From assembly GCA_024641965.1 (NCBI GenBank), contig JAHECC010000011.1, positions 1 through 45,775 on the forward strand: DNA of 45,775 bases. Direction: 5' to 3'. Below the pieces are notes generated by a model. It searched no databases. It worked only from the letters and a program-made list of their open reading frames with translations, and was not told the DNA's origin. This document shows, piece after piece, positions 1 through 45,775 of the stretch (position 1 is the first letter of the stretch; each line of letters starts with the position of its first letter). This DNA is from Rubrivivax sp. Its GTDB lineage: Bacteria > Pseudomonadota > Gammaproteobacteria > Burkholderiales > Burkholderiaceae_C. A program made the translations under genes and the position numbers.

Positions 1-247
1 CCACGCGCTCATCGGCACCCAGACGGTCATAGGCCATGCGGTCGGCCACCTGCACCAGGAACACCAGCCATTCGCTCAGGAAGGCGAAGTAGACCGCGCC
101 GATGTCGATGTCGAAGCGCGCACCGCGCATCTGCGTCAGCGCGTTGTGGGCCACCCGCCAGACGATGAAGGCCATCACGCCGGCCACCTGTTCCGGCGTC
201 TTCGGCTTGTCGGTCTTGAACCACTGGCTCTTCAGGCGGATGGCCAT
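1..247 (-). CDS. Conserved hypothetical protein, N-terminal part (runs off left edge)
   Basis: The first 82 residues can be read from an ATG at 247 with no stop before the window edge, starting MAIRLKSQWFKTDKPKTPEQ. The ORF track does not list this frame; the 65-aa ORF it lists here is a shadow in another frame. The segment is mixed polar and hydrophobic, with a central stretch rich in F, L and V (AVYFAFLSEWLVFLVQVADR), and has no signal peptide or cysteine motif. The start lies 13 bases after the stop of the upstream DsrC-like gene, so it is very probably the fourth gene of the same operon. I do not recognise a characterised family and assign no function. Its operon position suggests a role with the Cas6-like and DsrC-like proteins. 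Confidence 0.7.
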   Translation of the reverse strand, partial: MAIRLKSQWFKTDKPKTPEQVAGVMAFIVWRVAHNALTQMRGARFDIDIGAVYFAFLSEWLVFLVQVADRMAYDRLGADERV

Positions 248-260
248 GGCGGCTGCAGCG

Positions 261-590
261 TCAGTAGCCGCCCTTGCCCAGGGGCTGCGGCAGCCCGGCG
301 ACTTTGGCCGCCTGCTTGGCCGGGCCCATCGGGAACAGGTCGTACAAGGCCTTGCTGTCCACGCCGTCGCGGATCTCGGCCATGCCCTTGAGCAGGTTGC
401 GGAAGTTCGGGGTGTGGCCGTGTTCGCGGTACTGCTCGCGCTGGAAGTGGATGACCTCCCAGTGCGCCGGCGTCAGCGTGATGCCTTCGGCCGCGGCGAT
501 GACCTCGACCACCTCATCGCCGTAGTCGGGCTCGAGCAGGAAGCCCTGCTCGTCGCACTCCAATTCCACGCCGTTCACGCTGTAGCTCAT
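261..590 (-). CDS. DsrC/TusE-family protein lacking both C-terminal cysteines
   Basis: This 109-residue protein has the DsrC fold signature: the N-terminal motif VNGVELECDEQGFL, the helix motif HWEVIHFQREQY, and the C-terminal LYDLFPMGPAKQAAKVAGLP. Canonical DsrC ends in ACKIAGLPKPTGCV, with two redox cysteines. Here the first is alanine (about residue 95) and the second is lysine (about 106), in a divergent tail LGKGGY. The only cysteine is near residue 12. It therefore cannot form the DsrC disulfide or trisulfide. Cysteine-less DsrC homologues are known and have been proposed to be regulatory (RspA-type). A GGAG-type ribosome site precedes the ATG. The gene lies 30 bases after the Cas6-like gene in the same operon. 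Family assignment is firm; the role is open. Confidence 0.9.
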   Translation of the reverse strand: MSYSVNGVELECDEQGFLLEPDYGDEVVEVIAAAEGITLTPAHWEVIHFQREQYREHGHTPNFRNLLKGMAEIRDGVDSKALYDLFPMGPAKQAAKVAGLPQPLGKGGY

Positions 591-620
591 GCCAGGATCT
601 CCATTTCAACCGTCAAGGAT

Positions 621-1241
621 TCAGGCGCCGACGGCGGCCGCCGACTTGTGCGGCACGAACAGCCCGCAGCCCAGAGCGCGATGCGGCCCCAGCCCCAGCC
701 GCAGCAGCGTCAGCGAGTCGGTCGGGCTCAGCTGGTGCAGCATCAGGCTGAATCCGCTCAGCACCCCGGCGGCAGACTGCCGCTGCTGGCGCTTGCCGCA
801 CACCGCGAACGCACGGATGCCCAAGCGCGCCAGTTCGTCATGCACCGTGACCATGAACGCCGTCTCGTCGTCGCCTTCGGCGGCAACGAAGGTCGCATAC
901 AGCGTCGCGTATGGCACCAGCTCGTGGGGCCGGGCATCGCCGAGCCGCAAGTCGCTGCCGGCCACGGCCAACGTGCAGCCACCCAGCGGCGCCAGCGCCG
1001 GGACGCGCGACTGCGGCACCCGCAGCAGCAACCTGGCGCGGCGCGACAGCCAACCTTGCGGCTCGCTGCCGGGCACCAGCTTGATGCCGTGCACCCCGGC
1101 CGTCGGATGGCCTCGCAGCCACGGCAGCTGTGCGTCCAGCGCGTCGGCCAGCGCCTGCGCATGGTCGCGCGGCAGGCTGCGGCCGTCGATCGCAAATGCC
1201 ACGTCGACGGCGGCTTCATCCGGCAACGCCTGCAGCGTCAC
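621..1241 (-). CDS. Cas6/Cmx6-like protein (CRISPR RNA endonuclease fold) in a sulfur operon
   Basis: About 206 residues from a GTG at 1241. This start gives a four-base GTGA overlap with the stop of the upstream 71-aa gene, so I prefer it to the ATG at 1265. The N-terminus (VDVAFAIDGRSLPRDHAQAL) and the C-terminal glycine-rich segment (LGLGPHRALGCGLFVPHK, about residues 182-199) match my recollection of the type I-MYXAN Cas6/Cmx6 family. In Cas6 proteins this loop binds the crRNA repeat. H27 in the N-terminal motif could correspond to a Cas6 active-site histidine, but I cannot align it here. There is no CRISPR array and no other cas gene in the window. Its neighbours are a DsrC paralogue and two small unknown genes, so adaptation to a non-CRISPR RNA role is inferred. 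Confidence 0.8.
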   Translation of the reverse strand: MTLQALPDEAAVDVAFAIDGRSLPRDHAQALADALDAQLPWLRGHPTAGVHGIKLVPGSEPQGWLSRRARLLLRVPQSRVPALAPLGGCTLAVAGSDLRLGDARPHELVPYATLYATFVAAEGDDETAFMVTVHDELARLGIRAFAVCGKRQQRQSAAGVLSGFSLMLHQLSPTDSLTLLRLGLGPHRALGCGLFVPHKSAAAVGA

Positions 1242-1453
1242 GCCGACTCCTGCGCCCGGGCCCACTTGACCAGTGCCTCACCCCAGGCGGCGGCCGTCAG
1301 CGGGTCGATGTCGAAGACCGTGAAGCGACTGTGCTCGCGTATGCGCGTGCGCAGCAGGCTCATACCGCCGCTTTCCAGGTCGTGCTGCTGCAATTCGATC
1401 TCCTGCCCGCCCAGTGGCGCGCGCAGTTTCAGCAAGGGTGTGATGCGGTTCAT
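1238..1453 (-). CDS. Small conserved protein, first gene of the Cas6-like/DsrC-like operon
   Basis: A 71-residue soluble protein starting MNRITPLLKLRAPLGGQEIE, with a central motif GGMSLLRTRIREHSRFTVFDID and a helical C-terminus. The ORF track gives a 107-aa version. I prefer the internal ATG at 1453 because the upstream extension is low-complexity and unlike a conserved N-terminus. The stop at 1238 overlaps the GTG start of the Cas6-like gene (GTGA), which implies translational coupling. I recall similar small proteins beside Cas6/Cmx6-like and TusE/DsrC-like genes in other beta- and gammaproteobacteria, but have no name or function for it. There is no cysteine and no membrane segment. Confidence 0.72.
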   Translation of the reverse strand: MNRITPLLKLRAPLGGQEIELQQHDLESGGMSLLRTRIREHSRFTVFDIDPLTAAAWGEALVKWARAQESA

Positions 1454-1550
1454 CAATCGGCTTGTCGCGCGTCGAAGCGGCACTTTGCAACCTGCGCTAT
1501 TGAGCGCGACCGCCGCCGCAGGGTCCATAGCCGTGACGGGGGGGGCGAGG

Positions 1551-1569
1551 CCTACTCCCAATGGGTAGG
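1551..1569. promoter_or_regulatory. Near-palindrome, candidate response-regulator operator upstream of dsrA
   Basis: CCTACTCCCAATGGGTAGG is an imperfect inverted repeat (CCTAC...GTAGG). It lies in the 275-base divergent gap between the Cas6-like operon (start 1453) and dsrA (start 1729). The segment ATGGGTA is the reverse complement of TACCCAT, which fits the NarL-type heptamer TACYYMT. A related site occurs at 16906-16925 in front of the two-component genes. The rest of the gap shows no other clear element apart from the AAGGAG-type ribosome site of dsrA. Confidence 0.5.
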
Positions 1570-1728
1570 TCGCGCACCCCCCTATTTGGTCTATCCACGG
1601 CTAATCAACCGGAGTGATGGCGCGCGCCGCGGCCGGGGTCGAAGATTCGCCATCCGGCTTGCTGTCTTGGCAGGACCGAGGCATGCAAGCAGCCAGCGGT
1701 CACCGCCGCCGCGACAAGGAGACAACCG

Positions 1729-3030
1729 ATGGCCAAGAAGCCCCACGACACGCCGTTGCTCGACCAGCTCGAGAGCGGCCCCTGGCCCAGCTTCGTCACC
1801 GGGCTGAAGCGCCTGGCGCAGGACAGCGACTATGTCGTCGACCTGCTGGGCACGCTCGAGACCTCGTACCGCACGAAGAAGGGCTACTGGAAAGGCGGCA
1901 CCGTCGGCGTGTTCGGCTACGGCGGCGGGGTCATCCCGCGCTTCACCGAGCTGAAGAACGAGGACGGCACCCCCGTCTATCCGGACGCCGCCGAGCTGCA
2001 CACGCTGCGCGTGCAGCCGCCGCCGGGCATGCACTACAACACCGACGTGCTGCGCAAGATGTGCGACATCTGGGAAAAGCACGGCACCGGCCTGATCGCC
2101 TTCCATGGCCAGAGCGGCGACATCATGTTCCAGGGCGCCAAGACCGACAAGGTGCAGGCCGCCTTCGACGACCTGAACGAACTCGGCTTCGACCTCGGCG
2201 GCGCCGGCCCGGCGGTACGCACCTCGATGAGCTGCGTCGGTGCGGCGCGCTGCGAGCAGAGCTGCTTCGACGAAGGGCGCGCGCACCGCCAGGTGATCAA
2301 TTCCTTCACCGACGACATTCACCGCCCCGCACTGCCCTACAAGTTCAAGTTCAAGTTCAGCGGCTGCAGCAACGACTGCATGAACTCGATCCAGCGCGCC
2401 GACATGGCGGTGATCGGCACCTGGCGCGACAACATGCGCAGCGACGAAGCCATGGCGCGCAAGTGGTTCGACAAGCACGGCATGACCGAACTGGTCAACG
2501 ACGTGGTCTCGCGCTGCCCGACCAAGGCCATCATGCTGAAGGAAGTCAAGGAGCTGCGCACCGGCGAGCACCTGACGACGGTGAAGGTCAGCGACACACA
2601 GGCGCTGGAGATCGACAACAAGAACTGCGTGCGCTGCATGCACTGCGTCAACGTCATGACCGGCGCGTTGGCCCACGGCACCGACACCGGCGCGACGATC
2701 CTGATCGGCGGCAAGCGCACGCTGAAGATCGGCGACCTGATGGGCACCGTGATCGTGCCCTTCATGCCGCTGAAGACCGACGAGGACTACGACGCCCTGG
2801 TCGAGCTGGGCCAGAAGGTGATCGACTTCTTCGCCGAGAACGCGCTCGAGCACGAGCGCACCGGCGAAATGATCGAGCGCATCGGCCTGGTCAACTTCCT
2901 CGAGGGCATCGGCGTCGAGATCGACCCGAACATGGTCGCCACGCCGCGCACCAACCCCTACGTGCGCACCGACGGCTGGGACGACGAAGTGGCGAAGATC
3001 AACGCGCGCAAGCAGCAACAGCCGGCCTGA
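1729..3030 (+). CDS. dsrA: Reverse dissimilatory sulfite reductase subunit alpha
   Basis: DsrA, 433 residues, a normal length. With DsrB it forms the cytoplasmic alpha2beta2 siroheme enzyme, which in this oxidative version converts sulfane sulfur delivered by DsrC to sulfite. The siroheme-[4Fe-4S] ligand motif is visible as CVGAARC (C169, C175) and CSNDC (C213, C217). The inserted ferredoxin domain is visible as C263 and CVRCMHC (C300, C303, C306). The start has a strong ribosome site (AAGGAGA). It is the first gene of a roughly 13-kb operon. The oxidative assignment rests on the neighbouring dsrEFH and dsrL and the absence of dsrD, not on DsrA itself. A short in-frame KFKFKF repeat lies just before the CSNDC motif. 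Confidence 0.98.
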   Translation: MAKKPHDTPLLDQLESGPWPSFVTGLKRLAQDSDYVVDLLGTLETSYRTKKGYWKGGTVGVFGYGGGVIPRFTELKNEDGTPVYPDAAELHTLRVQPPPGMHYNTDVLRKMCDIWEKHGTGLIAFHGQSGDIMFQGAKTDKVQAAFDDLNELGFDLGGAGPAVRTSMSCVGAARCEQSCFDEGRAHRQVINSFTDDIHRPALPYKFKFKFSGCSNDCMNSIQRADMAVIGTWRDNMRSDEAMARKWFDKHGMTELVNDVVSRCPTKAIMLKEVKELRTGEHLTTVKVSDTQALEIDNKNCVRCMHCVNVMTGALAHGTDTGATILIGGKRTLKIGDLMGTVIVPFMPLKTDEDYDALVELGQKVIDFFAENALEHERTGEMIERIGLVNFLEGIGVEIDPNMVATPRTNPYVRTDGWDDEVAKINARKQQQPA

Positions 3031-3044
3031 CACGGAGACACCCC

Positions 3045-4112
3045 ATGGCCCATCGCACCCCGATCGAAAGCGGCGCCCCGGACAACAAGCAGTACATGCA
3101 CCCGACGTTGCTGAAGAACTACGGCAACTGGAAATGGCATGACCGTCCGCGCCCTGGCGTGCTGCACCATGTGTCACACAGCGGCGAAGAAGTCTGGACC
3201 GTGCGCGCCGGCACGCAGCGTCAGATGGACGTGTACACGATCCGCAAGCTTTGCGAAATCGCCGACACCTATGCCGACGGCCATGTGCGCTTCACGATCC
3301 GCAGCAACATCGAATTCATGGTCGCCGACCCGAACAAGGTCGCGCCGCTGGTCTCCGCGTTGCAGGAAAGCGGCTTCCCGGTCGGTGGCACCGGCAATTC
3401 GGTGTCGATGATCGCGCACACCCAGGGCTGGCTGCACTGCGACATTCCCGGCACCGATGCGTCGGGCGCGGTCAAGGCGCTGATGGACGACCTGCACGAG
3501 GAGTTCATCAAGGAGGACATGCCGAACCGCGTGCACCTGTCCACCAGCTGCTGCGAGATCAACTGCGGCGGCCAGGCCGACATCGCCATCATCGTGCAGC
3601 ACACCAAGCCACCGAAGATCAACCACGCGCTGGTGGCCAACGCCTGCGAGCGCCCGGCCGTGGTCGCGCGTTGCCCGGTCGCGGCCATCCGCCCGGCCAT
3701 GGTCAACGGCAAGCCCTCGCTCGAGATCGACGAGAAGAAGTGCATGTGCTGCGGCGCCTGCTACCCGCCCTGCCCGCCGATGCAGATCAACGACCCCGAG
3801 TACACCAAGCTGGCGATCTGGGTCGGCGGCAAGAACTCCAACGCCCGCGGCAAGCCGACCTTCATGAAGATGGTGGCCTCGGGGCTGCCGAACAACCCGC
3901 CGCGCTGGCCCGAGGTGTCGGCGATGGTGAAGAAGATCCTCTACACCTACAAGAACGACGCGCGTTCCTGGGAGCGACTGTCGGACTGGGTCGAACGCAT
4001 CGGCTGGCCGGGCTTCTTCGAGAAGTGCGACCTGCCCTTCACCAAGTACCTGATCGACGACTGGCGCGGTTCGCGCGCCAGCCTGAATGCGTCGACCCAT
4101 ATCCGCTTCTAG
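3045..4112 (+). CDS. dsrB: Reverse dissimilatory sulfite reductase subunit beta
   Basis: DsrB, 355 residues from the ATG at 3045, preceded by CACGGAGA. It pairs with DsrA. Visible features are the siroheme-domain motif SCCEINCGG (about residues 168-176), the second motif NACERPAVVARCP, and the ferredoxin domain KKCMCCGACYPPCPP (about 231-245) for a [4Fe-4S] cluster. The C-terminus ends in STHIRF. It lies 14 bases after dsrA and 9 bases before dsrE. The ORF track merges it with an upstream run of a different frame (1614..4112); the first 477 residues of that ORF are a shadow of dsrA. Confidence 0.98.
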   Translation: MAHRTPIESGAPDNKQYMHPTLLKNYGNWKWHDRPRPGVLHHVSHSGEEVWTVRAGTQRQMDVYTIRKLCEIADTYADGHVRFTIRSNIEFMVADPNKVAPLVSALQESGFPVGGTGNSVSMIAHTQGWLHCDIPGTDASGAVKALMDDLHEEFIKEDMPNRVHLSTSCCEINCGGQADIAIIVQHTKPPKINHALVANACERPAVVARCPVAAIRPAMVNGKPSLEIDEKKCMCCGACYPPCPPMQINDPEYTKLAIWVGGKNSNARGKPTFMKMVASGLPNNPPRWPEVSAMVKKILYTYKNDARSWERLSDWVERIGWPGFFEKCDLPFTKYLIDDWRGSRASLNASTHIRF

Positions 4113-4121
4113 AGCCGCAGC

Positions 4122-4481
4122 ATGAAGTTCGGCTTGATGGTCAGCGAAGGCCCTTACACGCACCAGGCTTCGGACAGCGCCTACCAGTTCGCCAAGGCGG
4201 CGCTGGACAAGGGCCACGAGATCCAGCGCGTGTTTTTCTATCACGACGGCGTCAACAACGCGACACGCCTGACCGAGCCGCCGCAGGACGACCGGCACAT
4301 CGTCAACCGCTGGTCGGCGCTGGCGGCCGATCACAAGATCGACCTGGTGGTGTGCGTCGCCGCGGCGCTGCGCCGCGGCATCAAGGACGAGGTGCTGGCA
4401 CCGGGCTTCCGCATCTCGGGACTGGGCCAGTTGGTCGACAGCGCCATCAAGAGCGACCGCGTGGTGACCTTCGGGGATTGA
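4122..4481 (+). CDS. dsrE: Sulfurtransferase subunit DsrE
   Basis: DsrE, 119 residues, the persulfide-carrying subunit of the cytoplasmic DsrE2F2H2 complex that passes sulfur to DsrC. The key cysteine is at residue 78 in LVVCVAAALRRG, the same position as the active cysteine (Cys78) of Allochromatium vinosum DsrE. The N-terminus KFGLMVSEGPYTHQASDSA is typical of the DsrE fold. No strong ribosome site is visible, so translation is probably coupled to dsrB, which ends 9 bases upstream. Together with dsrF and dsrH it marks the operon as sulfur-oxidizing. Confidence 0.96.
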   Translation: MKFGLMVSEGPYTHQASDSAYQFAKAALDKGHEIQRVFFYHDGVNNATRLTEPPQDDRHIVNRWSALAADHKIDLVVCVAAALRRGIKDEVLAPGFRISGLGQLVDSAIKSDRVVTFGD

Positions 4482-4484
4482 CAC

Positions 4485-4862
4485 ATGAGCACCGATCCGA
4501 GCCGCATCAAGAAGGTCATGTTCGTCAACCGCAAGGCGCCCTACGGCACGATCTACGCACTGGAGAGCCTGGAGGTGGTGCTGATCGCCGCCACTTTCGA
4601 CCAGGACGTGAGCCTGGTGTTCATGGACGACGGCGTGTACGAACTGCTGAAGGGCCAGAACACCAAGGCCATCGGCATCAAGAACTTCTCGCCCACCTAC
4701 CGCGCGCTCGACGGCTACGACGTCGAGAAGCTGTACGTCGAGCGCGAATCGCTGGCTGCGCGCGGCATCAGCGAAGACCAGTTGCTGGTCGACGTCGAGG
4801 TGCTGGGCAGCGTGCAGATGGGTGAGCTGATGGCCCAGCAGGACGTGGTCCTGAGCTTTTGA
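4485..4862 (+). CDS. dsrF: Sulfurtransferase subunit DsrF
   Basis: DsrF, 125 residues, the structural partner of DsrE and DsrH (TusC counterpart). It has the DsrE-like fold with N-terminus KKVMFVNRKAPYGTIYALE and no cysteine at all, as expected for a non-catalytic subunit. It starts 3 bases after the dsrE stop and is followed by dsrH after 17 bases. The order dsrE-dsrF-dsrH matches the tusDCB arrangement and the A. vinosum dsr operon. Confidence 0.95.
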   Translation: MSTDPSRIKKVMFVNRKAPYGTIYALESLEVVLIAATFDQDVSLVFMDDGVYELLKGQNTKAIGIKNFSPTYRALDGYDVEKLYVERESLAARGISEDQLLVDVEVLGSVQMGELMAQQDVVLSF

Positions 4863-4879
4863 ACAAAGGGCGAGACACC

Positions 4880-5179
4880 ATGCTGCACATCGTCAACAAG
4901 TCTCCCTCGCAGTCGCGCACGCTCGACAGCTGCCTGCGCCTGGCGCGCGACGGCAGCGCGCTGCTGCTGATCGAGGACGGCGTCTATGCCGCAACCAAAG
5001 GCAACGCCGACGCCGCTGCGCTGCACCAGGCCTGCGGCCGCCTGCAGGTGTTCGCGCTGCAACCCGACTGCGACGCGCGCGCCGTCACCTCGATGCTGGC
5101 CGAAGGCATCACGCTGGTCGACTACGCGGGCTTCGTCGACCTGGTGGCCCAGAACAAGACCTCGCATTCCTGGCTTTGA
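4880..5179 (+). CDS. dsrH: Sulfurtransferase subunit DsrH
   Basis: DsrH, 99 residues from the ATG at 4880 (MLHIVNKSPSQS). The ORF track begins at a TTG seven codons upstream; the internal ATG matches the usual TusB/DsrH start and has GGGCGAGA in front. The conserved cysteine is at residue 18 (TLDSCLRLAR), near the position of Cys20 in A. vinosum DsrH. The C-terminus ends SHSWL. It completes the DsrEFH sulfur-relay complex that interacts with DsrC, encoded 54 bases downstream. Confidence 0.95.
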   Translation: MLHIVNKSPSQSRTLDSCLRLARDGSALLLIEDGVYAATKGNADAAALHQACGRLQVFALQPDCDARAVTSMLAEGITLVDYAGFVDLVAQNKTSHSWL

Positions 5180-5233
5180 GGCCGACCCCGGCGCATCGCC
5201 CCTATCGAAAACGACCCCGACCCTGGAGAGACC

Positions 5234-5566
5234 ATGAGCATCGAAGTCAACGGCACGACCTACGAGACCGACGAGGAAGGCTACCTCGTCAACCTGGCCG
5301 ACTGGACGCAGGAGATCGGCGAGCACATCGCCAAGGAAGAGAACCTGGAGATGAGCTCCAGCCACTGGGAAGTCGTCAACTTCCTGCGCGACTACTACAA
5401 CGAGTACCAGATCGCCCCAGCGGTGCGCGTGCTGACCAAGGCCATCGGCAAGCAGCTCGGACCGGACAAGGGCAACAGCAAGTACCTGTACGAGCTGTTC
5501 CCCTACGGCCCGGCCAAGCAGGCCTGCAAGATCGCCGGCCTGCCCAAGCCCACCGGCTGCGTCTGA
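5234..5566 (+). CDS. dsrC: DsrC, redox-active sulfur carrier
   Basis: Canonical DsrC, 110 residues, with both C-terminal arm cysteines (C98 and C109) in QACKIAGLPKPTGCV. The two are separated by ten residues, as in all functional DsrC proteins. It receives persulfide sulfur from DsrEFH, presents it to DsrAB, and its disulfide/thiol state is handled by DsrMKJOP. A GGAGAG ribosome site precedes the ATG. This is the only one of three DsrC homologues in the window that keeps the cysteines, so it is the catalytic one. Confidence 0.97.
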   Translation: MSIEVNGTTYETDEEGYLVNLADWTQEIGEHIAKEENLEMSSSHWEVVNFLRDYYNEYQIAPAVRVLTKAIGKQLGPDKGNSKYLYELFPYGPAKQACKIAGLPKPTGCV

Positions 5567-5600
5567 GTTCCCGGCGTCGACAGAACAGGACGCGGCGGCC

Positions 5601-6332
5601 ATGTCGGCACTCGCGATCGGCTATGCCATGCTCCTCTACGCGGCCTTTGCCGTACTGGTGCTGGGTGTGGCCGTCAAGATTCGCGGCTATGCGCGCACCC
5701 CCGCACCGCTGAAGATCCCCACCACGCCGGCACCGACGACGAGTACCGGCGTGGCCCTGCGCCTGACGCGCGAGGTCGTGTTTTTCGAGAGCCTGTTCAA
5801 GGCCAGCAAGTGGACCTGGCTCTTCGGGTGGCTGTTCCATGCCGCCCTCCTGCTGGTGCTGCTGCGCCATGTGCGCTACTTCCAGCAGCCGGTCTGGACA
5901 CCGATCGTCTTCGTCCAATTCTTCGGCACCTATGCCGGCTTTGCGATGGTGATCGGATTGGCCGGGCTGTGGGCGCGCCGCTTCCTGGTCGACCGCGTGC
6001 GCTACATCTCCACGCCATCGGACCACCTGCACCTGGCGCTGCTGCTGGCGATCGGACTGTCCGGATTGACGATGCGCTTCGTCGCCCACACCGACATCGT
6101 GGCGGTGAAGGCCTTCATGCTTGGCCTCATGCGTCTGTCGATCCAGCCGCTGCCGGCCGATCCACTGCTGCTGCTGCACCTGACGCTGGTGGCGCTGCTG
6201 ATGTTCGTGTTCCCGATCAGCAAGCTGATGCATGCGCCCGGCCTGTTCTTCAGCCCCACCCGCAACCAGGCCGACACCTCTCGAGAGGCACGCCATCTGG
6301 CGTCCTGGGCGGCGGCACTCGAGAAGAAGTAG
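5601..6332 (+). CDS. dsrM: DsrM, membrane cytochrome b-type subunit of DsrMKJOP
   Basis: A 243-residue integral membrane protein related to the NarI family of diheme cytochromes b. Hydrophobic helices are visible near residues 2-26, 72-90, 105-127, 140-160 and 185-205. Several histidines lie in or near helices (LFHAALLLVLLRH, DHLHLALLL, LLLHLTLV) and can serve as heme b ligands. It exchanges electrons with the quinone pool and binds the CCG-domain subunit DsrK, whose gene starts 3 bases after the dsrM stop. The start is supported by the GGCGGCC leader, although the ribosome site is weak. Confidence 0.93.
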   Translation: MSALAIGYAMLLYAAFAVLVLGVAVKIRGYARTPAPLKIPTTPAPTTSTGVALRLTREVVFFESLFKASKWTWLFGWLFHAALLLVLLRHVRYFQQPVWTPIVFVQFFGTYAGFAMVIGLAGLWARRFLVDRVRYISTPSDHLHLALLLAIGLSGLTMRFVAHTDIVAVKAFMLGLMRLSIQPLPADPLLLLHLTLVALLMFVFPISKLMHAPGLFFSPTRNQADTSREARHLASWAAALEKK

Positions 6333-6335
6333 CCG

Positions 6336-7832
6336 ATGGCTGCTGCCAAGTTCGACACCCCTGCTCTCAAGCCCTATCCGGTGATCCCGCTGGTGGCCGA
6401 GGGGGCGATGGCGCACAGCAAACCCTTCGTCGCGTCGCCCGCGATCCAGGAGGCGATGGGCTTCCCGGCCGAACTGGCCGAGGGCTGGGAGAAGCGCGCC
6501 ATCGCCAAGATGGGCGAGCTGCTCGACAAGTACCGCTCGCTGCGCGTCTACATGGATGCCTGCGTGCACTGCGGCGCCTGCTCCGACAAATGCCACTACT
6601 TCCTGGGCACCGGCGACCCGACGAACATGCCGGTGGCGCGGCAGGACCTGATGCGCGCGGTCTATCGCCGCTACTTCACCTTCGCCGGCAAGCACTTCCC
6701 CAAGCTCGTCGGCGCGGTCGATATGACCAGGGACGTGCTCGACCAGTGGTGGAGCTACTACAACCAGTGTTCCGAGTGCCGCCGCTGCTCCGTCTTCTGC
6801 CCCTACGGCATCGACACCGCCGAAATCACGATGGCCGCGCGGGAGATCATGGATTCGGTCGGTCTGGGCCAGAAGTACGCCAACGAGATCCTGGGCAAGG
6901 TGCACCGCATCGGCAACAACCTGGGCATCCCCGAACCGGCGCTGAAGGACACGCTGGAGGGATTGGAAGAAGACACGAAGGATGAAACCGGCCTGGACGT
7001 GCTCTTCCCGCTCGACGTCGAAGGTGCCGAAGTGCTGCTGATCACGCCGTCGGCCGACTTCTTCTCCGAGCCCCACGTCGAGAGCCTGATCGGCTACGCC
7101 AAGGTATTCCATGCCGCAGGCATCAGCTGGACACTGAGCTCCAAGGCCTCGGAGGCGGCGAACTTCGCGCTTTTCATCGGCAACTACGAGCAGATGCGCA
7201 AGGTGTCGATGCGGGTCAAGGAAGAAGCGCAGCGGCTGGGTGTGCGGCGCATCGTCGTCGGCGAGTGTGGCCACGCGTGGCGCGTGGCCTACAGTTTCTG
7301 GAACACGCTGATCGGCCCCTTCGACTGGCTCGACCCGCGCTACCCGGTGCCGCAGCACATCTGCGAATTCACCTACGACCTGATGCAGCGTGGTGCGATC
7401 ACGTTCGACAAGGAAAAGAACGACGACCGCATCGTCACCTTCCATGACTCGTGCAACGTGGCGCGTGGCTCACGCATGGGCGACATGCCCGGCGGCCAGT
7501 TCGTGATCCCGCGCGAGATCATCAAGGCGGTAGCGAACCATTTCCATGACATGGCGCCGGAGACGATCGGCGAAAGCACCTTCTGCTGCGGCGGCGGCGG
7601 CGGCCTGCTCACCGACGATCTGCTCGAGCTGCGCGTCAAGGGTGCGCTGCCGCGCATGGAGGCGCTGAAGCACGTCGTCGACGACCGCGGTGTCAATTTC
7701 ATGGCCGCCATCTGCGCCATCTGCAAGGCCCAGTTCAGCAAGGTGCTGCCGTACTACGGCTTCGACATGAGCATGGTCGGCGGCGTGCACCAGTTGGTGA
7801 GCAGGGCCATCCGTCTGGGCGAAACGCGCTAA
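6336..7832 (+). CDS. dsrK: DsrK, iron-sulfur heterodisulfide reductase-like subunit
   Basis: A 498-residue HdrD-like protein on the cytoplasmic side of the DsrMKJOP complex. Two [4Fe-4S] motifs are clear: CVHCGACSDKC (about residue 73) followed by a CHYFLGTGDP spacer, and CSECRRCSVFCPYGID (about 145-160). A C-terminal CCG domain is visible in TFCCGGGGGLL and AAICAICKAQF. It is the likely site of DsrC disulfide or trisulfide exchange. It starts MAAAKFDTPALKPYPVIP and is packed directly behind dsrM. Confidence 0.96.
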   Translation: MAAAKFDTPALKPYPVIPLVAEGAMAHSKPFVASPAIQEAMGFPAELAEGWEKRAIAKMGELLDKYRSLRVYMDACVHCGACSDKCHYFLGTGDPTNMPVARQDLMRAVYRRYFTFAGKHFPKLVGAVDMTRDVLDQWWSYYNQCSECRRCSVFCPYGIDTAEITMAAREIMDSVGLGQKYANEILGKVHRIGNNLGIPEPALKDTLEGLEEDTKDETGLDVLFPLDVEGAEVLLITPSADFFSEPHVESLIGYAKVFHAAGISWTLSSKASEAANFALFIGNYEQMRKVSMRVKEEAQRLGVRRIVVGECGHAWRVAYSFWNTLIGPFDWLDPRYPVPQHICEFTYDLMQRGAITFDKEKNDDRIVTFHDSCNVARGSRMGDMPGGQFVIPREIIKAVANHFHDMAPETIGESTFCCGGGGGLLTDDLLELRVKGALPRMEALKHVVDDRGVNFMAAICAICKAQFSKVLPYYGFDMSMVGGVHQLVSRAIRLGETR

Positions 7833-7854
7833 ACGCATACAGGAGATCCACCCC

Positions 7855-9810
7855 ATGTCCCAAGCCGCAGCCACCCCGGCCAAGCCGCTGACCTTCCGCC
7901 GCTTCAAGGACGGCGACCACGAGCCGCTGGCCTGGCAGCAGGAGATCTTCGACGCCGACCATTCGCACAAGTGCCCGACCTACATCCAGAGCACGCCGCC
8001 GTGCCAGGGCAGCTGCCCGTCGGGCGAGGACATCCGCAGCTACCTGAACATCGTGCGCGGCATCGAGAAGCCGCCCGCGGGCGTGCCCTGGCAGGAATAC
8101 GCGTTCCGCCGCGCCACCGAGGCCAACCCCTTCCCGTCGGTGATGGGCCGCGTGTGTCCGGCGCCCTGCGAATCGGGCTGCAACCGCAATGAGGTCGAGG
8201 ACTTCGTCGGCATCAATTCGGTCGAGCACTTCCTCGGCGAATACGCGATCGAGAAGAAGCTCGCCTTCGCGAAGCCGTCTGCGCGCAGCGGCAAGTCGGT
8301 GGCCGTCATCGGTGGTGGTCCGGCCGGCCTGTCGGCCGCGTACCAGCTGGCTCTGCGTGGCCACGACGTGACGATCTTCGACGAGCGTGCCGAACTCGGC
8401 GGCATGATGCGCTACGGCATCCCGGGCTTTCGCACGCCGCGCGAGGTGCTCGACGCCGAAATCCAGCGCATCCTCGACCTGGGCGTGACCGCGCGCATGA
8501 ACTGCCGCATCGGCAGCGACGTGACGATGGCGCAGATCCGCGAGGAATTCGACGCAGTGTTCCTCGGCCTGGGCGCGCAGGCCGGGCGCGCGCTGCCGGT
8601 GGAAGGCGCCGACGCGTCGAACTGCGTCACCGCCACCGCTTTCCTGAAGGCCTTCAACGACGGGCGCATGCGCCATGTCGGCAAGCGCGTCGTCGTCGTC
8701 GGCGGCGGCGACACCTCGATCGACGTGGCCACCGTGGCGCGCCGCCTCGGCCACATCGACAAGATCAACGAGAGCGACCGCCCCGAACATGTCATCGCCG
8801 GCTACGCGGCCCACGACGTGGCCGAGATCTCGGCGCGCCAGGGCGCCGAGGTCACGCTGACCTCGATCTTCGCGGTCGACAAGATGCAGGCCAACAAGCA
8901 CGAGGTCGAGCAGGCGCAGGCCGAGGGTATCGACATCCGCGGCGGCACCGCGCCGCTGGGCGTGGTGCGCGACGCCGGCGGCCGTGCCGTGGCGCTGCGC
9001 GTGGTGCGCTGCGAGGCCCGGATCGTCGGCGGCAAGCTCGAGATCAAGAACATCGCCGGCACCGAGGAAGACATCCCCGCGGACCTGATCGTCTCGGCCA
9101 TCGGCCAGGCGGTCGACTTCAGCGGGCTGGCCGAATTCGACAACGGCAAGGGCGGCATCAACGCCGACCGCAACTACCAGGTGCAGGGCCAGCCGGGCAT
9201 CTTCGTCGGCGGCGACGTGGTGCGCCCGCACCTGCTGACCACCGCCATCGGTCACGGCGCGATCGCCGCCGACGGCATCGAACGCTTCCTGCGCAGCGAG
9301 CCGCTGGACAGGCGGCCGAAGATCGACGTACACACCTTCGACCTGCAGCGCAAGATGGTCGAGAAGGGCCTGACGATCAGCGAGGTGCACGAGCCGATCC
9401 GCGGCACCGATGCCAGCAGCGGGGCGATCCACAACTTCGACAACCGCTCCGACCGCTACGTCATCCCGCACGAGGAGCTGTTCCTCGGCCACTTCCCGTA
9501 TATCACGCGGCACCGGCGCAAGATCGTCACGCTCGACGCGCAGCAGGCACTGGGCAATTTCGAGGAGCGCGTGCTGCCGCTGACCGAGGCCGAAGCCATT
9601 GCCGAAGCCAAGCGCTGCATGAGCTGCGGCCAGTGCTTCGAGTGCGACAACTGCGTCGTCTACTGCCCGCAGACCGCCGTGTTCAAGGTGCCCAAGTCGA
9701 AGTCGACCACCGGGCGCTACGTGGACACCGACTACGCCAAGTGCATCGGATGCCACATCTGCAAGGACGTGTGCCCGACCGGCTACATCCAGATGGGGCT
9801 GGGCGAGTGA
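7855..9810 (+). CDS. dsrL: DsrL, NAD(P)H:acceptor oxidoreductase
   Basis: A 651-residue cytoplasmic iron-sulfur flavoprotein related to the glutamate synthase small subunit. N-terminal cysteine motifs CPTYIQSTPPCQGSC (about 40-54) and CPAPCESGC (about 101-109) bind a [4Fe-4S] cluster. FAD is bound at VIGGGPAGLSAA (about 151-162), and the pyridine nucleotide is bound near VVGGGDTSIDVA. A C-terminal ferredoxin extension carries CMSCGQCFECDNC and CIGCHICKDVC. DsrL couples DsrAB oxidation to NAD(P)+ in sulfur oxidizers. Its place between dsrK and dsrJ matches the A. vinosum order. It has a strong AGGAGA ribosome site. Confidence 0.96.
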   Translation: MSQAAATPAKPLTFRRFKDGDHEPLAWQQEIFDADHSHKCPTYIQSTPPCQGSCPSGEDIRSYLNIVRGIEKPPAGVPWQEYAFRRATEANPFPSVMGRVCPAPCESGCNRNEVEDFVGINSVEHFLGEYAIEKKLAFAKPSARSGKSVAVIGGGPAGLSAAYQLALRGHDVTIFDERAELGGMMRYGIPGFRTPREVLDAEIQRILDLGVTARMNCRIGSDVTMAQIREEFDAVFLGLGAQAGRALPVEGADASNCVTATAFLKAFNDGRMRHVGKRVVVVGGGDTSIDVATVARRLGHIDKINESDRPEHVIAGYAAHDVAEISARQGAEVTLTSIFAVDKMQANKHEVEQAQAEGIDIRGGTAPLGVVRDAGGRAVALRVVRCEARIVGGKLEIKNIAGTEEDIPADLIVSAIGQAVDFSGLAEFDNGKGGINADRNYQVQGQPGIFVGGDVVRPHLLTTAIGHGAIAADGIERFLRSEPLDRRPKIDVHTFDLQRKMVEKGLTISEVHEPIRGTDASSGAIHNFDNRSDRYVIPHEELFLGHFPYITRHRRKIVTLDAQQALGNFEERVLPLTEAEAIAEAKRCMSCGQCFECDNCVVYCPQTAVFKVPKSKSTTGRYVDTDYAKCIGCHICKDVCPTGYIQMGLGE

Positions 9811-10286
9811 TGAACCCGCGGCACCGCGCCTTCGCGCGCCGTGCCGCGGCGTGGCTCGCTTGCGCATGGATGGCGGGCCCGGTGCTGGCGCAGCAGGCCA
9901 CGGCCGGCCGCGTGCCGTTGCCGGCCATCGAGGCGGCGCGAGGCGAGGCCTGCGTCGCCGACCCGGCGTTCATGCGACGCAACCACATGGATCTGCTCAA
10001 GCACCAGCGCAACGAGACCGTGCATCTGGGCGTGCGCGATGCGCGCGCCAGCCTGAAGGGCTGCATCGAGTGTCATGCCAGCGCCGCCAGCGGCAGCGTC
10101 GCGCAGGCGCCAGGTGACTTCTGCAGCAGCTGCCACGGCTACGCCGCGGTGAAGATCGACTGCTTCGAATGCCATGCCAGCAAGCCGGCATCGGCCAAGC
10201 TGCCGCCGTCACATCCGAAGAGCGTTGGCGGCTTGCCGCTGCCTTCGAGTGCATTGTGGTCGCCCTGGCTGGCGAGTGCGCGATGA
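9810..10286 (+). CDS. dsrJ: DsrJ, periplasmic triheme cytochrome c
   Basis: 158 residues from the ATG at 9810, which shares one base with the dsrL stop (TGATG). The ORF track begins in the wrong place at 9633. A signal peptide with core AAAWLACAWMAGPVLAQ is followed by three CxxCH heme sites: CIECH, CSSCH and CFECH. DsrJ is the periplasmic or membrane-anchored triheme subunit of DsrMKJOP. Its stop overlaps the dsrO start (ATGA). Length and heme count fit the family. Confidence 0.94.
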   Translation: MNPRHRAFARRAAAWLACAWMAGPVLAQQATAGRVPLPAIEAARGEACVADPAFMRRNHMDLLKHQRNETVHLGVRDARASLKGCIECHASAASGSVAQAPGDFCSSCHGYAAVKIDCFECHASKPASAKLPPSHPKSVGGLPLPSSALWSPWLASAR

Positions 10287-11053
10287 GCCCGCAGCGCGAC
10301 ACCGGTGCCAAGCAGGCGCTGAGCGGCCGCCGCGCTTTCCTGGGCCTGGCCGCGGCCGGCCTGGGCGGCGTGCTGATCGCCCCAGGCGTCCACCTGATGG
10401 AGGTGGCGCAGGCGGCGGCGCCCGGCGCCGCGCCATCCGGCGCGAATGCGAAGGTGCGCTGGGGCCTGCTGATCGACACGACCAAGTGCGCCAGCGGCTG
10501 CAATGATTGCGTTACTGCCTGCAGCACCGAGAACGGCCTGGCGGCACCGACCCGGCCGACCGATGCGCAGTGGATCCGCAAGGTCGAGATCAAGTCGATC
10601 GCGACCGGCCGCGCGCAGTCGCTGCCCGTCATGTGCCAGCACTGCGCCGAGCCGCCCTGCGTCGACGTGTGCCCGACGGGGGCGTCGTTCAAGCGCGCCG
10701 ACGGCATCGTGCTGGTCGATCGCCACACGTGCATCGGCTGCCGCTATTGCGTGATGGCCTGCCCTTACCAGGCACGCTCGTTCGTGCACGAAGCACTCAC
10801 CGCGCAGAAGCCCGAGGTGCCGCGCGGCAAGGGCTGCGTCGAAGGTTGCACGCTGTGCGTGCACCGCATCGACGCCGGCGGCGGGCCCGCCTGCGTCGAG
10901 GCCTGCAACAAGGCCGGTCATCACGCGATGCTGTTCGGTGACCTGAACGACCCCGACAGTGAGATTTCGCGCCGCGTGCGCGAACTGTCGACCCAACCCT
11001 TGCGGCCCGACCTGATGCTCGACCCGGGCGTGCGCTATCAGGGCTTGGCATGA
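10283..11053 (+). CDS. dsrO: DsrO, periplasmic iron-sulfur subunit of DsrMKJOP
   Basis: 256 residues from the ATG at 10283 (ATGA overlap with dsrJ). The longer ORF in the track adds 38 codons that belong to dsrJ. A twin-arginine signal peptide (SGRRAFLGLAAAG) predicts Tat export of a folded iron-sulfur protein. Ferredoxin-type motifs are CASGCNDCVTAC, CQHCAEPPCVDVC, CIGCRYCVMAC and CTLCVHRI...CVEAC, consistent with several [4Fe-4S] clusters in a DmsB/NrfC-like fold. Its membrane partner is DsrP, encoded next with another ATGA overlap. Confidence 0.95.
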   Translation: MSPQRDTGAKQALSGRRAFLGLAAAGLGGVLIAPGVHLMEVAQAAAPGAAPSGANAKVRWGLLIDTTKCASGCNDCVTACSTENGLAAPTRPTDAQWIRKVEIKSIATGRAQSLPVMCQHCAEPPCVDVCPTGASFKRADGIVLVDRHTCIGCRYCVMACPYQARSFVHEALTAQKPEVPRGKGCVEGCTLCVHRIDAGGGPACVEACNKAGHHAMLFGDLNDPDSEISRRVRELSTQPLRPDLMLDPGVRYQGLA

Positions 11054-12243
11054 ACACCGGCAAGTTCGGCCCCGTCCATTTCTATCTGCTGCTGGCATTG
11101 GGTGGGCTGCTGGTCGCCGCCGGGCTGGGCAGCGCCCACTACATGGAAGAGCATGGCCATGTCGTCACCGGCATGAACAATCACGTCGTATGGGGCCTGC
11201 CGCACGTGTTCGCGATCTTCATGATCGTGGCCGCGTCCGGTGTGCTCAACGTGGCCTCGATCGGCTCGGTCTTCGGCCAGCCAGCGTACAAGCGGCGCGC
11301 GCCGCTGTCGGGCCTGCTGTGCCTGGCGATGCTGGCCGGCGGCCTGATGGTGCTGATGCTCGACCTGGGCCGGCCCGAGCGCCTGATCGTCGCCGCCACG
11401 CACTACAACCCGAAATCGGTGTTCGCCTGGAACGTGCTGCTGTATTCGGGCATGTTCGGCATCGTCGCCGTCTACCTGTGGACGATGTTCGAGCGTCCGA
11501 TGAACCGCCACTCGACGGCCGCCGGCGTGGCGGTGCTGGTCTGGCGCTTCGCGTTGACCACCGGCACCGGCCTGATCTTCGGCTTCCTCGTCGCGCGCCA
11601 GGCCTACGGCTCGGCGCTGCTGGTGCCGCTGTTCATCGTGCTGTCCTTCGCCTGGGGCCTGGCGGTGTTCCTGATCGCGCAGGCGGCGATGGTCGCTTGG
11701 AACGACCAGCAACCGGATGGCGCCATTCAACGGCGCATGGCGCGGCTGCTCGGCGTGTTCGTCGCTGCCGCGTTCTACCTGGTGGTGGTCTACCACCTGA
11801 CGAACCTGTACTTCGCGCGCCAGGTGGCCTTCGAGACTTTCATCCTCCGCGATGGCGGCATCTTCCCGCTGCTGCTTTGGGGTGGCTATGCATTGGGCGG
11901 TACGGCCTGGCCGCTGCTGCTGCTGTTCCATCCGCGACTCGGCGGGCCGCGCGCCACGCTGCTCGCGGCGGCGCTGGTCGTGGCCGGCGCGTTCGCCTGG
12001 CTCTATGTGTTCATCATCGGCGGTCAGGCCTTCCCGCTGGAGATCTTCCCCGGCCACGTGGTGTCTAGCAGCTTCGGCGATGGCGCGGTCGCGCACTACG
12101 TGCCACGCTGGCCGGAATGGCTGCTCGGCCTGGGCGGCATCGGCGCGGCCTTCGTGCTGACGACGATCGGCGTGCGCGTGCTCGATTTCATGCCGCAGGA
12201 CGACATCGCAGTGCTGCAGGCCGGCGCCAAGGGGAACGCATGA
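11050..12243 (+). CDS. dsrP: DsrP, NrfD-family membrane subunit
   Basis: A 397-residue polytopic protein of the NrfD/PsrC family with about ten hydrophobic helices (for example YLLLALGGLLVAAGLG near the start and LLLWGGYALGGTAWPLLLLF later). In DsrMKJOP it is the second quinone-interacting membrane subunit and anchors DsrO. It starts by ATGA overlap with dsrO and ends by ATGA overlap with dsrN. No cofactor-binding motif is expected, and none is seen. Confidence 0.95.
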   Translation: MNTGKFGPVHFYLLLALGGLLVAAGLGSAHYMEEHGHVVTGMNNHVVWGLPHVFAIFMIVAASGVLNVASIGSVFGQPAYKRRAPLSGLLCLAMLAGGLMVLMLDLGRPERLIVAATHYNPKSVFAWNVLLYSGMFGIVAVYLWTMFERPMNRHSTAAGVAVLVWRFALTTGTGLIFGFLVARQAYGSALLVPLFIVLSFAWGLAVFLIAQAAMVAWNDQQPDGAIQRRMARLLGVFVAAAFYLVVVYHLTNLYFARQVAFETFILRDGGIFPLLLWGGYALGGTAWPLLLLFHPRLGGPRATLLAAALVVAGAFAWLYVFIIGGQAFPLEIFPGHVVSSSFGDGAVAHYVPRWPEWLLGLGGIGAAFVLTTIGVRVLDFMPQDDIAVLQAGAKGNA

Positions 12244-13646
12244 AGCTGCCGCGTTTGCTGATTGCTGCCGCCCACAAGTCGTCTGGCAAGACCACGCTGA
12301 GCATCGGCCTGTGCGCGGCCTTGCGCGTGCAGGGCTTGGCGGTGCAGCCGTTCAAGAAGGGGCCGGACTACATCGACCCGATGTGGCTGGCCTTGGCCGC
12401 GGGGCGCGACTGCTTCAATCTGGACCCCTATCTGTCGAGCCACGACGAGTTGCGATCGGACTTCGCCCGGCAGGCGGGCACGGCCGACATCTGCCTCATC
12501 GAAGGCAACAAGGGCCTGTACGACGGGCTGGCGCTCGACGGCAGCAACAGCAATGCCGCGGTGGCGAAGATGCTCGGCGCGCCGGTGCTGCTGGTCATCG
12601 ACGCGCGCGGCATGACCCGCGGCATCGCTCCGCTGCTGCTCGGCTACCAGGCCTTCGACCGCGACATCCGCATCGGCGGTGTGGTGCTCAACCAGGTCGG
12701 TGGCAGCCGCCACGAAGCCAAGCTGCGCGCGGTGATCGAGCACTACACCGACATGCCCGTGCTGGGCGCGCTGGCGCACGAGCCGGAGGTGTCGCTGGAC
12801 GAGCGCCACCTCGGGCTGACGACGAGCCTGGAGTTCGACGACGCGCACGCGCGTGTGCAGCGCATCGGCGAGCGCGTGGCCGAACAGGTGGACGTGGCGC
12901 GAGTGCTCGAACTGGCGCGCGCTGCGGCGCCGTGGCCGCTGGCCGCAGCCGGCGTGGCGCCTGCACCGGCGCCGACACGGCCGGTGCGCATCGCCATCGC
13001 CCGCGACAAGGCTTTCGGCTTCTACTATCCGGACGACCTGGCGGCGTTGCGCGCGGCTGGCGCCGAGTTGCTGCCCTTCGACACGCTGCGCGATGCGCGG
13101 CTGCCGGTGGCGGACGGACTGTTCATTGGCGGCGGCTTTCCCGAAGTGTTCATGGACGAGCTGCAGGCCAACGCCAGCCTGCGCGACGACATCGCTGCCG
13201 CGATCGATGCCGGCCTGCCCACCTACGCCGAGTGCGGCGGCCTGATGTACCTGGCGCGCAGCCTTCAGTGGCGCGGCCGCATCTGCCGCATGGTCGGAGC
13301 GATCCCGGGCGACGCGGTGATGCACGAGCGGCCGGTCGGCCGCGGCTATGTCCGGCTGCAACCGACGGCCGACCACCCCTGGGCGGCGACCGGCGAAGTG
13401 CGGGCGCACGAATTCCACCATTCCAGCCTGGAGCATCTGCCGAGCGACCAACGCTTCGCCTATCGCGTGGAGCGCGGTCACGGCATCGACGGCCGCAGCG
13501 ATGGCCTGCTGCACCGAAACCTGCTCGCCTCGTACACGCACCTGCGCGGCGACGGCTGGGCCGAGCGCTTCGTCGCCTTCGTGCGCAGCGCCTGCGGCGG
13601 CCGGCGCGAGATGCGATCGCCGCAGACCGAACGGCTGGTGGCCTGA
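12240..13646 (+). CDS. dsrN: DsrN, siroheme amidase (cobyrinate a,c-diamide synthase-like)
   Basis: 468 residues from the ATG at 12240 (ATGA overlap with dsrP). An N-terminal ATP-binding domain has the P-loop-like AAAHKSSGKTTLSIGL. A C-terminal class I glutamine amidotransferase domain has the nucleophile motif YAECGGLMYL (about residue 330) and the histidine region EFHHSS (about 395). DsrN is the CobB/CbiA homologue proposed to amidate siroheme to siro(heme) amide for DsrAB maturation. The cobA-type methyltransferase that supplies the precursor lies two genes downstream. Confidence 0.95.
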   Translation: MKLPRLLIAAAHKSSGKTTLSIGLCAALRVQGLAVQPFKKGPDYIDPMWLALAAGRDCFNLDPYLSSHDELRSDFARQAGTADICLIEGNKGLYDGLALDGSNSNAAVAKMLGAPVLLVIDARGMTRGIAPLLLGYQAFDRDIRIGGVVLNQVGGSRHEAKLRAVIEHYTDMPVLGALAHEPEVSLDERHLGLTTSLEFDDAHARVQRIGERVAEQVDVARVLELARAAAPWPLAAAGVAPAPAPTRPVRIAIARDKAFGFYYPDDLAALRAAGAELLPFDTLRDARLPVADGLFIGGGFPEVFMDELQANASLRDDIAAAIDAGLPTYAECGGLMYLARSLQWRGRICRMVGAIPGDAVMHERPVGRGYVRLQPTADHPWAATGEVRAHEFHHSSLEHLPSDQRFAYRVERGHGIDGRSDGLLHRNLLASYTHLRGDGWAERFVAFVRSACGGRREMRSPQTERLVA

Positions 13647-14006
13647 ATGAACGTCGTGCCGACCATGACAAGGACGCTGCGCGTCGCCGGCCGTGAGGTC
13701 GAGACCGACGCCGAAGGCTACTTGCGCCACCTGGACGACTGGTCGGAAGACTTCGCCCGGGCCGAGGCGCAGCGCGAGGGCCTGACGCTGAGCGACGAAC
13801 ACTGGCAGGTGATCCGCTTCCTGCGTGAGTACTTCCACGAACATCGCGTGCAGCCGCAGGTGCGCGTGATGATCCGGCACTTCGCGCAGGCCTGGGGGCC
13901 ACAGCGTGGCAACAACCACCACCTGCACGAACTGTTCCCGGTCGGCGGGCCGCAGAAGCAGGGCAATCGCTTGGCCGGCCTGCTGCGCACCAAGGGCGAG
14001 CACTGA
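13647..14006 (+). CDS. Second DsrC-family paralogue without cysteines, in the dsr operon
   Basis: 119 residues (an alternative start is MTRTLRV, six codons in). DsrC signatures are present: ETDAEGYLRHLDDW, EHWQVIRFLREYFHEH, QVRVMIRHFAQAWGP and HHLHELFPVG. The C-terminal arm reads KQGNRLAGLLRTKGEH, so the two DsrC cysteines are replaced by asparagine (about 107) and glutamate (about 118). The protein contains no cysteine and cannot carry persulfide. It begins directly after the dsrN stop. In A. vinosum this place holds dsrR (IscA-like) and dsrS, neither of which is found here. A regulatory or docking role is inferred. Confidence 0.9.
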   Translation: MNVVPTMTRTLRVAGREVETDAEGYLRHLDDWSEDFARAEAQREGLTLSDEHWQVIRFLREYFHEHRVQPQVRVMIRHFAQAWGPQRGNNHHLHELFPVGGPQKQGNRLAGLLRTKGEH

Positions 14007-14051
14007 TCACCGGCCACCCGGTGCAGACACCATCGAAGGGAGCATCGAACG

Positions 14052-14891
14052 ATGAAGTCCGATCAAGACTTTCTGCGCAGCCTAATGCGCGACAGCGACT
14101 GCACGCGCCAAGGTGCGGGCACCGTGCACCTGGTCGGCGCCGGCCCCGGTGACCCCGAACTGCTGACGCTGCGCGCGCTGCGCCTGCTCGCCCGGGCCGA
14201 TGCGATCGTCTACGACCACCTGGTGTCGCCGCAGGTGCTCGACTTCGTCTCGCCCGAGGCCGAGCGGATCTACGCCGGCAAGCAGCGCAACCGGCACAGC
14301 ATGCCGCAGCACGACATCAACCTGCTGCTGGTGCGGTTGGCGCGCCAAGGCAAGCATGTCGTGCGACTGAAGGGCGGCGACCCCTTCGTCTTCGGCCGCG
14401 GCGGCGAGGAAATGCAGGCGCTGGCCCAACACGGCGTGCCCTTCGAGGTGGTGCCCGGCATCACCGCCGCCTGCGGCGTGTCGTGTTACGCCGGCATCCC
14501 GCTGACGCACCGCGACCATGCGCAGTCCTGCCTGTTCGTCACCGGCCACCTGAAGGATGGCAGCTGCGACCTCGACTGGCCAGCGCTGGCGCGGCCGCGG
14601 CAGACGGTGGTGATCTACATGGGCTTGAGCGCGCTGGACGAGATCTGCGCGCAGCTGAAGGCGCACGGCGTGGCTGCCGACATGCCGGCGGCCGCGGTGC
14701 AGCAGGGCACGACCGCGCAGCATCGCGTCGTCACCGGCACGCTCGACACGCTGCCGCAGCGGGTGGCCGGACTGAAGTCGCCGAGCCTGATCATCGTCGG
14801 CGAGGTCGTGCGACTGCACGACACGCTGGCCTGGTTCGAGCCGCCGGCTGCCGAGGTGGACGCGCCGCTGGAGCTGGCGCTCAGCGCGTAG
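14052..14891 (+). CDS. cobA: Uroporphyrinogen-III C-methyltransferase (SUMT)
   Basis: 279 residues. The family motifs of S-adenosylmethionine-dependent uroporphyrinogen-III methyltransferase are clear: [37 protein letters not shown] and [10 protein letters not shown]. It makes precorrin-2, the siroheme precursor. There is no CysG-type dehydrogenase/ferrochelatase domain, so oxidation and iron insertion must come from elsewhere. An AAGGGAG ribosome site precedes the start. As the last plus-strand gene of the block it probably supplies the DsrAB prosthetic group. Its last 11 bases overlap the convergent response-regulator gene. Confidence 0.95.
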
Positions 14892-15576
14892 GCTTGGCGC
14901 TCTCGGCGCTGCGCGCGGCGCCGGCCGGCGTGCTGCGGAACTCCACCGCGAACACCGCCGCCTCGACGCGCGAGCTGAGGTTCAGCTTCGACAGGATATG
15001 GCGCACGTGCAGCTTCACCGTGTCGTGGCTGATGTCGAGCGCACGCGCGATGGTCTTGTTGCTTTCACCGCGCGACAGATGCTCGAGGATCTGCCGCTCG
15101 CGCTCGGTCAGGGATTCGAACTGGCTGCTGCGCGTGTCGCCCTTGGCACCGGACTGCAGCATCTGCGCCAGCTTCAGCGTCATCGCCGGCGCCACCACCA
15201 ACTCGCCCCGCGCAGCGCGGCCGATCGCGCCGATGACCTCGTCGGGCTCCATGTCCTTGAGCAGATAACCGCGCACGCCGGCGCGCAAGGCCGCCGCCAT
15301 GTCCTCCTCGGCGTCGCTCATCGTCAGGATGACGATCGGCGTGTCGATGCCCTCCACGCGCAGCCGCCGGGCCAGCGTCAGGCCGTCGGTGCTCGGCATG
15401 CGCAGGTCCAGCACCAGCAGGTCGGGCCGGTGTTCGCGCAACAGAGCGGACACCGCGTCGGTGTCGCCGGTTGCGACCACCACCTGCATGCCGCCACGCC
15501 TCTCGAACAGTTCGGTCAGACCGTTGCGGCACAGCGCATGGTCGTCGACCAGGGCGACGCGCAGCGGCGCGTTCAC
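14881..15576 (-). CDS. NarL/FixJ-family response regulator
   Basis: 231 residues from a GTG at 15576, which forms a GTGA overlap with the kinase stop. The ORF track places the start 17 codons upstream, inside the kinase gene. An N-terminal receiver has the acidic pair VDDH and the phospho-acceptor in [13 protein letters not shown]-terminal LuxR-type helix-turn-helix reads [40 protein letters not shown]. It is the cognate partner of the upstream kinase. The position right behind the dsr operon and the shared operator-like sites suggest control of dsr, but this is inference. Confidence 0.93.
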
Positions 15577-16778
15577 GGCGTCACGCTCCGCCCGCCTTCG
15601 CCGATGGGGATGCTCAGCCGCACACACGTGCCGCCCCCATCGCGCGCCTGAACTGCCAATGTGCCCCCCAAACGCTGCGCGCGCTCGCGCATGATGTCGA
15701 GGCCGAAATGCGCACCGTCCTCGGCAGGCTCGGCCCCGTGCAGGCCAGCCACCGAAATGCCGGCGCCGTCGTCCTCGACGACGACATGCAGGTCGCCGCC
15801 GACACGGTGGACCGCCACATGGGCCTGCCGCGCCCGCGAGTGCCTGGCCACGTTGGCCAGCGCCTCCTGCACGATGTGGAACACCTGCAGCTCCTGCTCC
15901 ACCGACAGGTGCAACGCTGCGGCACGACTGTCGACAACCAGCCGGATGCCATGGCGATCGAGGTAGCCGGCCTGCAGCCCGCGCAATGCATGCAGCAGGC
16001 CCTTCGGGTCCATGCGCGTGCGGAAGTGCGTCAGGATCTGACGCAGACTGGCGTGGGCGTCGCTGACGGCCTGACGCAGGTCGTCTTGGTACTTCAGCGC
16101 GCGCGCATCGTCGTGCGCGATCAGCGCATCGTGCAGCAGCGGCAGCCGCATCTTCATGTAGACGAGCGTCTGCGCCACCGCGTCGTGGACTTCGCCGGCG
16201 AGCATCTGCCGCTCGTGCAGCACCGCAGCGCGCAGTTGCTCACGCTCAAGCCGCGCGTGGTGCAGGGCCAGCCCCAGCAGCTCGCCCACGGGTCGCAGCA
16301 GCGCGGCGACTTCGGTTCGCGGCGGCGTGCCGCGCGCGTAGAACAGGTTGACGACGCCGAGCACCTGATCGCGATAGCGCAGCGGCACTGCCGTCACGCT
16401 GTCGAAGCCATGGCCGATGAACTCGCCTGCGTTGTGCTTCACGCAGAGGCGCAGGTCATCGGTCCACACGGCCGGCGCACCGGCCAGCGCCTGGCCGCAG
16501 ACACCGCAGTCGCGCTCGACCTCGCGCTCGCCGGCAAGCAGATCCTGATCCAGGCCGACGCTGCCCAGCAGCCGCATGTGCGTGCCGTCGTCGCTCAGTG
16601 TGCGCACTGCGCCGGCCTTCGCACCGGACAGGCGCAACAACGGCTCCAGAAAGCGCTGCAACAGGGCTTCGAGGTCGTCGCCAGCGGCCAGCCCGGCCGT
16701 CAGCTCGGCCAGGAGCTCGCCCACCGGCGGCGACGCGGCGGGCGGCATGGCAATGACAACGGGCGAGGAGACGTTCAT
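15573..16778 (-). CDS. Cytoplasmic GAF-domain sensor histidine kinase (NarX/DegS type)
   Basis: 401 residues from the ATG at 16778; the upstream 22 codons of the ORF look non-native. There is no membrane segment. A GAF-like domain spans about residues 30-175 and contains RDCGVCGQAL (C91, C94) and LRLCVKH (C112), a possible metal, iron-sulfur or thiol sensing site. A HisKA_3 domain has the phospho-histidine in EVHDAVAQTL (H198). It is followed by a HATPase domain with EALANVARHSRA, DDGAGI and GLDIMRERAQRLGG. It is co-translated with the NarL-type regulator. The ligand is unknown; a redox or sulfur signal is plausible from the location. Confidence 0.92.
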   Translation of the reverse strand: MNVSSPVVIAMPPAASPPVGELLAELTAGLAAGDDLEALLQRFLEPLLRLSGAKAGAVRTLSDDGTHMRLLGSVGLDQDLLAGEREVERDCGVCGQALAGAPAVWTDDLRLCVKHNAGEFIGHGFDSVTAVPLRYRDQVLGVVNLFYARGTPPRTEVAALLRPVGELLGLALHHARLEREQLRAAVLHERQMLAGEVHDAVAQTLVYMKMRLPLLHDALIAHDDARALKYQDDLRQAVSDAHASLRQILTHFRTRMDPKGLLHALRGLQAGYLDRHGIRLVVDSRAAALHLSVEQELQVFHIVQEALANVARHSRARQAHVAVHRVGGDLHVVVEDDGAGISVAGLHGAEPAEDGAHFGLDIMRERAQRLGGTLAVQARDGGGTCVRLSIPIGEGGRSVTP

Positions 16779-16905
16779 TTTCAGTAGGCTGGGGCAATGC
16801 CGCTCAAGGCCGCATCGCCGTCGGGCAATTGCAAACCATAGCACCCCTCGACGCCATCGGTTGTGACCCGACGCCTGGCCGCCTGCTCGACCACCGCTGT
16901 CCTGG

Positions 16906-16925
16906 GCTACCCATTTGGGCTACGG
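16906..16925. promoter_or_regulatory. Candidate operator related to the site upstream of dsrA
   Basis: GCTACCCATTTGGGCTACGG contains the NarL-like heptamer TACCCAT in a near-palindrome (CTACCCATTTGGGCTAC). Its reverse complement and the site at 1552-1568 agree at 13 of 17 positions and share AATGGGTAG. It lies in the 289-base gap between the kinase start (16778) and the Rieske-fusion start (17068), where it could serve autoregulation. A further TTACCC follows at about 16930, and a TATAG stretch at about 16944. The remainder of the gap is GC-rich with nothing else recognisable. Confidence 0.45.
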
Positions 16926-17067
16926 GCCATTACCCTTCCCGGCTATAGACGCCCCGCGGCCCGCTTGCGCTAATCGCGGCACTGGATGATGCCTGCGCGA
17001 TCGCGCGCCGGCCGGACGCGGCGGCCCGCGCGACACACGAACTTCCCGCCGATTGGCTGAGCACACG

Positions 17068-17697
17068 ATGAGCGACGCCCTCAACTACCTGGCCAAGGCC
17101 CGCCCGGACGCGGTCGGCCACTACTTCGCCTTCCTGAAGGCCTGCGGCACGCGGCTGGACCCGAAGACGCGCAACCTGATCTCGGTGATCACCAAGGTGT
17201 ACGCGCAAACCGACCGAGGCTTCCGCCAGTACCTGAGACGCGCGCTGCGCGAGGGCTGCACGCCGGCCGAGGTGCTCGACGCGCTGCTGATGGCCTTTCC
17301 GGCACTTGGCCTGGCAAAGATCGTCTGGGCGGTGGACATCATCCTGTCGATGGACCTGCCGGAGTTCAGGCCGGAGGCGCTGCAGGGCGAAGACATGCAG
17401 TGGCACGACGTGATGGCCGCCGCCGATCTGCAGCCGGACGAAGTACAGCGCGTCGACTGCGACGGCCGCGGCTTGTTCGTCTACAGCGACGGCAGCGAGA
17501 TCCGCGTCTACGACAGCCGCTGCCCGCACCAGAGCACCAACATCCCGCACCTGGCATTGCAGGGCTCGACGCTGACCTGCCCGAAACATGAATGGGCCTT
17601 CGACGTGCGCAGCGGCCGGTGTATCGCAAAGGGCGACAGCCCGCTGCGATGCTGGCCCTGCAAGGTGGTCGACGGCCGCCTGTTGGCCCGCTGGTAG
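17068..17697 (+). CDS. Carboxymuconolactone decarboxylase-like domain fused to a Rieske [2Fe-2S] domain
   Basis: 209 residues from the ATG at 17068 (MSDALNYLAK); the upstream GCTGAG makes this preferable to the track start at 17053. Residues about 10-95 resemble the AhpD/carboxymuconolactone decarboxylase fold (LDPKTRNLISVITKVYAQTD and EGCTPAEVLDALLMAF) but lack the AhpD CxxC. Residues about 110-209 form a Rieske ferredoxin domain with ligands C152, H154, C171 and H174 in CPHQSTN and CPKHEWAFD. No signal peptide is present, so it is cytoplasmic. Substrate and role are unknown. Its neighbours suggest a redox accessory of sulfur oxidation. Confidence 0.85.
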   Translation: MSDALNYLAKARPDAVGHYFAFLKACGTRLDPKTRNLISVITKVYAQTDRGFRQYLRRALREGCTPAEVLDALLMAFPALGLAKIVWAVDIILSMDLPEFRPEALQGEDMQWHDVMAAADLQPDEVQRVDCDGRGLFVYSDGSEIRVYDSRCPHQSTNIPHLALQGSTLTCPKHEWAFDVRSGRCIAKGDSPLRCWPCKVVDGRLLARW

Positions 17698-17745
17698 ACC
17701 GGCGCTCCGTATCAACACTCTATGCCCCAACCCTTGGAGACAAAC

Positions 17746-19095
17746 ATGTTCACTGCACGTCCTGCATTTGTGCAGCGCGCACCCGTCGCCGCGGCCCTGA
17801 GCCTGTTACTGGCCGCCGGTGCGGCGCAGGCTACCGATGGCTATTTCGCCAACGGCTACGGCATGACCAGCATCGGCATGGGCGGCGCCGCGGTGGCCGT
17901 CGCGCTCGAGCCCTTCGGCGGCGCCGTCAACCCCGGCGCGATGAGCTTCCTCGACAGCCAGTGGCAACTGGGCCTGAGCTGGTTCAGCCCCGACCGCAGC
18001 GCGTCGCGCACCGGCTCGGGCCCGGCCGGCATCGACGGCAGCGCCACCAGCGGCAGCACCAACTTCTTCATTCCCGAGTTCGGCGCCAATTGGCGCTACA
18101 GCCCGGAGCTTGCTTTCGGCCTGACGGTCTACGGCAACGGCGGCATGAACACCGATTACCCAGGCGGGCAGATACCGGCACAAAGCGCCTGCGCGCAGTT
18201 CAATCCGACACCGGGCCCGTACAACCTGATGTGCGGCAACGGCAGGCTCGGCGTCGACCTGATGCAACTGATGATCGCGCCCTACGTGTCGTGGCAGTTC
18301 ACGAAGGGCCATTCGATCGGCATCGCGCCGACCCTGGCCTACCAGCGCTTCAAGGCCGAGGGCCTGCAGGCCTTCGACAACCCGATGCTGTCCACCAGCA
18401 TGGGCAGCGTCACGAACAACGGCTACAGCGGTTCGTGGGGCGGCGGCGTGCGCATCGGCTACATGGGCCAGTTCACCGAGCAGTTCGCCGTCGGTGCAGC
18501 CTACGCGACGAAGATGTGGATGGGCGAGTTCGACGACTACAAGGGCCTGTTCGCGCAGGCCGGCGACTTCGACATTCCGTCGAATTTCACGCTCGGCGGC
18601 TCGTATCGGCCAACCCAGGAGTGGCTGCTCGCGCTGGACTTTCAGCGCATCTTCTACAGCGACTCGGTGGCGGTGAACAACCCGAGTTCGTTGATCGGCA
18701 ATTGCGCGCAGGGTCAGACCACAGCCTGCCTGGGGGGCAGCAACGGCGCCGGCTTCGGCTGGCGGGACATCAACGTGTGGAAGTTCGGCGTGCAATACAC
18801 GCTCAACGACCAGTGGACGCTGCGCGGCGGCTACAACTACACGCAAAACCCGATCCGGCCGCAGGACGTGACCTTCAACATCATCGCCCCGGGCGTGGTG
18901 CAGAACCAGTGGACGCTCGGAACCACCTGGAAGATCGACGCGGCGTCCCAGATCACTGGTGCGTTCATGTACGCGCAGAACAACTCGGTCACCGGCACCA
19001 GCCTGCTGGTCGGCTTCGGCGCGCCGCCGACGACGACCGAGACGATCTCGATGAAGGAATATCAACTGGGCCTCGCCTATACGCGACGCTTCTGA
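17746..19095 (+). CDS. OmpP1/FadL/TodX-family outer-membrane protein
   Basis: 449 residues from the ATG at 17746, with TTGGAGA five bases upstream; the track start at 17722 lacks a ribosome site. A signal peptide ends near AAGAAQA. The mature N-terminus TDGYFANGYGMTSIGMGGAAVAVA is the FadL-type hatch/plug motif, and the C-terminus YQLGLAYTRRF ends in phenylalanine, as outer-membrane barrels do. FadL-type channels take up hydrophobic molecules. Between dsr and sox genes it might import hydrophobic sulfur species or an unrelated hydrocarbon; the sequence does not decide. Confidence 0.92.
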   Translation: MFTARPAFVQRAPVAAALSLLLAAGAAQATDGYFANGYGMTSIGMGGAAVAVALEPFGGAVNPGAMSFLDSQWQLGLSWFSPDRSASRTGSGPAGIDGSATSGSTNFFIPEFGANWRYSPELAFGLTVYGNGGMNTDYPGGQIPAQSACAQFNPTPGPYNLMCGNGRLGVDLMQLMIAPYVSWQFTKGHSIGIAPTLAYQRFKAEGLQAFDNPMLSTSMGSVTNNGYSGSWGGGVRIGYMGQFTEQFAVGAAYATKMWMGEFDDYKGLFAQAGDFDIPSNFTLGGSYRPTQEWLLALDFQRIFYSDSVAVNNPSSLIGNCAQGQTTACLGGSNGAGFGWRDINVWKFGVQYTLNDQWTLRGGYNYTQNPIRPQDVTFNIIAPGVVQNQWTLGTTWKIDAASQITGAFMYAQNNSVTGTSLLVGFGAPPTTTETISMKEYQLGLAYTRRF

Positions 19096-19250
19096 TATCG
19101 ACCACGCCGGCGCGACGGCTTGACGAGCTGGCCGATGCGCTGACAGCCACTCGCACCACGACACGGCTACCGAACAGCATCCCTCGGGGTGAACGCAGTG
19201 CTTGGCCCCGCCGTTGCCTGAGCAAAGGGCGAGCCAGGGATTTCACTGAT

Positions 19251-19305
19251 TTGCCGAACCTGGTCCAGTCTTATATTTGTATTTGCTTATATCCGGATTA
19301 AAGCT
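19251..19305 (+). promoter_or_regulatory. AT-rich promoter/operator region of the sox operon
   Basis: A markedly AT-rich island in an otherwise GC-rich window lies just upstream of soxC. It contains a direct repeat CTTATAT at 19270-19276 and 19286-19292 (16 bases apart). A TTGCCG at about 19251, 17 bases before TATTTG, can be read as a -35/-10 pair. The repeat could be an operator for the ArsR-type regulator encoded at 30678, but there is no proof. The stretch 19096-19250, after the FadL gene, shows nothing recognisable. Confidence 0.5.
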
Positions 19306-19332
19306 ATGCCCTTCTGCGAGCAGCCGAATTGA
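19306..19332 (+). other. Possible 8-codon leader ORF overlapping the soxC start
   Basis: ATG at 19306 opens MPFCEQPN followed by TGA at 19330-19332, which overlaps the TTG start of soxC (TTGA). Because soxC has a weak ribosome site and a rare TTG start, the small ORF could couple or attenuate its translation. It may also be chance. Confidence 0.3.
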
Positions 19333-20705
19333 GCGATGCCAACGCCCCCGCCGGCCGCATCGTCAAGGCGCCGGAGTCTTTCCTGGCGAAGGATGGCATC
19401 CGCAGGGTCTTCGTCGAAGGCCGAGCGGGCCGGCGCGACTTCATCCGTTCGGCCTTCGCGGCTGCGGTCGCCGGCGCGGCCGTACCGGCAGCGCGAGCGC
19501 AATCGAATCCGGTTCCAACCGAAGGCGGTGATGCCAACATCCTGAACCTGCCCGCACACAGCACCGGCCTTGGCCAAGGCGTCGCGACCGATGGCTACGG
19601 CAAGCCCTCCAAGTTCGAGGTCAACCTACAGCGCCGCATCAACCCGGGTCTGACCCAGACCACGCAGTCGTCGGTGTCCTTCGCGCCGCTGCAATCGCTG
19701 TTCGGCATCGTCACACCCAGCGGGCTGCACTTCGAGCGCCACCACCAGGGCTGGTGGGACATCGACCCGTCGAAGCACCGGCTGATGGTCAATGGCTCCG
19801 ACGCGAAGATGCTGAAGACGCCGATGGTCTTCACGATGGACGAGCTGATGCGCCTGCCGGCGGTCAGCCGCTTCCATTTCATCGAGTGCGGCGCCAACAC
19901 CGGCATGGAATGGGGCCACGTCACCGTGCCGACGGTGCAGTACAGCCACGGCATGCTCAGCTGCAGCGAATTCACCGGCGTGCCGCTGAAAGTGGTGCTC
20001 GAACTGTGCGGCGTGGATTTCAAGCGCGCGCGATACGTGCTCGGCGAAGGCGCCGATGGCTCGTCGATGACGCGCACATTGCCAATGGAGATGGTCGAGC
20101 GCGGCGAGGTGCTGCTCGCCTACGGCCAGAACGGCGAGATGCTGCGCCCTGAAAACGGTTACCCGCTGCGCCTGGTGGTGCCCGGGGTGCAGGGCGTCAG
20201 CTGGGTCAAATACCTGCGCCGCATCGAGGTCGGCGACAAACCCTGGACCACCAAGGACGAGGCCATCCACTACATCGATCTGATGCCCGACGGCAAGCAC
20301 CGCCAGTACAGCAGCATCCAGGAATGCAAGAGCGTGGTGACCACGCCATCGGGTGGTCAGTTGCTGCTGGACAAGGGTTTCTACAACATCAGCGGGCTGG
20401 CCTGGTCAGGGCGCGGCAAGGTCAGCCGCGTGGACGTGTCGGTCGACGGCGGGCGCAACTGGCGCAGCGCACGACTCGAGTCGCCGGTGCTGAGCAAGTG
20501 CCTGACGCGCTTCAACCTCGACTGGGTCTGGGACGGCAAGCCGGCACTGGTGCAAAGCCGCGCCATCGACGAAACCGGTTACGTGCAACCCGCATACCGC
20601 GAGCTGCGCGCGGTGCGCGGCACGCGCTCGATCTATCACAACAACGCCGTGCAGACCTGGCTGGTGCAGGAAAGCGGCGAGGTGAAGAATGTCCAGCTTT
20701 CCTAA
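19329..20705 (+). CDS. soxC: Sulfane dehydrogenase molybdopterin subunit SoxC
   Basis: 458 residues from a TTG start. A long n-region is followed by a Tat signal (AGRRDFIRSAFAAAVAGAAV), so the molybdenum protein is exported folded to the periplasm. The sulfite oxidase-family domain carries the Mo-ligand cysteine region HFIECGANTGMEWG. The C-terminal dimerization domain contains SGLAWSGRGKVSRVDVSVDGG. With SoxD it oxidizes the sulfane sulfur bound to SoxYZ, a six-electron step. No better in-frame ATG exists nearby. Its end overlaps soxD by 17 bases. Confidence 0.95.
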   Translation: MSDANAPAGRIVKAPESFLAKDGIRRVFVEGRAGRRDFIRSAFAAAVAGAAVPAARAQSNPVPTEGGDANILNLPAHSTGLGQGVATDGYGKPSKFEVNLQRRINPGLTQTTQSSVSFAPLQSLFGIVTPSGLHFERHHQGWWDIDPSKHRLMVNGSDAKMLKTPMVFTMDELMRLPAVSRFHFIECGANTGMEWGHVTVPTVQYSHGMLSCSEFTGVPLKVVLELCGVDFKRARYVLGEGADGSSMTRTLPMEMVERGEVLLAYGQNGEMLRPENGYPLRLVVPGVQGVSWVKYLRRIEVGDKPWTTKDEAIHYIDLMPDGKHRQYSSIQECKSVVTTPSGGQLLLDKGFYNISGLAWSGRGKVSRVDVSVDGGRNWRSARLESPVLSKCLTRFNLDWVWDGKPALVQSRAIDETGYVQPAYRELRAVRGTRSIYHNNAVQTWLVQESGEVKNVQLS

Positions 20706-21750
20706 GCGCCTGCTGGCCCTGGCCGGGGTCGCATGGTGTGCCGCGGTGGCTGCGCAGAGCGTGGCCATCACCGGCATCGGCCGGCCCGCCACCGCGGCCG
20801 AGCTGGCGGCCTGGGACATCGATGTGCGGGCCGATTTCAAGGGACTGCCCAAGGGCTCGGGCACGGTGGCGCAGGGCATGGAACTGTGGGAGGCCAAGTG
20901 CGCCTCCTGCCACGGTGTGTTCGGCGAGAGCAACCAGTTCTTCGCGCCTCTGGTCGGCGGCACGACCAAGGATGACGTCAAGACCGGCCGTGTCGCCCGG
21001 CTGCTGGATCCGGCCTACCCGGGGCGCACCACCTTGATGAAGCTGGCCACGGTGTCGACGCTGTGGGACTACATCCATCGCGCGATGCCATGGAACGCGC
21101 CCAAGACGTTGAAGCCCGACGAGGTGTATGCGTTGACCGCCTTCCTGCTCCACCTGGGCGAGGTGCTGCCCGAGACCTTCACGCTCAGCGACGCGAACAT
21201 CGCGCAGGTACAGGGCATGATGCCCAACCGCAACGGCATGACCACCGCTCACGGCCTGTGGCCGGGCCCAGGCATGGGCAATGCCAAGCCCGACGTGAAG
21301 GCCGTGGCCTGCATGACGAACTGCGCCGGCAACATCACGGTGGCCTCGTACATTCCCGACCACGCGCGCAATGCGCATGGCAACCTGGCCGAGCAGAACC
21401 GCAGCGTCGGCGCGCAGCATGGTGCCGACACCACGCGCCCGTCCGGCGCACCGCCGGCGGCCGCTGCGCCCGAGAAGGCGGCGCCCGATTCGAACGCCGC
21501 CGCCGAGGCGCTGGCACGCAAGCTCAACTGCCTGACCTGCCACGGTGTAGACAACAAGATCGTCGGGCCGGGTTTTCGCCAGGTCGCGAAGAAGTACGCC
21601 GCGCGCAGCGACACCGCAGCCTATCTGGCACAGAAGATCCGCGCAGGCGGCAGCGGCGTATGGGGCCAGGTGCCGATGCCGCCGCAGACCGCCAGCCCCG
21701 AAGAAGTGAAGACCTTGGCGCAATGGATCGCCGATGGCGCCACGCCATGA
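20689..21750 (+). CDS. soxD: SoxD, diheme cytochrome c subunit of sulfane dehydrogenase
   Basis: 353 residues with an N-terminal signal peptide (LLALAGVAWCAAVAAQ). Two heme sites are visible: CASCH (C71, C74, H75) and CLTCH (about 283-287), separated by a proline/alanine-rich linker (SGAPPAAAAPEKAAP). The second domain contains GPGFRQVAKKY and VPMPPQ, typical of small cytochrome c domains with Met ligation. It accepts electrons from SoxC. The start lies inside the soxC end with GAGGTGAAGA as ribosome site. Confidence 0.95.
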   Translation: MSSFPKRLLALAGVAWCAAVAAQSVAITGIGRPATAAELAAWDIDVRADFKGLPKGSGTVAQGMELWEAKCASCHGVFGESNQFFAPLVGGTTKDDVKTGRVARLLDPAYPGRTTLMKLATVSTLWDYIHRAMPWNAPKTLKPDEVYALTAFLLHLGEVLPETFTLSDANIAQVQGMMPNRNGMTTAHGLWPGPGMGNAKPDVKAVACMTNCAGNITVASYIPDHARNAHGNLAEQNRSVGAQHGADTTRPSGAPPAAAAPEKAAPDSNAAAEALARKLNCLTCHGVDNKIVGPGFRQVAKKYAARSDTAAYLAQKIRAGGSGVWGQVPMPPQTASPEEVKTLAQWIADGATP

Positions 21751-21846
21751 AGCGGCCTCGCGCGACACACCACGCCCTCGGGCAACCCCGAATTACGTTC
21801 CTGCCCCGATCGACCATGATGCATTCACCTGAAGGAGATTGAAACC

Positions 21847-22305
21847 ATGCACACCCGACGCGAAATGATGGCCCGCAGTGTCACCGTTGCCAGTTTGCTG
21901 GCCGCTGCCGGTTTCCTGCCCACGCTGGCCAGGGCCGAGTGGCCCAAGGCGGCCTTCGAAGCGAAGTCGCTGGCCGATGCGGTCAAAGCCCTCGGCGGCA
22001 GTGCGCCGGCCGAGAGCAAGGACATCAGCATCACCGGCCCGGATATTGCGGAGAACGGCGCGGTGGTACCTGTAGGGGCATCGACCGCACTGGCCGGTGC
22101 CAAGCGGCTGCTGCTGCTGGTGGAAAAGAACCCCAACGTGCTTGCCGCGGTATTCGACATCACCGATGCGGTCGAGGCCAACGTCAATACGCGCGTCAAG
22201 ATGGGCCAGTCGTCCAACGTGTACGCGGTGGCGATGATGGGCGACGGCAAGGTGCTGTATGCCGTCAAGGAAATCAAGGTCACCCTCGGTGGCTGCGGCG
22301 GCTGA
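21847..22305 (+). CDS. soxY: SoxY, thiosulfate-oxidation carrier protein
   Basis: 152 residues. An N-terminal Tat-like signal (TRREMMARSVTVASLLAAAGF) is followed by the SoxY immunoglobulin-like domain. The C-terminal swinging arm ends in GGCGG, whose cysteine (about residue 150) covalently carries the sulfur substrate. Export is with SoxZ as a heterodimer. A strong AAGGAG ribosome site precedes the ATG. It lies 96 bases after soxD, and that gap shows no hairpin of note. Confidence 0.96.
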   Translation: MHTRREMMARSVTVASLLAAAGFLPTLARAEWPKAAFEAKSLADAVKALGGSAPAESKDISITGPDIAENGAVVPVGASTALAGAKRLLLLVEKNPNVLAAVFDITDAVEANVNTRVKMGQSSNVYAVAMMGDGKVLYAVKEIKVTLGGCGG

Positions 22306-22351
22306 TGCAAGCGCACCCCACTGAATACCCCGACATCCAAGGAGCATAGAC

Positions 22352-22663
22352 ATGGCAGACCCGATGCGCATTCGCGCCCAAGCCGCCGGTGACAAGACCA
22401 CCGTGCGCGTGTTGATGAGTCACGAGATGGAAACCGGCCAGCGCAAGGATTCGTCCGGCAAGGTGATTCCGGCCTGGTTCATCCAGGAGGTCACGGCCGC
22501 ACTCAACGGCAAGACGGTGCTGACCGCCGAGTGGGGCCCGTCGATATCGAAGAACCCGTTTCTTCAGTTCGTCGTCAAGGGCGGCAAGGCCGGCGACAAG
22601 ATCACCATCAGCTGGGTCGACAACAAGGGCGACAAGCGCAGCGACGAAGCGACGGTGAGCTGA
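22352..22663 (+). CDS. soxZ: SoxZ, partner of SoxY
   Basis: 103 residues without a signal peptide, as expected for a protein carried out by the Tat signal of SoxY. Typical motifs are KTTVRVLMSHEMETGQRKDS near the N-terminus and NPFLQFVVKGGKAGDKITISW later. SoxYZ holds intermediates on the SoxY cysteine. An AAGGAG site precedes the ATG. Two RNA hairpins follow the stop, before soxA. Confidence 0.96.
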   Translation: MADPMRIRAQAAGDKTTVRVLMSHEMETGQRKDSSGKVIPAWFIQEVTAALNGKTVLTAEWGPSISKNPFLQFVVKGGKAGDKITISWVDNKGDKRSDEATVS

Positions 22664-22677
22664 AGCAGCATCACACG

Positions 22678-22730
22678 GCGCTGCCGGCGAGGCAGCGCTT
22701 CTTGCGGGGCCACCACCGATTGGTGGCCCC
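22678..22730 (+). terminator. Two tandem hairpins between soxZ and soxA
   Basis: The first stem is GCGCTGCC/GGCAGCGC (22678-22685 with 22691-22698, 5-base loop), followed by TTCTT. The second is GGGGCCACC/GGTGGCCCC (22706-22714 with 22722-22730, 7-base loop), followed by TTGC. Both are perfect stems. The short T tracts make them weak intrinsic terminators or mRNA processing/stability elements. They could raise SoxYZ carrier output relative to SoxAX and SoxB. Confidence 0.55.
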
Positions 22731-22757
22731 TTGCAACATTCGAAGAAGGAGACATCG

Positions 22758-23555
22758 TTGAAAAGGAAATTGCTCTTGGGACTGGCCGGCGCGGCGCTTT
22801 GCGTCGGCGCGTTGGCGCAGAAGTCCGCCGCCGACGGCATCGCCGAATACCGCAAGATGCTCGAGGACGGCAATCCGGCCGAGCTTTTCGAAGCCAAGGG
22901 TGAGGAACTCTGGAAGAAGAAGCGCGGCCCGAAGAACGCTTCGCTCGAGGCCTGCGATCTGGGCAAGGGAAAAGGCGTCGTCAAGGGCGCCTTCGTCGAG
23001 CTGCCGCGCTATTTCGCCGATACCGACAGCATGCAGGACCTGGAGTCGCGCCTGGTGACCTGCATGGAAGTGCTGCAGGGCTACAAGGAAACCGACATCA
23101 CCGAGGACCGCTGGGGCAAGAACGAGCTGGGCGATGTCGAGGCGATGGCGACCTGGATCGCGGGGCAGTCGCGCGGCATGCGCTTCAACCTGCCGCAGAA
23201 CCACGCCCAGGAGCGTGAGTACTACGCACTCGGCAAGAAGGCCTTCTTCTTCCGCGGCGGCACGCACGACTTTTCCTGCGCGTCCTGCCACGGCGAGGAC
23301 GGCAAGCGCATCCGCCTGCAGGACTTGCCGGACCTGACGAAGAACCCCGGTGACGGCATCGGCTTCGCGGCCTGGCCGGCCTACCGGGTGGGCAACGGGC
23401 AGATGTGGGGCATGCAGCATCGTCTGAACGACTGCTATCGCCAGCAGCGCTTCCCGTACCCCGGCTACATCTCGGACGTGACCATCGCGCTGGCCACGTA
23501 CATGGGGGTCAATGCCAAGGGTGCCGAGTCGATCGCACCGGCCCTCAAGCGCTGA
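22758..23555 (+). CDS. soxA: SoxA, cytochrome c subunit of L-cysteine S-thiosulfotransferase
   Basis: 265 residues from a TTG at 22758, chosen because AAGGAGA lies 5-6 bases upstream. The track start at 22731 overlaps the second hairpin. A signal peptide is present (LLLGLAGAALCVGALAQ). One heme site CASCH (C174, C177, H178) and the C-terminal catalytic cysteine C226 in LNDCYRQQRFPYPGY are present. The N-terminal domain has C66 and C102, likely a disulfide, but no CxxCH, so this is a monoheme SoxA. With SoxX it attaches thiosulfate to SoxYZ. Confidence 0.95.
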   Translation: MKRKLLLGLAGAALCVGALAQKSAADGIAEYRKMLEDGNPAELFEAKGEELWKKKRGPKNASLEACDLGKGKGVVKGAFVELPRYFADTDSMQDLESRLVTCMEVLQGYKETDITEDRWGKNELGDVEAMATWIAGQSRGMRFNLPQNHAQEREYYALGKKAFFFRGGTHDFSCASCHGEDGKRIRLQDLPDLTKNPGDGIGFAAWPAYRVGNGQMWGMQHRLNDCYRQQRFPYPGYISDVTIALATYMGVNAKGAESIAPALKR

Positions 23556-23568
23556 ACCGGAGACACCA

Positions 23569-24213
23569 ATGAAGATCACGAACAAGATGTGGATGGCTGG
23601 CGCCCTGGGCAGCGCTGCCTTGTTGCTGGCCGGTTGCGCAAGTGCGCCGGACAGCGGCGATGCCTTCACACGCATGATGAAGTCGTCCTTCAGCAGCAAG
23701 GGCATCGCCAAGGTCGATCGCCTTGATCAAGACCAGGGCCAAGCTGCCTGCTCGTCGGACCAACCGCCCACCGCGGCTGTCGCCGACAAGATCCAGGCCG
23801 ACGCGCTGTACACAGTGAAGTGGCCCACGGGTGGCCGCTACATCGGCGACTGGAAGGCCGGCGAGAAGCTGGCGCAAAACGGCCGCGGCATGACCTGGTC
23901 CGACAAGAGCGCCGACCCGGAAGCCAACGGCGGCAACTGCTACAACTGCCACCAGATCGACAAGAAGGAGATCTCCTACGGCACCATCGGCCCGAGCCTG
24001 TGGAACTACGGCAAGACACGTGGTGTCACCGACCCGAGTTCGGCGGTGTCGGCGCCGATCGTGCAATACACCTGGGTCAAGCTGTGGAACTCCAAGGCCT
24101 ACTCGGCCTGCTCCAACATGCCGCGCTTCGGTCACAGCAAGCTGCTCAACGAGAAGCAACTGGCCGACCTGATGGCGCTGCTGCTCGATCCGAAATCGCC
24201 GGTCAACCAGTAA
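23569..24213 (+). CDS. soxX: SoxX, monoheme cytochrome c of SoxAX
   Basis: 214 residues from the ATG at 23569 with CCGGAGA upstream. The signal sequence ends in LLLAGC, a lipobox, which predicts a lipid-anchored protein with C23 as first residue. The heme site is NCYNCHQI (C124, C127, H128), and a distal methionine is probably in CSNMPRFG. It is longer than minimal SoxX because of about 80 residues before the heme domain. It forms the SoxAX complex with the preceding gene product. Confidence 0.94.
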   Translation: MKITNKMWMAGALGSAALLLAGCASAPDSGDAFTRMMKSSFSSKGIAKVDRLDQDQGQAACSSDQPPTAAVADKIQADALYTVKWPTGGRYIGDWKAGEKLAQNGRGMTWSDKSADPEANGGNCYNCHQIDKKEISYGTIGPSLWNYGKTRGVTDPSSAVSAPIVQYTWVKLWNSKAYSACSNMPRFGHSKLLNEKQLADLMALLLDPKSPVNQ

Positions 24214-24226
24214 CGGGCTCTTTGCC

Positions 24227-24256
24227 AGCCCGGCCGAGCGCCGGGCTTTTCTTTTT
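24227..24256 (+). terminator. Intrinsic terminator between soxX and soxB
   Basis: A perfect 8-bp stem AGCCCGGC/GCCGGGCT (24227-24234 and 24240-24247) with a 5-base loop is followed by TTTTCTTTTT. This is the best intrinsic terminator in the window, yet soxB on the same strand starts only 25 bases later, so it probably attenuates soxB. Confidence 0.75.
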
Positions 24257-24280
24257 CCCGAAGATGAGCCGTTATTTGAC

Positions 24281-26020
24281 ATGAACCTGAGCAAGCGCGA
24301 GTTCCTGCAGGTGCTGGGTGCCGCATCGGTGGCCGGCATGGGCCTGGCACGGTACGAGAGCGCCGATGCGCAGACCGCCGAAGCCGGCCTGTACGACCTG
24401 CCGCCGCTGGGCAAGGGGCCGGGGCAGGTGTCGTTCCTGCACTTCACCGACTGCCATGCGCAGTTGAAACCGATCTACTTCCGCGAGCCCAGCGTCAACC
24501 TCGGCATCGGCGACATGCAGGGCCAATTGCCGCACCTGGTGGGCGAGCACCTGTTGAAAATGGCCGGCGTGCCCGCGGGCACGCCGATGGCGCACGCACT
24601 GACCTTCCTCGACTTCGAGCGCGCCGCGAAACGCTACGGCCATGTCGGCGGCTTTGCGCATATGGCCACGTTGGTCAAGCGCCTGAAGGCCAGCCGCCCC
24701 GGCGCGCTGCTGCTCGACGGCGGCGACACCTGGCAGGGCTCGGCCACCGCGCTATGGACAAACGCGCAGGACATGGTCGATGTCTGCAAGTTGCTGGGCG
24801 CAGACGTGATGACGGGCCACTGGGAATTCACCTACGGCATGGACCGGGTGAAGCAGATCATCGACGGCGACCTCAAGGGTCGCGTCGACTTCGTCGCGCA
24901 GAACGTCAAGACCAACGACTTCGGCGATCCGGTGTTCAAGCCCTATGTCATGCGCGAGATGAACGGCGTGCCGGTGGCCATTGTCGGGCAGGCCTTCCCG
25001 TACACGCCGATCGCCAACCCGCGCTACATGGTGGCCGACTGGACCTTCGGCATCCAGGACGACAACCTGCAGAAGGTGGTCGACGAAGCCCGCGCCAAGG
25101 GCGCGCAGGTGGTGGTGCTGTTGTCGCACAACGGCATGGACGTGGACCTGAAGGTGGCGGGTCGGGTGCGCGGCATCGACGCCATCTTCGGTGGCCATAC
25201 GCACGACGGCGTGCCGCTGGCGGTGCCGGTGAAGAACCCTGGCGGCACGACGCTGGTCACCAACGCCGGCAGCAACGGCAAGTTCCTCGGCGTGATGGAT
25301 TTCGACGTCAAGGGCGGCAAGGTGGCGAACCACCGCTACCGATTGCTGCCGGTGTTCAGCAACATGCTCGCGCCCGACCCGGAGATGGCCGCACTGATCA
25401 CGAAGGTACGCGCACCGTACGAGGCCAAGCTGGCCGACAAGCTCGCCGTCACCGACGGTCTGCTGTACCGGCGCGGCAATTTCAACGGCAGCTGGGACCA
25501 GCTGATCTGCGATGCGCTGATGGAGGTGCAGGGCGCGCAGATCGCCTTCTCTCCGGGCTTCCGCTGGGGCACCACGCTGTTGCCGGGCGACACCATCACC
25601 CGCGAGCTGATGATGGACCAGCTGGCGACGACCTACTCGTACGCCACGGTGACCGAGATGTCCGGCGCGACGATCAAGACGGTGCTCGAGGACGTTGCCG
25701 ACAACCTCTTCAACCCCGACCCGTATTACCAGCAGGGTGGCGACATGGTGCGCACCGGCGGCCTGAGCTATACCTGCGCCCCGGGCGAGACCATGGGCAA
25801 GCGCATCCAGGACATGCGGCTTGACGGCAAGCCGATCGAGGCCGACAAGGCCTACAAGGTCGCGGGCTGGGCGCCCGTGTCCGCCGAGGCCCGCAGCGCG
25901 GGCCACAAGATGGTTTGGGACGTCGTCGAACAATGGTTGAAGGCCCAGGGGCGGGTCTCGCCACGCCAACCCAACCTGCCCCGCCTGGTGGGCATGGAGG
26001 GTAACGCCGGGCTTGCATAG
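24281..26020 (+). CDS. soxB: SoxB, S-sulfosulfanyl-L-cysteine sulfohydrolase
   Basis: 579 residues of the 5'-nucleotidase/metallophosphoesterase family with two Mn ions. Metal-site motifs are FLHFTDCHAQLKP (about 46), LLDGGDTWQGS (about 145), TGHWEFTYG, LLSHNGMDVD and FGGHTHDG. It releases sulfate from the SoxY-bound sulfonate. The N-terminus SKREFLQVLGAASVAGMG is a Tat-type signal with KR in place of RR. A six-codon ORF (MSRYLT, 24264-24284) overlaps its start by ATGA. The ribosome site is weak. Confidence 0.96.
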   Translation: MNLSKREFLQVLGAASVAGMGLARYESADAQTAEAGLYDLPPLGKGPGQVSFLHFTDCHAQLKPIYFREPSVNLGIGDMQGQLPHLVGEHLLKMAGVPAGTPMAHALTFLDFERAAKRYGHVGGFAHMATLVKRLKASRPGALLLDGGDTWQGSATALWTNAQDMVDVCKLLGADVMTGHWEFTYGMDRVKQIIDGDLKGRVDFVAQNVKTNDFGDPVFKPYVMREMNGVPVAIVGQAFPYTPIANPRYMVADWTFGIQDDNLQKVVDEARAKGAQVVVLLSHNGMDVDLKVAGRVRGIDAIFGGHTHDGVPLAVPVKNPGGTTLVTNAGSNGKFLGVMDFDVKGGKVANHRYRLLPVFSNMLAPDPEMAALITKVRAPYEAKLADKLAVTDGLLYRRGNFNGSWDQLICDALMEVQGAQIAFSPGFRWGTTLLPGDTITRELMMDQLATTYSYATVTEMSGATIKTVLEDVADNLFNPDPYYQQGGDMVRTGGLSYTCAPGETMGKRIQDMRLDGKPIEADKAYKVAGWAPVSAEARSAGHKMVWDVVEQWLKAQGRVSPRQPNLPRLVGMEGNAGLA

Positions 26021-26046
26021 CCGCGGCACATCACCAAGGAGACCGT

Positions 26047-26463
26047 ATGAAATACCTTACCCGCCTGCTAGCTGTGGCTGCGCTGTCCTTTGCCGCACTG
26101 GGCGCATTCGCTCAGGACACCGCCGTTTATCACGTCAACGACGCCGACAGCCAGGCACTAGACGCCTTGCGCAACATGCGCAATCACCTCGACGTCGATC
26201 CTTCCGCCAAGCTCACGCTCGTCGCCCACTCCAAGGGCATCGACTTCCTGATGGTGGGCGCCAAGGACAGCAAGGGCACCGAGTACGCGCCGCTGGTTTC
26301 CGCGTTGCGCTCTTCGGGCGTCAGCTTCGAGATCTGCGAAATCACGATCAAGCGGCGCAAGCTGGACAAGACCGCCTTCATCCAGGAAGCGGACTTCACG
26401 CCCTCGGGTGTGGTACGCCTGACCAAGCTGCAGAAGCAAGGCTACTCGTACATCAAGCCTTGA
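26047..26463 (+). CDS. Exported DsrE-family protein next to soxB
   Basis: 138 residues with a clear signal peptide (YLTRLLAVAALSFAALGAFA). The mature part has the DsrE-like fold: VYHVNDADSQALDALRNMRNHLD, LVAHSKGIDFLMVGAKD, and a single cysteine C97 in FEICEITIKRRKL, where related proteins keep a conserved thiol. AAGGAG precedes the start and the gene lies 26 bases after soxB. It is likely periplasmic and could carry persulfide there, but no function is proven. It is distinct from the cytoplasmic dsrE at 4122. Confidence 0.9.
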   Translation: MKYLTRLLAVAALSFAALGAFAQDTAVYHVNDADSQALDALRNMRNHLDVDPSAKLTLVAHSKGIDFLMVGAKDSKGTEYAPLVSALRSSGVSFEICEITIKRRKLDKTAFIQEADFTPSGVVRLTKLQKQGYSYIKP

Positions 26464-26471
26464 CGCGCGCG

Positions 26472-26493
26472 GCAGGCGCCTTGTGGCGCCTGC
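26472..26493. other. Hairpin between convergent DsrE-like gene and fccB
   Basis: A perfect 9-bp inverted repeat GCAGGCGCC TTGT GGCGCCTGC occupies the 48-base gap between convergent genes. No T tract follows on either strand, so it is a possible transcription stop or 3' end stabiliser rather than a classical terminator. Confidence 0.5.
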
Positions 26494-26511
26494 ACCCCAA
26501 GGTTGCGGGCG

Positions 26512-27789
26512 TCACAACGCCAACGTGTCGGCCCAGATGTTGTCAGCCCAGCCGAGCGCGTAGCGGCCTTCGGTCTGGCTGGCTGCGGCTGACACGCCGC
26601 CCGAGCCCGGCACGGTCTTGAAGGTCTTGTCCTTGGCGTCGTACTGGTGCACCGAGGCCACGTGCATCGCATCACGCCCGGTGACGAAGCTGTAGCAGGT
26701 GTTCATCACCACCGGCGCGCTGTTCACCGCCTCGCCCTTGAGCAACTGGATGATGGCCGCGGCCGCGACCTTGGCCTGCTGGTTGGCCATGTGTCCCGAC
26801 TTCGGCATGGCCGGGCCGGGGAAGGTGGCGTCGCCGAGCACGTGCACGTTCGGCGCTGCGGTCGACTCCATCGTCAGCCAGTCCACGCCAGCCCAGCGGT
26901 CGTTCATGTTGAGCAGCCCGGCGCGGCGTGCCAGGTCACCGGCGCGCTGCGGCGGAATGACGTTGAACACGTCCGCCTTGACGTCCTCGAAATCCAGCTT
27001 TGCGACATTGCCCGACAGTTCCTTCAGCTCGGCATTCGGACGGTACTCGATGATGCCGGCGTAATGGTCCTTGAAGGCCTTCTCGAACAGCCCCTTCTTC
27101 GACGTGATATCGGGGTTGGCGTCAAGCACCAGCACCTTCGATCTCGGCTTGGCCACCTTCAGGTAGCTGGCCACCATGCAGGCGCGCTCGTAGGGCCCGG
27201 GCGGGCAACGGTAGGGCGACTTGGGGATGAACAGCGCGAACACACCGCCATCGGGCATGGCCACGATCTGCTGGCGCAGCGCCACGGTCTGCGGCCCGGC
27301 CTTCCAGCTGTGCAGCACGCGGCCGCTGGTCAGTGCCGCGTTGAGGCCGCCGATCGTATCGGTCATGAAGTCGATGCCGGGCGACAGCACCAGCCGGTCG
27401 TAGGACAGATCGCTGCCGTCCGCCAGGCGCAGCTTCTTGGCGGTCACGTCGATGGCGGTGGCTTCGCCGCGCACCAGCTTCACGCCCGCGGCCTTCAGGC
27501 CATCGTAGCTGCGCGTGATGTCGGCCATCTGCTTGTGGCCGCCGAGCACCAGGTTGCTGATCGGGCAGGACACGAAGTCGGCGTTGCGCTCGACCAGCGT
27601 GACGTCGACATTGCCGCCCCACAGCTTGAGATAGCGCGCGACGGTGGCGCCACCGTAGCCACCCCCGACCACGACCACACGGCCGATCGACGGCGTGGAA
27701 GACATGCCGGCACAACCGGCCAGCGAGGTGGCGGCCAGCGCGGCCCCGGCGCCGAGCAGCGTGCGACGTTGCATCATCGTGTTCTTCAT
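26512..27789 (-). CDS. fccB: Flavocytochrome c sulfide dehydrogenase, FAD subunit
   Basis: 425 residues from the ATG at 27789; the 917-aa ORF in the track runs back through fccA and beyond and is not real. The N-terminus has a Tat-like signal QRRTLLGAGAALAATSLAGC with a possible lipobox. The FAD motif is VVVVGGGYGGATVARYL. Conserved cysteine regions are VSCPISNLVLGG, YRCPPGPYERAC and MNTCYSFV. The active-site disulfide and flavin link of FCSD fit these. It oxidizes sulfide to sulfur or polysulfide in the periplasm and passes electrons to FccA, encoded just upstream. Confidence 0.94.
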   Translation of the reverse strand: MKNTMMQRRTLLGAGAALAATSLAGCAGMSSTPSIGRVVVVGGGYGGATVARYLKLWGGNVDVTLVERNADFVSCPISNLVLGGHKQMADITRSYDGLKAAGVKLVRGEATAIDVTAKKLRLADGSDLSYDRLVLSPGIDFMTDTIGGLNAALTSGRVLHSWKAGPQTVALRQQIVAMPDGGVFALFIPKSPYRCPPGPYERACMVASYLKVAKPRSKVLVLDANPDITSKKGLFEKAFKDHYAGIIEYRPNAELKELSGNVAKLDFEDVKADVFNVIPPQRAGDLARRAGLLNMNDRWAGVDWLTMESTAAPNVHVLGDATFPGPAMPKSGHMANQQAKVAAAAIIQLLKGEAVNSAPVVMNTCYSFVTGRDAMHVASVHQYDAKDKTFKTVPGSGGVSAAASQTEGRYALGWADNIWADTLAL

Positions 27790-27800
27790 GATTACCACCC

Positions 27801-28115
27801 TCACTTCTTCGCCGGTTGCGCGGCGAAGTACGCCGCCACCAGCTTGAGTTGTTCGTCGGTGTAGCCCTTGGAGATCTGATGCATGATCGTCGCCGGTTGC
27901 GTACCGCTCTTGTAGTCGGCGAGCATGGCGACGATTCTTTCGGCCGCCATGCCGGCCAGCGGCTTCATGTCGCCGCGCGCCTGCCCGTTGCTGCCGTGGC
28001 AGTTGGCGCAAGTTGCCGCGAGGTTTCGCGCCAGGTTCGGATCCTGGGCCTGCACCAAGGTCGACGCCCCGAGCAAGATGATGCATGCCGCAGCGCGGCG
28101 CAGGTGTGAAGGCAT
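27801..28115 (-). CDS. fccA: Flavocytochrome c sulfide dehydrogenase, monoheme cytochrome subunit
   Basis: 104 residues from the ATG at 28115, preceded by GGAGGGGGAA; the track start at 28208 adds 31 codons without a ribosome site. A signal peptide is present (RAAACIILLGASTLVQAQ), with one heme site CANCH (C36, C39, H40) and a probable Met ligand in DMKPLAGM. This is the short monoheme version, not the diheme FccA of Allochromatium. It lies 11 bases upstream of fccB. The 142-base divergent gap to the SoxH-like gene contains a small hairpin at 28181-28197 (CGAGCC/GGCTCG). Confidence 0.92.
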   Translation of the reverse strand: MPSHLRRAAACIILLGASTLVQAQDPNLARNLAATCANCHGSNGQARGDMKPLAGMAAERIVAMLADYKSGTQPATIMHQISKGYTDEQLKLVAAYFAAQPAKK

Positions 28116-28245
28116 GGGCTTCCCCCTCCGGAAGGTGTTTGATCTTGTTCGCATTGGACCCCAACGGCGCCCCGCACGCGAGCCTTTCGGGCTCGTGATT
28201 TTCCCCAAGACCCTGGCAACGCTGGCGCCGGTTTTGCATTGGGCG

Positions 28246-28251
28246 TAATAT
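28246..28251 (+). promoter_or_regulatory. -10-like element of a probable leaderless transcript
   Basis: TAATAT lies six bases before the ATG at 28258, which lacks any ribosome site. This spacing fits transcription starting at or next to the start codon. No convincing -35 is visible. Confidence 0.4.
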
Positions 28252-28257
28252 CAATGG

Positions 28258-29199
28258 ATGCTGATGTTCAAGCCATTGGGCACCTTGATTGCCTGCGTCG
28301 CGCTGCTTGGCACGACGGCCACCTGGGCGCAGAGGCCCCAGGCAGTGCAAGTGGCTCCGGGCGCGTACATGGTGCAGGGGCAGTCGGCACTGGGCTCCAG
28401 CGCGAACCGCAATTTCATCTCGAATGCCGCGTTCGTGGTCACGCCCGAGGGCGTACTGCTGGTCGATGCGCTCGGGTCGCCGGCGCTGGCGCGCGAGCTG
28501 CTCGCCGAGATCCGCCGCATCACGCCGGCGCCGCTGCGCTACGTGGTGGTGACGCACTATCACGCCGACCACATCTACGGGCTGCAGGTCTTCAAGGAGG
28601 CTGGCGCGACGATCATCGCGCATCGCGACGGCGCGCTGTACCTGAACTCCGAGACCGCGGCGCTGCGCCTCGAAGCCAGCCGCGAAGAACTGGCACCGGC
28701 GGTGGACGCCGACACCCGCCTCATCGCCGCCGACCGTTGGATCGACGCCCCGACGACGCTGCAGTTGGGGGGCATGGACTTCGTGCTGCAACCCGCCGGG
28801 CCGGCCCACACTGCCGAGGACCTGGTGGTGTGGGTACCGCAGCTGAAGCTGCTGCTGGCCGGCGACCTGGTTTTTCGCGGACGCATCCCTTTCGTCGGCC
28901 AGGCCGACAGCGGGCGCTGGATCACCGCATTGGACACGCTGCTGCGCTTCGATGCCCAGGTCATCGTCCCCGGCCATGGTCCGGTATCGAACAGCGCGCG
29001 CGCCGACCTGGAGATGACGCGCGACTACCTGGTGTTCCTGCGCAAGAGCATGGGCGAGGCAGCGCGCAACATGGACCCGTTCGAGGACGCGTATGCGCGC
29101 ACCGACTGGTCGCGCTTCGAACAGCTGCCGCTGTTTCGTGCGGCCAATCGCATCAACGCCTACAACACCTACCTGCTGATGGAGAAAGGCGGGCAATGA
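28258..29199 (+). CDS. Exported SoxH-like metallo-beta-lactamase-fold hydrolase
   Basis: 313 residues with a signal peptide (LIACVALLGTTATWAQ). The metal motif THYHADH (H100, H102, D104, H105) is followed by GPAHTAEDLVVW, AGDLVFRGRIPF and VPGHGPVS, all typical of the metallo-beta-lactamase fold with two metals. Related proteins occur as SoxH in sox clusters and as quinoprotein relay-associated hydrolases; the substrate is unknown. It heads a plus-strand group with ATGA overlap into the next gene. ATG at 28264 is an alternative start. Confidence 0.87.
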   Translation: MLMFKPLGTLIACVALLGTTATWAQRPQAVQVAPGAYMVQGQSALGSSANRNFISNAAFVVTPEGVLLVDALGSPALARELLAEIRRITPAPLRYVVVTHYHADHIYGLQVFKEAGATIIAHRDGALYLNSETAALRLEASREELAPAVDADTRLIAADRWIDAPTTLQLGGMDFVLQPAGPAHTAEDLVVWVPQLKLLLAGDLVFRGRIPFVGQADSGRWITALDTLLRFDAQVIVPGHGPVSNSARADLEMTRDYLVFLRKSMGEAARNMDPFEDAYARTDWSRFEQLPLFRAANRINAYNTYLLMEKGGQ

Positions 29200-29702
29200 G
29201 ACACCCCGATCGTCGCTCGATGCTGGCCGCGTTGGCCGCGATGACGCTGGGCCCAGGGTCCACACGCTCAGCGCTCGCCAGCCCCGCGGCCGCCGGTGAG
29301 GCGGTGCGCTGGCCGCAGGTCGGCCTGCTCGACGGCAAGCGTTGGGGTGCGGCGCAGGCCGAGGGCAAGGCGGTGGTGGCGGTATTCTGGTCCACCACCT
29401 GCCCGTTCTGCCGCCGCCACAACGCCCATGTCGAGAAGCTGCGGCTGGCCGCCGCCGGGCAGCCGCTCGAACTGATCACGATCGCGCGCGAAACCGACCC
29501 GCTGGTTGTTCAGCGCTATCTGCAGCGTCACGGCTGGGGCTTTCCCGTCACGCTGGATCAGGGGCCGATGTCCGCGGCCCTGTCCACGCGCAACATGATC
29601 CCGCTGACCGTGACGGTCGACCGGCAGGGCCGGCTCAAGCAGGTGATCCCCGGCGAGATGTTCGAAGAAGACATGCTCGATCTGTTGAAACTTGCTGCCT
29701 GA
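29196..29702 (+). CDS. Exported TlpA/SoxW-like thioredoxin
   Basis: 168 residues from the ATG at 29196 (ATGA overlap with the hydrolase). The N-terminus DRRSMLAALAAMTLGPG is a Tat- or Sec-type signal. The thioredoxin active site is FWSTTCPFCRRH (C69, C72), followed later by a cis-proline in NMIPLTVTVD. Periplasmic thioredoxins in sox clusters (SoxW, SoxS) keep SoxYZ or other thiols reduced, and a similar task is likely here. The much longer ORF in the track (28239..29702) is a frame artefact upstream. Confidence 0.87.
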   Translation: MRHPDRRSMLAALAAMTLGPGSTRSALASPAAAGEAVRWPQVGLLDGKRWGAAQAEGKAVVAVFWSTTCPFCRRHNAHVEKLRLAAAGQPLELITIARETDPLVVQRYLQRHGWGFPVTLDQGPMSAALSTRNMIPLTVTVDRQGRLKQVIPGEMFEEDMLDLLKLAA

Positions 29703-29718
29703 CCGAGGAGGTGCGCCC

Positions 29719-30228
29719 ATGAGGTTCCCGATGATCCTGTCCACGCTGGCACTGGCCTGGGTGGCAGGCGCAATGCCGGTACGGGCACAAGACAACACCG
29801 CCACCTACAGCCTGCGTTTCATGACACCGGAGACGGCGCTCAAGGCGGCGCAGGCCACGCTGGCCAGTTGTCGCGCGCAGGGCTTCCAGGTTGCGGTGGC
29901 GGTGGTTGATCGCAGCGGCTTGCCGCAGGTACTGCTGCGCGACCGCTTTGCCGGCCCGCACACGGTGGACATGGCACTCGACAAGGCCTGGACCGCAGCG
30001 ACCTTCCGCCGCAACACCGGGGATCTGGCGGCCGAGACCCAGGCCGGCCGGCCGATGAGCGGCATCCGCAGCCTGCCGCGTGTCATCGCCGCGGGCGGCG
30101 GCGTGCCGATCGACGCAGCCGGCACCTTGCTCGGTGCCATCGGCGTGTCAGGCGGACCCGGCGGCGAAGCCGACGAAAGCTGCGCCGCAGCCGGCATCAA
30201 GGCCGTGGCTGACGACCTGTCGTTCTAG
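29719..30228 (+). CDS. Exported GlcG/HbpS-family protein
   Basis: 169 residues from the ATG at 29719 with a strong GAGGAGGTG ribosome site. A signal peptide is present (ILSTLALAWVAGAMPVRAQ). The GlcG/HbpS domain is recognised by VAVAVVDRSGLPQVLLRD, LDKAWTAATFRRNT and the C-terminal GAIGVSGGPGGEADESCAAAGI. HbpS binds heme in Streptomyces; most bacterial members have no known role. Its place beside a small cytochrome c suggests a redox or heme-related function in sulfur oxidation. Confidence 0.88.
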   Translation: MRFPMILSTLALAWVAGAMPVRAQDNTATYSLRFMTPETALKAAQATLASCRAQGFQVAVAVVDRSGLPQVLLRDRFAGPHTVDMALDKAWTAATFRRNTGDLAAETQAGRPMSGIRSLPRVIAAGGGVPIDAAGTLLGAIGVSGGPGGEADESCAAAGIKAVADDLSF

Positions 30229-30237
30229 GTCCCGGCG

Positions 30238-30597
30238 ATGCCCATTCCTGCCTTCGCCTTCTTCATTGCGACGATGCTCGGCGGCACCGCCGCCGCGCAG
30301 ACACCGCAGATCTTCCGCGACGCCGACCTCGAACTCGGTGAAAAGCTGCTGCGCGACAATCGCTGTGCCGAATGTCATGCGCGCAAGGTGGGCGGAAACG
30401 GGGCGTCGATCTACCGCCCGCGCGGCAAGATCAACAGCCCCGGCGCGCTGCGTGGCATGGTCGATTTCTGCAGCACCGAACTCAACCTCGGCCTCTTTCC
30501 AGAGGAGGTCACAGCCGTGGCGGCGGTGCTGAACCGCGACCACTACCACTTCGGCGTGGGTGCCGCGCCTGCGGCCCGGCCCGCACCGGGCCGCTGA
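30238..30597 (+). CDS. Small exported cytochrome c
   Basis: 119 residues with a signal peptide (PAFAFFIATMLGGTAAAQ) and one heme site RCAECHARK (C43, C46, H47). The rest, including RPRGKINSPGALRGMVDFCSTELNLGLFPEEV, resembles small cytochromes or diheme-lost homologues of the SoxX/cytochrome c family in which a distal methionine (GMVDF) could be the sixth ligand. It lies 9 bases after the GlcG-like gene and was probably co-transcribed. The electron partner is unknown. Confidence 0.85.
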   Translation: MPIPAFAFFIATMLGGTAAAQTPQIFRDADLELGEKLLRDNRCAECHARKVGGNGASIYRPRGKINSPGALRGMVDFCSTELNLGLFPEEVTAVAAVLNRDHYHFGVGAAPAARPAPGR

Positions 30598-30642
30598 AGA
30601 TCGGCCTTGACCACGCCGAGAGCAATGCCGCAGCGTTGACCT

Positions 30643-30658
30643 TGCATATTCGCATGCA
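30643..30658. promoter_or_regulatory. Inverted repeat, candidate operator of the ArsR-type regulator
   Basis: TGCAT-ATTCGC-ATGCA is a perfect 5-bp inverted repeat with a 6-base spacer, 19 bases before the ATG at 30678. It contains ATTCG, and TTCGCAT also occurs in the fccA/SoxH-like gap at about 28153. A TTGACC at 30636 could be a -35. Confidence 0.45.
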
Positions 30659-30677
30659 GACAAGCCAGGAACACCGC

Positions 30678-31043
30678 ATGGACGAGGTCAACGAAGAATC
30701 CGACAAGGTGTTCTCCACCGCGGCCGAGCTGTTCTCGCTGCTGTCCACACCGATCCGCCTGAAGATCATCAGCTCGCTGTGCAACGGCGAGAAGAACGTG
30801 TCACAGCTGCTCGGCGACATCGAGACCACGCAACCGAACATGAGCCAGCACCTGTCCACGCTGTACCGCGCCGGTGTGCTCGGCAAGCGCCGAGATGCCA
30901 CGCAGATCTACTACCGCATCGAAAGCGAGCGCGCCGCGATGCTGTGCCGCGCGGTGTGCACCCAGATCGCGGTGGAGCTGGACCCCGACGCCGAGATCGC
31001 CACCGACGGGCGCCTGACACCGCGCGTCGCCGCCCGCCGCTGA
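30678..31043 (+). CDS. ArsR-family regulator with SqrR/BigR/SoxR-like cysteines
   Basis: 121 residues from the ATG at 30678 (MDEVNEESDK); an alternative ATG at 30654 would put the operator-like repeat inside the gene. The winged-helix DNA-binding part is LFSLLSTPIRLKIISSLCNGEKNVSQLL...PNMSQHLSTLYRAGVLGKRRD. Cysteines are at 35, 90 and 94 (SLCNGE, MLCRAVC). SqrR, BigR and related sensors use a cysteine in the second helix region and one in the last helix to form a polysulfide bridge, and this arrangement is compatible. It probably represses sox, fcc or the adjacent module. Confidence 0.85.
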   Translation: MDEVNEESDKVFSTAAELFSLLSTPIRLKIISSLCNGEKNVSQLLGDIETTQPNMSQHLSTLYRAGVLGKRRDATQIYYRIESERAAMLCRAVCTQIAVELDPDAEIATDGRLTPRVAARR

Positions 31044-31060
31044 CGAGCTGCGCCGGGCGC

Positions 31061-31066
31061 GACAAT
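31061..31066 (+). promoter_or_regulatory. -10-like element before dinB, probable leaderless start
   Basis: GACAAT lies six bases before the dinB ATG, with CGCGCC between and no ribosome site. This pattern recurs in Burkholderiales leaderless genes. Confidence 0.3.
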
Positions 31067-31072
31067 CGCGCC

Positions 31073-32323
31073 ATGGCCACGACGCCGCGCCGCTGGATCG
31101 CGCACCTCGACATGGACGCGTTCTATGCGTCCGTCGAACTGCTGCGCTACCCCGAGCTGCAGGGCCAAGCAGTGGTCATCGGCGGCGGACGGCGGCACCA
31201 GCCACAGACACTGGCCGACGGCACGCGCCGCTTTGCCACGCTGCGCCACTACACCGGGCGCGGCGTCATCACCACCGCCACCTATGCCGCACGCGACCTG
31301 GGCGTGCACTCCGGCATGGGCCTGATGAAGGCGGCGCAGCGCGCGCCCGACGCGCTGCTGCTGCCGGTTGACTTCGACGAGTACAGGCGCTATTCGCGCC
31401 TGTTCAAGGCCGCGGTGGCCGAGGTCACGCCGTTGATCGAGGATCGCGGCATCGACGAGATCTACATCGACCTCAGCGCGGTGAGCGGCGTGCATGACCC
31501 GCTGGCTCACGACCCCTTCGGTGGTGTGCGTGCGGTGGCCCAGGAAATCCGCAACAGCGTGCGCAGCGCCACCGGCTTGAGCTGCTCGATCGGCGTGACG
31601 CCGAACAAGCTGCTGTCGAAGATCGCCTCGGAGCTGGACAAGCCCGACGGCCTGACGATCCTGACGCTGGACGACCTGCCCACACGCATCTGGCCGATGC
31701 CGGTGCGGCGCATCAACGGCATAGGGCCGAAGGCCGGCGCCAAGCTGATCGCGTTGGGCGTGACCAGCATCGGCGAGCTCGCCGCACAACCGCGCGATTG
31801 GCTGGTCGAGCATTTCGGCAGGAGTTACGGCACCTGGTTGCACGAGGCGTCGCACGGCCGCGACGAGCGACCCGTGGTGACGCACAGCGAGCCGGTGTCG
31901 ATGAGTCGCGAGACCACCTTCGAACGCGACCTGCACCCCAAGGCCGACCGCGCCGAGTTGACGCGCATCTTCACGCAGCTGTGCGAGCAAGTCGCCGCCG
32001 ACCTGCAGCGCAAGGCCTACGTCGGGCGCACGGTCGGCATCAAGCTGCGCTTCGAGGACTTCCGCACCGTGACACGCGACTTGACGCTGGACGAGGCCAC
32101 TGCCAACGCCGCCGTGATTCGCCGCGCCGCGGGCGCCTGCCTGAAACGCGTGGATCTGACGCTGCGCCTGCGGCTGCTGGGCGTGCGTGCCGGCTCGCTG
32201 CTCAAGGCGGCGCGTGCGCAATCTCTGACGGCACCGCGCTGCGGCGCGCCCGCGGCGAACAGCGTGCCGCAGGAGCTCGAGCTGCCCTTCGGTGGCGGCA
32301 CCGACACGGCTTTGCCGGGTTGA
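31073..32323 (+). CDS. dinB: DNA polymerase IV
   Basis: 416 residues from the ATG at 31073; the track start at 30779 lies in the arsR gene. Y-family motifs are AHLDMDAFYASVE at the N-terminus, GIDEIYIDLS with the catalytic acidic residues, SCSIGVTPNKLLSKIASELDKPDG, and the helix-hairpin-helix region INGIGPKAGAKLIALGV. The C-terminal little-finger domain runs to about residue 365. It performs translesion synthesis. It is unrelated to sulfur metabolism and marks the end of the sulfur block. Confidence 0.95.
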   Translation: MATTPRRWIAHLDMDAFYASVELLRYPELQGQAVVIGGGRRHQPQTLADGTRRFATLRHYTGRGVITTATYAARDLGVHSGMGLMKAAQRAPDALLLPVDFDEYRRYSRLFKAAVAEVTPLIEDRGIDEIYIDLSAVSGVHDPLAHDPFGGVRAVAQEIRNSVRSATGLSCSIGVTPNKLLSKIASELDKPDGLTILTLDDLPTRIWPMPVRRINGIGPKAGAKLIALGVTSIGELAAQPRDWLVEHFGRSYGTWLHEASHGRDERPVVTHSEPVSMSRETTFERDLHPKADRAELTRIFTQLCEQVAADLQRKAYVGRTVGIKLRFEDFRTVTRDLTLDEATANAAVIRRAAGACLKRVDLTLRLRLLGVRAGSLLKAARAQSLTAPRCGAPAANSVPQELELPFGGGTDTALPG

Positions 32324-32337
32324 GCCAAAGCCCCTGA

Positions 32338-32757
32338 TCAGCCCGGCTCGGTTGCGCCACGCACCGCGGCCGTCGGCAGGCGCCACAACCAGGTGCCTAC
32401 AGCGGCACAGCACAGTGCCGGCAACCAGCCGAATGCCGGCGGCAGCACCCACCAGGCCCAGGCCGAACCGAAGAGCATCATCACCAGTGCCAGCTGCTTG
32501 GCACGCAGGGGCACGGCGCGGTTGGCGCGCCAGTCGCGCACCATCGGGCCGAAGCGCGGGTGCAGCAGCAACCAGCGTTCGAAGCGTTCACTGCCACGCG
32601 AAAAACACCAGGCAGCGAGCAGCACGAAGGGCGTGGTCGGCAGCACCGGCAGGAAGATGCCGACGATGCCCAGCGCCAGTGACAGCATGCCGAGCGCGAC
32701 CCACAGCCCGCGCTGCCAGCGCGCGCGTCCGATCGATCCCGGCGTGACCCCGTGCAT
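32338..32757 (-). CDS. DUF454 (YbaN-like) small membrane protein
   Basis: 139 residues from the ATG at 32757. Features are the hydrophobic helices LWVALGMLSLALGIVGIFLPVLPTTPFVLLA and, near the C-terminus, LVMMLFGSAWAWWVLPPAF, and the family motif CFSRGSERFERWLLLHPRFGPMVRDWR. The function of YbaN proteins is unknown. It is embedded in a long spurious ORF (32338..34257) that runs against the downstream dehydrogenase. Its C-terminal codons come within 15 bases of the convergent dinB stop. Confidence 0.85.
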   Translation of the reverse strand: MHGVTPGSIGRARWQRGLWVALGMLSLALGIVGIFLPVLPTTPFVLLAAWCFSRGSERFERWLLLHPRFGPMVRDWRANRAVPLRAKQLALVMMLFGSAWAWWVLPPAFGWLPALCCAAVGTWLWRLPTAAVRGATEPG

Positions 32758-32865
32758 GGCGCGATGTTGCCACGCCGCAGCGCATCGCCTCCTGCGCGCG
32801 CTGACATAGACTGTGCGCGGTCGCCGTCGATCCGCGATGCGCGACGCGACCCACAGGAGCCTTGA

Positions 32866-34005
32866 ATGCCCGTCATCACGAACATCGAAGACCTGCGCGT
32901 GCTGGCCGAGAAGCGCGTGCCGCGGATGTTCTACGACTATGCCGATTCGGGTTCGTGGACCGAGGGCACCTACCGCGCCAACGAAGCCGACTTCCACAAG
33001 ATCAAGCTGCGCCAGCGCGTGGCAGTGAACATGGACAACCGCACGACGGCCACCACGATGGTCGGCCAGGCGGTGAAGATGCCCGTGGCCATCGCACCGG
33101 TGGGCCTGACCGGCATGCAGCATGCGGATGGTGAGATCCTGGCGGCCAAGGCGGCCGAGGCCTTCGGCATCCCCTTCACGCTGTCGACGATGAGCATCTG
33201 CTCGATGGAAGACATCGCTGCGAACACGAAAGCGCCCTTCTGGTTCCAGCTGTACATGATGCGCGACCGCGACGCGATGGCGCGCATGATCGAGCGCTGC
33301 AAGGTGGCCAGGTGCAGCGCGCTGATGCTGACGCTGGACCTGCAGGTCATCGGCCAGCGCCACAAGGACCTGAAGAACGGCCTGACCGCGCCACCGCGGC
33401 CGACGCTGGCCAACATCATCAATCTGATGACCAAGCCGCGCTGGTGCATGGGAATGGCCGGCACGAAGCGGCACAGCTTCGGCAACCTGGTCGGCCACGT
33501 CAAGGGCGTCAGCGACATGAGCTCGCTGGCGGCGTGGACCAACGAGCAGTTCGACCCGCGGCTGTCCTGGCCGGATGTCGAATGGGTGAAGGAGCAGTGG
33601 GGCGGCAAGCTGGTGCTGAAAGGCATCATGGACGTCGAGGACGCGAAGCTGGCGGTGGCGGCAGGAGCCGATGCCATCGTCGTCAGCAACCATGGCGGGC
33701 GGCAACTGGATGGCGCGCCGTCGAGCATCGAAGCGCTGCCGGCGATCGTCGACGCAGTGGGGTCGCAAACCGAGGTCTGGATGGACGGCGGCATCCGCAG
33801 CGGGCAGGACGTGCTGAAGGCCTGGGCGCTGGGCGCACGTGGCACACTGATCGGCCGCGCCATGGTCTATGGCGTCGGCGCGATGGGCGAAGCCGGCGTG
33901 CTCAAGGCACTGCAGATCATCCACAAGGAACTCGACGTGACCATGGCCTTCTGCGGCCACACCGACCTGCGCAACGTCGACAGTCGCATCCTGCTGCCGC
34001 GCTGA
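32866..34005 (+). CDS. FMN-dependent alpha-hydroxy-acid dehydrogenase (LldD-like)
   Basis: 379 residues, normal for the family. FMN and catalytic motifs are IAPVGLTGMQHADGE, FWFQLYMMRDRD, LTLDLQVIGQRHKDLKNG, IVVSNHGGRQLDGAPS (catalytic histidine) and DGGIRSGQDVLKA. It oxidizes L-lactate or a related 2-hydroxy acid and passes electrons to quinone or oxygen. The substrate cannot be told from sequence, so no gene symbol is given. An AGGAG ribosome site precedes the ATG. Confidence 0.93.
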   Translation: MPVITNIEDLRVLAEKRVPRMFYDYADSGSWTEGTYRANEADFHKIKLRQRVAVNMDNRTTATTMVGQAVKMPVAIAPVGLTGMQHADGEILAAKAAEAFGIPFTLSTMSICSMEDIAANTKAPFWFQLYMMRDRDAMARMIERCKVARCSALMLTLDLQVIGQRHKDLKNGLTAPPRPTLANIINLMTKPRWCMGMAGTKRHSFGNLVGHVKGVSDMSSLAAWTNEQFDPRLSWPDVEWVKEQWGGKLVLKGIMDVEDAKLAVAAGADAIVVSNHGGRQLDGAPSSIEALPAIVDAVGSQTEVWMDGGIRSGQDVLKAWALGARGTLIGRAMVYGVGAMGEAGVLKALQIIHKELDVTMAFCGHTDLRNVDSRILLPR

Positions 34006-34012
34006 AGCAGCG

Positions 34013-35578
34013 CTACGGCAGCGCCAGGATCGCCACCTTGCCGCCGCGGAAGGGGCGCGCATATTCGACGCGGGTGCCGGGCGGAATGTCCTTGTCCTCG
34101 CGGTAGGTGAAGACCAGACGTCCATCCGGATGCGCTGCGAGCCAGGCCATGACCTCAGCTTCGGGCACTTCGACCAGCGCATGCTGCAGCCGACCGGCAA
34201 ATGTCCATTGGCCGTGGTAGTCACCCTCGTGGGCCAACGACCGGCCTTCGCGCTCATGCTGCGCCAGCCTTGCCCCCATGGCGTCCAGGTCGTAGGGCTC
34301 GCGCATCGCGATCTCGAAGACCACCATCAGGCCGCAGGCGGCGACGACCGTGGCTACGGCCACGCGGCACACCTCCTGCACGGCATCGCCGGGCCGGCGC
34401 AGGGCCAGTGCGACGCCGCACAGCAGGCACAACCCGCCCCAGGCCCAAAGCAGAGCGCGCAGGTCCGCACCGACGACCATCGACGACAGCCGCGGTGCGG
34501 CGACGACCGCGCCAATGCCCAGCGCAATCAGCCCGGCGGCGGGCACGGCCAGCGCCCAGCGCGACGGCGGGGCATCGCTCAGCGCACGCGCAGCGAGCAG
34601 CGCGAAGAGCACGAATTCGGGCAACAGATAGTGCGGCCGTTTGCCGCTGACCAGCGAGAACACGACCAGGCAGAACAGCGCGCCAAAGAGCGCGAAGCGC
34701 CAGCCGCTTTCGTCGAACAGCGCGCGGCGCAGGCCACGCCACCATTGCGGCCACAACAGCCAGGGCGCGAGCAGCAGCGGCAGCCAGGCCAGATAGAACC
34801 ACCACGGCGCCTGGTGCGAGAAGCTGCGCACCATGCGGTTCGCGGTCTGACCCCAGAAGATGGCCTGGCGATAGGCCTCGCCGCCATAGATGCCCGCGGG
34901 AACGGCCCAGGCCAGGATCAGCGCCGCGCCGCCCAACAGCGCCAGCAGCACGCCCAGGTACCAGCGGCGCCATGGCGGGCGCCGCTCGCGCATCCACCAC
35001 GGCGCGAACAGCGCCAGCGGCAGCAGGTGCAGCAGGGCCACCGGTCCCTTGGCGTACAAGGCACCGCCCATGCCGATGGCGAGCAGCACGAAGCCTCCAG
35101 CGCCGCCGCCGCTGTGCCAGGCACGCACCAGACCGACGAAGCCCAGCGCAACGAAGAAGCTCAGCATCGCATCGAACATCAGTGCCGAGGCGAAATAGGT
35201 ATAGAGCAGGCTCGCAAGTACGATGAATGGCACCATGCGCGCGACCTCGGGACGTGCCGGCCAGAGCTGGCGCGCCATCACCTGCGACAGCGCCAGCGTG
35301 GCGGCGGCGAACAGCGGCGAAATCAGCCGCATCGACCAGTCGTTGACGCCGAACAGCGCCCAACTGGCGTGCATCAGCCAGAACAGCAGCGGCGGCTTGT
35401 GGTGATAGGGCTCGCCGTTCAGATAGGGCACGAGGAAGTCGCCGCGCTGCCACATCTCCCAGGCCACGGCGGCGTAGCGCGTCTCGTCGATCGGCAGCAG
35501 CGGACGCGCCAGCGACACGGCCAGCAGCAGCGCCCAAAGCGCCGCCAGCCACAGCGCGTCGCGCCGCACCGGAATCAT
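34013..35578 (-). CDS. ArnT-like (GT83/PMT_2) membrane glycosyltransferase
   Basis: 521 residues from the ATG at 35578; the track extends it to 35863 through the next gene. About twelve hydrophobic helices are visible. The first periplasmic loop carries the catalytic motif PIDETRYAAVAWEMW, followed by PYLNGEPYHHKPPLLFW, as in ArnT and protein mannosyltransferases. It transfers a sugar from an undecaprenyl-phosphate donor to lipid A or another envelope acceptor. The start overlaps the LAB_N gene stop (ATGA) in a three-gene operon. Confidence 0.9.
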   Translation of the reverse strand: MIPVRRDALWLAALWALLLAVSLARPLLPIDETRYAAVAWEMWQRGDFLVPYLNGEPYHHKPPLLFWLMHASWALFGVNDWSMRLISPLFAAATLALSQVMARQLWPARPEVARMVPFIVLASLLYTYFASALMFDAMLSFFVALGFVGLVRAWHSGGGAGGFVLLAIGMGGALYAKGPVALLHLLPLALFAPWWMRERRPPWRRWYLGVLLALLGGAALILAWAVPAGIYGGEAYRQAIFWGQTANRMVRSFSHQAPWWFYLAWLPLLLAPWLLWPQWWRGLRRALFDESGWRFALFGALFCLVVFSLVSGKRPHYLLPEFVLFALLAARALSDAPPSRWALAVPAAGLIALGIGAVVAAPRLSSMVVGADLRALLWAWGGLCLLCGVALALRRPGDAVQEVCRVAVATVVAACGLMVVFEIAMREPYDLDAMGARLAQHEREGRSLAHEGDYHGQWTFAGRLQHALVEVPEAEVMAWLAAHPDGRLVFTYREDKDIPPGTRVEYARPFRGGKVAILALP

Positions 35579-35892
35579 GCGTGCGGATCGGGCGGCGCCA
35601 GGCGTTGCGCTTCGCTCTTCTCGCGCCGAATCAGCCACAGGTTGCGCAGGTAGACGAACAGGCCCATGCCCTGCCCCAGCATGAACACCGGGTCCTCGCG
35701 ATAGGCCGCGTAGATGAACAAGGTGACGCCGCCACCGAGCGAGAAGTACCAGAACAGCACCGGCACCACCGACTTGCGGGCGCGCTCGCTGGCCAGCCAC
35801 TGGATGATGAAGCGCATCGAGAACATCGCCTGGCCGGTGAAGCCGACGCCCAGCACCAGCCATTCGGGCAGCGTGATCGAGTGGAAGTTCAT
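35575..35892 (-). CDS. Lipid A biosynthesis N-terminal domain (LAB_N) membrane protein
   Basis: 105 residues from the ATG at 35892 (ATGA overlap with the upstream glycosyltransferase); the track start at 35964 lies inside that gene. Three hydrophobic segments and the motif GFTGQAMFSMRFIIQWLASERARKSVVPVLFWYFSLGGG identify the LAB_N family. These small proteins accompany ArnC/ArnT-like genes, and their exact role is unknown. Confidence 0.9.
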   Translation of the reverse strand: MNFHSITLPEWLVLGVGFTGQAMFSMRFIIQWLASERARKSVVPVLFWYFSLGGGVTLFIYAAYREDPVFMLGQGMGLFVYLRNLWLIRREKSEAQRLAPPDPHA

Positions 35893-36635
35893 ATGTCGAC
35901 CTCCGGCCGTTTCATGCGCCGATTGAGCCACATCACGCCGAACATATCGACGATGCCGACCCACAGACGGTTGCCGATGCCGTACTTGGAGGTGCCGGCA
36001 GGCCGTGCGCGGTGGTTCACCGGCACCGACTGCACCGTGCCGCCATCACGCAGCACCAGCGCGGGCAGAAAGCGGTGCATGTGATCGAAGAACGGCAGGC
36101 GCATGAACACCTCGCGGGCGAACACCTTCAGGCCGCAGCCGGTGTCGGGCGTGCGGTCGGACAGCATGCCACCGCGCACGCCGTTGGCGATGCGCGACGA
36201 GATCTTGCGCACGAAGCTGTCATTGCGCGCCTTGCGCCAGCCGATCACCAGGTTGAGCCCCGGCGTGCGTTGACCGGGCCCGACCGCAGCCAGCAGCTTC
36301 GGCAGGTCCGCCGGGTCGTTCTGGCGATCGCCGTCGAGCGTGGCGATCCAGGGGTGCTGCGCGGCGCGCACGCCTGTGGCCACCGCCGTGCTTTGCCCGC
36401 AGGCCTGGCGGTGCCGGATGACCTTCAGGCGCGGGAAACGCTGCCCGGCCCGCAGCAACTGCGCCGGCGTGTCGTCGCGACTGCCATCGTCGACATAGAT
36501 CAACTCGAAATCGGCATGGCCATCGAGCGCGGCGTGGATTTCCTCGATCTGCGGCAGGATGTTCTCGGCCTCGTCCTTGACCGGCACGATCACCGATACG
36601 CATCCGGTGTAGTCAGCTATGGAACCGGAATTCAC
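35889..36635 (-). CDS. Family 2 glycosyltransferase (ArnC/DPM1-like)
   Basis: About 248 residues from a GTG at 36635. The upstream part of the 296-aa ORF lacks family character, and the GTG just precedes CVSVIVPVKDEAENI, where GT2 proteins begin. Donor and metal motifs are YVDDGSRDDT and TLDGDRQNDP. DTGCGLKVFAREVF is typical of polyprenyl-phosphate glycosyltransferases. It probably loads a sugar on undecaprenyl phosphate for the ArnT-like enzyme two genes downstream. The start is uncertain; its end overlaps the next gene by ATGA. The divergent gap to 36851 shows no clear element except the AGGAGA of the hydrolase. Confidence 0.88.
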   Translation of the reverse strand: MNSGSIADYTGCVSVIVPVKDEAENILPQIEEIHAALDGHADFELIYVDDGSRDDTPAQLLRAGQRFPRLKVIRHRQACGQSTAVATGVRAAQHPWIATLDGDRQNDPADLPKLLAAVGPGQRTPGLNLVIGWRKARNDSFVRKISSRIANGVRGGMLSDRTPDTGCGLKVFAREVFMRLPFFDHMHRFLPALVLRDGGTVQSVPVNHRARPAGTSKYGIGNRLWVGIVDMFGVMWLNRRMKRPEVDI

Positions 36636-36850
36636 GATGTTGAAGTCGGATCGCGAATCACGACCCGAAAAGAGAAACCGGGGCCGATGATAAGCGGCAC
36701 ACCGCGAACCGGCATCGGACCTGCGGGCCGGTGTCCGCCCCCTGAATTGGAGGCCGTCACCCAATCTTTGGGGTCGCATCCGCCTGCGAGCATGCTATGG
36801 TCGAAATATTGGAAAGCAGATGCTTTGCCAAAAGACAGGAGACCGCAGCA

Positions 36851-37663
36851 ATGGCCACCCGACACCGGCACGAAGGCACGCCCAGTGTGCTCAGTTCGAT
36901 GCTTGAAGTGCGCGCATTGTTCGAGATGGCATGTTTGCCCTATGCGGTGCCGATGCTGATGCAAGCGCCACGCGGCGACGGCCATCCGGTGCTGCTGTTG
37001 CCCGGCTTCATGGGCAGCGAAGGTTCGCTGATTGCTCTGGAGGTGTTCCTGCGCAACCGCGGTTATGCGGTGCAGACTTGGGGCCTGGGGCGCAATGTCG
37101 GTTTCCGGCCCGGCCATGCGTCGGCGATCGAACAGAAGATCCGCTACATGCACCACGAAAGCGGCCGCAAGGTCAGCCTGGTCGGCTGGAGCCTGGGCGG
37201 GGTGTTCGCGATGTACGGCGCCCACCAGGCCAGCGAATGCGTGCGCAACGTCATCACGCTGGGCAGCCCGATCACTGTCGATGCCTCGGGCAGCGCGGTG
37301 CCGCCGCTACTGAAGGCGTTGTATCGCCTGGTCGCGCACCCGCTGGGTTCGGCCGCGCATTCGATGCAGCCGCGCGCCAAGACGATGCGCGAAGGCAAGA
37401 TGCTGCCCATTCCGGTGAGCTGCCTGTATTCGCTCAGCGACGGCGTGGTGCCGCCGCAGGAAGCCACGATGGAGGGCGACCCCACATTGCATGAGAACGT
37501 GCGCGTCTGGGGCAGCCACACCGGCCTGGGCTTCAACTCGCTGGTGCTGCAGATCGTGGCCGACCGCCTCGCGCAGCCCGAGGGCCAGTGGCTGCCTTAC
37601 CGCCCGACGAGCGTGCCGGGCTGGCTGAACCAGGCGCTGACACACGAGGCCGTGCCGATCTAG
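36851..37663 (+). CDS. Alpha/beta-fold hydrolase (esterase/lipase-like)
   Basis: 270 residues from the ATG at 36851 with ACAGGAGA upstream; the track start at 36797 has none. Motifs are VLLLPGFMGSEGSL (oxyanion region), VSLVGWSLGGVFAMYGA with the nucleophile serine in GWSLGG, and a likely acid/histidine pair in YSLSDGVV and WGSHTGLGFN. There is no signal peptide. It is convergent with the WS/DGAT gene, and the pair may act in neutral lipid turnover. The 3' end overlaps that gene by 131 bases. Confidence 0.88.
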   Translation: MATRHRHEGTPSVLSSMLEVRALFEMACLPYAVPMLMQAPRGDGHPVLLLPGFMGSEGSLIALEVFLRNRGYAVQTWGLGRNVGFRPGHASAIEQKIRYMHHESGRKVSLVGWSLGGVFAMYGAHQASECVRNVITLGSPITVDASGSAVPPLLKALYRLVAHPLGSAAHSMQPRAKTMREGKMLPIPVSCLYSLSDGVVPPQEATMEGDPTLHENVRVWGSHTGLGFNSLVLQIVADRLAQPEGQWLPYRPTSVPGWLNQALTHEAVPI

Positions 37664-39095
37664 CCGGCGGTGGTTTCGTCGGCGCGCGCGGCGCACGGGC
37701 CAGCGCCAGGTAGGCCTGGAAACTGTCGCGCAACTGCTGCGTGAAACCTTCGGGGTCGGGCAGCAACTCGCGGCAGCAGGTCGGCGAGATGATGATGCGA
37801 GCGTCGTAGCGCGTCACCGCGAACACCAGGCCCATGCCATCGGAGATCGGCATGATCGCGGAGAAGTAGGTCATGCGCGCGCCGTTCAGGTACAACGGCA
37901 CATCCGGCCCCGACACATTGGTGATGGTGCAGCTGGCAGCGGGCGCGTAGCGCGCGCTGCCCAGGCCGAGCTGGCCTTGCATCTTGCCGCTCAGCGCCAG
38001 CGTGGCGGCAGCCAGGTGATGGTCTTGCTGCATCGTCAGGGCATCGTCATCGGCGACACCGCGCGCAGCCGTCTGCACATGCACCGCGGCCAGCCGCTGC
38101 ACCAGGTCTTCGATCTCGGTACCGAGTTGCACACGCAGCCACGACAGTTTCGACGACCGGTCGGCCAGCGCGCCCTTGACCGGCGCGTGCACCGGGGTGA
38201 TCGCGCTCAGGCCGGCCTCGGGCAGTTCGCCCAGTGCCTGCAGGTGGCCGCGCAGCGCGCCGCCGCACACCGCCAGCACGGCGTCGCTGACCGTGGCGCC
38301 ATCGACCAGTTTGGCGATGGCCTCGAACTCCTCGACCATGAAGCGGCGCGTGTCGAACACGCGGTGCGGCGAGACCACCGAATTGAAGCGCGTGGTCACC
38401 AGCTGCTCGGGACGCAGCAGCAGGTCGCCGGCAAAGGTGTAGGCGGCACGCAGGTTGTCGGCGGCCTTGCGCGCCAGCGGCGTGCGCAGTTGCATCGGCG
38501 ACAGCAAGGCATTCAGCCAACTGCGCGCCAGAAGGTTCAGACTGCTCGGCGTGGGCTGAGGAAACCAGGGCTTTGGCGGCGGTGGTGTGGCCACCTTGGG
38601 TGTGATGTCGTGCAGCAGCATGGTCATGCGGCTGCCGCCTTCGGCATCGACCGCAGCGTGGTGCACCTTGATCAGCAGCGCGAAGCTGCCGGCCGGCAGC
38701 TCGAGCAGGCTGTCCAGCCCCTCAACCACGTAGATCTCCCACAACGGTCGGTTCAGGTCGAGCGGCCGCGCATGGATGCGCGAAGCCTGGATGCAGAACT
38801 GGCGCCAGTCACCGGGTTTGGGCAACGCGATGTGGCGCACGTGATACTCGAGGTCGAAGTTCGGGTCGTCGACCCAGTAGGGATGGTCCAGTTCGAGCGG
38901 CACGCGCTGCAGCTTGCTGCGAAACAGCGGCAGGCCGGCAAGGCGGCTCTCGATGTGCGCCAGGATGCTCTTGAAGCGCACCTTGCCTCCCGGCGCGGTG
39001 CTCTGGTCGTAGATCTGGATCAGGGTGACGTTGGCATTCGAGTGGCTCGTGTCCGCGTACAGGAAGCCGGCGTCATGGGCGCTGAGTTGTCGCAT
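37533..39095 (-). CDS. Wax ester synthase/diacylglycerol acyltransferase (WS/DGAT)
   Basis: 520 residues from the ATG at 39095 (MRQLSAHDAGFLYADT). The acyltransferase motif is HHAAVDAEGG: HHxxxD is kept, but the usual glycine after the aspartate is alanine. Other family motifs are NRPLWEIYVVEGL and ITNVSGPDVPLYLNGARM. The protein ends with about 50 residues of low-complexity Arg/Pro/Ala/Ser sequence, encoded opposite the end of the hydrolase gene. It makes wax esters or triacylglycerol for storage. The track start at 39161 is too early. Confidence 0.9.
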   Translation of the reverse strand: MRQLSAHDAGFLYADTSHSNANVTLIQIYDQSTAPGGKVRFKSILAHIESRLAGLPLFRSKLQRVPLELDHPYWVDDPNFDLEYHVRHIALPKPGDWRQFCIQASRIHARPLDLNRPLWEIYVVEGLDSLLELPAGSFALLIKVHHAAVDAEGGSRMTMLLHDITPKVATPPPPKPWFPQPTPSSLNLLARSWLNALLSPMQLRTPLARKAADNLRAAYTFAGDLLLRPEQLVTTRFNSVVSPHRVFDTRRFMVEEFEAIAKLVDGATVSDAVLAVCGGALRGHLQALGELPEAGLSAITPVHAPVKGALADRSSKLSWLRVQLGTEIEDLVQRLAAVHVQTAARGVADDDALTMQQDHHLAAATLALSGKMQGQLGLGSARYAPAASCTITNVSGPDVPLYLNGARMTYFSAIMPISDGMGLVFAVTRYDARIIISPTCCRELLPDPEGFTQQLRDSFQAYLALARAPRAPTKPPPARSARPRVSAPGSASPARSSGGKAATGPRAARGGRPRSAAPAS

Positions 39096-39215
39096 GGATG
39101 AAGGTGCCTCGGCATTGGAACAACGCGGAGCATCGCACAGCCTGCGCAGGACAGGCGTCACCGACGCGTCGCAGCCCCAATGCCGGTTTGCCGTGCGTCA
39201 ACAAATTCCCGGACG

Positions 39216-40103
39216 CTAGAGCTGGCCTGCCTCGAAGGTGTTGCAGCGTGCCATGCTGCCGCTGGACAGGCCCTGCCGGAACCAGCGCATGCGCTGCTCG
39301 CTGGTGCCATGCGTGAAGGATTCGGGCACGACCACGCGCTCGCTCTGCCGCTGCAGCGTGTCGTCGCCGATCTTCGACGCTGCGTTCAGCCCTTCTTCGA
39401 CATCGCCCGGCTCGAGCCAGGCCTTGGCCTTCTGCGAGTGGTGCGCCCACACGCCGGCCAGGCAGTCGGCCTGCAGTTCCATGCGCACCGACAGGGCGTT
39501 CATCTGTACCTCGGACACGCGTCCGCGCATGCCGTCCACCTTGTCGGTGATGCCGAGTTGCTTCTGCACATGGTGGCCGACCTCATGCGCCACGACGTAG
39601 GCCTGGGCGAAGTCGCCTGGCGCGCCGAGGCGCCGGCCAAGTGTGTCGAAGAAGCCGAGGTCGATGTACACCTTCTGGTCGGCCGGGCAGTAGAACGGCC
39701 CCATCGCCGCCTGCCCCATGCCGCAGGCGGTGCGCGTGCTGCCGCGGAACAGCACCAGCCCGGGCGGCCGGTAGGCGCCTCCCGCGGCACGGAACTGCCC
39801 AGTCCAGGTGTCTTCGGTACTGGCCAGCACGGTGGAAACGAAGGCCGCGGCCTTGTCGTCGGCCGGGGGTGCCTGTGCCGGTTGCTGCACCTGCGGCGCG
39901 CCCGAAATAGCACCACCGCCGCCCATCAAACCGAGCAGCGTTAGCGGGTTGATGCCGAAGATCCACCCCGCCAGCAGCGCGATGACGATCGTGCCCAGGC
40001 CGATGCCGCGCCCGCCGACGCGCGGCATCCTGCCTCCGCCAATGCCCGGTGCGCCGCGCCGGTCCTCGACATGCTCGCTGCGCCGTTCGCCTTCCCACTT
40101 CAT
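39216..40103 (-). CDS. ypfJ: Neutral zinc metallopeptidase (YpfJ family)
   Basis: 295 residues. One N-terminal membrane segment (GLGTIVIALLAGWIFGINPLTLLGL) anchors a periplasmic domain with the zinc motif VVAHEVGHHVQ and the downstream glutamate region MELQADCLAGVWAHH. Conserved cysteines occur in TACGMGQ, FYCP and the C-terminal ARCNTF. Substrates are unknown. A GGAGGGG ribosome site precedes the ATG. A 120-base gap to the WS/DGAT start shows nothing recognisable. Confidence 0.92.
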   Translation of the reverse strand: MKWEGERRSEHVEDRRGAPGIGGGRMPRVGGRGIGLGTIVIALLAGWIFGINPLTLLGLMGGGGAISGAPQVQQPAQAPPADDKAAAFVSTVLASTEDTWTGQFRAAGGAYRPPGLVLFRGSTRTACGMGQAAMGPFYCPADQKVYIDLGFFDTLGRRLGAPGDFAQAYVVAHEVGHHVQKQLGITDKVDGMRGRVSEVQMNALSVRMELQADCLAGVWAHHSQKAKAWLEPGDVEEGLNAASKIGDDTLQRQSERVVVPESFTHGTSEQRMRWFRQGLSSGSMARCNTFEAGQL

Positions 40104-40148
40104 ACTGCCCCTCCTGTGGCCCGCGTTTCCGGTCTGTTCTGCGGCGAC

Positions 40149-40718
40149 TCAGGCCTTCGGCAGCGTCACGCCGCGCTGGCCCTGGTACTTGCCGCCACGG
40201 TCCTTGTAGCTGGTCTCGCAGACCTCGTCACTTTCGAAGAACAGCACCTGCGCGCAACCCTCGCCGGCATAGATGCGCGCCGGCAATGGCGTGGTGTTGC
40301 TGAACTCCAGCGTGACGAAGCCCTCCCATTCCGGCTCGAAGGGCGTGACGTTGACGATGATGCCGCAGCGTGCATAGGTGCTCTTGCCCAGGCAGATGGT
40401 GAGCACGTTGCGCGGGATGCGGAAGTACTCCATCGTGCGTGCCAGCGCGAAGCTGTTCGGCGGGATGGTGCAAACGTCGGCCTCGATGTCGACAAAACTG
40501 CGCTCGTCGAAATTTTTAGGGTCGACCACGCTGCTGTAGATGTTAGTGAAGACCTTGAACTCGCGCGCGCAGCGGATGTCGTAGCCGTAGCTGCTGGTGC
40601 CGTAGCTGACGATCTTGCTGCCGTCGGCCGCGCTGCGCACCTGGCCCGGCTCGAAGGGGTCGATCATGCCGGCGCTTTCTGCCATGCGGCGGATCCAGCG
40701 GTCGCTCTTGATGCTCAC
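40149..40718 (-). CDS. dcd: dCTP deaminase
   Basis: 189 residues from a GTG start preceded by GGAGG. Family motifs are [58 protein letters not shown] with the catalytic glutamate nearby, and [11 protein letters not shown]. It converts dCTP to dUTP for thymidylate synthesis in the cytoplasm. The length is normal. It lies 45 bases upstream of ypfJ. Confidence 0.96.
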
Positions 40719-40876
40719 TCAATATCCTCCGTGCCGCACACTGCGGTGCGAGTCCTCTTCGGCACAACCGGGCGGAGACTCATGCCTCGATTCTGGCATG
40801 TGCGCCCGCGCTGGACGTGCGTTCGGACCGAGCAGCCGCTATGCTCGAGGCAACGCTGTCAGAGCGGAGGTCAACC

Positions 40877-41422
40877 ATGACGAGCAGCCTTTTCCGACCC
40901 GCCGACGAGTTGATCGTGCAGTACGCGCGCTACCACCGCGACCAGCGCAACATCGCCACGCATCTGGTGGGCGTGCCGATGATCGTTTTCGGCGTGGGCG
41001 TGCTGCTCGCGCGCGCCACCGTGGGCCCGGGCGATCCGGGCCTGAGCCTGGCCTGGTGGGCCTGGGGTGTGGCGACGCTGTGGTATGTCAGCCGGGGGCA
41101 TCTGCTGCTTGGGTTGGCGGTGAGCGCCATCAACGCCCTGCTCTTCGCACTAGCGCACCTGGCCTCGCAGGGCAGCCAGATGCAATGGCTGGCCTGGGGG
41201 CTGGGCTTCTTCGTGGTCGGCTGGATCATCCAGTTCATCGGCCACTACTACGAGGGCAGGAAGCCGGCCTTCGTGGACGACCTCAGCGGCCTGCTGGTGG
41301 GCCCGATGTTCATCACCGCGGAGCTGTTGTTCATGCTCGGCCTGGCGCGACCGCTGTCGCGCGTGATCGAGCAGCGTGCCGGGCCGACGATGTTGCGGGA
41401 CCTGGCGCACCCGCTCGGCTGA
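40877..41422 (+). CDS. DUF962/Mpo1-like membrane protein
   Basis: 181 residues from the ATG at 40877 with GCGGAGG upstream. The N-terminal YARYHRDQRNIATHLVGVPMIVFGVGVLLA and the later FIGHYYEGRKPAFVDDLSGLLVGPMFITAELLF are the DUF962 signature; four to five membrane helices are present. The yeast relative Mpo1 (YGL010w) is a 2-hydroxy fatty acid dioxygenase, with iron bound by the conserved histidines. The bacterial substrate is not known. Confidence 0.9.
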   Translation: MTSSLFRPADELIVQYARYHRDQRNIATHLVGVPMIVFGVGVLLARATVGPGDPGLSLAWWAWGVATLWYVSRGHLLLGLAVSAINALLFALAHLASQGSQMQWLAWGLGFFVVGWIIQFIGHYYEGRKPAFVDDLSGLLVGPMFITAELLFMLGLARPLSRVIEQRAGPTMLRDLAHPLG

Positions 41423-41428
41423 ATGGAA

Positions 41429-42331
41429 TCAGCCGACCACCAGCCGCACCGGTCCGCGCTGCGGCTCGGGCTCGGAATCGAAGCGCTCGAAACCCGTGTA
41501 GCACAGGAAGTGGCGGTTCGCGGCGCGGCCGAACAGCGTCATGCCGAGCCGCTCGGCCATCTCGTGGCCCATCGCCGTGACGCCGTTGCGCGAGACGATG
41601 ATCGGCACGCCGATCTGCGCGGCTTTCATGACCATCTCACTGGTCAGACGGCCGGTGGTGTAGAAGGCCTTGTCGCCGCCTTCGATGCCGTGCAGCGCCA
41701 TCCAGCCGCTGATGGTATCGATGGCGTTGTGGCGACCGACGTCCTCGACGAACATCAGCATCTCCGCGCCGCGGAACAGCGCGCAGCCATGCACCGAGCC
41801 CGCCTTGCGATGGATGCTGTCCTGCTGGCGCATGGTCTCCAGCATGCGCTGCAAGGTGCTTTGCCGGATGCGCGCCACCGAGGCGTCGGGCAATGTCAGC
41901 GTTTCGATCTGCAACATCATGTCGCCGTATACCGTGCCCTGCCCGCAGCCGGTGGTGACCACGCGGCGCGCGGTGCGTGATTCCAGATCGACCAGCCCGC
42001 CACGCGTGCGCACGGCGGCCGCGGCCACATCCCAGTCGACGGTGATCGACTCCACCTGCGCCACTTTTTCGATCAGGCGCTGGTTGCGCAGATAGCCCAG
42101 TACCAGCAACTCGGGCATCGCGCCCAATGTCATCAGCGTGACCAGTTCGCGTTTGTCGACGAACAGCGTCAACGGCCGCTCCGCCGGAATCATGATGCGG
42201 CGCTGCGCGCCGTACTCATCGAGAATGCGGATCTCGCGCAGCAGTTCGCCGCGCGCCTGCGTCAGGCGCGGCGCCTCTGCGACCGGTGAAGCGCCCGCCG
42301 GCAGTGGCATGGATTCGCGTGGCGGCGGCAT
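41429..42331 (-). CDS. fdhD: FdhD, sulfur carrier protein for formate dehydrogenase
   Basis: 300 residues. FdhD moves sulfur from IscS to the molybdenum cofactor of formate dehydrogenase. Family motifs are ERPLTLFVDKRELVTLM, MLMFVEDVGRHNAIDTI, TTGRLTSEMVMKAAQIGVPIIVSRNG and GMTLFGRA. The cysteine loop reads TTGCGQGTVYG, so only the first of the CxxC cysteines of E. coli FdhD is present. It is encoded with the formate dehydrogenase structural genes on the same strand. Confidence 0.93.
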   Translation of the reverse strand: MPPPRESMPLPAGASPVAEAPRLTQARGELLREIRILDEYGAQRRIMIPAERPLTLFVDKRELVTLMTLGAMPELLVLGYLRNQRLIEKVAQVESITVDWDVAAAAVRTRGGLVDLESRTARRVVTTGCGQGTVYGDMMLQIETLTLPDASVARIRQSTLQRMLETMRQQDSIHRKAGSVHGCALFRGAEMLMFVEDVGRHNAIDTISGWMALHGIEGGDKAFYTTGRLTSEMVMKAAQIGVPIIVSRNGVTAMGHEMAERLGMTLFGRAANRHFLCYTGFERFDSEPEPQRGPVRLVVG

Positions 42332-42340
42332 GCGCGCGCG

Positions 42341-42631
42341 CTACTTCCCCGGCGTGTAGACGAACGCGCCCGGGTCGACACAAGGCGGCGTCGCCTCGGG
42401 CGCATGGGGCGCCTTGCCGGCCTGTTTGGTGGCGGCAAAGTAGTCGGCAGCCACCTTGTCCTGCACCTTGCACAACTGGTAGGCGCCCACCTTGCCCGCG
42501 TGGGCACTCTTGGCCGCGCCCTCGGCCGCCTTGGCCTTGGCTTCGTCGCTCGGTGCTGGCAACGCCGCGTTGACCTGGGCGGCGAAAAGCGCCGCGACCA
42601 GCACGACGCCTGCGGTGAATAGGGATTTCAT
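42341..42631 (-). CDS. Small exported protein in the formate dehydrogenase cluster
   Basis: 96 residues from the ATG at 42631 with GCGGAGA upstream; the track start at 42820 is inside the neighbouring gene. A signal peptide (SLFTAGVVLVAALFAAQVNA) is followed by an Ala/Lys-rich segment and two cysteines, YQLCKVQDKVAADYF and TPPCVDPGAF. Similar proteins occur beside fdhD and fdhI-type genes; I know no function. It lies 9 bases upstream of fdhD. Confidence 0.8.
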   Translation of the reverse strand: MKSLFTAGVVLVAALFAAQVNAALPAPSDEAKAKAAEGAAKSAHAGKVGAYQLCKVQDKVAADYFAATKQAGKAPHAPEATPPCVDPGAFVYTPGK

Positions 42632-42656
42632 GCTCGGTCTCCGCTGTCGATGAGGT

Positions 42657-43790
42657 TCAGGTCGATACACCGGCGGCACCGGTGCCAGGTGCAGGCACAT
42701 CCGAGCGCTGCGCCGGCACACGCCCGGCCTTGATGTCGTCGTACCAGAGTTCGTGATGCTCCTTGGCCCAGGCCTCGTCGACATAGCCGGTGCGCATGGC
42801 CTGGTAGGAACCCTTGACACCGACCGTGCCCATGTAGATGTGGCCGATGAACAGCGCCATCATCATGAACGAAGCCACGCCGTGCACGATGTTCGCCACC
42901 TGCATGTTGCCGCGCGTGTAGGCCACGATCGGCAATAGATGGTCGAGCACCAGGCCGGAGGCCACGACGATCAGGCCGAAGAAGATCACGCCACCCCAGA
43001 ACACGACCTTCTCGCCGGCGTTGAATCGGCCCGAAGGCACATGCTTCCCGCTGAGCAATCCACCGCCCTGAGCCAGCCATTGCATGTCACCGGCGCGCGG
43101 CAGGTTGTCGCGCAGGTAGGTCGCGATGAAGATGACCAGGGCCACCGCAAACACAGGCCCGGCGAAGTTGTGCAGGTTCTTCAGCGCGTAGCTCAGCCAG
43201 CCGAACAAGGTCGCACCGATGATCGGCAATATCACGAACTTGCCCACCGCCATGACGATGCCCGACACGGCCAGGATGACGAAGCTGATGGCCACGCTCC
43301 AGTGCGCAGCCCGTTCCAGGTAGGTGAAGCGTTCGATCCTGCGCCCGGTATCCGGTTCGTGCCCGCCAATGCCGCCCACGCGCCAATAGAACATGGCCAC
43401 CGCCAGGCCGACGATCAGCAGCAACGCCCCGCCATAGGGCAGGATCCACTTATTTCGCATCTGGCGCCAGGCCTCGCCTGCGGTGGTGTAGGTCGATCCG
43501 GGATACTGCACGAAGGACTGGATCAGCGTGCCGCCTTCCGCCCCGCCAAGGTTCGTCATGCCACGTGCCTCGCCAGACTCGCGCACGGCACGCCACATCG
43601 GCGCGTTGTTGCCGGGCTGCGACTTCGCCCGCTGCGCGTTCGTCTCGTCGGGCTTGGGTTCGGCAGGCGCCACGAAGCCGGCCGGCGGCGCATTGCCCTG
43701 CGCGCGTACAACCGACGCAGGCGCTAAGGCCAGCAAAAACGTCAACATAAGCGCGATGACGATCGTTGGACTGCGCACGGTCATTTGCAT
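42657..43790 (-). CDS. Formate dehydrogenase gamma subunit (cytochrome b556)
   Basis: 377 residues from the ATG at 43790, supported by AAGGAGCAGCC. A signal-like hydrophobic stretch (VIALMLTFLLALAPASVVRAQ) and a roughly 100-residue exported extension (NAPPAGFVAPAEPKPDE) precede the usual four-helix FdnI-type cytochrome b core. The core includes YLERAAHWSVAISFVILAVSG, ALKNLHNFAGPVF and VHGVASFMMMALFIGHIYMG, whose histidines bind heme b. It anchors FdhAB and passes formate electrons to quinone. The N-terminal extension is longer than in E. coli FdnI. Confidence 0.92.
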   Translation of the reverse strand: MQMTVRSPTIVIALMLTFLLALAPASVVRAQGNAPPAGFVAPAEPKPDETNAQRAKSQPGNNAPMWRAVRESGEARGMTNLGGAEGGTLIQSFVQYPGSTYTTAGEAWRQMRNKWILPYGGALLLIVGLAVAMFYWRVGGIGGHEPDTGRRIERFTYLERAAHWSVAISFVILAVSGIVMAVGKFVILPIIGATLFGWLSYALKNLHNFAGPVFAVALVIFIATYLRDNLPRAGDMQWLAQGGGLLSGKHVPSGRFNAGEKVVFWGGVIFFGLIVVASGLVLDHLLPIVAYTRGNMQVANIVHGVASFMMMALFIGHIYMGTVGVKGSYQAMRTGYVDEAWAKEHHELWYDDIKAGRVPAQRSDVPAPGTGAAGVST

Positions 43791-43814
43791 GGCTGCTCCT
43801 TGCATCGGCCGCAA

Positions 43815-44036
43815 TCAGCGCGTGGTACCGATACGCCGGTACTCGTTCTGGGCGTTGGCGCGCTCGGCCAGCTGTTGCTCCCAGCTGGCCTTGTCGCCCG
43901 CCTTCCAGCCGGACACGACAAACGGATCCTTTGCGCCCTGCCAGGCCGGTGTGCGCTCGGCGCCGACCCGCTGCTGCGGCTTTTCGCTGCACGCTGCCAA
44001 CGCCAGCACGACGATAAACATCAAGGTGGCTCTCAT
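43815..44036 (-). CDS. Small lipoprotein of the formate dehydrogenase operon
   Basis: 73 residues from the ATG at 44036 (ATGA overlap with the beta-subunit gene). A lipobox ALAAC follows MRATLMFIVVL, giving a lipid-anchored mature protein of about 60 polar residues (GWKAGDKASWEQQLAERANAQNEY). Its place between beta and gamma subunits suggests an assembly or accessory role. No known family is recognised with confidence. Confidence 0.82.
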   Translation of the reverse strand: MRATLMFIVVLALAACSEKPQQRVGAERTPAWQGAKDPFVVSGWKAGDKASWEQQLAERANAQNEYRRIGTTR

Positions 44037-44665
44037 GACTTGGTCCCCGGTGGTTTGGCGGTTGCCGGAGCACCCGCCGTGGGCTTGCCATAGGCCGTAC
44101 CCCAACCCCAGACCTCGCTGCCCTTGCCGCGCGACAGCACGCGCACCCGCAGGATGTCGGCCACGACCTCGCCGTCACCGCCTAGCAGCGCCTTGGTGGA
44201 GCAGACCTCGGCACAGAGCGGCAACTTGCCTTCCGACAGACGGTTGCGCCCGTATTTCTCGAACTCGGCCTGGCTGCCGTTCGTCTCGGGCCCGCCGGCA
44301 CAGAAGGTGCACTTGTCCATCTTGCCGCGCAGGCCGAACGTGCCGTTGCTGGGGAACTGCGGCGCGCCGAAGGGGCAGGCGTAGGAGCAGTAGCCGCAGC
44401 CGATGCACACGTCCTTGTCGTGCAGCACCACGCCGTCATCGGTGCGGTAGAAGCAGTCCACCGGGCACACCGCCATGCACGGCGCATCGGAGCAGTGCAT
44501 GCAAGCCACCGAGATGCTTTTCTCGCCGGGCACGCCGTCGTTCAGCGTGACCACGCGGCGCCGGTTGACGCCCCAGGGCACGTTGTTCTCGGCCTTGCAG
44601 GCGGTGACGCAACCGTTGCATTCGATGCAGCGCTCGGCGTCGCAGATGAATTTCATTCGAGCCAT
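44033..44665 (-). CDS. fdhB: Formate dehydrogenase beta (iron-sulfur) subunit
   Basis: 210 residues. Four ferredoxin-type motifs are visible: CIECNGCVTACKAEN, CMHCSDAPCMAVCPVDC, CIGCGYCSYACPFGAPQFP and CTFCAGG...CAEVC. They bind four [4Fe-4S] clusters that wire FdhA to the cytochrome b. The N-terminus MARMKFICDAERC is the usual start. No transmembrane helix is present at the C-terminus, which ends in a Pro/Ala-rich tail. The gene lies 10 bases after fdhA. Confidence 0.94.
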   Translation of the reverse strand: MARMKFICDAERCIECNGCVTACKAENNVPWGVNRRRVVTLNDGVPGEKSISVACMHCSDAPCMAVCPVDCFYRTDDGVVLHDKDVCIGCGYCSYACPFGAPQFPSNGTFGLRGKMDKCTFCAGGPETNGSQAEFEKYGRNRLSEGKLPLCAEVCSTKALLGGDGEVVADILRVRVLSRGKGSEVWGWGTAYGKPTAGAPATAKPPGTKS

Positions 44666-44675
44666 GAATGTCCCC

Positions 44676-45775
44676 TCAAGCCGTGGCTTTTTCGATCTGG
44701 CACAAGGTCGTCTTGGTTTCCTGCATCATCGTCACGCTGTCGTAGCCGTAGGTGGTGCCGGTGTTCACCGCCTCGCCGCGCACGACCGGATGCGCACCCT
44801 TCGGGTAGTAGCTCAGCATGTCGGCGCCACCCCATTGGCCGGAGAAGTGGAAGGGCAGGAACACGGTATCCGGGCCGACACGCTCGGTCACCAGCGCCTT
44901 CACTTGCAGGCCCTTGAAGCCGCTCAGGCCCTGCATCGGCGGCGTCTTGACCCACACCGTGTCGCCATCGCGGATGCCGCGGTCGTTGGCGGCGCGGGGG
45001 TTGATCTCGACGAACATGTGGGGTTGCAATTCGGCCAGCCACGGGTTCGAGCGTGTTTCCTCGCCACCGCCCTCGAATTCGACCAGGCGCCCGCTGGTCA
45101 TGACCAGCGGGAAGGTCTTGCCGATGTCGAGATTCTTTTCCTGCACGGTCTTGTACAGCGTCGGCAACCGCCAGAAGGCCTTCTTGTCGTCGTGGGTCGG
45201 GTAAAGCGCGACCAAGTCCGGCCGGTTGCTGTACAGCGGCTCACGGTGCTGCGGAATCGGATCGGGGAAGTTCCACACCACGGCCCGTGCCTTGGCGTTG
45301 CCGAAGGGATGGCAGCCATGCTTCATGCTCACGCGCTGGATGCCGCCTGACAGGTCGGTCTTCCAGTTCTTGCCCTCCGCGGCCTTCTGTTCGGCTTCGG
45401 TGAGGTCGGCCCACCAGCCCAGCTTCTTCAGCAGGATGTGGTCGAACTCCGGGTAGCCCATCGTCAGCTCGGCGCCCAGCGAGTGCGATCCGTCGCCGGC
45501 CAGCAGCGACACCCCGTCGCGCTCCACACCGAAGTTCGCACGGAAGTTGCCGCCACCGTCCATCACGTGGCGGCTGGTGTCGTACAGGTTCGGCGAGCCC
45601 GGGTGCTTGATCTCCGCCGTGCCGAAGCAAGGCCAGGGCAGGCCGAAATAGTCACCGTCGAGCTTGTAGCCGGTCTCCTTGTCGATGCCGCCCTTGGCGC
45701 GCAGCGTCTTCACGTCGAAGACATGCATGTTGCGCATGTGCGCCTTCAGCCGCTCGGGCGTCTGCCCGGTGTAGC
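44676..45775 (-). CDS. fdhA: Formate dehydrogenase alpha subunit, C-terminal part (runs off right edge)
   Basis: About 366 C-terminal residues can be read. The frame stays open to the window edge (YTGQTPERLKAHMRNMHVF), so the track start at 45737 is not the true one. The segment includes TSGRLVEFEGGGEETRSNPWLAELQPHMFVEINPRAA, the molybdopterin-dinucleotide-binding domain, and GTTYGYDSVTMMQETK near the end. The catalytic selenocysteine or cysteine and the N-terminal [4Fe-4S] cluster lie outside the window. It oxidizes formate to CO2 together with the FdhB and gamma subunits. Confidence 0.93.
   Translation of the reverse strand, partial: YTGQTPERLKAHMRNMHVFDVKTLRAKGGIDKETGYKLDGDYFGLPWPCFGTAEIKHPGSPNLYDTSRHVMDGGGNFRANFGVERDGVSLLAGDGSHSLGAELTMGYPEFDHILLKKLGWWADLTEAEQKAAEGKNWKTDLSGGIQRVSMKHGCHPFGNAKARAVVWNFPDPIPQHREPLYSNRPDLVALYPTHDDKKAFWRLPTLYKTVQEKNLDIGKTFPLVMTSGRLVEFEGGGEETRSNPWLAELQPHMFVEINPRAANDRGIRDGDTVWVKTPPMQGLSGFKGLQVKALVTERVGPDTVFLPFHFSGQWGGADMLSYYPKGAHPVVRGEAVNTGTTYGYDSVTMMQETKTTLCQIEKATA

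Follow-up and report, generated by a model that had tools for sequence, protein, structure and literature searches.

The window, the whole stretch of 45,775 nucleotides analysed here, opens at its left end with four tightly packed genes on the minus strand, which lie beside a reverse-dsr (rDsr) cluster on the plus strand. The first gene of the minus-strand set (1238-1453) encodes a 71-residue protein of family DUF6967 (PF22295, 4.4e-27); it shares a 4-nt overlap, GTGA, with the second gene (621-1241, minus strand, GTG start), which encodes a 206-residue Cas6/Cmx6 homologue recognised by PF09559, TIGR02807 and the PADLOC Cas6 models, and also by AlphaFold2 and Foldseek, and which belongs to a clade linked to dsr. 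A gap of 30 bases separates this gene from that of a 109-residue DsrC-family paralogue (261-590, minus strand), and another of 13 bases leads to the gene of a helical protein (2-247, minus strand), of which only the N-terminal 82 residues are encoded because the left end of the window coincides with the end of a contig (C27 of the source genome). The packing of these four genes is as the first-pass annotation had described it. The divergent intergenic region (1454-1728, no strand assigned) places 275 bases between the minus-strand set and dsrA (1729-3030, plus strand), the first gene of the rDsr cluster beside the module, and it contains two dyads, at about 1528-1541 and 1553-1567, that are conserved across an alignment of 59 loci.

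A second contig of the same genome, C68, has an exact overlap of 121 nt with this end of the window and completes the helical protein, which in full has 201 residues. On this contig the helical protein is followed by a gene of the TauD family (PF02668, 3.1e-17) and, further on, by genes for a rhodanese and a sulfur-transport protein. The same gene order is seen again in dozens of independent loci, which puts the arrangement far beyond chance. Two types of locus can be distinguished: in the betaproteobacterial type, the only one in which DUF6967 is matched, the TauD-family gene comes after the helical protein; in the gammaproteobacterial type it stands between dsrA and the Cas6-like gene. In a 1.1-Mb genome the genes beside dsrA encode TauD, the Cas6-like and DsrC-like proteins, two small proteins, a second 2OG-Fe(II) oxygenase and the helical protein. 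Some gammaproteobacterial loci also carry, near the module and after the second 2OG-Fe(II) oxygenase, a YbiB/TrpD2-like protein (L079, 12708-13829; L158, 12516-13631), of a family described as DNA-binding.

The 71-residue and helical proteins had been considered as two unknown small proteins. The former is a DUF6967 protein; the latter has no relative in Pfam and no fold match in the PDB, and it forms a conserved family of its own, as its profile is found in 107 genomes, 103 of which also have Cas6. The AlphaFold2 model of one of its homologues (pLDDT 91.8) consists of six helices.

The third member of the set matches the DsrC family models (PF04358, 6.7e-33; TIGR03342, 96 bits) and is close to solved DsrC structures. 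It differs from DsrC and TusE proteins in lacking both C-terminal redox cysteines, the penultimate one and the one upstream, at whose places the motifs KQAAK and GKGGY are found, in its invariant KGGY tail (27/27 aligned copies) and in its fixed place beside the Cas6-like gene. The difference is visible at the C-terminus, which reads KQACKIAGLPKPTGCV in the product of the canonical dsrC of the window and KQAAKVAGLPQPLGKGGY in the paralogue. Cys12 remains, so the heading of the first-pass annotation, which called this protein cysteine-less, was right about the redox cysteines and wrong about the protein as a whole. A few homologues retain the upstream redox cysteine only. As the redox cysteines are missing, a role as sulfur carrier is unlikely, and a natural guess would be that the paralogue docks in place of DsrC. 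The cysteine-free 'RspA' subgroup described for DsrC proteins is probably among its closest known counterparts. A third DsrC-family protein, of 119 residues, is encoded within the dsr cluster of the window (13647-14006); it also has no C-terminal cysteine and ends in TKGEH.

The assignment of the 206-residue protein to Cas6 is highly significant: it scores 182.1 bits against the Pfam Cas6 family (PF09559, 1.4e-53; cut-off 26.7) and 139.5 bits against the NCBIfam model cas6_cmx6 (TIGR02807), above the equivalog cut-off of 98.85, and several PADLOC Cas6 models match it. The AlphaFold2 model, built from 51 sequences, has a pLDDT of 94.2 and displays tandem ferredoxin-like (RAMP) domains with a C-terminal glycine-rich loop, the latter being also evident in the alignment. 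Its best PDB matches by Foldseek are 8fcj and 8fcu, the Cas6 of a type I-B CAST, with TM scores of 0.82-0.86 (the values of 0.85-0.86 being scaled by query length), followed by Pyrococcus Cas6 and Cse3. The profile search and the structure prediction therefore agree with the Cas6 fold proposed at first pass. The glycine-rich loop on which that proposal was based is present at residues 183-199 (GLGPHRALGCGLFVPHK) and is nearly invariant, as LGLGPHRALGCGLFVPHK, among 129 distinct homologues. A putative catalytic histidine, His27, lies at the start of alpha-1; it was assigned as the putative active-site residue from this position and is kept in 117/129 homologues and replaced in 12/129. His26 of TtCas6e is likewise located in alpha-1, and an active-site histidine is found in most Cas6 proteins, not in all (PMC3652601).

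In family model, tandem ferredoxin-like fold and glycine-rich loop the dsr-type proteins are thus similar to the Cas6/Cmx6 of type I-MYXAN and I-B CRISPR systems, such as the cas6 product of the Gloeothece citriformis plasmid pP742402 and the Cas6 of the type I-B CAST (PDB 8fcj), and the alpha-1 histidine is found in most of them and in six of seven Cas6/Cmx6 comparators. They nevertheless carry a signature of their own: R68 and R74 are present in 129/129 distinct sequences, E126 in 127, G149 in 128, H198 in 126 and K199 in 124, whereas E126, G149, H198 and K199 are absent at these places from the seven comparators and R68 is found in only one of them. Moreover, the dsr-type proteins are neutral to acidic instead of basic, with a median pI of 6.5 against 9.2-9.6 in the comparators and a net charge of -2 against +5 to +10. 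A glycine loop and an alpha-1 histidine that are largely kept, together with the disappearance of the basic charge, look like neofunctionalisation with partial retention of the catalytic corner. For the pairs used here, dN/dS is unreliable through saturation.

A structured RNA target was not found in a scan of 148 windows of the dsr transcript, in which the top-ranking window is a zero-variance artefact. The best usable signal, located at about 5518-5543, where dsrC ends, was rejected as a codon artefact because the seven pairs are all intact in only 19 of 42 sequences and the substitutions are as expected from codon degeneracy. Rfam gave no match in the window at the gathering threshold. The dyad upstream of dsrA, TANCCCNNNNGGGTA, is conserved in many Burkholderiales, and it occurs again as a pair at 16908-16922 and 16931-16945 of the window, adjoining the genes of a GAF histidine kinase (15573-16844) and a LuxR/NarL-type response regulator (14881-15627), and once more on contig C68 (L200, 7186-7200), in front of a sulfur gene. 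Because of these further occurrences, we rejected the dyads as Cas6 hairpins and read them as probable operators of a transcription factor; the motif is similar to operators of the NarL family and could be the mark of a regulon for sulfur oxidation.

In an unrooted maximum-likelihood tree, 71 dsr-type proteins are split with a support of 100/99 from the seven comparators, which comprise five proteins encoded beside cas genes, the CAST protein and one Gloeobacter protein without a cas neighbour in the stretch shown. The gene of the latter, located on a plasmid (L108, 3971-4762), stands beside a gene of the phosphoadenosine-phosphosulfate-reductase family and genes of hypothetical proteins; the 8.6 kb shown include no cas gene, and this Cmx6 could be a further one without a CRISPR role. 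The distances between dsr-type proteins follow those between the corresponding DsrA proteins (Mantel r 0.78 over 47 loci, 0/2000 permutations).

The association with dsrA was then quantified in 368 genomes spread evenly across the Gammaproteobacteria (GTDB sense): PF09559 Cas6 and dsrA are found together in 110, Cas6 only in 7, dsrA only in 8 and neither in 243 (Fisher p 2e-74, shared ancestry being ignored in this value). Among 119 relatives, 35 have both the Cas6-like gene and dsrA, one the Cas6-like gene only, none dsrA only and 83 neither. The two genes are also physically linked, since the Cas6-like copies of the 110 double carriers lie within 6 kb of dsrA in 81 cases, on another contig in 27 and farther away on the same contig in 2, and of the five Cas6-only genomes that were examined, out of seven, four reach the end of the contig on the side where dsrA would lie. 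The Cas6-like gene of some giant sulfur bacteria (Parabeggiatoa, Thiomargarita, Marithrix) is solitary: it is distant from dsr, and no cas gene lies near it. One genome that is 99% complete (G326, locus L210) has a dsr cluster and no match for the Cas6-like or the helical protein; as the contig stops a short way upstream of dsrA, the absence reflects either a true loss or an assembly gap. PF09559 was absent from all 45 dsrA-bearing genomes of the same phylum (Pseudomonadota) outside the Gammaproteobacteria (GTDB sense), from which it follows that DsrAB as such does not need the Cas6-like protein and that the tie between the two is specific to this class. On the basis of co-occurrence, linkage and phylogeny, we conclude that a Cmx6-type Cas6 has been exapted into the reverse-Dsr pathway as an accessory component in sulfur-oxidising Gammaproteobacteria (GTDB sense, former Betaproteobacteria included), with a probability of about 0.95, and that this probably happened once. 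The same co-occurrence, linkage and clade give strong support to the earlier suggestion that the Cas6 fold had been taken up for a role connected with sulfur metabolism.

Cas6 normally cuts CRISPR RNA, and the dsr-type protein might accordingly be an ordinary CRISPR Cas6, one that acts on arrays in trans or has outlived the system to which it belonged. The NCBIfam equivalog model does label it Cas6/Cmx6, and Cas1 is somewhat more frequent in carrier relatives (17/36) than in non-carriers (24/83; p = 0.06). Nevertheless, Cas1 is missing from the source genome and from 28 of 47 sampled carriers, including the complete single-contig genomes G138, G153, G163, G199, G201, G251 and G430, and no CRISPR array was detected in the window, in contig C68 or in the 1.096 Mb of G261, a near-complete 1.09-Mb carrier genome without Cas1, by a script that detects the array of a Nostoc plasmid; its candidate arrays in G261 proved to be tandem repeats, most of which are of coding type or sit at the end of a contig. 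Homologues of cas3, cas5, cas7 and cas8, searched with the Cas3, Cas5, Cas7 and Cas8 proteins of two MYXAN systems, were found in 0/105 dsr-type loci and in all five CRISPR-linked comparators, and among the four module proteins PADLOC matched a defence gene only for Cas6, the other neighbours being dsr and sulfur genes. Together with conservation throughout the class under a distinct residue signature, these results lead us to reject action in trans and make a CRISPR function of any kind highly improbable; they are in keeping with the first-pass annotation, which had seen neither an array nor another cas gene.

Of what an accessory component of rDsr might do, the explanation that we prefer involves RNA. 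The Cas6-like protein would have joined rDsr in a module with the redox-inactive DsrC paralogue, the helical protein and the TauD-family dioxygenase; it would bind a single, specific RNA of the cell and, in the majority of lineages, cleave it with the retained alpha-1 histidine, and this binding or cleavage would determine how much rDsr is present or how active it is. Unable to carry sulfur in the way DsrC does, the DsrC paralogue would report the state of the pathway by docking at DsrC sites, a docking or sensing role already proposed at first pass and for which co-conservation is the argument. The accessory role agrees with the co-occurrence, proximity and single clade described above, with the maintenance of the module in a 1.1-Mb genome and with the lack of cas effectors in 105 loci, and the involvement of RNA is favoured by the Cas6 fold, the near-invariant loop and the histidine. 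However, the loss of charge counts against general RNA binding, His27 is replaced in some homologues, the search of the dsr transcript, the dyads and Rfam yielded no RNA target, and the 45 dsrA-bearing genomes outside the class do without the gene. Control of rDsr by an exapted Cas6 through RNA, with the DsrC paralogue as sensor, is as a whole a tentative proposal with somewhat less than an even chance, in which the part played by RNA, the identity of that RNA and the sensing are inferred. It is also possible, at perhaps one chance in three, that the Cas6 fold is without RNA function and serves as a protein adaptor or maturation factor, in an assembly with the KGGY-tailed paralogue and the helical protein that would act on DsrAB, DsrC or some other rDsr component by maturing, protecting or modifying it; the TauD-family enzyme would then be a protein or small-molecule hydroxylase. 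The vanished basic charge, the new invariant positions R68, E126, G149, H198 and K199, not common to the comparators, and the nature of the partners, which are of the DsrC and dioxygenase kinds and include no known RNA enzymes, all fit such an adaptor, but two features tied to RNA cleavage by Cas6, the alpha-1 histidine and the glycine loop, are largely kept. Finally, TusE and the DsrC paralogue belong to the same Pfam family, and the module could act in thiolation or modification of tRNA or other RNA, with the DsrC/TusE-like protein as relay and the Cas6-like protein as RNA-binding subunit; this we consider improbable, as the paralogue lacks the C-terminal relay cysteine and reaches only 87.9 bits against the TusE equivalog (cut-off 191), and the tie is to dsrA, not to general tRNA metabolism.

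The rDsr cluster of Allochromatium vinosum has been described as dsrABEFHCMKLJOPNRS (PMC3368242); a cluster of this kind is the divergent neighbour of the module, whose Cas6-like, DsrC-like, helical and TauD genes are absent from that description. A 2024 study on the evolution of Dsr-mediated sulfur oxidation does not mention CRISPR or Cas6 (PMC11406059), and we found no published account of the association or of the module in the open-access literature, an earlier notice in subscription papers being possible. The constant company of dsr genes in which the Cas6-like protein occurs, in the absence of a CRISPR system, suggests that the Cas6-like module is an unrecognised accessory module of rDsr sulfur oxidation in many beta- and gammaproteobacteria, and that the database label Cas6/Cmx6 (TIGR02807, PF09559) misreports many proteobacterial genes as parts of CRISPR systems. 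In free-living bacteria, in giant filamentous sulfur bacteria and, judging from genomes of 1.0-1.1 Mb, probably in symbionts, a CRISPR processing protein appears to accompany almost constantly a pathway that is central to energy metabolism in the sulfur cycle. If this is right, a cas gene has been put to wide use outside immunity, and the rDsr pathway gains several candidate components. A further reading, to which we give just under an even chance, is that the domesticated Cas6 works with the DsrC paralogue, the helical protein and the TauD-family dioxygenase as one machine, so far undescribed and either an RNA-based regulator or a protein-maturation complex, and that rDsr-type sulfur oxidation needs it throughout the Gammaproteobacteria, including those with genomes of about 1.1 Mb.
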